Source: Sulfurimonas sp.
GTDB taxonomy: Bacteria > Campylobacterota > Campylobacteria > Campylobacterales > Sulfurimonadaceae
DNA length: 38,517 bases
Direction: 5' to 3'
Assembly (NCBI GenBank): GCA_027063745.1
Contig: JAMORG010000052.1
Coordinates: forward strand, 1 to 38,517
The notes below the pieces were generated by a model, which was given only the letters and a program-made list of their open reading frames with translations, was not told the DNA's origin and ran no database searches. Positions within the stretch are counted from its first letter, which is position 1. The number at the start of each line of letters is the position of its first letter. A program made the position numbers and the translations under genes. Positions 1-38,517 of the stretch are shown here, piece after piece.

Positions 1-1039
1 TAAAGTCAACAACACCCATAACATCACTACCTTGTGATGCTTGCATTAAGTAACGACCAATCTCTTTACCTTCATTTTCAAAACCGTCATGTAGGATTTT
101 ACCAATATTTGGAATATCACCAACAATCGGATAGTTAGGTTTAGAGTAGTCTACAATGTAAACATGCCCTGCATCTTTAAGTGCAAAAGCGATATATGGT
201 CCATATGGAGTATCATATACACCAGCAACACGACTTGAGCCGATATCACCATCCATATTGATTACACTTGAAGTAGGGTAAACTTTAAGAGGTTCTAGTG
301 TCATAGCATCCATAAGCACTGCACCACCTGGTACGTAGTTACCAGCCATAAGGTATTTACCATCTGGTGAAACTGCTAGACCACGTGACTCAGATCCAAC
401 TTGACACTCAGCAATTTTTTGTTGTCCCGGAGTATTAAGGTCAAACATAGTTACAAGACCTGAACGGCTGATAGAGTAAGCATAACGAGGTTGACGTTTA
501 TTTGTAACTGTTACGTGAACTGCAAAACCAGCAGGGTGGCGAGAAAGTACTTTTCCAGTTGTTCCGTCAAGAAAAACAACACGAGCTGCATCACGTTCTG
601 TAACGAAACAGATATCAGTATTGTGTTTTACATCGGCAGGATGAGGATATTCTTTTAAGAACTTCATTCTGTCATTAAGTTTTTTCCAACCTTTTTTGAC
701 ATTCTCTAAAGTAAGAACTTCAACTTTCTTACCTTTGAAATGTTGTAGATAATCAACCATTTTATCTGCGTCAGCTTTTGTGAATTTTTCTTTAAACTGT
801 GGCATTGCAGTACCAGGACGACCATTTAAGATAGTCTCAGCCAGCATATATGCATTTTTCTTTGCAATGACTTTTGGACGTAAGTCAGATCCAACACCAC
901 CTTCATGGTTTGGTCCGTGACATCCTTGACACTCTTTTTCAAAAACTTTTTCCACATTCATACTTGATGTACCAGCAAAAAGACCTGAACTAACAACTGC
1001 TAATGCCGCAACTGACATTACTAATTTATTTAATCTCAT
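1..1039 (-). CDS. nirS: Cytochrome cd1-type protein (nitrite reductase NirS-like or NirN-like), partial, runs off left edge
   Basis: Minus-strand translation from 1039 gives MRLNKLVMSVAALAVVSSGLFAGTSSMNVEKVFEKECQGCHGPNHEGG..., i.e. signal peptide plus CxxCH heme c, then d1-propeller-like VGSESRGLAVSPDGKYLMAGNYVPGGAVLMDAMTLEPLKVYP and GKILHDG. RBS GAAGGAG upstream. Not in the ORF track because it is truncated. Confidence 0.8.
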   Translation of the reverse strand, partial: MRLNKLVMSVAALAVVSSGLFAGTSSMNVEKVFEKECQGCHGPNHEGGVGSDLRPKVIAKKNAYMLAETILNGRPGTAMPQFKEKFTKADADKMVDYLQHFKGKKVEVLTLENVKKGWKKLNDRMKFLKEYPHPADVKHNTDICFVTERDAARVVFLDGTTGKVLSRHPAGFAVHVTVTNKRQPRYAYSISRSGLVTMFDLNTPGQQKIAECQVGSESRGLAVSPDGKYLMAGNYVPGGAVLMDAMTLEPLKVYPTSSVINMDGDIGSSRVAGVYDTPYGPYIAFALKDAGHVYIVDYSKPNYPIVGDIPNIGKILHDGFENEGKEIGRYLMQASQGSDVMGVVDF

Positions 1040-1061
1040 TTTATTTCTCCTTCAATAAGAT

Positions 1062-1090
1062 AAAAAAAAAGGCCATATAGGCCTTTTTTT
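1062..1090 (-). terminator. Intrinsic terminator-like hairpin (A7-GGCC-TATAT-GGCC-T9 on the minus strand)
   Basis: Plus strand reads aaaaaaaaaggccatataggccttttttt: a symmetric stem with 5-nt loop and a T run on either strand. Confidence 0.8.
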
Positions 1091-1241
1091 AATTCTCTTC
1101 TTCTAAACGCTTTTTCTCTTGGAAATAGATCCAAATCATAGGTAAAATAATTACCGTATGCAGAAAGAGTGTTAATGTTAATGGCCCTTGATTGAGCCAG
1201 CCGAAAAAGCTAGGCACAACATCTGTAAATGGTTCAAACAT
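1089..1241 (-). CDS. 50-aa single-TM microprotein between norB and the cd1 gene
   Basis: Translation MFEPFTDVVPSFFGWLNQGPLTLTLFLHTVIILPMIWIYFQEKKRLEEEN*, with an RBS-like GATAAGGAGAGATAAA upstream. Lies in the operon gap and is below the ORF-track length cutoff. Confidence 0.7.
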   Translation of the reverse strand: MFEPFTDVVPSFFGWLNQGPLTLTLFLHTVIILPMIWIYFQEKKRLEEEN

Positions 1242-1252
1242 TTTATCTCTCC

Positions 1253-2692
1253 TTATCTTTCATGAACTGGATTTTTTCCAGTTGTAAGTAAATCTTTAGC
1301 AAGGAAAATGAAACCTGTGAATGTTACAACACCCATAACAAGTCTCCAATCCATTGCCTGTGTAAACCACAGACCACTTTGTCCATCAAAGTATGCAGCC
1401 CATGTTGCACCCATTTGTGCACGAGATACAAGAACCTGTACATAGCCTGCAATTGTAAGTGCAACTGTCATACCGACAACACCACCAGTAATCATACTTA
1501 CAGCCCAGATAGAAGCTTTTGTATGTTTCATTACTTTAATGCCGTTTGTACCCTGTACAGCTATATACATCATACCAATAAGAATTGTAGCATATGCTCC
1601 AAAGAAAGCCAAGTGCCCGTGAGCCGATGTAAACTGTGTACCGTGAGTATAAAGGTTTACTTGTGGCAGTGTATGGAAGAATCCCCAGATACCAGCACCC
1701 AAGAAGTTACCAAATGCATTAAGAACAAACCATGTAAATGCTGGTTTATTATTGATAACTGATTTAACATTATCTTCATCTGTATGCTCATTCGCCATTT
1801 CAGCACCTTGAGTTTTACCCCAGTCATAAAGTACATGGATAAACATAGCAACAAGTGGTAATGGTTCTAGTGCACTAAATAGCGCTCCAATTTCCCACCA
1901 GTATTCAGGTGTACCGATCCAGAAGTAGTGGTGACCAAGACCTAAGATACCTGAACCAAAGAGCATTGCAACTTCGATCCATAACCACATCTCAACTACT
2001 TTACGGTGTGCACCGATCATAGTAATAAGTCCGTATGCGGCAATTGCTCCAACATAAACTTCCCATGTAGCTTCAACCCATAAGTGGATTACCCACCACC
2101 ACCAGTATTGATCAATAGAGATATTATCTGTAAAGAACATACCAGCTAAATAAAGACCGGCAAAAGCAATCATATCTGCCATAAGTACAGTTACAATTCC
2201 TGTTTGTCTGCCTTTGATTCCTGTTAGGAAAAGGTTTGCAACAAAACCGAGTGCTACAACAACAATACCCCAGTCAGCCCAGCGTGGCGCTTCAATATAT
2301 TCACGACCTTCTGTAATAAACCAGATAGTTGTTTCATCGGCTGGTCCTACTTGAATAAATAGGTACACAAGTACAACTACAACAATTGCAGCTGCAAATA
2401 TCCAAAATAATAATTTACCAATTTTAATACCAATTGTTTCTATGCCTGTTTCATCAGGTAGTAACCAGTAAACAGCACCGAACATTGCAAAAACCATCCA
2501 TACAACAAGTGCATTGATGTGTAAAATTCTGGCAATTGAAAAGTCAAGAATTCCATATAAAAAACCTGGCATTACATATTGGATTGCAGCAACGAGACCA
2601 AATAGTAGTTGAGCACCAAATAAAATGGCAGCAAAGGTAAAGTACCACGTTGCCAACTGTTTTGATTCTGATGTTAAATGATTATTTGCCAT
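1253..2692 (-). CDS. norB: Nitric oxide reductase catalytic subunit NorB (heme-copper oxidase superfamily)
   Basis: 479 aa, multi-TM, HLWVEATWEVYVGAI and HHYFWIGTPEYW motifs; adjacent to norC. Confidence 0.92.
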   Translation of the reverse strand: MANNHLTSESKQLATWYFTFAAILFGAQLLFGLVAAIQYVMPGFLYGILDFSIARILHINALVVWMVFAMFGAVYWLLPDETGIETIGIKIGKLLFWIFAAAIVVVVLVYLFIQVGPADETTIWFITEGREYIEAPRWADWGIVVVALGFVANLFLTGIKGRQTGIVTVLMADMIAFAGLYLAGMFFTDNISIDQYWWWWVIHLWVEATWEVYVGAIAAYGLITMIGAHRKVVEMWLWIEVAMLFGSGILGLGHHYFWIGTPEYWWEIGALFSALEPLPLVAMFIHVLYDWGKTQGAEMANEHTDEDNVKSVINNKPAFTWFVLNAFGNFLGAGIWGFFHTLPQVNLYTHGTQFTSAHGHLAFFGAYATILIGMMYIAVQGTNGIKVMKHTKASIWAVSMITGGVVGMTVALTIAGYVQVLVSRAQMGATWAAYFDGQSGLWFTQAMDWRLVMGVVTFTGFIFLAKDLLTTGKNPVHER

Positions 2693-3368
2693 TTACTGCT
2701 CCTTGCATACGTCCAAAGTTTCTAGGGAAACCATTTGTATCTATTGATGACATATGTTTTAAAAATGCAACCAAACCAATTGCTTCTTCTTTTGTAATAC
2801 CAAGATCTGGCATCATACGAGCATGTGTTGCAAATTGATCTGGATGTTGTAAAAATTCAGCCATTGCTTCTTCTTTTGTCTCTTTTCCAGTCAATGCTTG
2901 CATAGCTCCATCTGGACCCCATGCAGGATCAAGCCAAGCTTTTGTTAAGTCTGGTGCATAATATGCGCCATTTCCAAGTAGTGTATGGCAATCCATACAG
3001 TTTTTTGCTTGAGAAGCCAATTTCCCTAAGTGAAGTAGTTTCCCCGCTTCCTCTTCACTCCAGTCATCACGACCGAAAAATTTCTCTTTTTCTTGAAAGA
3101 GTGAGTTTCCTTCTCCGTCATTTCCACCGATTACCGGTACTTCATGACCACGTTTTGAACTCATTTCATAACTAATCTTGTAGTTTATTACTGTCGGTCC
3201 TGGAACCCGTTTAACTACACCATCTTTTAGATCTTGATCATTCCCCATTGCAATTTGTGCTGACGTGTCAAACGTAAGCCAAATTAACAGTACTGATGCA
3301 AAACCTGTAACCCATGTTGCTGACCGACGCCAGAAACGATTGTCACTCCAAACAGATTTATTTGCCAC
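2682..3368 (-). CDS. norC: Nitric oxide reductase cytochrome c subunit NorC
   Basis: N-terminal TM, CMDCHTLLGNGAYYAPDLTKAW heme c motif; overlaps norB start by 11 nt. Confidence 0.92.
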   Translation of the reverse strand: MANKSVWSDNRFWRRSATWVTGFASVLLIWLTFDTSAQIAMGNDQDLKDGVVKRVPGPTVINYKISYEMSSKRGHEVPVIGGNDGEGNSLFQEKEKFFGRDDWSEEEAGKLLHLGKLASQAKNCMDCHTLLGNGAYYAPDLTKAWLDPAWGPDGAMQALTGKETKEEAMAEFLQHPDQFATHARMMPDLGITKEEAIGLVAFLKHMSSIDTNGFPRNFGRMQGAVNGK

Positions 3369-3401
3369 TCTGTCCTCCTATAAATTTGTCACTATGCTCT
3401 T

Positions 3402-3728
3402 TCAGTGTTCATTTTCTTCATGAACCTGATGTTGCATATAGTAAACTGCAAATGGAAGTAAAAAAAGACCAATTGCAGCGACAACTAAAGCTTTAGCAGT
3501 AAAATCGCCAACATGAATCAAACTACCCATAAGGTAGAGACAATAGGCAGTCAATGCCCAAAACGAATAGGCTACAACCATAGCCCACGGTTTTAAGAGT
3601 TTGACCTTTACTGCTGTATATATACCAACATAAACCCCTCCAAAAACTAACACAAGTGCAGACGATACAAAGATAGGTAAAAAATCATTTACTGCTATCT
3701 CCGGTCTGATGACTGATGGGTCTATCAT
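3402..3728 (-). CDS. Small (108 aa) three-TM membrane protein, first gene of the nor operon
   Basis: Hydrophobic segments VFVSSALVLVFGG-like, MVVAYSFWALTAYCLYLMG and ALVVAAIGLFLLPFAVYY; His/Glu-rich C-terminus HQVHEENEH; RBS AAGGGAG upstream. Confidence 0.75.
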   Translation of the reverse strand: MIDPSVIRPEIAVNDFLPIFVSSALVLVFGGVYVGIYTAVKVKLLKPWAMVVAYSFWALTAYCLYLMGSLIHVGDFTAKALVVAAIGLFLLPFAVYYMQHQVHEENEH

Positions 3729-3772
3729 AACAACTCCCTTAAACTTTTGTTAGATTTTAGAATCATAGGTAG

Positions 3773-3812
3773 TTTATAAGTTTTAGCAAGAAAATATATT
3801 GATATAAATCAA
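3773..3812 (-). promoter_or_regulatory. FNR/CRP-family class II promoter: TTGAT-N4-ATCAA palindrome plus TATAAA -10
   Basis: Perfect palindrome TTGATATAAATCAA at 3799-3812 (TTGATTTATATCAA on the minus strand). A minus-strand TATAAA at 3778-3773 lies about 30 bp from the site centre, 45 bp upstream of the 3728 start codon. Confidence 0.7.
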
Positions 3813-3873
3813 TTATTAGGAATTTATAATAAAATTTGTTTGATTTTTAACAGATATGTTACCAAGACAAAAA

Positions 3874-4956
3874 TTATTTGTCTTGAAGATATGTAGAAAT
3901 TGTGTGGATAAGAGTTGTAAGTTCAGTTGTGTACATTTGTAAGAGGGAGTCAATATTCTCTTGCTTGTTATTAAGAGCATTTTTTAGCTGCTGTGTAATT
4001 TGCGTAAGCTTCGTTGCTCCGATATTGGCTGTTACCCCAATCATATCAAGCAGCATCTTATCAGCTTCTTGCATTTTGTTATTTTGTATAAGTTTTGTAA
4101 GCTTTTGTGCACTGTTTTCGTAGTTGGTGACAAACTCTTGAAGGATCTCTTTATAGAAGTTTTCATCTTCACCGCAAATATAGAGTCCCTCTTCAGTATC
4201 AAGCGATGGATTGTTCTGAGTAGTATTTATATTTGTGTATGCATATAAAATATCATAAAGGGCATCCATTTTCAATGGTTTTTCAAGATGTTCTATCATA
4301 CCTGCATCTTGCATTTTACGTATATCATCAGCAGCGGTGTCTCCACTTAAAGCTATAACAGGAATATGGTTGTACTCTGGATTCATACGAATTGTTTTCG
4401 TTGTTGCAAATCCATCAAGACGTGGCATATGTGCATCCATTAAAATAAGTGAGAAGTCGCTGTCGTGTTCTAAAACTTCCAATGCTTCTATACCATCATC
4501 TGCCATAACGATTTCAATACCGCTTTCTGCCAGTAAGCCCTGTATGACTTTTTGGTTAATGACATTATCTTCAGCTATAAGGATACGAGTGCCTTTGAAC
4601 TCTTTAAAATCTTCTTTGATGATTTTCTGATGAGATGGAACATCTCTTCTTTTGTAGCCTTCTCTTATAGTTGGCGATGTTTTTGTAGAATCTTCTTTCG
4701 TAACATCAAAGTCACCCTCTTGAGTTCCTTCAAGAATAATCTCTTCTTGCTCTATCTCTTGTGAATCTTGTTGACCTTGTTCTTCTTGTTGAACATCTTT
4801 TATACTTAAGGATAGAGTATCTTCTTGTTGCAGTGTAGGTACTTCTTCTTTTTGCTTTTTTTTGTTACGTTTTATAAGAACAAGTACAAGGTATAAAAAT
4901 AAAAAGAGAACAAGGAGTCCGATAAGTTCATTTTGATAGTGTATAAATAGTTCCAT
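3874..4956 (-). CDS. Membrane-anchored response-regulator receiver (REC) protein with C-terminal degenerate Hpt-like domain
   Basis: N-terminal TM (ELIGLLVLFLFLYLVLVLI), REC signature ILIAEDNVINQKVIQGLL...LILMDAHMPRLDGF...PVIALSGD...LEKPL, Hpt-like ADKMLLDMIGVTANIGATKL. Confidence 0.85.
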   Translation of the reverse strand: MELFIHYQNELIGLLVLFLFLYLVLVLIKRNKKKQKEEVPTLQQEDTLSLSIKDVQQEEQGQQDSQEIEQEEIILEGTQEGDFDVTKEDSTKTSPTIREGYKRRDVPSHQKIIKEDFKEFKGTRILIAEDNVINQKVIQGLLAESGIEIVMADDGIEALEVLEHDSDFSLILMDAHMPRLDGFATTKTIRMNPEYNHIPVIALSGDTAADDIRKMQDAGMIEHLEKPLKMDALYDILYAYTNINTTQNNPSLDTEEGLYICGEDENFYKEILQEFVTNYENSAQKLTKLIQNNKMQEADKMLLDMIGVTANIGATKLTQITQQLKNALNNKQENIDSLLQMYTTELTTLIHTISTYLQDK

Positions 4957-5067
4957 AGCTTCTCTTTTTATTCATTTATGATATATATTGCTTAATCATA
5001 CAGTATAAAAAATTAAACCTAAATCAAATTTGGGGTATAATCACTAAAAAATTTATAAAGGCTGTTT

Positions 5068-5997
5068 TTGCAAGAAGTTCCACATATTCCGGTTTTATAC
5101 AGAGAAGTTACTGATACATTTGAAGGTATTGATGATGGTATCATAATAGATTGTACAATGGGATATGGCGGGCACTCTTCTATGATTTTAGAATCCAATC
5201 CAAATATTAAGCTTATTGGGATAGATCAAGATCAGACTGCCATTGATTTTTCTACAAAGCGACTTGAGAAGTTTGGTGATAGAGTAGAGATAAGAAAAGG
5301 GCGTTTTTCAAAAGTCATTCAAGATATATTGCGTGAGTATGACAAGAGCTCTATAAAAGGAATACTTGCAGATATAGGTGTCTCTTCTTTGCAGCTTGAT
5401 CAAAAAGAGAGAGGCTTTTCGTATGAAAGTGATACTCTCGATATGCGTATGGACAAAGAGGCAGATAAAGATGCTGCAAGTGTTGTAAACAACTACTCTC
5501 AAAATGAGCTTGAAGATATTTTAAGAGAGTATGGAGAGTTACGTAACTATAAACAGGTCGCTGCAAAAATAGTACAAAACAGACCTTTTACATCGGCAAA
5601 AGAGCTAGCTGAAAAGTTGAAACCTTTTTTACCAAGAGGCAAAAAGATTCATCCAGCGACACTGCTGATGCAGGCTATCCGTATAGAAGTAAATGATGAG
5701 CTCGGTGAGTTGCGTGAGCTTTTAGGTGCCATAGAAGAGGCAAAACTGCCTCACGCAAAGGTTGCTGTTATATCATTTCATTCATTGGAAGACAGAATTG
5801 TAAAGCAGACTTTTGCACGTTGGGCAAAGTCATGTATCTGTCCTGCGGAAGCTTTTCGTTGTGAATGTGGCAACAATCATAATATAGGCAAGATCATTAC
5901 ACGTAAACCAATTACTGCAAAAGATGATGAACTCAAAGAAAATGCAAGAAGTCGCAGTGCAAAGATGCGTATTTTTGAGATGGATAACGAGGAGTAG
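5068..5997 (+). CDS. rsmH: 16S rRNA (cytosine1402-N4)-methyltransferase RsmH (MraW)
   Basis: HIPVLYREV...IDCTMGYGGHSS...GILADIGVSSLQLD...ERGFSY...VISFHSLEDRIVK; TTG start. Confidence 0.95.
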   Translation: MQEVPHIPVLYREVTDTFEGIDDGIIIDCTMGYGGHSSMILESNPNIKLIGIDQDQTAIDFSTKRLEKFGDRVEIRKGRFSKVIQDILREYDKSSIKGILADIGVSSLQLDQKERGFSYESDTLDMRMDKEADKDAASVVNNYSQNELEDILREYGELRNYKQVAAKIVQNRPFTSAKELAEKLKPFLPRGKKIHPATLLMQAIRIEVNDELGELRELLGAIEEAKLPHAKVAVISFHSLEDRIVKQTFARWAKSCICPAEAFRCECGNNHNIGKIITRKPITAKDDELKENARSRSAKMRIFEMDNEE

Positions 5998-6000
5998 AAG

Positions 6001-6282
6001 GTGAGTGCAAAACATGAGCTTTTAGATGAGATAGAGAGTGTCGTCTCACGTAAAAAGCGTCTTGATTTTAACTACTTTCTTTATATGCTGCTCATACTGC
6101 TTTTTGTTGGGATGTTCGCTTTTCCAAAGATATATATCACACAGCAGATTTACTACAAAAGCAGAGATATTGCCAAACTGAAAATAGAGTATGAAACGCT
6201 CAAAGAAGAAAACAAGCTAATAGCAGCATCGGTAGAGTCTATTAAGTTTAAAAATCAAATACTTGATACGATGTTTGATTAA
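6001..6282 (+). CDS. ftsL: FtsL-like small bitopic cell-division protein
   Basis: 93 aa, one TM followed by a coiled coil (LKIEYETLKEENKLIAASVESIKFKN); directly downstream of rsmH as is typical. Confidence 0.65.
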   Translation: MSAKHELLDEIESVVSRKKRLDFNYFLYMLLILLFVGMFAFPKIYITQQIYYKSRDIAKLKIEYETLKEENKLIAASVESIKFKNQILDTMFD

Positions 6283-6301
6283 AGTAAGATGAGGAAAAGA
6301 A

Positions 6302-9300
6302 TTGATTCGTAAATTTATAGAGTTTGCCATCGACAAACCACTGTTAAATCATATATTACTGATTTTTATCTTTTTACTCTCTATTTTTGCCTATATCAAT
6401 ATACCAAAAGAGATCTTCCCTCCGATGAATATGGACAAGATCACGATAAAAGGTGGCTATGTAGGGACATCTGCTGATATTTTGGACAAAATGGCAGTAC
6501 AAAATATTGAAGATGGATTACAAAATATTGACGCACTCAAAGAGATCACCAGTACCATAAAAAACGGCTCTTTTATCATTAGTGCGGATATCAAAGAGGG
6601 TTCAGACAACATCATCGTTTTAAATGATGTCAAAGATGTTGTCAGCACTATTAAAAAAGATCTGCCGGCAGATATGAATGAGCCTGTTGCAAAGATAAAA
6701 ACCCATGCTTTTCCTCTGGTTCTTATCGCACTCTCAGGGGATGTTTCTAAAGAAGAGCTCTTAGTGCGAGCTGATGAGTTAAAGCGAGAGCTCTCAAAGT
6801 TTAAAGAACTCAGTGACATCACCATTCGTGGTGATGCAGAAGAGGAGCTCGATATTACTCTGAACTATCAAAAGATAGAAGCGTACGGGCTGCGTAGTTC
6901 TGATGTTGTGAGTGCCATCAGTAACATAAGCTCAATCTTTCCCATAGGAACGATCAAACAAAAAGCAAAACATCTCTATATCTCGACATACAATGGTGAA
7001 AAAACTGCGAAAAAAGTAGCAGATACCATCATTCACGTAGGTAATCAAAGTATTCGTATAGGGGATATTGCAGAGGTTGCTTTTAAACTTAGTGATGAGG
7101 TGGAACTCTCACACTATAACGGTGTTCGAAATGTATCTATCAATGTAACCAAAAGTAAAAGCGGAAATGCTATTGCTTTGGTAAAAGAGATACGCAAACT
7201 CCTAAAAGAGCAAAAAAAGAAGTATCCGGAGTTGAATTATGATATCTATACAGATACTTCTGTATGGATTAAAAATCGTCTTAATGTTGTTTTTTCCAAC
7301 ATAGCTTTTGGTCTGATGCTTGTCTTTTTGGCAATGCTTATCTTTATAAATCGAGGGATTGCCTTTGTTGTAGCACTGGGAATTCCTGTGAGTTTTATGA
7401 TAGGTCTTATTGCTACTGAGCTTTTGGGAGACTCACTTAATATGCTCTCACTGCTTGGTGCGCTTATAGCTCTTGGTATGCTTGTAGATGAGGCTATCGT
7501 TGTTGCTGAAAATATCTACAGACACCTAGAAGAGGGGATGGAGCGAAGAGAAGCTGTTATTGTTGGAGCTGTTGAGATGTTTCCGGCAGTTTTGACTGCT
7601 ACATTGACAACTGTTTTTGCATTTTTGCCTATGCTTTTAATGACAGGTGAGATGGGGATGTTTATAAAGATTATTCCTATTATGATTACAGTACTGCTGC
7701 TCTCTTCTTTGTTTGAGGCATTTTATTTTCTGCCACTTCATGCGTATGACTTTTTAAAAGTCTCTAAAGAGGGGAGTTTTACAAAAGAGTTTTGGAATAA
7801 AATGTACAGATGGTATTCAAAGGTGCTGCACTTTTTCTTTGCAAGAAAGCTGCTCTCTTTGGCTCTCATTACTGTAGTTATTCTTGGTGCTGAGTTTATA
7901 ATGCTTAAACACTCAAAGTTTCAACTCTTTCCTGATTTTGACAATACTCAGATATATATCTATGGAAAAGTTAACATTAATAACGAGCTAGAAGATACTG
8001 AAAAAATTGTTACGCTCCTTGAAAATAAAGTTTTAGCCAATATTAATAAAGATGATGTCTCTTCTGTTACCTCTGTTATTGGTTTTAAAATGGATGCAAA
8101 GAACAGAGCCGAACTTGGTGAGAATATGTTTCATATCTTTGTCGATCTGCATGAGCGAGCACCTGCAAATCTTTTTGATAAATATATAAGTCCATACCTA
8201 TCTATAGAGTATGATCCAAAGGTGCAAACACGTACACATGACTCTAAAGATATTGCAAAGTATCTTAAAAAAGTACTTGAGCCAATGTATAAGCTAAAAG
8301 ATGAAAATGGTAAAGAGCTTTTTGAAGAGCTTGTTGTCAAAGTTCCTGGGGCTGGAGTTATAGCTCATGATGTAGAGATAGGTCTGAGTTCCAAAGATGG
8401 CAAAAATGTTGTACCATATCTTAAAGAGTTAGAAAAAGAGCTTGCTGCTATCAAAGGTGTCTATAACATTGCCGATGATGCTACTTTGGGAGAAAAAGAG
8501 CTAAAACTAAGAGTAAACAAATATGGTGAAGAGTTAGGTTTTAATGAAGGAGTTATCTCTAATATTTTACGGGCTTATTATCTTAAGGGTGAGTATGGAA
8601 AGCTCTTTAAAGCAAGTGGCCTTGTGCGCATTAGACTAGAGAGTAATTTAGATAAAACCATTGACTCTTTATCTCAAATATCACTCAATGTACCAGGAAC
8701 GACAGAGTTTGTTGCACTCAAAGATATCTGTGACTTTGCGTATAAACAGAGCTATGTGACGATAAAAAAAGAAAACGGTAAAAGACTCAAAACACTCTAT
8801 GCCTCTTTAGATAAAAAGCTAATCACTTCATCTGAATTGATGCAAAAAATTCAACCACTACTTGAGAACTTGAAAAAAGAAGGAATTATTGTAGATATAA
8901 AAGGAGAAGAAAAAGAGAATAATAAGAATAAAAGAGAGATGATGCAGTCTGCTGTTATTGCTATCTTTTTGATCTTTATAACACTGGTGTGGTTATTTGA
9001 CTCTATTAAAAAGTCTTTGATTGTCATTAGTACTATACCTCTTGTTCTCTTGGGTGTTCTTGTCGGACATGAGATAATGGGACTGCATTTAACCATGCCG
9101 GGGCTCATTGGTGTAGTAGGTCTTGCCGGGGTTGTCGTAAATGATGGGCTAATAATGGTTGACTTTATAAAAAATGCTAAAAATACAGAAGATCTGATGT
9201 GTAGAGCACAGACGCGTCTTCGTCCGATTCTACTGACATCACTAACAACTGTTCTGGGGCTGCTCACGCTGATATTTTTTGCATCAGGACAGGCTAAAAT

Positions 9301-9418
9301 TTTACAGCCAATGGCAGTCTCTCTTGGTTTTGGTATAGCATGGGCTACAGTGTTAAATCTTTTATATGTTCCATTATTATATGCTGTTGCTTTTAGAATA
9401 AAAGAAGTTAAAGTATGA
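6302..9418 (+). CDS. RND superfamily efflux permease (AcrB/AcrD/AcrF family)
   Basis: 1038 aa; N-terminal TM IRKFIEFAIDKPLLNHILLIFIFLLSIFAYINIPKEIFPP; GALIALGMLVDEAIVVAENIYRH; C-terminal GLAGVVVNDGLIMVDFI...RLRPILLTSLTTVLGLLTL. TTG start. Confidence 0.92.
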   Translation: MIRKFIEFAIDKPLLNHILLIFIFLLSIFAYINIPKEIFPPMNMDKITIKGGYVGTSADILDKMAVQNIEDGLQNIDALKEITSTIKNGSFIISADIKEGSDNIIVLNDVKDVVSTIKKDLPADMNEPVAKIKTHAFPLVLIALSGDVSKEELLVRADELKRELSKFKELSDITIRGDAEEELDITLNYQKIEAYGLRSSDVVSAISNISSIFPIGTIKQKAKHLYISTYNGEKTAKKVADTIIHVGNQSIRIGDIAEVAFKLSDEVELSHYNGVRNVSINVTKSKSGNAIALVKEIRKLLKEQKKKYPELNYDIYTDTSVWIKNRLNVVFSNIAFGLMLVFLAMLIFINRGIAFVVALGIPVSFMIGLIATELLGDSLNMLSLLGALIALGMLVDEAIVVAENIYRHLEEGMERREAVIVGAVEMFPAVLTATLTTVFAFLPMLLMTGEMGMFIKIIPIMITVLLLSSLFEAFYFLPLHAYDFLKVSKEGSFTKEFWNKMYRWYSKVLHFFFARKLLSLALITVVILGAEFIMLKHSKFQLFPDFDNTQIYIYGKVNINNELEDTEKIVTLLENKVLANINKDDVSSVTSVIGFKMDAKNRAELGENMFHIFVDLHERAPANLFDKYISPYLSIEYDPKVQTRTHDSKDIAKYLKKVLEPMYKLKDENGKELFEELVVKVPGAGVIAHDVEIGLSSKDGKNVVPYLKELEKELAAIKGVYNIADDATLGEKELKLRVNKYGEELGFNEGVISNILRAYYLKGEYGKLFKASGLVRIRLESNLDKTIDSLSQISLNVPGTTEFVALKDICDFAYKQSYVTIKKENGKRLKTLYASLDKKLITSSELMQKIQPLLENLKKEGIIVDIKGEEKENNKNKREMMQSAVIAIFLIFITLVWLFDSIKKSLIVISTIPLVLLGVLVGHEIMGLHLTMPGLIGVVGLAGVVVNDGLIMVDFIKNAKNTEDLMCRAQTRLRPILLTSLTTVLGLLTLIFFASGQAKILQPMAVSLGFGIAWATVLNLLYVPLLYAVAFRIKEVKV

Positions 9419-9491
9419 AGCTCTTAAAGCTGGTTAAAGTAAGTAGTTTATAAGGATTGTATGAGTATAATTCCGACCTACCAACATAAGT

Positions 9492-9568
9492 GGGTCCTTA
9501 GCTCAGTTGGTTAGAGCTCTCGGCTCATAACCGAGCGGTCCCGTGTTCGAGTCACGGAGGACCCACCA
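9492..9568 (+). tRNA. tRNA with CAU anticodon (elongator Met, or Ile2 if lysidine-modified), 3' CCA encoded
   Basis: Complete cloverleaf: GGGTCCT/AGGACCC acceptor, GCTC/GAGC D stem, CTCGG-CTCATAA-CCGAG anticodon arm, CCGTG-TTCGAGT-CACGG T arm, ACCA end. Not initiator-like: no GGG/CCC anticodon stem pairs and no C1:A72 mismatch. Confidence 0.93.
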
Positions 9569-9648
9569 CTTAATAAAACTCCCCTTCAAAATATATTATA
9601 ATATACTCCATAATTTACTCATTAAGAGGCAAAAAGCAAAGGCTCCCT

Positions 9649-10452
9649 ATGAGAAATATCTACTTGATTATTGCAAAACAGATTGTTGAAGAGGCCGGAA
9701 AAATTATCAAAGAGGCGCGTGAGACAAATACCTTCTCATATGAATTTAAAGATGATGAAACCCCTATAAGTAACATTGACCAGCAGGTTCAAGACTATAT
9801 GGCCAAGCGCCTTAGAGATAGTTTTGATATCCAGGTAATGGGTGAAGAACAGTGTGGAGAGGTGGATACTTCCAAACCATACTGGGCAATTGATCCAATT
9901 GATGGTACGTGGGCTTTTATTACTCATGAAAATACAGCTGCTATTAATCTTTCACTGATTGAAAACAATGAAGTTATTGTAGGTATTGTCTATAATCCTT
10001 TTACAAACGAATTTTTTCAGACAGAAAAGGGTGCGCGTTCATACATAGGCATGCTAACACTCCCTTTGCGTGAAAACAAAACTGTAGCTGTTGTAAACTT
10101 TAAACCGGAGCGTTATCACCCAATCGTAAAAAGTCTTAATCAACTCTTTAAAGAAGATAAGGTTAAAAAACTGACATCTATAGGCGGGAGTATTACATAC
10201 TCGATGTGTATGGTAGCAAAAGGTGCATACAGTAACTATATAGCATATTTTCCAAAATCTGCAAATCCGTGGGATCTCTCTGCTGCATGTTTGATTATTA
10301 GAAATGCGGGAGGCTTTGTGACTGATCTTGAAGGGTGTGAGATTGACCCTATAGGTCATCAAGGCTACATTGTTGCAAGTGCAAATGAAAAAGCCCGTGA
10401 TGATTTTTTAGCGATGATCAATCCGCTTTTGGAAGGCCAAACTTCTGAGTGA
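9649..10452 (+). CDS. Inositol monophosphatase family protein (SuhB/CysQ/HisN-like)
   Basis: GEEQCG, WAIDPIDGTWAFI and NPWDLSAACLIIRNAGGFVTD motifs. Confidence 0.88.
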   Translation: MRNIYLIIAKQIVEEAGKIIKEARETNTFSYEFKDDETPISNIDQQVQDYMAKRLRDSFDIQVMGEEQCGEVDTSKPYWAIDPIDGTWAFITHENTAAINLSLIENNEVIVGIVYNPFTNEFFQTEKGARSYIGMLTLPLRENKTVAVVNFKPERYHPIVKSLNQLFKEDKVKKLTSIGGSITYSMCMVAKGAYSNYIAYFPKSANPWDLSAACLIIRNAGGFVTDLEGCEIDPIGHQGYIVASANEKARDDFLAMINPLLEGQTSE

Positions 10453-11092
10453 TAAGTTCACCTTCATCATTAAAAAAGAGATAATAGAGCAGATCTTTTT
10501 TGACTGAAAGTTCTGCGAGGTAACGAAGTGCCAAATTGGCCTGTAGTGAGGCTATGTGCATAACAATGGGAGCAGCAATGCCAGCAGGTGTCTTTTGGAT
10601 GATTTTAAAATTATCAGAAAAAGAAGACTCTTCGATAAAAGCGACCTGACCATGAAATGCTTCAACACTGCCATATACCCATGGAGTCTTATTCTTTTTT
10701 GCATAGGTATTTATCTGTGCACGTGTGGGAAGATTATCCGTAGCATCTAAAATCAGATCGACATCAATACCTTTTTTCGCCCAGCTCTCAAAGTCACATT
10801 CATGTGCTATAGCTTTTGTAAAAGGGCAGCGCTGCTCAATAATGCGAGCATTGATAACTGCTTTGTTTTTGCCTTCATCACCTGTTTTAAAAGCGATTTG
10901 TCTATGGATGTTATGTAAACTCACTTCATCAAAATCCACCATATGTATCTCACCAATTCCTGTCGCACCCAATGCAAAGGCCAACGATGAGCCAAGTCCA
11001 CCTGAACCGATGATAACTATCTTTTTATTTTGTAATAACTGTTGTGTCTCTTCACCCCAGAGCTGGATTTGTCGTTGGAAATAGTGCATCAT
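10418..11092 (-). CDS. ThiF/MoeB/HesA-family E1-like adenylyltransferase, short form
   Basis: IVIIGSGGLGSSLAFALGATGIGEIHMVDFDEVSLHNIHRQIAF; DLILDATDNLPTRAQIN. Confidence 0.85.
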   Translation of the reverse strand: MMHYFQRQIQLWGEETQQLLQNKKIVIIGSGGLGSSLAFALGATGIGEIHMVDFDEVSLHNIHRQIAFKTGDEGKNKAVINARIIEQRCPFTKAIAHECDFESWAKKGIDVDLILDATDNLPTRAQINTYAKKNKTPWVYGSVEAFHGQVAFIEESSFSDNFKIIQKTPAGIAAPIVMHIASLQANLALRYLAELSVKKDLLYYLFFNDEGELITQKFGLPKAD

Positions 11093-11886
11093 GAATTTTT
11101 CCTTTTATTTATAGCCTCTTTAAATCCCCATCTTTTTCTTGCTTGCAGTACTTCACTGTGTTGCATATCTACTATCATAAGTTCTTCACTGTTTCCAAGA
11201 TGCGTGAGCAGCTCACCATTTGGATCTACAAGGATAGAATCTCCATAAAACTGCCAGGTATATTGTTTTTCTTGATACTCTCCAATACGATTTGCACGAA
11301 GGATATAAAAATTATGTGTAAAGGCACGCATTGAAATAAGAGACTTCCATCGATCGTACGAGTCAAATGTAGAGACAGAAGGAACTAGTAAACAATCAAT
11401 ATTTTTTGTATCGAGTTGTTCAAAGAGTGTATCGAAGTGGAGTTCAAAGCCATTCATAACGGCAAATTTAAAACCATCTATTTTAAAAACAAGAGGGGTG
11501 TGTATCGGCTCGAGAGGGTTTGCAAAGAACCTCTCTTCATTCCAGTGCGGATAATTGATAAGAATCTGTTGATTATAGTATGCTGTGGATGCCGGTGCAA
11601 ACTTTGCAACACTCTTATAAACTTCTTTCTTTTTAACAAGAACTATGGGTGCTATAATAGTTATCTTATATGTTGCAGCTAAATCTTTGAGAATCTTTAT
11701 CTGATGTTGGGCCTGTTCTTTAATCATTCCAGGAGCCATTTTTTCAAGCTCTTTAAAAAAAGGGTTTAATATATACTCCCCAAGAACCAGAACTTTAACA
11801 TCTTTTTTGTGTGCGATACGGACATAGTTGTAGAGTTTTGTAGAACTCATACCCTGAGAGCTGAGTTGAAGGACTGCTGCACGCAT
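11089..11886 (-). CDS. Carbon-nitrogen hydrolase (nitrilase superfamily) protein
   Basis: MRAAVLQLSSQGMSSTKL...LVLGEYILNP...CLLVPSVSTFDSYDRWKSLISMRAFTHNFYILRANRIG...GDSILVDPNGELL. Confidence 0.82.
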   Translation of the reverse strand: MRAAVLQLSSQGMSSTKLYNYVRIAHKKDVKVLVLGEYILNPFFKELEKMAPGMIKEQAQHQIKILKDLAATYKITIIAPIVLVKKKEVYKSVAKFAPASTAYYNQQILINYPHWNEERFFANPLEPIHTPLVFKIDGFKFAVMNGFELHFDTLFEQLDTKNIDCLLVPSVSTFDSYDRWKSLISMRAFTHNFYILRANRIGEYQEKQYTWQFYGDSILVDPNGELLTHLGNSEELMIVDMQHSEVLQARKRWGFKEAINKRKNS

Positions 11887-12080
11887 TAGGAAGCTTTTAT
11901 CTCTTGTATTTTTAGTTGTGCTTCTTCAAGCATTTTTTGTGCATTTTGAAGCTCACGCATACCCTCTTCATATGCTTTTACACTCTCTTCGAGTGTGACT
12001 TCCGGTTTCATAAGTGTTTCGAGTATCTTTTTTGCATTTTCGAGTTTTTTTTCAAAGTTCTCTTTAGCCATTGAGTGCAT
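11886..12080 (-). CDS. xseB: Exodeoxyribonuclease VII small subunit
   Basis: 64 aa: FEKKLENAKKILETLMKPEVTLEESVKAYEEGMRELQNAQKMLEEAQLKIQEI, XseB signature. Confidence 0.9.
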   Translation of the reverse strand: MHSMAKENFEKKLENAKKILETLMKPEVTLEESVKAYEEGMRELQNAQKMLEEAQLKIQEIKAS

Positions 12081-13170
12081 CCTTTATGTAAGTGTCAAAT
12101 TTATCAAGTTCGACTAAAAAAGCATCGTGCCCGTAGTCACTTGCAATATCTATGTAGTCATAGTTCGTTTTTTTGAGTTTTTCAAGCTCATCTGCTATCT
12201 CTTTCATCTCAAAGTTTTTAAAGAGTATGTCATTTTCAAAACTGATAAGATAAAGTTCTGCACTAATGCGACTCAGTGCTTCACTAAGTGAATCAAATCC
12301 ACGTGAGATATCGTAGATATTGATCGCTTTTGTTATATAGAGATATGTTAAAGGATCAAACCACTTTGTGAAATTATAGCCGTTGTACTCAAGATACGAC
12401 TCTACCTGGAACTTTCCAAAAAGTTCATACAAACCATCTGTAAGTTTATAGTCACGTCCAAACTTTCTGCGCATAGACTCTGGAGATAAGAAGCTGATAT
12501 GTCCTGCCATACGACCTATGGCCATACCGGCGAGACCTTGCTCTTTAATAATGTCGGGATCATAATAGCCCTGTTTAAAATCAGGATCTTTTAAAATCGC
12601 CTCCTGTGCTACTTTATTGAAAGCAATAGCCCATGGCTGTGTTGCGTGAGTAGTGGCAAGTGCTATGATTTTGTTGGCAAAGTTAGGGTAGTGAATACCA
12701 AACTGAAGTGCCTGCATACCACCCATACTTCCGCCAATGATAGCATGAACTCTGTGAATGTCGAGTCTGTCAAAAAGAATACGTTGTGCTTTTACCATGT
12801 CTTTGATACTAATGACAGGAAACTTGTAACGGTAAGGCTCTTGATAAGGGTGTGAAGGGCTCATGGGACCCGTTGAACCAAAACAGCTTCCTATTACATT
12901 GGAGCAGATGACAAAGTATTTGTCTGTGTCAATGGCTTTTCTGCTACCGATGAGTCCATCCCACCAACCAGGCTTGTTTTCACCTTCATAGGTACCTGCA
13001 GCATGGTGGCTTCCTGTAAGTGCATGACAAACTACAACAACATTGCTTTTGTCTTCATTGAGTTCTCCATATGTCTCATACACTATGTCATAAGGCTCTA
13101 AAATACGACCACTCTCTAAGTAGAGTGGGTTAGTAAAGTGTTGGGTATGTGTCTGCAGGTTTAAATTCAT
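12064..13170 (-). CDS. metX: Homoserine O-acetyltransferase
   Basis: YETYGELNEDKSNVVVVCHALTGSHHAAG...GSCFGSTGPMS...HAIIGGSMGGMQALQFGIHYPN...GHDAFL. Confidence 0.95.
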   Translation of the reverse strand: MNLNLQTHTQHFTNPLYLESGRILEPYDIVYETYGELNEDKSNVVVVCHALTGSHHAAGTYEGENKPGWWDGLIGSRKAIDTDKYFVICSNVIGSCFGSTGPMSPSHPYQEPYRYKFPVISIKDMVKAQRILFDRLDIHRVHAIIGGSMGGMQALQFGIHYPNFANKIIALATTHATQPWAIAFNKVAQEAILKDPDFKQGYYDPDIIKEQGLAGMAIGRMAGHISFLSPESMRRKFGRDYKLTDGLYELFGKFQVESYLEYNGYNFTKWFDPLTYLYITKAINIYDISRGFDSLSEALSRISAELYLISFENDILFKNFEMKEIADELEKLKKTNYDYIDIASDYGHDAFLVELDKFDTYIKDALNG

Positions 13171-13198
13171 AATGCAATTTTAGCAAAAATGGCTTAAA

Positions 13199-14464
13199 TT
13201 AGGCGTCAAGTGCTTGTGCAATATCTGCAATTAAATCTTTTGCACTCTCCAAACCTACAGATATACGAATAAGACCTTCTGGAACTCCACAGGCTACTAG
13301 CTCTTCGTGAGAGAGTTGCTGATGAGTTGTTGAAGCAGGATGTGTGATTATTGACTTTGAATCACCGATATTTACAACCAGTGAGTAGAGTTTTGTTGCA
13401 TTGACAATTTTTTCTGCTTCTTCTAAGGTAGAAACCTCAAAACTAAGCAGTCCGCTGCAAAGACCATCAGTAAAGTATTTTTGTGCATTATCAAAATTTG
13501 TATTACTTTTGAGTCCAGGATAGTTTACTTTTTTCACCTTTGGGTGAGACTCTAAAAACTCGGCAAGTATCAATGCATTGCGAGAGTGCTCTCTCATACG
13601 AAGGGAGAGATGTTCCATACCTTGAATAAAGAGCCATGCATTAAATGGTGAGAGTGCAGCACCAAGATCACGAAGCAGAGCAAGTCTGGCTCTGAGAGTA
13701 AATGCCGGCAGACCTGTATCTGTATAAATAAGACCGTGATAAGAGGCATCTGGTTCGTTAAAATGTAGATAGCGAGGATTATTTTTGAGTTTTTCATTTA
13801 ACTCTTTTCTCTCTACAACAATACCACCTATGGCAAGTCCTTGTCCTGTTGTGTATTTGCTTGCACTGTGTACAGTAATGTCTGCACCCCACTCAAAAGG
13901 ACGACAAAGTATAGGTGTTGCTACTGTATTGTCAACAACCGTTAAAATGTTGTGCGCATTGGCAATGGCAGTAATGGCTTCAATATCAGCAACATCAATG
14001 CTCGGATTTGTAAGGCTTTCAAAAAAGATGACTTTTGTTTTCTCATCAATGAGAGATTCAAGTTCTATCATATTATGTACATCGAAAAAACGTGCTTCAA
14101 TACCAAAGCGTTTAAGTGTATGTGCAGTCTGCGTGAGGCTACCACCATAGAGTTGTTTGGCACAGACGATGTTGTCTCCTGCTTCTGCCGCATTTACAAG
14201 CGCAAAGAAGATCGCACTCATTCCACTGGCTGTTGCGAGAGCTGCTTCTCCACCCTCTAAGCTTGCAAAGCGCTTCTCAAAAACTTCGGTTGTCGGATTA
14301 TTGAGTCGTGTGTAGATATTACCAAGCTCTTTGAGTGCAAAGAGATTTGCTGCATGTTCTACATCTCGAAATTCATAAGCTGTAGTTTGATAGATAGGTA
14401 CTGCCATAGTACCTTGTGCATCTTTATTGTATCCGGCATGGAGCGCTAATGTCTGTAAATCCAT
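13199..14464 (-). CDS. metY: O-acetylhomoserine aminocarboxypropyltransferase (sulfhydrylase)
   Basis: TLALHAGYNKDAQGTMAVPIYQTTAYEF...LNNPTTEVFEKRFASLEGGEAALATASGMSAIF...SASKYTTGQG; adjacent to metX. Confidence 0.94.
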   Translation of the reverse strand: MDLQTLALHAGYNKDAQGTMAVPIYQTTAYEFRDVEHAANLFALKELGNIYTRLNNPTTEVFEKRFASLEGGEAALATASGMSAIFFALVNAAEAGDNIVCAKQLYGGSLTQTAHTLKRFGIEARFFDVHNMIELESLIDEKTKVIFFESLTNPSIDVADIEAITAIANAHNILTVVDNTVATPILCRPFEWGADITVHSASKYTTGQGLAIGGIVVERKELNEKLKNNPRYLHFNEPDASYHGLIYTDTGLPAFTLRARLALLRDLGAALSPFNAWLFIQGMEHLSLRMREHSRNALILAEFLESHPKVKKVNYPGLKSNTNFDNAQKYFTDGLCSGLLSFEVSTLEEAEKIVNATKLYSLVVNIGDSKSIITHPASTTHQQLSHEELVACGVPEGLIRISVGLESAKDLIADIAQALDA

Positions 14465-14473
14465 AATATTCCT

Positions 14474-14917
14474 TTATTGTCGAAGAGTCTCTTCTTTGAG
14501 TTTTGCTAAAAATTCTAAAATATTTTTTTGATAATAGAAAGTATCATCATCTTTTGTAAAGGCTAAAAATGTTTCAAGATCTTCTATATTTATCTTGTTC
14601 GCATAGCGAGGTACAATTTTAAGCTCTTTTTGAATACTTTCTATAAGGTAATCAAGATTGAGATTATTGTTTTTTTTAACTTTTTCAACAAGCTCTTTTG
14701 TTGTCAAGAGTAAAAGATTTGCCCTGTCTTCATCATTGTTGTAAATTTTAAGAGCCAGCTCTTTTACTTTTATAAAGTTGTTAATACTCGGTTTTTCATT
14801 TGCTGCAATGATAAGTGCAAAAAGTTTTGCACGAAACTCCAGTGAACCATGATGGTGTACAAAAATCTCTCTAAAAGCATTAAAAAAATGGTGTTTTATT
14901 CTAAAAGCTAAATTCAT
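14474..14917 (-). CDS. Conserved hypothetical helical protein (147 aa)
   Basis: Intact ORF immediately upstream of metY with only a 9-nt gap; no recognised domain. Confidence 0.65.
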   Translation of the reverse strand: MNLAFRIKHHFFNAFREIFVHHHGSLEFRAKLFALIIAANEKPSINNFIKVKELALKIYNNDEDRANLLLLTTKELVEKVKKNNNLNLDYLIESIQKELKIVPRYANKINIEDLETFLAFTKDDDTFYYQKNILEFLAKLKEETLRQ

Positions 14918-14935
14918 TTTCTTTCCTCACACAAT

Positions 14936-14967
14936 ATTATACCAATAAGTCGATAAAATGGTATAAT
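14936..14967. promoter_or_regulatory. Divergent, overlapping promoters forming a perfect 9-bp inverted repeat
   Basis: ATTATACCA (14936-14944) / TGGTATAAT (14959-14967), 14-bp spacer; each arm holds a TATAAT -10 facing outward towards 14917(-) and 14996(+). Confidence 0.6.
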
Positions 14968-14995
14968 TGCAAAAAAATTATACAGGACAATTTTT

Positions 14996-15706
14996 ATGGG
15001 TAGAGCATTTGAATATAGAAAAGCATCAAAATTAAAAAGATGGGGAGCAATGTCGAAGCTGTTTCCTAAATTAGGCAAAGTTATTACAATGGCAGCAAAA
15101 GAGGGTGGAATGGATCCAGACCTTAACCCTAAACTCCGTACGGCAATACTCAATGCAAAAGCAGAAAATATGCCAAAAGATAACATTGAAGCAGCTATTA
15201 AGCGTGCAGCAGCAAAAGACAGTGCTGATATGAAAGAGGTAAACTTTGAAGGAAAAGCACCACACGGTGTACTTCTTTTTATAGAGTGTGCAACAGATAA
15301 TAACACGCGTACAGTTGCAAATGTAAAGAGTATCTTAAATAAAAATGGCGGAGAGATGCTTACAAACGGTTCTTTGGAGTTTATGTTCTCACGCAAAGCA
15401 CTTTTTGAGTTTGAACTCAAAGATGATATGGATTTAGAAGAGCTGGAACTAGAGCTGATTGATGCCGGGCTTGAAGAGATTGAAGAAGAAGATGGACTTG
15501 TATTGGTAACTGCAGATTTTACATCTTTTGGTACTATGAATGAAGCACTTGAAGGTATGGGTGTTGAGATCAAAAAAGCAACACTAGAACGTATAGCAAA
15601 TACTCCTATTACAATTAGCGAAGAGCAACAAACTGATATTGATAAGATTTTAGAGCGTTTAGAAGATGATGAGGATGTACAAAAAGTTTATACTAACTTA
15701 GCATAA
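14996..15706 (+). CDS. YebC/PmpR/TACO1-family protein
   Basis: [38 protein letters not shown]...[28 protein letters not shown]-like; [17 protein letters not shown]. Confidence 0.94.
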
Positions 15707-15712
15707 ACATCA

Positions 15713-16288
15713 ATGTATTACATTAAAGAACATTATACAGATACTTTAGAGGTGAAGCAATCGAAGTTTATTGCTCACCTCGTTCCCTACACTGATTATG
15801 AATCTACATTAAACAAACTACAGCAAGAACATCCAAAAGCACGACACTTTGTTACAGCATACAGATACTTAAATGAGTATGGTCAGATCGTAGAGTCATC
15901 AAGTGATGACGGTGAACCAAAGGGCACTTCGGGAAAACCATCTTTAATGGTACTGCAGGGTAAAGCGTTAATCAATACCGCTGTGATAATAGTACGTTAT
16001 TTTGGCGGAACCAAACTTGGTACCGGTGGCTTGGTACGAGCTTACAGTGATGCTGTGAATTTGGTTATAGAAAAAGCAGAACTTTTCCCTTATAAAGAGT
16101 TAGTGGAGAAAAATATCTCATGTGACTACACTGACGTAGGAAAAGTAGAGTATGCGTGCAGAAGTGAAGATGTTCTTATAAAAGAGAAGATTTTTGACTC
16201 AAAAGTTACTTTTATTATTGAAGCCCCAAAAAAGCAGATAGAAAGTTTATTGCAAGATCTCGATAGAATTGTTGCTGTAAAGGAATAA
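15713..16288 (+). CDS. YigZ/IMPACT family protein
   Basis: KQSKFIAHLVPY...HPKARHFVTAYRY...SSDDGEPKGTSGKPSLMVLQGK...VIIVRYFGGTKLGTGGLVRAYSDAV. Confidence 0.93.
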   Translation: MYYIKEHYTDTLEVKQSKFIAHLVPYTDYESTLNKLQQEHPKARHFVTAYRYLNEYGQIVESSSDDGEPKGTSGKPSLMVLQGKALINTAVIIVRYFGGTKLGTGGLVRAYSDAVNLVIEKAELFPYKELVEKNISCDYTDVGKVEYACRSEDVLIKEKIFDSKVTFIIEAPKKQIESLLQDLDRIVAVKE

Positions 16289-16300
16289 AATAACAGCCAA

Positions 16301-16320
16301 AGGAATGTTTTTACATTCCT
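16301..16320. repeat. Perfect 7-bp inverted repeat at a convergent gene junction, possible weak terminator
   Basis: AGGAATG-TTTTTA-CATTCCT; overlaps the stop codon of the GspF-like gene; no clear T run follows. Confidence 0.4.
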
Positions 16321-17564
16321 CCGTTGACTGCATTTCCAAGATCCCACATAGGTAAGAAGATACCAAGTGCCAGTAAGATAACCATACCTGCCAAGATAAG
16401 AAGCATAATAGGCTCAATAGCCTCACTTAGACCGTCAATAATACCATCAAACTTCATTTTGTAATACTCTGCAACTTTCTTGATCATAGTTGAGAGTGTA
16501 CCACTATCTTCACCGGCTCTTACCATTTGGATAATCATATTTTCAAAAAGACCTGTCTCTTCTAGACCTCTATAAAGTGTATCACCTTTTTGAACAGCAC
16601 CACGAACAGTCATAAGTTTTTGTTTTAGTGGTAAGTTGTCAATCATACCAATAGCTGTGTCAAGTGCTTCTGCAATAGGAATACCTGCTCGAATAAGCTC
16701 TGCAAAGACAAGGGTAAAGCGACTGAGAGTAGAGTACATAATGATGTTTTTAATAAGATATGTTTTTAAAAGTAGTTGATGCCATTTATAGCGGAACTCT
16801 TCACTGCTTTCAAGCATATATTTAAATACAAAGTAAAAAACTCCTATACCTGCTACTATATATAGTCCATAATTGTTAAACAGATATTCCAAGTAGAGAA
16901 GTATTTGGGTAGGTAATGGAAGGGTTGCATGGAGGTCTTCAAAAATCTTTTTAAATTGTGGTACAACATATACAATGAGAATTGTAAATGCAACAGCCAT
17001 AGCAATCATAACATTTCTAGGGTAGGCCATAGCTTTTTTAAATTTGATAATATTTGCACGAATCTCTTCAAGCATATTTGCCAGAGAGTAGAGTGCTTCA
17101 TCGAGCTGACCCGTTTGTTCTCCAAGAGACACCATTGCAATAGTGAGATTACCGACTTCAAAGCGGAAGTTTTCAAGTGCTTTTGAGAGTGAATTACCTG
17201 CATTGATATCTTCTGCAACTTTTGAAAATACGGTTTTGAGCGCCGGGTCTGTAGTTGCTTCTGCAATTTCTGCAAGTGATTCATTAATTGAAATTCCTGC
17301 ATTTGTCATTACTGCCAGTTGTCGAATAGCGGCAATCAGTGCATCTGGTTTTATCTTTTTCTTTTTGAGATTTTTTAAAAAGTTGTCTTTAAGACGTTTT
17401 ATGCGATCTTCCAGTGGTTCTGCAGCTTCAACAACTTTGATAATAATACTGCCTTGGCCATGCTTTAGGCGTACATATTTTTTTGCCGCTTGTTTGTCTT
17501 CAGCATAGAGCCCAACTTCTGTTTTCTTCCCTTGTTTCATTATTGTTGCTACAAAGTACTTCAT
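16311..17564 (-). CDS. Type II secretion/type IV pilus inner-membrane platform protein (GspF/PilC/MshG/CtsF-like)
   Basis: AIRQLAVMTNAGISINESL...VSLGEQTGQLDEAL...FAELIRAGIPIAEALD...MVRAGEDSGTLSTMIKKVAEYY...IEPIMLLILAGMVILLALGIFLPMWDL. Confidence 0.93.
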   Translation of the reverse strand: MKYFVATIMKQGKKTEVGLYAEDKQAAKKYVRLKHGQGSIIIKVVEAAEPLEDRIKRLKDNFLKNLKKKKIKPDALIAAIRQLAVMTNAGISINESLAEIAEATTDPALKTVFSKVAEDINAGNSLSKALENFRFEVGNLTIAMVSLGEQTGQLDEALYSLANMLEEIRANIIKFKKAMAYPRNVMIAMAVAFTILIVYVVPQFKKIFEDLHATLPLPTQILLYLEYLFNNYGLYIVAGIGVFYFVFKYMLESSEEFRYKWHQLLLKTYLIKNIIMYSTLSRFTLVFAELIRAGIPIAEALDTAIGMIDNLPLKQKLMTVRGAVQKGDTLYRGLEETGLFENMIIQMVRAGEDSGTLSTMIKKVAEYYKMKFDGIIDGLSEAIEPIMLLILAGMVILLALGIFLPMWDLGNAVNGGM

Positions 17565-19297
17565 CCTTTTGCCACCTTTAATACCTCTTCAATACTAGTT
17601 ACTCCATCAATGGCTTTTTGTAATCCATTTTGAAAAATAGGAATAAAGCCTTCTTTTTTTGCTTGTTCAAGCATAGCCTCTTTAGATGCACCTTTTGCTA
17701 TGAGTGTTGAGAGTTCTTCTGAAATGTTGAGTACTTCACAAATCATCTCTCTACCCATATAGCCTGTTCCTGCGCACTCTTTACATCCTTTACCTTTGTA
17801 AAAGACTGTTCCTTCTGGAACACTTTCAGATATCTCTTCAAGTACTGAAGCTGAGAGTGTATCAACCTCTTTACAGTGTACACAGATCTTTCTTACAAGT
17901 CTTTGTGCCTGTATAGCAACAAGAGCACCACTGATAAGATAGTGCTCAATTCCCATATCTGCCATACGAGGAACTGCACTGATTGAGTCATTTGTGTGGA
18001 GTGTTGAGATTACCAGGTGACCGGTAAGGGCTGCTTTAATAGCGATTTCCAATGTCTCTTGATCACGAATCTCACCAATCATAATTTTATCGGGATCCTG
18101 TCTTAAGATAGAACGCAATGCATCAGCAAACGAGAGACCCACTTTTGGATTGACCTGTACCTGTTGAATGAGGTTCATTCTATACTCAACTGGATCTTCA
18201 ACAGTAATTACTTTGTCTTCTACATTTCTAAGTTCATTTAAAGCGCCGTAGAGTGTAGTTGTTTTACCAGAACCGGTTGGTCCAGTTACAAGAATAATAC
18301 CGTATGGAGCCTGCAATCCTTTGATGAATTTTTGATAGCTTTGTGCATCCATACCGGCTTCTTCAAGTTTTACAAGTGCTTTTTGTTTGTCAAGTACACG
18401 CATAACGATTGACTCACCATAAAGAATCGGCAGTGTAGAGATACGAAAATCATATTCGCGTGAGCCGACAGAAGTAGAAAAACGTCCATCTTGTGGTTTT
18501 CTTTTTTCTGCAATATCAAGATTTGAGAGTAGTTTAAGACGTGATGCGAGTGGTGGATATATATCTTTTTCAAAGATAAACATCTCTGTGAGTTTCCCAT
18601 CAACACGACCACGAACGACACAGTTTCTCTCCGTCGGCTCTATGTGAATATCACTTGCACGACTGTTGATACATGTCTTTAAAATTACATCAATAAGTTG
18701 TAAAATAGAAGAAGCTTCTTGTTGCTCTTCAAGAGTAGTTATGGAGTTTAGCTCATCACGGATTCTTCCTATTAAATCTTTAACACTGTCTTTTAAGGCA
18801 ATTTTATAAAGATATGAAGAGATCTGTTTTTTTGTAGCAAGTGCAATTTTTAATATTTTTTTTGGAAAAAGTCTTTGTATTGCTTCTTGTGCATCAATAT
18901 CAAAAGGGTCATTTACCGCAACAGTAATACTCATATCATCCATTGAGATAGGAATGGCATTATATTTTTGAAGCTGGGAAAGAGGAACTTTACTAATGAG
19001 TTTATAGTTCATATCAATGGAATCAAGATCTACAAATTTAAGATCTAACTCTTGGGCAAGTTTTTTTAAAACTGCACTCTCTTGAATATAGTCATAATTA
19101 TCAATGATATCTAAGCTATACTCTCCTTCACGTACCTTTTGAACAATAAAACGAATTAATCGATCCATTGTCATAAATCCAGAGAGTGTAATATCTCGTA
19201 AAATAAGGTTCTCAGCAATACCTTTGGCCAAAAGTCTTTCAACCTGGCCTTTCATAATGGAGCCGTTTTCCAGTAGGTCAGTTGTTATTCTATCCAC
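17561..19297 (-). CDS. Type II secretion/type IV pilus assembly ATPase (GspE/PilB/MshE/CtsE-like)
   Basis: GPTGSGKTTTLYGALNEL Walker A, VEDPVEYR, ILRQDPDKIMIGEIRDQETLEIAIKAALTGHLVISTLHTND, tetracysteine CVHCKEVD...CKECAGTGYMGR. Confidence 0.95.
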   Translation of the reverse strand: MDRITTDLLENGSIMKGQVERLLAKGIAENLILRDITLSGFMTMDRLIRFIVQKVREGEYSLDIIDNYDYIQESAVLKKLAQELDLKFVDLDSIDMNYKLISKVPLSQLQKYNAIPISMDDMSITVAVNDPFDIDAQEAIQRLFPKKILKIALATKKQISSYLYKIALKDSVKDLIGRIRDELNSITTLEEQQEASSILQLIDVILKTCINSRASDIHIEPTERNCVVRGRVDGKLTEMFIFEKDIYPPLASRLKLLSNLDIAEKRKPQDGRFSTSVGSREYDFRISTLPILYGESIVMRVLDKQKALVKLEEAGMDAQSYQKFIKGLQAPYGIILVTGPTGSGKTTTLYGALNELRNVEDKVITVEDPVEYRMNLIQQVQVNPKVGLSFADALRSILRQDPDKIMIGEIRDQETLEIAIKAALTGHLVISTLHTNDSISAVPRMADMGIEHYLISGALVAIQAQRLVRKICVHCKEVDTLSASVLEEISESVPEGTVFYKGKGCKECAGTGYMGREMICEVLNISEELSTLIAKGASKEAMLEQAKKEGFIPIFQNGLQKAIDGVTSIEEVLKVAKG

Positions 19298-19306
19298 AAG
19301 TGCTCC

Positions 19307-19849
19307 TTACCAGTATATATGTCGTTTTATCATCATTGTATCATAAAACTCTTCAATAACCATTTTCGTTATATAGTTCTCTTTTACAAGATAAAGTTTA
19401 TAGCTCAGCTTTGAATCTGTCTTATCTTTGAAAATATAATATTGACGTTTTTCCTGCTTTTGTACTTTAGTATAGAGATCAAACACCTTTGACAAAACAT
19501 AATCCGTTGATGGGACTTTTAACGAAGAGATGTCATTATTATCAATCAGGGCATGATAAAGAAGTTTTTTCTGCATCAAAATTACTGAAAAATATGCAGC
19601 ATTGGCTCGTGCTTCTTTGGAATGTTTAAGAGAAGTTGTCGGAATTGCCAATCTGTCTATATAGTCTGCATATAAACAGGAAAAACCGTAAAGAGAGACA
19701 AATGATTCATCTTTTTTATGTTGTGAAAAATTCTTGAATCCAAGTCTACAAGCCTCTTTGAATTTTTTATTTTGATAAAGGGTAAACATGTCTTCTTTAA
19801 TATTTGCATAAATATTAGTAACTAAAAATAGTAGCAGTAGGTATTTCAT
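19307..19849 (-). CDS. Secreted/periplasmic hypothetical protein in pilus locus (180 aa)
   Basis: Signal-peptide-like MKYLLLLFLVTNIYA; sits between the MshN-like and MshE-like genes; ATGA overlap with the upstream gene. Confidence 0.65.
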   Translation of the reverse strand: MKYLLLLFLVTNIYANIKEDMFTLYQNKKFKEACRLGFKNFSQHKKDESFVSLYGFSCLYADYIDRLAIPTTSLKHSKEARANAAYFSVILMQKKLLYHALIDNNDISSLKVPSTDYVLSKVFDLYTKVQKQEKRQYYIFKDKTDSKLSYKLYLVKENYITKMVIEEFYDTMMIKRHIYW

Positions 19850-20715
19850 TGAAACTTTCCTCTTTGGATCTCATCGAAAAGAACTTGAGCATTTGAAGAG
19901 TGAGAATATTTAATATATTCGTGAAGTGTCTTTAGTGCTTGCTCTTTTTTACCTAATTTAACCAGGGATTTTGCAAAGATTAGCCAGCTCTCTTCTATAT
20001 CATTGTTTATTTTGTTTGTTACAAGTGCATAATTATAAGCTTGTTTATAGTTGCCAAGTTCATAGTATTTCTTCGCTGCAAAAAGACTTAGAGCTGGATT
20101 GTTGTTTTTTTGAAAACGTTTTATAACCTCTTTAATGTCATTTTCAGATTCTCTTCTTTTTATAGTTATTTGCACTTTTTGCTCTTGGGGAGCTTTTTCT
20201 TTTATTTCTTGGATAGGTTTTTGTGCCTCTATTTCAATGTACTCTTCTTTTGGAACCTTTTGTTTTGAGACTTCTTTACGTTTTTTAACAACTTTTTTTT
20301 CTGTTTTCTTTTTAGTTGGTATAGAAGTTGGGTGATAGCTGTCTGGCGTTGATGTATGGAGCTTTTTCATAAAATCCATGGAAGGTTTAAGTATTACATT
20401 ATTTTGAGTAGAAGATATTTGAGGTGCTGGCTCTTTTTTGTCTTCTTTTGTTTGATAGATAGGTTTGTTCGCTATAGCAGTTTGTACTTTAGTTTGTACT
20501 GGTTTTGTTTTTTCTTCTTGTTTTTCTAAAGAAGTTTGTTCTGTTCTTTGAACAGAATTATTTTTGACTTTATTACTATCTTCTTGAGAATCATTCATAA
20601 AGAAAACAACAGCTGTAAGAATAAAAATGAGTGTTAAAACAAGAACAAGATAAGGAATATATGATTTTATTTTATATTGTAACCATCGCTTTTCAAGGTC
20701 ATGAGTATTAAGCAT
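19846..20715 (-). CDS. Bitopic protein with Lys/Pro/Gln-rich linker and C-terminal TPR-like repeats (MshN-like; possible CtsX counterpart)
   Basis: TM IPYLVLVLTLIFILTAVVFFM, charged linker, FAAKKYYELGNYKQAYNYALVTNKINNDIEESWLIFAKSLVKLGKKEQALKTLHEYI. Confidence 0.7.
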   Translation of the reverse strand: MLNTHDLEKRWLQYKIKSYIPYLVLVLTLIFILTAVVFFMNDSQEDSNKVKNNSVQRTEQTSLEKQEEKTKPVQTKVQTAIANKPIYQTKEDKKEPAPQISSTQNNVILKPSMDFMKKLHTSTPDSYHPTSIPTKKKTEKKVVKKRKEVSKQKVPKEEYIEIEAQKPIQEIKEKAPQEQKVQITIKRRESENDIKEVIKRFQKNNNPALSLFAAKKYYELGNYKQAYNYALVTNKINNDIEESWLIFAKSLVKLGKKEQALKTLHEYIKYSHSSNAQVLFDEIQRGKFQ

Positions 20716-21523
20716 CTATAAGTCCTGTATGAATTGCAGCCATTTCAATAAGTTTTGGTGAGATTTGATTCACTGTTACTTTGTGAAGTTGTTGATTTTT
20801 TTCATATGTTTCATAAAGTGCAAAAAGAGTATATAAAAGTTTATTTGTTTCTCTATAATTGCCTTGCGTGAGCTTATGAATTTTATTTACTACCTTAGTG
20901 TTAAACATACTTGCTGTGTCAAAGCAGTTGGCTTTCATGAGCTTTTTTTGAATATAGATTTTCAGTTCTGATTTTGAAGAGTTTTCAAGTTCGATACTTT
21001 CCCATATTCTTGTTTGAAAATGCTCTTTTGCGATAAGATCTTCTTTTTCTGTTTTATGCAGTGCAATAACAAACTTTATTTTTCTTGTATCAGAAAGCAG
21101 ACGAATCTTTTCCATTAAAGCATCAGAATAGAGTTGTGCTTCATCTAAAAGAACAACAGGGACTTCTTCAAAGTTTTTATCTTCAAGAATTTTCATAAAT
21201 TGTGTAAAATTCAACTCTTCGTCAATAGAGACATCACAAACATCTTTTGCTAGAGTTCTATAAAATTCTGACTCATCAATAATGGGTGTTTGATAAAGAA
21301 AGATAGGACGTACTTCATGTAGATCATCATATAGTTTTGTTAAAAACATACTTTTACCAGTACCTGGTTTTCCATACAGAAGAATCATTTTAAGGGCTCT
21401 CTGTATGGAGGCTTGTAAAGATTGGTAAATTGTTGAAACTCTGTCTAACTGTACATAATCTTTTGGATTGACAGTATCTAAAAAAACATTTTTTGAGTTT
21501 ACAAAGATACTATTCTCATCCAT
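20708..21523 (-). CDS. AAA ATPase, ExeA/MshM/CtsP-like
   Basis: LLYGKPGTGKSMFLTKLYDDL Walker A, VPVVLLDEAQLYSDALMEKIRLLSD Walker B, in pilus operon. Confidence 0.85.
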   Translation of the reverse strand: MDENSIFVNSKNVFLDTVNPKDYVQLDRVSTIYQSLQASIQRALKMILLYGKPGTGKSMFLTKLYDDLHEVRPIFLYQTPIIDESEFYRTLAKDVCDVSIDEELNFTQFMKILEDKNFEEVPVVLLDEAQLYSDALMEKIRLLSDTRKIKFVIALHKTEKEDLIAKEHFQTRIWESIELENSSKSELKIYIQKKLMKANCFDTASMFNTKVVNKIHKLTQGNYRETNKLLYTLFALYETYEKNQQLHKVTVNQISPKLIEMAAIHTGLIDA

Positions 21524-21538
21524 TAATTAAGACTCCTT

Positions 21539-23140
21539 TTACTTTTTCGTTGTTTTGTTTAAAAGTATTTTTGTGTTTTTTGATGCAGATTCGAGTTCAA
21601 GTAAATCATTACTCAAGCCTTCATAGCCTAGATCAGAAAGTGAAACACTGTTTGTTTCTTTATGAATGATATGAGGCTCAATTATAATAACGAGTTCTTG
21701 TGTCTCTTTAATAGTTTCTTCATAACTAAAAAGATAGCTAAGAACCGGAATGTCACCTAAAATAGGAATTTTGTTTGAATCTTTTGAGTTTTTAGTATTG
21801 ATAAGTCCACCTAAAATAATTCTATTTCCATCTTTTACAGTAACTACTGATGAAAGTTGACGACGTGTTAAGTCAGGTGGCATTTCACGGCCTGTATTTG
21901 GAATCAGAGACATATTTGTTGTTGTTTCTGAGAGTGAAGGATTTATTTTAAGTGTAATTGTTTTATCATCAGCAATCTCAGGTGTTATCGTTAAAAGAAC
22001 TCCTGCAAAAACAGATTGAACATTTTCGTTTTGTGTTGTAGCTGCAACACCACCACCAGTTCCTTGTTGATTCGTTTCAGATTTTATTTTATAAAAATAC
22101 TCTGTTCCTGCAGTAATGAGTGCTGGTTGATTGTTAAGTGTTAAGACTTTCGGATTTGAAATAGCATTAACATCACCTTGTGTTTTTAAGAATTTAATAA
22201 CTTCATTTAAAGAAGCATTCGCTTTTATGTTAAGAATACCAGCAGAATAAAATCCATTCTTTGCTATGGCTGAAATATCAGAAGCAGGTTTGTCACCCTC
22301 ATAGGTATCTACATTTTTTGTATTTATAAGATTCCCGCCAATTTGTACATTTTGTAGTGCATAAAGCTGCTTCCAGTCAATACCTGTAGTTTTTCCTTCT
22401 CTCATAGTAACAGCGAGTAATTGTACATCTATGAGAACTTGCAGTTGTACTTTGTCTTGCATCTTTTTAAGATACTTTTCAAAACGCTCTAGCTGTTTTG
22501 TCGTGGCTGTAACAGTAATAAGTCCTGCATTTTTATTAATAATTGGATCTGGTGCTTCATATGAATCAGTTGGGCGATTAAGAATACTTTTAAATTCACT
22601 GTCAAGCTGTTCCCAGAATTTTACTTCATCAGTGCTTTCAATTTTAATGCCGGTATCTGCACTTGAATTGCTACCACTTGAAGCATTTTGTTGCGAACCT
22701 GTATTTCCGCCACCTTGTCCACTATTTTGTGATGATGAAGATGAACTAAGTGTGACATCAGTACTGCCACTACTTTTTCTTTGTGAAAGAATATAGTCGA
22801 TGTTAAAGACTCTAGTTTGCAAATAAGAAATTTTAAGTAGGTTATTTTCAAGTGTATAGGCTAAATTATTCTCTTTTAGAATAATATCAAGTACTTCATC
22901 AATTGTAAGGTTTTTTAGATTTGTTTTGTTGAGCTTCTTTTGGAGATATTTCTCAGCTGCAGGATCAGTAATAATGATACTAAAACCACATTCGTCACTT
23001 AAATGTTCAACAAAATCCATGATTTTAGTATTTTTTGAAGAGCTGATACTAAAGAGTTCATAGGAACAGTCTGCAAAACTACTTGTTGAGATCATTGTCG
23101 TTAAAAGCGCTGCACAAAGCGATGTTTTTATAAATTTCAT
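21539..23140 (-). CDS. Secretin (MshL/PilQ/GspD/CtsD-like)
   Basis: Signal peptide; SNPKVLTLNNQPALITAGTEYFYK; VLLTITPEIADDKTITLKINPSLSE; DGNRIILGGLINTKNSKDSNKIPILGDIPVLSYLFSYE. Confidence 0.93.
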   Translation of the reverse strand: MKFIKTSLCAALLTTMISTSSFADCSYELFSISSSKNTKIMDFVEHLSDECGFSIIITDPAAEKYLQKKLNKTNLKNLTIDEVLDIILKENNLAYTLENNLLKISYLQTRVFNIDYILSQRKSSGSTDVTLSSSSSSQNSGQGGGNTGSQQNASSGSNSSADTGIKIESTDEVKFWEQLDSEFKSILNRPTDSYEAPDPIINKNAGLITVTATTKQLERFEKYLKKMQDKVQLQVLIDVQLLAVTMREGKTTGIDWKQLYALQNVQIGGNLINTKNVDTYEGDKPASDISAIAKNGFYSAGILNIKANASLNEVIKFLKTQGDVNAISNPKVLTLNNQPALITAGTEYFYKIKSETNQQGTGGGVAATTQNENVQSVFAGVLLTITPEIADDKTITLKINPSLSETTTNMSLIPNTGREMPPDLTRRQLSSVVTVKDGNRIILGGLINTKNSKDSNKIPILGDIPVLSYLFSYEETIKETQELVIIIEPHIIHKETNSVSLSDLGYEGLSNDLLELESASKNTKILLNKTTKK

Positions 23141-23148
23141 GTTACTTC

Positions 23149-23595
23149 CTACTTCTTGTTAAATTTAAGATTTTTTTTCTTGCTGATTGTTGATAAAGTG
23201 ATTTTCTTGCTGCCTTTTGTAAGAATTACTTTATTGCGATCAACATTAGTTATTTTATAACCATAGATATAAGTACCTTCTTTGTACCATTTACCATTTA
23301 TTAAAGCAGATTTGTTCATAATTGCTTCTAGAGAAAAATGGTATGAACGTTTATGTACTTTCTTGGTATAGTTATATCTTGAATGTTTTTTTTCTTTTTT
23401 TGCTACTGTTTTTTTATCTTCTTTCTTTTCTACAAGAAGAATAAACGGGTCTTTTAGCTGGTTTATCTCTTTTGGTGACAAGCCGACACGAGGAGGTTTA
23501 ATAGCTTCTATCTGTTCATCAACCCATGTTAATTCATTATTGTTGGAGAATAGACATGTAGCGGTTACAATAAGTGTAAGTGTAAACTTTTTCAT
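23149..23595 (-). CDS. Small periplasmic protein, MshK/PilP/CtsR-like by position
   Basis: Signal peptide, basic linker, C-terminal SALINGKWYKEGTYIYGYKITNVDRNKVILTKGSKKITL (GspC/PilP-like beta module); directly upstream of the secretin. Confidence 0.65.
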   Translation of the reverse strand: MKKFTLTLIVTATCLFSNNNELTWVDEQIEAIKPPRVGLSPKEINQLKDPFILLVEKKEDKKTVAKKEKKHSRYNYTKKVHKRSYHFSLEAIMNKSALINGKWYKEGTYIYGYKITNVDRNKVILTKGSKKITLSTISKKKNLKFNKK

Positions 23596-24227
23596 TAGTA
23601 TCTAATCCCCCATACAGAAATTTGCAGTTTTGATTCTAAAGCATCTTGTGCTTTTAAATCAAAGTCATGAATGTCAACTACCAGATCACTCTGTTCTAAA
23701 GAGTTGATGAACTTAAGAGTGTTTTTGAAGTTACCTTCTGTTTCAACTGAAATATCTAGTATATGTCCAAAAGAACTTTCAGTTTTAGCATATTCATTGG
23801 TTAAGTTTAGGAGCTTGATATTGTATTTTTGAGCATTTGTCGATATAGAGTCTAGATATTCACCCCAAGCTCTTTCATCATAGATTAAAGCTGAAATAGT
23901 TTCTATTTTGCTTTTAATATATGCATTTGTATCTTTAAAATCAATAATTTGAGTATTAATATTTTTGATTTCATTGTCAAGTTGCACAATCTTCGTTTGA
24001 GGATTCATTTGCAAAAAGCGTTTATCTGCTGCAATTTGCTGTTGCAGTGATGCAACTTCCTTGCGAGTTCGTTCAAATTTTTCAAACGAACTATCCCAAA
24101 AGAGGAGATAAGCAAATGCAAAAATAGCTACGACAATCATGATATATGTCATATAGATTTCTCGTTGTTCTTTACCCTTAAAGGCAGTGTCAATCTTATG
24201 GAGGTAGTCTTCTATATTTATTTTCAT
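23595..24227 (-). CDS. PilO/MshJ-like bitopic pilus assembly protein
   Basis: N-terminal TM, coiled coil (RKEVASLQQQIAADKRFL), C-terminal ferredoxin-like FGHILDISVETEGNFKNTLKFINSLEQSDLVVDIHDFDLK. Confidence 0.75.
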   Translation of the reverse strand: MKINIEDYLHKIDTAFKGKEQREIYMTYIMIVVAIFAFAYLLFWDSSFEKFERTRKEVASLQQQIAADKRFLQMNPQTKIVQLDNEIKNINTQIIDFKDTNAYIKSKIETISALIYDERAWGEYLDSISTNAQKYNIKLLNLTNEYAKTESSFGHILDISVETEGNFKNTLKFINSLEQSDLVVDIHDFDLKAQDALESKLQISVWGIRY

Positions 24228-25762
24228 AACAGAGTTACCTTTAATTCAGCAAGATATGTTTTAAATTTATCATCATATTTGATTTCATTCAAATCAAATC
24301 TATACTTCCCTTCATGAATTTTTGTAATATATTCTACTAGTTTTGTTATTTGTCTGTCCGTCGGTGCAACAAGATGCATTGATAGTGTTTGTTTTTCATC
24401 TTTTTCTGTATAGAAAGCCTCTTCAATATTTACATTGAATTTATTTAAATCTTTTGTAAATAATGCAAGTAGTTTTGCCTTCATAGGATAGTCCACTTTG
24501 ACTTTATGAATTTTCATTAAGGTGTTTTTCTTCTCAATATACTCTTTCTTTTCAGCTTCTAAAAGTTTGAGTGCTTTTTGTTTGTCAGCCTGACGACTTC
24601 GAATCATTGCTTCTCTTGTTATTTTGAGGTTGTGCACTTCTTTGAACTCTTGTCGTAAGAGATCTTTTTGTAACTGTTGTGCATACGTAAGCACCCAGTA
24701 CGTAATTGGGTATGCAAATGCAAGAGCAAATACTGCTAATATTAAGATGATAAGCTTACCACTTTCTCTTTTTATGAATTTTGGCGGGCGTTTGTACACA
24801 GTGAAGTTGCACTCATATTTTTCATCTGAAGGTAAGAGTGTATAAAGCTGCATTAATGCATGCATTTGATCTACATAATAGTTTTCACTGAGTTCAAAAC
24901 CATAATTGAATTCAAAAGGACTAGAAGGAATATTGAGTTCAAATTCAAGTATTTCATATAATTCTGTTTTTGTTTTTTCTTGAGAACCAATATAAATATG
25001 CTCAAGCTTGTCTATTTCAAATGCTCTTTTTGCATAAGTTAAAATATCATTAATATTAGAGATAAGCTCTTTATAGAGTTTTATAAAGTACTCTTTATAA
25101 TCGCTTTGTGTTGTTTTTAAGTCTGCATTTTGGTAGAAGTCTAAAAAATCATCGTAAGGAATACGTTCACCATAAAGGTCACAAAATCTTTCATGCAGAT
25201 CTATAAGGGAGAATTTTAGTGATTTCGTATAAACAAAATCCTGGTTTCTGTATATGGTAAGTGATGCATCATTTTCCTGAATATATATAAAACAGTGTAC
25301 ATCACTGTTTTCAATCAGTTCTTTTGAATAAAGTGATTTTATTAAAAGTGGAGCAGGTATTATTACATCAATATATTTGACTTTTTCAACAACATTTTTA
25401 AAGCGTTCTTGAAGATCATTGGGATCAACAATAAAAACATGAAAGTGACGGTTCTCTTCATCTAAAGTGTCAAATGTTTCAATAGAGTGAATATTGTATT
25501 CAATCGCCTGATCAAGTGCAAGTTCATCATATGCTTTTGAATTGATAGCATCATATAAATCTTCTTCAGGAATATTTTTACTAATTTCAATTTGTGCTGT
25601 AATAAAATCTCTTGTATTTAAATATGAAATTACAAATTGATCTTTTGCATATGCGGGACTTTTCGTTTCTGTCAAAAAGCTTGAAACACCACTACAATAG
25701 GTATCTTTATAAGGATTAACAGATAGTACAGAAGAAAACGAGTTAGATGATGATGTACTCAT
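24224..25762 (-). CDS. PilM/PilN- or GspL/MshI-like composite pilus assembly protein (512 aa)
   Basis: Long cytoplasmic N-domain, TM LIILILAVFALAFAYPITYWVLTY, coiled coil, then PilN-like KLLALFTKDLNKFNVNIEEAFYTEKDEKQTLSMHLVAPTDRQITKLVEYI. Confidence 0.7.
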   Translation of the reverse strand: MSTSSSNSFSSVLSVNPYKDTYCSGVSSFLTETKSPAYAKDQFVISYLNTRDFITAQIEISKNIPEEDLYDAINSKAYDELALDQAIEYNIHSIETFDTLDEENRHFHVFIVDPNDLQERFKNVVEKVKYIDVIIPAPLLIKSLYSKELIENSDVHCFIYIQENDASLTIYRNQDFVYTKSLKFSLIDLHERFCDLYGERIPYDDFLDFYQNADLKTTQSDYKEYFIKLYKELISNINDILTYAKRAFEIDKLEHIYIGSQEKTKTELYEILEFELNIPSSPFEFNYGFELSENYYVDQMHALMQLYTLLPSDEKYECNFTVYKRPPKFIKRESGKLIILILAVFALAFAYPITYWVLTYAQQLQKDLLRQEFKEVHNLKITREAMIRSRQADKQKALKLLEAEKKEYIEKKNTLMKIHKVKVDYPMKAKLLALFTKDLNKFNVNIEEAFYTEKDEKQTLSMHLVAPTDRQITKLVEYITKIHEGKYRFDLNEIKYDDKFKTYLAELKVTLL

Positions 25763-25773
25763 TAATTACAATC

Positions 25774-27063
25774 CTATTTGAATTTTGCCATAATCATTGA
25801 ACAAAATTCATCATTTTTATAAAATTCAACCCTGTAAACTTTGTTCTTGGTATCAACAGCATAGTGCTTGTTTAGTTGCTTGAGTGAGATCGTCTCTTCA
25901 CTCTCATCCGCTTTTTTACTGTGATAACCAATAATATTTACACGATAATCTTTTTCTTTAATAACTTTAAAATCGTCATTTACTTGAAAAGTTGAAGCTT
26001 TTTGTATAAAAACTTTTTTTCCATCTATCTCAAAAGGATAGCTTTCTTTACATTTTGAAGCAATTTTAAAGTATTGAGGTCGTAGTGAAGTGACTTTGAT
26101 ATTTCCAATATATATGTCAAAAATCCCACTAGACCGTTTCTTTACAGCTCCCAATGGGTGGGAGAAGTTAAATTCATTACTTTTCGATTTTATCGGAATA
26201 TAGCTTAAAGATTTTTTGATATTGTTTAAATTTAACAAAATATTGTGATTTATTGCCAAAGTTCCATAATTTTTTATTATTTTTGCGACATTTTTCTCAT
26301 TTAAGTCAAAATCCCTACTGTATTTAATTTGCATTATTTTCATAAACTCTTCAATTGCCAGAAGTTGATAAAAGACCTTTTGAGAAAGTGATGAGAGATT
26401 TTTACTTGTTTCAATTGCAAAGGCAGGTTTGTTGTGTGTAACTGCAAAGTATGTTAGTGAAAGTTGCATTGCTTCATCTTCATATTTTGTTTTTGTATTT
26501 TTAACATTAAAACTGTGATGTTTTTTTAAAAGGCGTTTATTGACATTGAGGCGTACTTCTTCTGCAATTTTATTAAGATCATTAAATGGCTGTTTTAATT
26601 TGAGCTTACACTGATCGATGACGCATGTTTGTCCCCATGCATTTGGATTAAAAATGCTTCCTTGATTTTTTTTTCTGTAAAATCCATGTCCGTCATGTAA
26701 GTTTAGAACTAAAGAGACTTTTGGCTCAAGAATGATTTTTTTAACTGCTTCAACTGTCTGTTTATCTTTATCATTTTTTTTTATTTTTGCAAATTTTCTA
26801 TTCATATCTCCATAAACACCACGTTTATATTGAATAATACTCTCTTTGTTAAGATTAGGTATGATCCACAGATTTTTAGAAAGTATAGTGTAGTGAGATG
26901 CTAAAATGGCAGGTGCAAAATATCCACCTGGCTCATTTCCATGAATGCCGCCTATAACTAAAAGTGTTGTATTTGAGTCAGGATTTTCTTTTTTTATAAG
27001 GTTTAGATTTTGTGTAGCATAAAGAGTTATATACAGAGATAGAAGAGCAATAACTAATTTCAT
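25774..27063 (-). CDS. csd4: M14-family zinc carboxypeptidase, Csd4/Pgp1-like cell-shape peptidoglycan DL-carboxypeptidase
   Basis: Signal peptide; LLVIGGIHGNEPGGYFAPAIL, LWIIPNLNKES, KVSLVLNLHDGHGFYRK; adjacent to a Csd6-like L,D-transpeptidase-fold gene. Confidence 0.82.
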   Translation of the reverse strand: MKLVIALLSLYITLYATQNLNLIKKENPDSNTTLLVIGGIHGNEPGGYFAPAILASHYTILSKNLWIIPNLNKESIIQYKRGVYGDMNRKFAKIKKNDKDKQTVEAVKKIILEPKVSLVLNLHDGHGFYRKKNQGSIFNPNAWGQTCVIDQCKLKLKQPFNDLNKIAEEVRLNVNKRLLKKHHSFNVKNTKTKYEDEAMQLSLTYFAVTHNKPAFAIETSKNLSSLSQKVFYQLLAIEEFMKIMQIKYSRDFDLNEKNVAKIIKNYGTLAINHNILLNLNNIKKSLSYIPIKSKSNEFNFSHPLGAVKKRSSGIFDIYIGNIKVTSLRPQYFKIASKCKESYPFEIDGKKVFIQKASTFQVNDDFKVIKEKDYRVNIIGYHSKKADESEETISLKQLNKHYAVDTKNKVYRVEFYKNDEFCSMIMAKFK

Positions 27064-27065
27064 AA

Positions 27066-28052
27066 TTACTGCTCCGTTAAGATACTGATTTTGTTATCAA
27101 TACGTTTTACAATAAGAACTTTTTCTCCTGAAAAACTAAAACTGTCTGATTTATAATCTTCATGGAAAGTAAGTTTATAAAGATTCTTTTTCCCGGGGTA
27201 GGGGATGAGATTTATATCTGTAAAACGAATACGTTTTTGCTCATTTTTAGAAAAAATACGTTTTTTATATTGTTTAAAACGTTCAATGTCCATACCGTCA
27301 AAACGCTTGAAATTAGGATCATAAAAACTGAGATACTCATCAATATTATTATATATCCATGCATATCGCCAGGCAAAAATATTAGAGAGTACTTGTGCTA
27401 GGTCATTTTTTGAAATTTTGGTATTTACACTCTTTTCATTTATAATTAAAATAGTTTTATTGATATCAATATTTTTATCAAGACATTCTATACTTTTGTT
27501 GTTAATAGCGATGCAACCTTTTGTATACTCATCTCTTTTTTGCTCAATAGGTAGACCGTGTATCCATATTCCCTGTCCGGTTTTGTTTTGATACTTGTCA
27601 TAAAGATTAGGATATGAAGTAACAAATGCCATCGGACCATAAAAAGAGTCTAGTTTGGTGATTTTTTTGACGATATCATAAACACCAACAGGTGTACGCA
27701 GGTCACCCTCTCTTATCTTGTCACCTTTCATTTTCCCGGTATAGGCATTATACTCTTTTTGTAGTTTGAATTTTCCTTTGGCATCTTTTTGATAGACAGT
27801 AAGTTTTGATTGCGATTTATCACAAGTCAAAACATTGACATATGATTCTAAAAAACCAAAAGAGGTGTCTCTGTTTTGGAGATACTTTTGCCAATACTCT
27901 TGTGAAGAGAGTTTCTTGTCTAATTTTTTCTCGATGTTTACTATGCCATTAACACGGTATTCGGTTAATATATCATGTTCTTTTGCTTGTAATGTTGCAA
28001 GGCCTAAAGTAAAAGCCAATGTAGATGTTATTAATCTATTTATTAGGGTCAT
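27066..28052 (-). CDS. csd6: YkuD-fold protein with C-terminal NTF2-like domain, Csd6/Pgp2-like cell-shape enzyme
   Basis: REGDLRTPVGVYDI, IWIHGLPIEQKRDEYTKGCIAINN (YkuD HG...TxGC motif), C-terminal WRYAWIYNNIDEYLSFYDPNFKRFDGMD. Confidence 0.85.
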   Translation of the reverse strand: MTLINRLITSTLAFTLGLATLQAKEHDILTEYRVNGIVNIEKKLDKKLSSQEYWQKYLQNRDTSFGFLESYVNVLTCDKSQSKLTVYQKDAKGKFKLQKEYNAYTGKMKGDKIREGDLRTPVGVYDIVKKITKLDSFYGPMAFVTSYPNLYDKYQNKTGQGIWIHGLPIEQKRDEYTKGCIAINNKSIECLDKNIDINKTILIINEKSVNTKISKNDLAQVLSNIFAWRYAWIYNNIDEYLSFYDPNFKRFDGMDIERFKQYKKRIFSKNEQKRIRFTDINLIPYPGKKNLYKLTFHEDYKSDSFSFSGEKVLIVKRIDNKISILTEQ

Positions 28053-28920
28053 ATCCGATCTCTTGTAGAAAATTTTTATCTTTTGTCCAACCTTTTTTTA
28101 CAGTGACCTGAAGATTAAGGTAGGCTTTTTTGCCACTTAGGCGTTCTATTTTTTGACGAGCAGACTTACCTATACGTTTGATGGCTTCGCCTTTTTTACC
28201 GATGATGATTCCTTTTTGGGACTCTTTTTCGATGATGATTGTTGCATAGATTCTGTCGATTCCATCATCTTCTTCAATAGAGTCAATAAGAACGTCTGAC
28301 TCATAAGGCACTTCATCACTGATATTTTCAAAAATTGCCTCACGGATAAAGCCTGCATAGATATCACGAAGATACTCACTTGTCAAATCTTCAGGATCAT
28401 ACAAATATGGAGATTCTGGAAGATATTTTGCAATAGTGTCAAGCAGGTCTTTGTGTCCTACTTTTCTAGGAATTGCTATAGGGATAAGTGCTTTAAAGTA
28501 GTCTGAATATTTATTATACTGACCGATTTTTTTAAGTAGTTTTTCTTGAGATACCTGGTCTATTTTGGAGAGGGCAATAATATGAGGAATATTCTTTTTA
28601 TTTAGCTCTAAAAATCGCTCATAATGTTTAAGATCATCTGTAACGGGAGCAAGATAGACGATAAGATCACAATCTCCCATCGCTTTAAGTGCTTCATCAA
28701 GCATGTACTGATTGAGCACTTTTTCTTTCTCATGAAGTCCCGGAGTATCTACAAAGATAATCTGTGTATCTCCATGCATTACAATTGCATTGGAGCGTTT
28801 TCTTGTTGCATTGGCCTTTTGGCTGACCATTGCTATCTTCTCTCCCAAAAGAGAGTTCATTAGTGTACTTTTTCCTGCATTAGGACGTCCTATTAAAGAG
28901 ACGAATCCAGCTTTTGTCAT
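28036..28920 (-). CDS. era: GTPase Era
   Basis: GRPNAGKSTLMNSLLGEKIAMVSQKANATRKR, DTPGLHE, C-terminal KH domain GIIIGKKGEAIKRIGKSARQKIE. Confidence 0.95.
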   Translation of the reverse strand: MTKAGFVSLIGRPNAGKSTLMNSLLGEKIAMVSQKANATRKRSNAIVMHGDTQIIFVDTPGLHEKEKVLNQYMLDEALKAMGDCDLIVYLAPVTDDLKHYERFLELNKKNIPHIIALSKIDQVSQEKLLKKIGQYNKYSDYFKALIPIAIPRKVGHKDLLDTIAKYLPESPYLYDPEDLTSEYLRDIYAGFIREAIFENISDEVPYESDVLIDSIEEDDGIDRIYATIIIEKESQKGIIIGKKGEAIKRIGKSARQKIERLSGKKAYLNLQVTVKKGWTKDKNFLQEIGYDPNK

Positions 28921-29001
28921 CTGTTTTTACCTTTTTTTGTTTTACAGAGACAAAGCCTCTAAGTCTGTTTGAGAGACTATCTCTGCATTGTTTTTTAATT
29001 A

Positions 29002-30333
29002 TTATAAAATGTAGCGTGAGAGGTCATCATCTTCGACAACTTCATCGAGTTTCTCATGCACAAGCTCTTTTGTCACAACAAACTCTTTACCCTTATACTC
29101 ATCAGCATCAAAACTGATATCTTCAAGAATTCTCTCCAATACAGTATGTAAGCGTCTAGCCCCGATATCTTCTGCTGTCTCATTTGCGCGATGTGCAAGT
29201 TTCGCTATTGTTTTGACTGCTTCATCATCAAAAACAAGTTTCATTCCCTCAACACTTAAAAGTGCCTCATACTGTTTTAGCAGTGAGTTTTCAGTTTGCG
29301 TGAGGATGGCATAGAGAGTTTCCTCAGTAAGTGATTCAAGCTCAACTCTGAGTGGAAAACGACCTTGCAGTTCAGGAATCAAGTCACTTGGTTTACTGAC
29401 ATGAAATGCACCTGCTGCAATAAAGAGAATATGGTCAGTGTTAATTGTTCCATACTTTGTTGACACACTGCTTCCCTCTACGATTGGTAGAAGATCACGT
29501 TGCACACCCTCTTTTGAAGGGTCATTGCGACCATTTGATTTTTCACTGAGTGCAATTTTATCTATCTCATCCAAAAAGATGATGCCACCATTCTCAGCAC
29601 GGCGAAGAGCTTCTGCTGTAATACTTGTCATATCAAGCAGTTTTGCACTTGCCTCTTGACGAAGGAGCATTTTTGCATCTTTTACCGTGACTTCTCTTTT
29701 GTTGTCCTCTTTAGAGAGTGTAGAGAAGACTTTAGAAAAGCTCTCTTGAACTTTTGCCATTTCCGGTGGAAGATTTGTATCGTTAAACTCAACAGAAGCA
29801 GACTTTTCTATATCTATCTCTATTGTTTTATCATCCATCTCACCAGATTCTACGCGCTTCTCCATTGCTTCAAGCAGGCGCTGATAATCATCTTTTTTAC
29901 TCTCACTAGCTCCCGGAGGAAGAGGAGGTACCAGTTTGTCTGTGATACGATTGATAATGTAGTTTTCAATTTTTTGGTGATTTTCTTCTTCTTTCTCCGC
30001 TTTTACAATGGAGATAGAGTTTACTACCAAGTCACGAATCATAGACTCTACATCACGCCCGACAAAACCAACCTCAGTATATTTTGATGCTTCTACTTTG
30101 ATGAATGGAACTTTCATCATCTTTGCAAGTCTGCGTGAGATCTCTGTTTTACCAACACCTGTTGAGCCTATCATCAGAATGTTTTTTGGTTTTATCTCCT
30201 GTTGCATCTCAGCATCAAGCTGCATACGACGGTATCTTGTACGAAGTGCAAGTGCTATGGTCTTTTTGGCATTTTTTTGTCCTATGACATATTTGTCAAG
30301 ATAGTTTACTATCTCTTTTGGTGTCATATTCAT
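29002..30333 (-). CDS. hslU: HslUV protease ATPase subunit HslU
   Basis: MTPKEIVNYLDKYVIGQKNAKKTIALALRTRYRR, GSTGVGKTEISRRLAKMMKVPFIKVEASKYTEVGFVGRDVESMIRDL. Confidence 0.97.
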   Translation of the reverse strand: MNMTPKEIVNYLDKYVIGQKNAKKTIALALRTRYRRMQLDAEMQQEIKPKNILMIGSTGVGKTEISRRLAKMMKVPFIKVEASKYTEVGFVGRDVESMIRDLVVNSISIVKAEKEEENHQKIENYIINRITDKLVPPLPPGASESKKDDYQRLLEAMEKRVESGEMDDKTIEIDIEKSASVEFNDTNLPPEMAKVQESFSKVFSTLSKEDNKREVTVKDAKMLLRQEASAKLLDMTSITAEALRRAENGGIIFLDEIDKIALSEKSNGRNDPSKEGVQRDLLPIVEGSSVSTKYGTINTDHILFIAAGAFHVSKPSDLIPELQGRFPLRVELESLTEETLYAILTQTENSLLKQYEALLSVEGMKLVFDDEAVKTIAKLAHRANETAEDIGARRLHTVLERILEDISFDADEYKGKEFVVTKELVHEKLDEVVEDDDLSRYIL

Positions 30334-30875
30334 TATCTGTCATCCTCTAAGATTAGTGTTTTGATATTATGATTTGTGTAGATACATAAGTCAGCTGCGA
30401 TAGAGAGAGACTCTTTTACAAGCTCTTCTTCATCCATCTTCGCATGTTTTTTGAGTGCGCGTGCAGCAGAGATGGCAAAGTTGCCACCACTACCGATGGA
30501 AGCTATCTCACCATCTTCAGGCTCAACGACATCTCCGTTTCCTGTAAGAATGAAGATATGATCGTTGTTAAGTACAATCATCATTGCTTCAAGACGGCGC
30601 AGTACTTTATCTTTTCTCCAAGCCTTAGAGAACTCGACAACGGACTTTAAAATATCCCCTTTTTTATTCTCTAAAAACTCTTCAAACATATCAAAAAGAT
30701 TAAATGCATCAGCAGTACTTCCGGCAAATCCTGCAAGGATCTTACCGTGATGAAGTCTGCGGATCTTTGTTGCATTGCCCTTTAAAACACTGTTTCCAAA
30801 AGTAACCTGACCGTCACCACCGATGACAGCCTTGTTTTTTCCTTTGTATGCCAGTATAGTAGTAGCATCAAACAT
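30333..30875 (-). CDS. hslV: HslUV protease peptidase subunit HslV
   Basis: [37 protein letters not shown]...[20 protein letters not shown]. Confidence 0.96.
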
Positions 30876-31321
30876 TATTCGCCTTGCACATCAACGTGAA
30901 GTGTCGCATGAATACCATGGCCTAGTTTAAGGTCAACTTCATGCTCACCGACACTTTTGATAACTTTTTTATCTGTAATATGCTTTTTGTCAATCTCAAT
31001 ACCATGCTGTTCTTTGAGTGCGTGAGCAATCTCATCTTTTGTAACAGCGCCAAAAAGGTGACCATTTTGACCAAGTTTTTTTGTAATGACTATCTCTAAC
31101 TTGTCAAGTTTTTCTGCCATCTCTTTAAGACGTGCAAGCTCTGCAGCTTCTTCTTCGGCTTTTCGTTTGAGCTGTGCTTCATGTTCAGCGATGATCTCAG
31201 GTGTAGCAGGTTTTGCAAATCCTTTTTTTATAAGAAAGTTTTGACCATAACCCGGTTTTACCTCTTTTACTTCACCAGCACTACCCAAACTTTTTACATC
31301 TTTTATAAGAAGTACTTTCAT
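30875..31321 (-). CDS. rplI: 50S ribosomal protein L9
   Basis: [52 protein letters not shown]. Confidence 0.97.
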
Positions 31322-31331
31322 TCTTATCTCC

Positions 31332-32069
31332 TTATCTTTCTATTTCACCAGGATATGCAACAATTCCGTTTGTTAAGTTCCCAATTTTTGTATATCCGTT
31401 ATCTACTAAAATTCTTGCAACATGTGCAGAACGACTACCCACATGACAGTAGAGGATGATATTGTCATCTTTGCCAAGTTTTGCTTCTTCCCATGTTTGA
31501 AAGAATGATGAAGTAGGTACAAGTTTGTCAGCGCCTTTGATATGACCCATTTGCCACTCCATGTATTCACGAACATCTACAAGAGTGAACTTTACCATAC
31601 CAAGCTCACGCGCTTCAAGAAGTGAAACAAGCTCATCACCGTCTAGCTCATCTTTGTTTACAAGAATTTCGCACTCCTCTTTGGTAAGACCGCGTGAGTG
31701 GTTGTGAACTACCTCTTCCATACCAAGCTCAATTCTTTTTTTCTCTGCAAACTCCGGTGTACAGAAGATTCCACAGTGACAAACACCATTTTCAGGAATC
31801 TCTTTTTCAATTGCCGGTTTACAAGGGCAGATACGATCATCTACTGATTTTGGTTTACCGTTCTCTTCTACAACCATAAAACATGGGCAAAATCTTTTTT
31901 TGTACATTATCTTGTTGCGTGCCAGCCCCATCTGTACGCCTTCATTTACCTCTTCTTGTGGGTTATATACCCATCCAAATTGTGCATTTACTTTATCCGT
32001 AAATTTTATTGTTTTTTCAAGCTCTGCCTGAAATTCAGGTGAGTTCATATCAATTTTAATCATACTCAT
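31332..32069 (-). CDS. Ferredoxin-thioredoxin reductase catalytic-type domain fused to rhodanese domain
   Basis: CPC-x17-CPC-x13-CHC-x3-C cluster in the N-half; rhodanese C-half VDVREYMEWQMGHIKGA...NIILYCHVGSRSAHVARILVDNGYTKIGNLTNGI. Confidence 0.85.
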   Translation of the reverse strand: MSMIKIDMNSPEFQAELEKTIKFTDKVNAQFGWVYNPQEEVNEGVQMGLARNKIMYKKRFCPCFMVVEENGKPKSVDDRICPCKPAIEKEIPENGVCHCGIFCTPEFAEKKRIELGMEEVVHNHSRGLTKEECEILVNKDELDGDELVSLLEARELGMVKFTLVDVREYMEWQMGHIKGADKLVPTSSFFQTWEEAKLGKDDNIILYCHVGSRSAHVARILVDNGYTKIGNLTNGIVAYPGEIER

Positions 32070-32081
32070 ACTATTTTCCCC

Positions 32082-33305
32082 TTATTTTTTGTTCTGTCTT
32101 GCTTTACCCTCTATGATAAAACGTAATGCGTTTAGTTTAATAAAACCTTCGGCATCTTTTTGGTTATATACTTCATCTTCTTCAAAAGTTGAATATTCTG
32201 GGTTAAAAAGTGACACATCAGACCATCTTCCAACCACTGTTACATTTCCTTTGTAGAGTTTGAGTCTTACTGTTCCTTCTACAAATTCCTGTGTCTTGTC
32301 AATTGCAGCTTGAAGCATTTCACGCTCTGGTGCAAACCAGAAACCGTTATAGATAAGTTTTGCATATCTTGGCATCATCTCATCTTTAAGGTGTGCAGCC
32401 TCACGGTCAAGTGTGATAGACTCCATTGCACGGTGTGCCTTTAGCATAATAGTTCCACCCGGAGTCTCATAACATCCACGAGCTTTCATTCCAACAAAAC
32501 GGTTCTCAACGATGTCAACACGACCGATGCCATGCTTTCCGCCAAGCTCATTTAGTGTTTTAAGCATAGTAGCTGGACTTAGCTCCTTACCGTTTAGTGC
32601 TACTGGGTCACCGTTTTTGTAAGTAAGTTCGATGTACTCTGGCTCATCAGGAGCTTTTTCTGGAGAGTTTGTCCATAACCACATAGACTCTTCAGGTTCA
32701 GCTGCAGGGTCTTCTAAAATACCACCTTCATAAGAGATATGTAGAAGGTTTGCATCCATTGAGTATGGAGATTTTTTCCCTTTTTTCTCGATTTGTATGC
32801 CGTGCTTTGCAGCATATGCCAAAAGTTTCTCACGTGAGTTTAAGTCCCACTCTCTCCAAGGTGCGATGATAGTAAGTGTAGCATCCTGGCTTAAGTATCC
32901 AAGCTCAAAACGTACTTGGTCGTTTCCTTTACCCGTTGCGCCGTGACTTACACCATCAGCTCCTGTGATCTTTGCAATCTCTGCTTGACGTTTTGCAATC
33001 AGTGGACGAGCAATAGATGTCCCTAAAAGATATTCACCTTCATAGATTGCGTTTGCTCTAAACATTGGGTAAACAAAATCTCTAACAAACTCTTCACGCA
33101 AGTCATCGATGAAAATATTTTCAGGTTTAATTCCTAATTCAAGTGCTTTCTTGCGAGCCGGTTCAAGCTCTTCACCTTGTCCTAAATCTGCGGTAAATGT
33201 TACAACTTCACATTTGTACTCATCTTGCAGCCATTTTAAAATAACACTAGTGTCGAGTCCGCCAGAGTAGGCAAGTACTACTTTTTTTACACTTTTTTTC
33301 ATCAC
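32082..33305 (-). CDS. argG: Argininosuccinate synthase
   Basis: [24 protein letters not shown]...[14 protein letters not shown]...YETPGGTIM. Confidence 0.97.
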
Positions 33306-33408
33306 ATAAACCTTTTGTTGTAAAATAATTATCGCGATTATAGCTAAAAAGTTGTGATATTTTGCTTATAGGAAAAAAATATATAAGAAGAGATAAGAAA
33401 TAATAAAG

Positions 33409-33462
33409 TCTACTCACTGTGTAGAAAAGGAGGAGTAGGCTGATGTTGTAAGTTTGCCTACT
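33409..33462 (-). terminator. Candidate tandem hairpins downstream of flaG
   Basis: AGTAGGC (33434-33440)/GCCTACT (33456-33462) 7-bp stem, followed on the minus strand by TCTAC (33409-33413)/GTAGA (33421-33425) hairpin and a T-rich tract. Confidence 0.5.
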
Positions 33463-33860
33463 TAACCTTTTGAATCGAAAAGAATTCCTGTGACTTCTTG
33501 CATTTTTGGTAAGAAATCCTGTGCCTGTTCCGCTGGAAAACGACGAATCATTCTGTTCGTTTTAACATCAATCGCAGCAACATAAAAAACATCATTTTGA
33601 TCAACACCAAATTTTATGTTTGTATTCAGTGGTGAAATTGCGCTATTGAGTTTTTTAACAAGTTCATCAACATCTTTTTGAGAGTTTATTTTTTTATCGG
33701 ATGTTGAAGATGCCTCTTGTAGCTGTTTGACCACATCTTGGTTTTTATCTTGAGCACTTTGTTGTGTTTTTAATTGTGTCTGCTCAACTGTACGTCCTTG
33801 AGTTTCTTGCGGACTCACTTGTGATTGTTGTTGTCTTGCAACGTTTGCTATGCCATCCAT
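33462..33860 (-). CDS. flaG: FlaG family flagellar protein
   Basis: Gln-rich N-terminus; VDELVKKLNSAISPLNTNIKFGVDQNDVFYVAAIDVKTNRMIRRFPAEQAQDFLPKMQEVTGILFDSKG. Confidence 0.93.
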   Translation of the reverse strand: MDGIANVARQQQSQVSPQETQGRTVEQTQLKTQQSAQDKNQDVVKQLQEASSTSDKKINSQKDVDELVKKLNSAISPLNTNIKFGVDQNDVFYVAAIDVKTNRMIRRFPAEQAQDFLPKMQEVTGILFDSKG

Positions 33861-33905
33861 GACCTACTCCTTAAAACTTTGAAAAAAGTATAATTCTTAT
33901 CATGT

Positions 33906-33932
33906 ATATCGACAGAGTAAATAAATACTTTA
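33906..33932 (-). promoter_or_regulatory. Sigma28 (FliA)-type promoter of flaG
   Basis: Minus strand TAAAGTAT-N11-GTCGATAT; close to the sigma28 consensus TAAAGTTT-N11-GCCGATAA; 46 bp upstream of the flaG start. Confidence 0.8.
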
Positions 33933-33996
33933 GAAAAAAATACAAAAAAATTCATTTTTTTATTTTTACATACTTTTTTATGCTAATCTTCGTTTT

Positions 33997-35199
33997 ATGA
34001 AAGAATATACTAAACTTTTAAAAGAAGAAGTCGTCTTACGCAGACTCTCAATTATACAGCTCTTGACATATTTTGGTGCCTGGTTTAGCAATGTAGCCAT
34101 TTATACACTGCTTATAGAGATGGATGTGTCTGCTGCGATAGTTGGTTTTGTAGCGATGCTGCATTTTGTAGCAGGTGTTATACAGGCTCCATTTTCTGGT
34201 GCTGTAATTGACAGATTTTCTCCTAAAAAGTTGATGTTGACACTTATTTTTGTAGAAAGTATTGCTACCTTGCTACTTATATCCATTGACTCTGTTGAGA
34301 AGATTCTCTTTTTGTATCTGTTGATTTTTATTAAAATGGCAGCCGCATCTTTTTACTTTACAACTGAGATGTCATTGCTTCCAAAAATACTTCATGGAAA
34401 AAAGTTGCAAAAAGCAAATGAGCTGCACTCAATCATCTGGTCACTCTCATATACACTTGGAATGGCTATCAGTGGTTTTGCAGTCTATTTGTTAGGTGTA
34501 AAAATCGCTTTTGTATTTGATGCACTGATGTTTCTTTTGGCTTTTTTCTTACTCTTGTCACTTGATATGAAAGTAACAAACAGTGTAGTTCAATCATCAC
34601 TGTTTCGTATGATGCGTGAGAGTGTGAGTTATATTCGTAAAAATCCAAAGGCACTGCATCTAATGCTGATCCATTCATTTGTCGGACTTACTGCTTTTGA
34701 TGCACTGGTTGCACTTATGGTTGATAGATATTATGCATCTATTATTGCAACTTCCTTGGCGCTTGGTCTTATGCATGCATCTAGAGCTGTAGGTTTGGTC
34801 ATAGGTCCTGTTGTTCTTGGAAAGTGGATTAACAACAAACGCTTGCTTTATATCTTTTTTGCACAAGGAGTTGCCGTATGGTTATGGGCATATGTTATGG
34901 AGTGGTTCTATCTCTCTATAATAGCAAGTGTTTGTGTTGGCTTTTTTACAACAACGCTTTGGTCTTATACCTATACACTTTTACAAAAAAACATAGATGC
35001 CAAATATTATGGTCGTATCGTTGCGTACAATGATATGCTCTTTTTAAGTATGGCGGCGTTTACATCCTATATGATAGGTTTCTTATCTACACACGGTTTT
35101 TCTTTGCAAAGCATAGCATTTTTGATGGGATTTGGCTTTATTATAGGTGGAGTGTATTATAATTATGTACTAAAAAAAGAGAGCATAGATGATTTATAA
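33997..35199 (+). CDS. Major facilitator superfamily transporter
   Basis: 12-TM-like, GAWFSNVAIYTLLIEMDVSAAIVGFVAMLHFVAGVIQAPFSGAVIDRFSPKKLML. Confidence 0.9.
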   Translation: MKEYTKLLKEEVVLRRLSIIQLLTYFGAWFSNVAIYTLLIEMDVSAAIVGFVAMLHFVAGVIQAPFSGAVIDRFSPKKLMLTLIFVESIATLLLISIDSVEKILFLYLLIFIKMAAASFYFTTEMSLLPKILHGKKLQKANELHSIIWSLSYTLGMAISGFAVYLLGVKIAFVFDALMFLLAFFLLLSLDMKVTNSVVQSSLFRMMRESVSYIRKNPKALHLMLIHSFVGLTAFDALVALMVDRYYASIIATSLALGLMHASRAVGLVIGPVVLGKWINNKRLLYIFFAQGVAVWLWAYVMEWFYLSIIASVCVGFFTTTLWSYTYTLLQKNIDAKYYGRIVAYNDMLFLSMAAFTSYMIGFLSTHGFSLQSIAFLMGFGFIIGGVYYNYVLKKESIDDL

Positions 35200-35461
35200 A
35201 TATGAAGACAAAGAGATACCGCTTACAAATCTTACACGCTTGTATGGTGCAGTAGTAATTGATATGCAGGGTGAAGTAGCAGAGATGAGTCTTGAATGGT
35301 TTGACCTTTATGGTGATAAAGTAAAACTTTTAAACTATGTTTTGGTTTTTGACTATACACCACCGGGTGAAAATGTACGTGATAAAATATCTTTGGAGTT
35401 TGATACAAAAGATGAACTCCTTGAAATCATGCAAGAGGTAGCACAATTTTTTCAAAAATAA
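35189..35461 (+). CDS. Conserved hypothetical protein (90 aa) between the MFS and MATE genes
   Basis: Overlaps the MFS 3' end by 11 nt; intact acidic ORF. Confidence 0.65.
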   Translation: MIYKYEDKEIPLTNLTRLYGAVVIDMQGEVAEMSLEWFDLYGDKVKLLNYVLVFDYTPPGENVRDKISLEFDTKDELLEIMQEVAQFFQK

Positions 35462-36777
35462 TTTCTCCAGATACCAAAAAGGTTCTCTCTCTTGCTTTTC
35501 CGGCAGCACTCAAGCATCTTGTAGATATACTGCAGATTCTTATTGATATGTTAATGGTCGGGAGTGTCAGTGTCGCTGCACTGGCTGCAGTTGGAATGAG
35601 TATGCAGTTTATGATGATAGTAAATGTCTTTATGACACTCTTTGTTGTCGGTGGCAATGCCCTGATATCGCGTTTTATAGGTCAAAGACGTAAAAGAAGA
35701 GCATCAGCACTGCTATACTCTTTGGTTCTTTTAGCAATTGCACTCTCTTTTATTGTAAGTGTAAGTGGTTATTTTGGGTCATATCATTTTTATGAATGGA
35801 TGGGGGCTCCATCAGATGTTGTAAGTGAGGGTGGGCGCTATTTTCGTATAATATCTCTTGGTATAGTTGTAATATTTTTAGATACTTTACTCTATAACGC
35901 ACTCTCAGCTGCAGGAGATACGAAAAGTTCTTTATATATAAAGCTTGTCTCTTCATGTATTAACGCATTTTTAAATTATGTTCTTATTTTCGGTCATTTT
36001 GGTTTTGATGCTATGGGTATTGAAGGTGCTGCAATTGCTACGGTACTTGCATATATGTTCAATATAGTTGCTTATTATCTTCTTATTAAAAAGAAACATG
36101 ACTCAAAGCTTGATTTTTTACCGATAGTCCGTTTTAAAGATCTCAAAAGAGTTCTAAAAGTCGGTTATGCAGCGGCCATTGACAGAGGCGCTTCAAGCCT
36201 TAGCTTTTTGTTCTTTGTATCTATTATTACTGCCTATGGAACAGCTGAACTTGCAGGTTATCAGGTAGGTCTTCGTATTGAAGGTATAGCTTTTATGCCT
36301 GGCTTTGGCTTTGCTATAGCTTCTATGGCATTAGTAGGCCAAAATCTTGGTGCTAAAAATCTGCAAAAAGCTTATGAGATGGGGATTATCAGTGGACGAA
36401 TAGCCTATCTGTTTATGGGAAGTGTCGGTGTGGTCATGATACTGTTCCCTGAGTATCTGGTACATTTTTTTACGCAAGACCCTCTTACTATAGCAGTTGC
36501 GTCAAAGTATCTTATCTTGGTCGGTTTGGCTCAGATTCCACTTGCTATTATGTTTGTTTATGCTGCATCACTGCGTGGAGCAGGAGCAACAAAGACGACA
36601 CTCAAAGTAAATCTGCTCTCTTTATGGTTTTTTCGTCTTATACCGTCTTATATAGCGTATAAGATGGGTTTTGGCATTATTGTAATCTTTGCTATTATGA
36701 ACATTGAAACATTGATTAAAGGAATAATCTATTGGTATATCTACTCTAAAAAAGAGTGGTTACACACCAAAGTTTAA
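35446..36777 (+). CDS. MATE family efflux transporter; start extended upstream with an AUU codon
   Basis: The ORF-track ATG at 35548 cuts into TM1. The open frame upstream encodes FSKIISPDTKKVLSLAFPAALKHLVDILQILIDMLMVG, typical of a MATE N-terminus. No ATG/GTG/TTG exists between the in-frame stop (35422) and 35548. AGAGG at 35434-35438 is 7 nt before ATT 35446. Confidence 0.75.
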   Translation: MFSKIISPDTKKVLSLAFPAALKHLVDILQILIDMLMVGSVSVAALAAVGMSMQFMMIVNVFMTLFVVGGNALISRFIGQRRKRRASALLYSLVLLAIALSFIVSVSGYFGSYHFYEWMGAPSDVVSEGGRYFRIISLGIVVIFLDTLLYNALSAAGDTKSSLYIKLVSSCINAFLNYVLIFGHFGFDAMGIEGAAIATVLAYMFNIVAYYLLIKKKHDSKLDFLPIVRFKDLKRVLKVGYAAAIDRGASSLSFLFFVSIITAYGTAELAGYQVGLRIEGIAFMPGFGFAIASMALVGQNLGAKNLQKAYEMGIISGRIAYLFMGSVGVVMILFPEYLVHFFTQDPLTIAVASKYLILVGLAQIPLAIMFVYAASLRGAGATKTTLKVNLLSLWFFRLIPSYIAYKMGFGIIVIFAIMNIETLIKGIIYWYIYSKKEWLHTKV

Positions 36778-36783
36778 GTCTTA

Positions 36784-38064
36784 TCAGCAGTATTCAATTC
36801 TATTACGGCCATTCTCTTTGGCTATGTAGAGATTTTGATCTGCCATCATAATGTACTCATCAACAAAATGCTTTTTATACATATGTACAGGGTGAATCTC
36901 TATCATACCTATACTGACAGTAGTTCTGATTGTATAATCATTAAAATGGAGTGGGGTATCAGCAAAGTTTTTGCGAATTTTTTCAAAAACATGGTAGCCG
37001 TTTTTTTTATTGACTGCCGGAAGCATAATAACAAACTCTTCTCCACCATAGCGAATAATGACATCAGAAGCTCTAAGATTTTCTTTTACGATATCGACAA
37101 AATGTTTGAGTACATGATCACCGGCAACATGTCCATATGTATCATTTACCTTTTTAAAGTGGTCAAGATCGCATATAGCTAAAACAAAAGAGGTGTCTGT
37201 TGCAAGAGCTAGTTCATATTCATTTTCAAAAAGGGTATGGAGAGCATTTCTGTTGAGTGCACCGGTTAAAGTATCTTTTGATATTTGTTTGTTGATGAGT
37301 ATATGATCTAGCAGGGCTAACTCTGTACCAATACTGAGTGAAATCATTTCACACTTCTCTAGATAGCTTACAAGTACATGGTACTCTCCCATGCCAAGTG
37401 TATTGTAGATTTTTTTTGCAAAGATATGAAGGTTTTTATGAATAGTATTGATTTCATGTAGTTTGGAGTTATTTTGGATCATTGTTTTTGCATCACTATG
37501 TAACCATTTACCAAAAGTACATTTTTTTTCATCAAGTTCTGGAAAAGCAGTTCTTTGATTGTTTTTTATGTGTTGTGCAAGGTCTGTAAGCCAAATAAGA
37601 TGTGACTCATAATGTACGATAAGATTTTTTTCTACCAATTCACTCAGTGATGATTGCCGGATATTATTTTGCGAGATGAGTTTTTCAACATATTTTAAAA
37701 GATACTTGTGTGCAACACGGTTGTTGATAGCTTTAAAGAGTTTTATAAGACTTAAAAGCTGTTGATTGTCGATATCTTTAGGCATATGCATAATAAGAAC
37801 ATTTTCAAGTCCATAGATCTCATTGGATATGATTATGTATGGAATCTCTAACTCAAGCTTATATGCTGCTAAGTTCTCAAATACAAGTAAAATCTCTTCA
37901 AGTTCACTCTCTCGTGTAAAAAGATCGAAGATCTCTTTATAGTACTCAATGACAGTAATGACTTTTTCATCTTCAGTATCATTGATACATGCTGTATATG
38001 TATCTATAAATTTCTCTAAAAGAGACTCTTTATTTTCAATAATATTCGATAAGTCATATGTCAT
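36784..38064 (-). CDS. Diguanylate cyclase (GGDEF) with CZB-like zinc-binding domain
   Basis: CTFGKWLHSDAKTMIQNNSKLHEINTIHKNLHIFAKKI (CZB pattern) then DTLTGALNRNAL...AICDLDHFKKVNDTYGHVAGDHVLK...RYGGEEFVIMLP. Confidence 0.88.
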   Translation of the reverse strand: MTYDLSNIIENKESLLEKFIDTYTACINDTEDEKVITVIEYYKEIFDLFTRESELEEILLVFENLAAYKLELEIPYIIISNEIYGLENVLIMHMPKDIDNQQLLSLIKLFKAINNRVAHKYLLKYVEKLISQNNIRQSSLSELVEKNLIVHYESHLIWLTDLAQHIKNNQRTAFPELDEKKCTFGKWLHSDAKTMIQNNSKLHEINTIHKNLHIFAKKIYNTLGMGEYHVLVSYLEKCEMISLSIGTELALLDHILINKQISKDTLTGALNRNALHTLFENEYELALATDTSFVLAICDLDHFKKVNDTYGHVAGDHVLKHFVDIVKENLRASDVIIRYGGEEFVIMLPAVNKKNGYHVFEKIRKNFADTPLHFNDYTIRTTVSIGMIEIHPVHMYKKHFVDEYIMMADQNLYIAKENGRNRIEYC

Positions 38065-38137
38065 TACTGCCTACTTTTTATAGAATTTAGGATAAATTAT
38101 ACCTTTAAAAAACTATAATTTGGTTAAAATTATACTT

Positions 38138-38517
38138 ATGAATAAAGAGCAGTATAAAAAAGCAGTAGAGACATTAAACAAGTGGGCATATCACTATTAT
38201 GTTTTAGATGATCCCATAACAACAGATGAAGAGTATGATAAACTCTACCATGAAGTCCTTTTGTATGAAGAGCAACATCCAAAAGATGTTTTGCCAAACT
38301 CTCCGACACAAAGAGTAGGCGATGTTGTAAGTGATGGATTTGTAAAAGCAAAGCATCTCTCACGCATGTGGAGTTTAGAAGATATCTTTGATGCCGATGG
38401 GCTTAAAAAGTGGCTTGAAAAAACATACAGGCTTGACAGTAATGTAACATTTTACTGTGAGCCAAAGTATGATGGTGCGAGTCTGAATCTAATCTATGAA
38501 AATGGTGAATTGCAAGC
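38138..38517 (+). CDS. ligA: NAD-dependent DNA ligase LigA, 5' portion, runs off right edge
   Basis: MNKEQYKKAVETLNKWAYHYYVLDDPITTDEEYDKLYHEVLLYEEQHP...SPTQRVGD...HLSRMWSLEDIFD...FYCEPKYDGASLNLIYENG (adenylation Lys motif). Confidence 0.95.
   Translation, partial: MNKEQYKKAVETLNKWAYHYYVLDDPITTDEEYDKLYHEVLLYEEQHPKDVLPNSPTQRVGDVVSDGFVKAKHLSRMWSLEDIFDADGLKKWLEKTYRLDSNVTFYCEPKYDGASLNLIYENGELQ

Follow-up and report, generated by a model that had tools for sequence, protein, structure and literature searches.

Denitrifiers must keep nitric oxide (NO) low, and a locus in which the genes for NO consumption lie upstream of a gene for NO production, on the same strand and with a terminator-like hairpin at the boundary, raises the question of how the producing gene is transcribed, and how its output is set against that of the consuming genes. 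Such a locus was analyzed in a Sulfurimonas-like MAG (1.6 Mb, 82% complete), in a window that comprises the whole 38,517-nucleotide stretch of DNA under study. A sequence-only reading of this DNA had proposed translation-coupled attenuation, in which a ribosome at the stop codon of a small ORF (sORF) would cover one arm of the hairpin, so that sORF translation could set the expression of the downstream gene relative to norCB. In this study, we followed the junction between the consuming and the producing genes through the family of the MAG and into other families of Campylobacterota, looking at the hairpin itself, the sORF in front of it, and the promoter elements from which the downstream gene could be transcribed.

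Gene order of the unit

The unit lies on the minus strand throughout, in the order 108-aa membrane ORF, norC, norB, 50-aa ORF, hairpin, nirS, with an 11-nt overlap between norC and norB. Its features, from upstream to downstream, are as follows.

3799 to 3812: box of the Crp/Fnr-family type, minus-strand sequence TTGATTTATATCAA (sequence match)
3402 to 3728, minus strand: ORF of a 108-aa membrane protein, first in the unit (ORF list)
2682 to 3368, minus strand: norC, nitric oxide reductase cytochrome c subunit (Pfam cytochrome c, weak NorB_cytochrome_c-like match)
1253 to 2692, minus strand: norB of "type A", nitric oxide reductase catalytic subunit (Pfam COX1; distribution)
1089 to 1241, minus strand: sORF, a 50-aa single-helix protein, stop codon TAA at 1091-1089 (conservation across families)
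1064 to 1090, minus strand: terminator-like hairpin (G-C core at 1071-1083, A/T arms)
1062 to 1070, minus strand: nine-T tract (sequence; T-tract score 5.94)
1040 to 1061, minus strand: nirS leader segment with Shine-Dalgarno AAGGAG at 1052-1047 (sequence; alignment of junctions)
2 to 1039, minus strand: 5' part of a nirS-like cytochrome cd1 gene (Pfam Cytochrom_D1, 4e-43)

The 108-aa ORF (3402-3728) had no family match in Pfam or NCBIfam, and the membrane protein at the head of the unit is kept in relatives. A second, distant norB is present in the MAG (G000:C66:25852-27177, locus L246); it is 41% identical, and its type is found elsewhere without the sORF.

The cd1 gene starts with the ATG at 1039 and is broken off at the contig end, with its remainder on contig C114. 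Positions 1-127 of the window are 127 identical bases shared with the end of that contig, within nirS; the contig start inside nirS is an assembly break and not a gene end. In a full-length relative (L186, 546 aa), the active-site histidines of LHDG and PHPG align with those of Paracoccus NirS (1dy7), and through this relative the gene shows what marks a NirS, i.e. a c-domain with a d1 propeller and both distal active-site histidines. By E-value, the best PDB match is a different cd1 protein (6rtd), which lacks the first active-site histidine (LHDG); we named the gene nirS-like because both NirS histidines align in the relative, even though 6rtd is the top match.

The hairpin in the MAG

The stem occupies 1090-1064 (AAAAAAAGGCC-TATAT-GGCCTTTTTTT), with 11 perfect pairs, four of them G-C, and its 5' arm starts at the second base of the sORF stop codon TAA (1091-1089). 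The G-C core, GGCC-TATAT-GGCC at 1083-1071, is followed by nine T's at 1070-1062, seven of which are paired in the full stem, and 22 nt (1061-1040), AAGGAG included, lead from the T-run to the cd1 ATG. All coordinates of the terminator-like hairpin that had been described as overlapping the sORF stop 22 nt before cd1 were verified, the stem at 1090-1064 sharing bases with the TAA at 1091-1089. The predicted fold of the RNA from 1040 to 1120 has an energy of -18.8 kcal/mol (z = -3.2), which was matched by one of 200 shuffles.

As a background for terminators we used 237,691 bases of the MAG, on both strands. The hairpin has a d'Aubenton-Carafa-type score of 38.5, the maximum of this genome sample, where the next site reaches 27.2 and two sites in all score 20 or more, and, of the sites scoring at least 0, it alone has both a stop codon no more than 40 nt upstream and a gene on the same strand no more than 60 nt downstream. 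This top score and the unique intergenic placement in 237 kb put the hairpin far beyond chance. Its G-C stem stands directly before a U-tract, as in intrinsic terminators, and because of the T-tract the MAG element resembles a full intrinsic terminator. In a search of Rfam all matches fell far below gathering scores, and a known RNA family was rejected.

The small ORF

The sORF was found in 88 of 200 genomes of the family, as well as in Campylobacterota of several further families. An alignment of 14 sORF sequences contains 16 invariant columns, among them H28, a histidine inside the predicted helix. In 87 of the 88 genomes, presence of the sORF coincides with that of type A norB (identity of about 65% and above); the exceptions to the sORF-norB association are G167, with a decayed sORF copy and norB lost, and G163, where norB is cut by the contig end. 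The sORF is missing from all 35 genomes whose only norB is of the other type (about 41% identity), and type A norB is present in none of the 13 genomes that have nirS but not the sORF. No match was found in Pfam, NCBIfam or the PDB, where a profile search gave meaningless weak hits. A leader peptide was rejected for the sORF, which is a conserved protein that follows type A norB in several families.

Most likely, the sORF encodes a small partner for the type A NO reductase. In Thermus, a small gene, that of NorH, stands after norCB, and the sORF is likewise the gene of a small membrane protein directly after norB; the likeness to NorH is one of position and not a claim of homology.

Transcription of nirS

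The box at 3799-3812 precedes the 108-aa ORF by 71-84 nt, and is the sole perfect TTGATNNNNATCAA match in the window. Of 41 loci, 34 have such a box, with one mismatch at most, in the 700 nt upstream of norC, most often some 450 nt ahead of the gene, and none of the Crp/Fnr type was found in the sORF-nirS gaps of 87 junctions. Where nirS stands alone and enough sequence is available upstream, a perfect box is present in 11 of 12 cases, at -71 to -127. A natural deletion in G167 (locus L044) has taken away norCB along with most of the sORF, of which a remnant with three stops is left, and has kept the box, the hairpin and nirS.

A promoter of nirS within the gap was rejected, given the 87 gaps free of a Crp/Fnr box and sigma-70-like matches in the hairpin region that do not exceed shuffles. 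The box before the unit, its absence from the gaps, the boxes that stand-alone nirS genes have of their own, and the deletion in G167 together argue that nirS relies on upstream transcripts. By this pattern, nirS in the operon is most likely transcribed by read-through from upstream, through the hairpin, and norC, norB, the sORF and nirS would be co-transcribed. The view that the cd1 gene depends on read-through or on an upstream promoter, put forward in the sequence-only reading, is thereby supported. Our literature search on Sulfurimonas nor/nir transcripts returned nothing at the operon level.

At least three Crp-type helix-turn-helix proteins score above the Pfam cut-off in the MAG, one of them encoded on C114, and a 2019 review reports no FNR or NarP orthologues in Campylobacterota (PMC6682613).

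The other end of nirS also has a hairpin in 35 of 40 relatives, as it does in the MAG; the stem, of -8 kcal/mol or better, lies no more than 25 nt from the stop codon. The MAG copy (L245, contig C114 near 17680) consists of TTTTCTCCCTTTGGGGAGAAAA plus CCTTTTTT directly after the stop. Between nirS and the next downstream gene, a further box with one mismatch at most is present in 14 of 47 loci.

The junction in relatives

Conservation was assessed on the 67 junctions of the family of the MAG that have a sORF-nirS gap of 75 nt or less, with a stem threshold of -8 kcal/mol. All 67 gaps hold a stem of this stability or better (median -13.5), compared with 9 of 30 comparable co-directional gaps elsewhere (median -3.75), and seven of those nine comparison stems are the hairpin immediately after nirS. 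The stem sequences at the junction fall into at least 31 groups that are less than 60% alike. In other families, 12 of 20 junctions reach -8 or better. Covariation could be scored in 11 independent close pairs, a sparse sample, where three double changes keep pairing and three break it. The junction element is conserved as a structure and not as a terminator.

Departures from the common arrangement were seen in one species (L021), where the operon is present with a 17-nt gap and without the hairpin, and in one genus (L011, L013, L014 and L026), where 180-195 nt with extra inverted repeats separate the sORF from nirS; these long gaps (~190 nt) may hold a separate promoter.

The position of the stem is tied more closely to nirS than to the sORF, with 28 ± 2.5 nt from stem to nirS ATG vs 6 ± 5.7 nt from sORF stop to stem across the 67 junctions. 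Once similar stems are collapsed, the difference in register is modest (SD 3.3 on the ATG side vs 5.4 on the stop side, p = 0.04). Such steadiness, along with hairpins that flank nirS on both sides, could mean that the hairpin serves the nirS message, as a 5' structure on a putative processed RNA that blocks 5' decay or frees the ribosome-binding site. A leader block with the Shine-Dalgarno sequence is right-aligned to the ATG in the 67 junctions, however, and the steady spacing is partly due to this conserved ribosome-binding segment, so we consider a role in the nirS message unlikely.

The element could also be a plain leaky terminator that makes a fixed cut in nirS transcription, irrespective of translation, and so yields more Nor than Nir. 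The form in the MAG is canonical, 11 family loci (MAG included) score above 0 as terminators, and the distant genome L226 has GCGGCCGTTCGGCCGCTTTTTT at the junction. Most relatives nevertheless lack the T-tract, among them the closest ones found (~78-88% identical in DNA sequence where the junction could be matched), which have ordinary stems, and a ribosome at the adjoining stop should weaken the terminator (PMC4824070). A fixed leak as the whole explanation has a low probability in our estimate, comparable to that of a role in the nirS message.

Somewhat less probable again is drift, by which the T-tract form would be a neutral state of one lineage without effect on nirS. It fits the finding that, of the 87 junctions read, a single MAG has this form, and is opposed by the rarity of such terminators in the MAG genome and by the persistence of the stem across the family.

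Translation-coupled attenuation would have the arrival of a ribosome at the sORF stop decide on nirS transcription, and thus have sORF translation set NirS against Nor. What speaks for it is that the top terminator of the sampled genome has its 5' arm in a stop codon, that 73% of the stems in the family start no more than 12 nt from the stop, and that there is a precedent in E. coli, where a stop codon moved to 5 bp before tR2 lowered termination efficiency from ~90% to <10%, and uncoupling of translation restored it (PMC4824070). By analogy with tR2, the earlier argument that a ribosome at this stop could block the hairpin is plausible. The evolved switch built upon it is not borne out by the relatives, since a T-run of five or more follows the stem in one other junction among the 67 (L048), and just four stems, that of the MAG included, extend into the stop codon; conservation of this overlap among related genomes had been named as a check. 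Leader-peptide attenuation goes with a regulatory, non-conserved ORF and a conserved overlap of the hairpin with the ORF end, whereas the sORF is a conserved, norB-linked protein and the overlap is an exception. Neither an antiterminator nor a pause element was found, and no known signal alters sORF translation. Attenuation through sORF translation is, on balance, improbable, a little more so than drift.

Discussion

The conserved feature of these loci is a hairpin boundary between NO-consuming and NO-producing genes, an element of a kind already known. The explanation that we favor, with a confidence slightly better than even, is that of a conserved intercistronic hairpin that marks the norCB/nirS boundary and serves RNA-end protection and/or partial termination, having taken on the form of a terminator in the MAG. 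A single unit through nirS would be driven from a promoter of the Crp/Fnr type in front of the 108-aa ORF, and the stem-loop would divide norC, norB and the sORF from nirS within one transcript. The hairpin would guard the norCB-sORF message at its 3' end and/or halt a fraction of polymerases, and nirS RNA, reached only by read-through, would be set apart from, and probably below, norCB. Protective hairpins without a U-tract at operon boundaries are an established mechanism that gives parts of a transcript different rates of decay (PMC5927463). As in that mechanism, a stable stem is found where two cistrons meet in 67 of 67 gaps of up to 75 nt, within what we infer to be a single unit, and freedom from a U-tract, a trait of protective hairpins, holds for nearly all relatives and not for the MAG.

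In the MAG, a ribosome at the stop would hinder folding because the stop codon lies within the 5' arm; one that follows closely would usually prevent the hairpin from folding in time, leaving read-through as the default and termination mainly for occasions when translation lags. Read-through should be normal under coupled translation, by analogy, because the G-C core begins five bases past the stop, like that of the suppressed E. coli construct. Such read-through would be a default state and not evidence of regulation; suppression by a ribosome at the stop is a matter of physical plausibility, and not evidence of its use as a cellular control.

Among known systems, the protective hairpins of puf and malEFG (E. 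coli survey, PMC5927463) come close, as they likewise have a stable stem where genes adjoin within an operon, usually without a U-tract, and share with our loci the occurrence of hairpins in series and neighboring genes plausibly needed in different amounts. The norCB/nirS boundary differs in lying right after a small ORF and in the U-tract of its MAG copy. In pyrBI-type attenuation (PMC4824070), a terminator likewise overlaps the end of a translated ORF, and ribosome position could block the hairpin; the mid-operon ORF described here is, by contrast, a conserved protein and no leader peptide at an operon start, its overlap with the hairpin is not conserved, and no pause signal is known. The tR2 construct with a nearby stop in E. 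coli (PMC4824070) has a G-C core at the same five-base distance and terminated at <10%, whereas the MAG hairpin is natural, lies between cistrons, is A/T-armed with only four G-C pairs, and belongs to a different organism.

As a speculation that we hold to be the least probable of the ideas considered here, the fast-evolving hairpin might be a stoichiometry element that Campylobacterota maintain between the NO-consuming and NO-producing enzymes behind a common Crp/Fnr-type promoter, and that in some lineages, the MAG included, has become a terminator gated by sORF translation, with nirS transcribed only while Nor is translated. Since NO must stay low, it would be a sensible safety rule for a cell to make the NO-consuming enzyme earlier, and in greater amount, than the NO-producing one. 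Taken together, these results draw attention to a small protein in the NO reductase unit that is conserved and still unnamed, and the conserved element at the norCB/nirS boundary offers a concrete site for testing how the Nor:Nir ratio is set in Campylobacterota.
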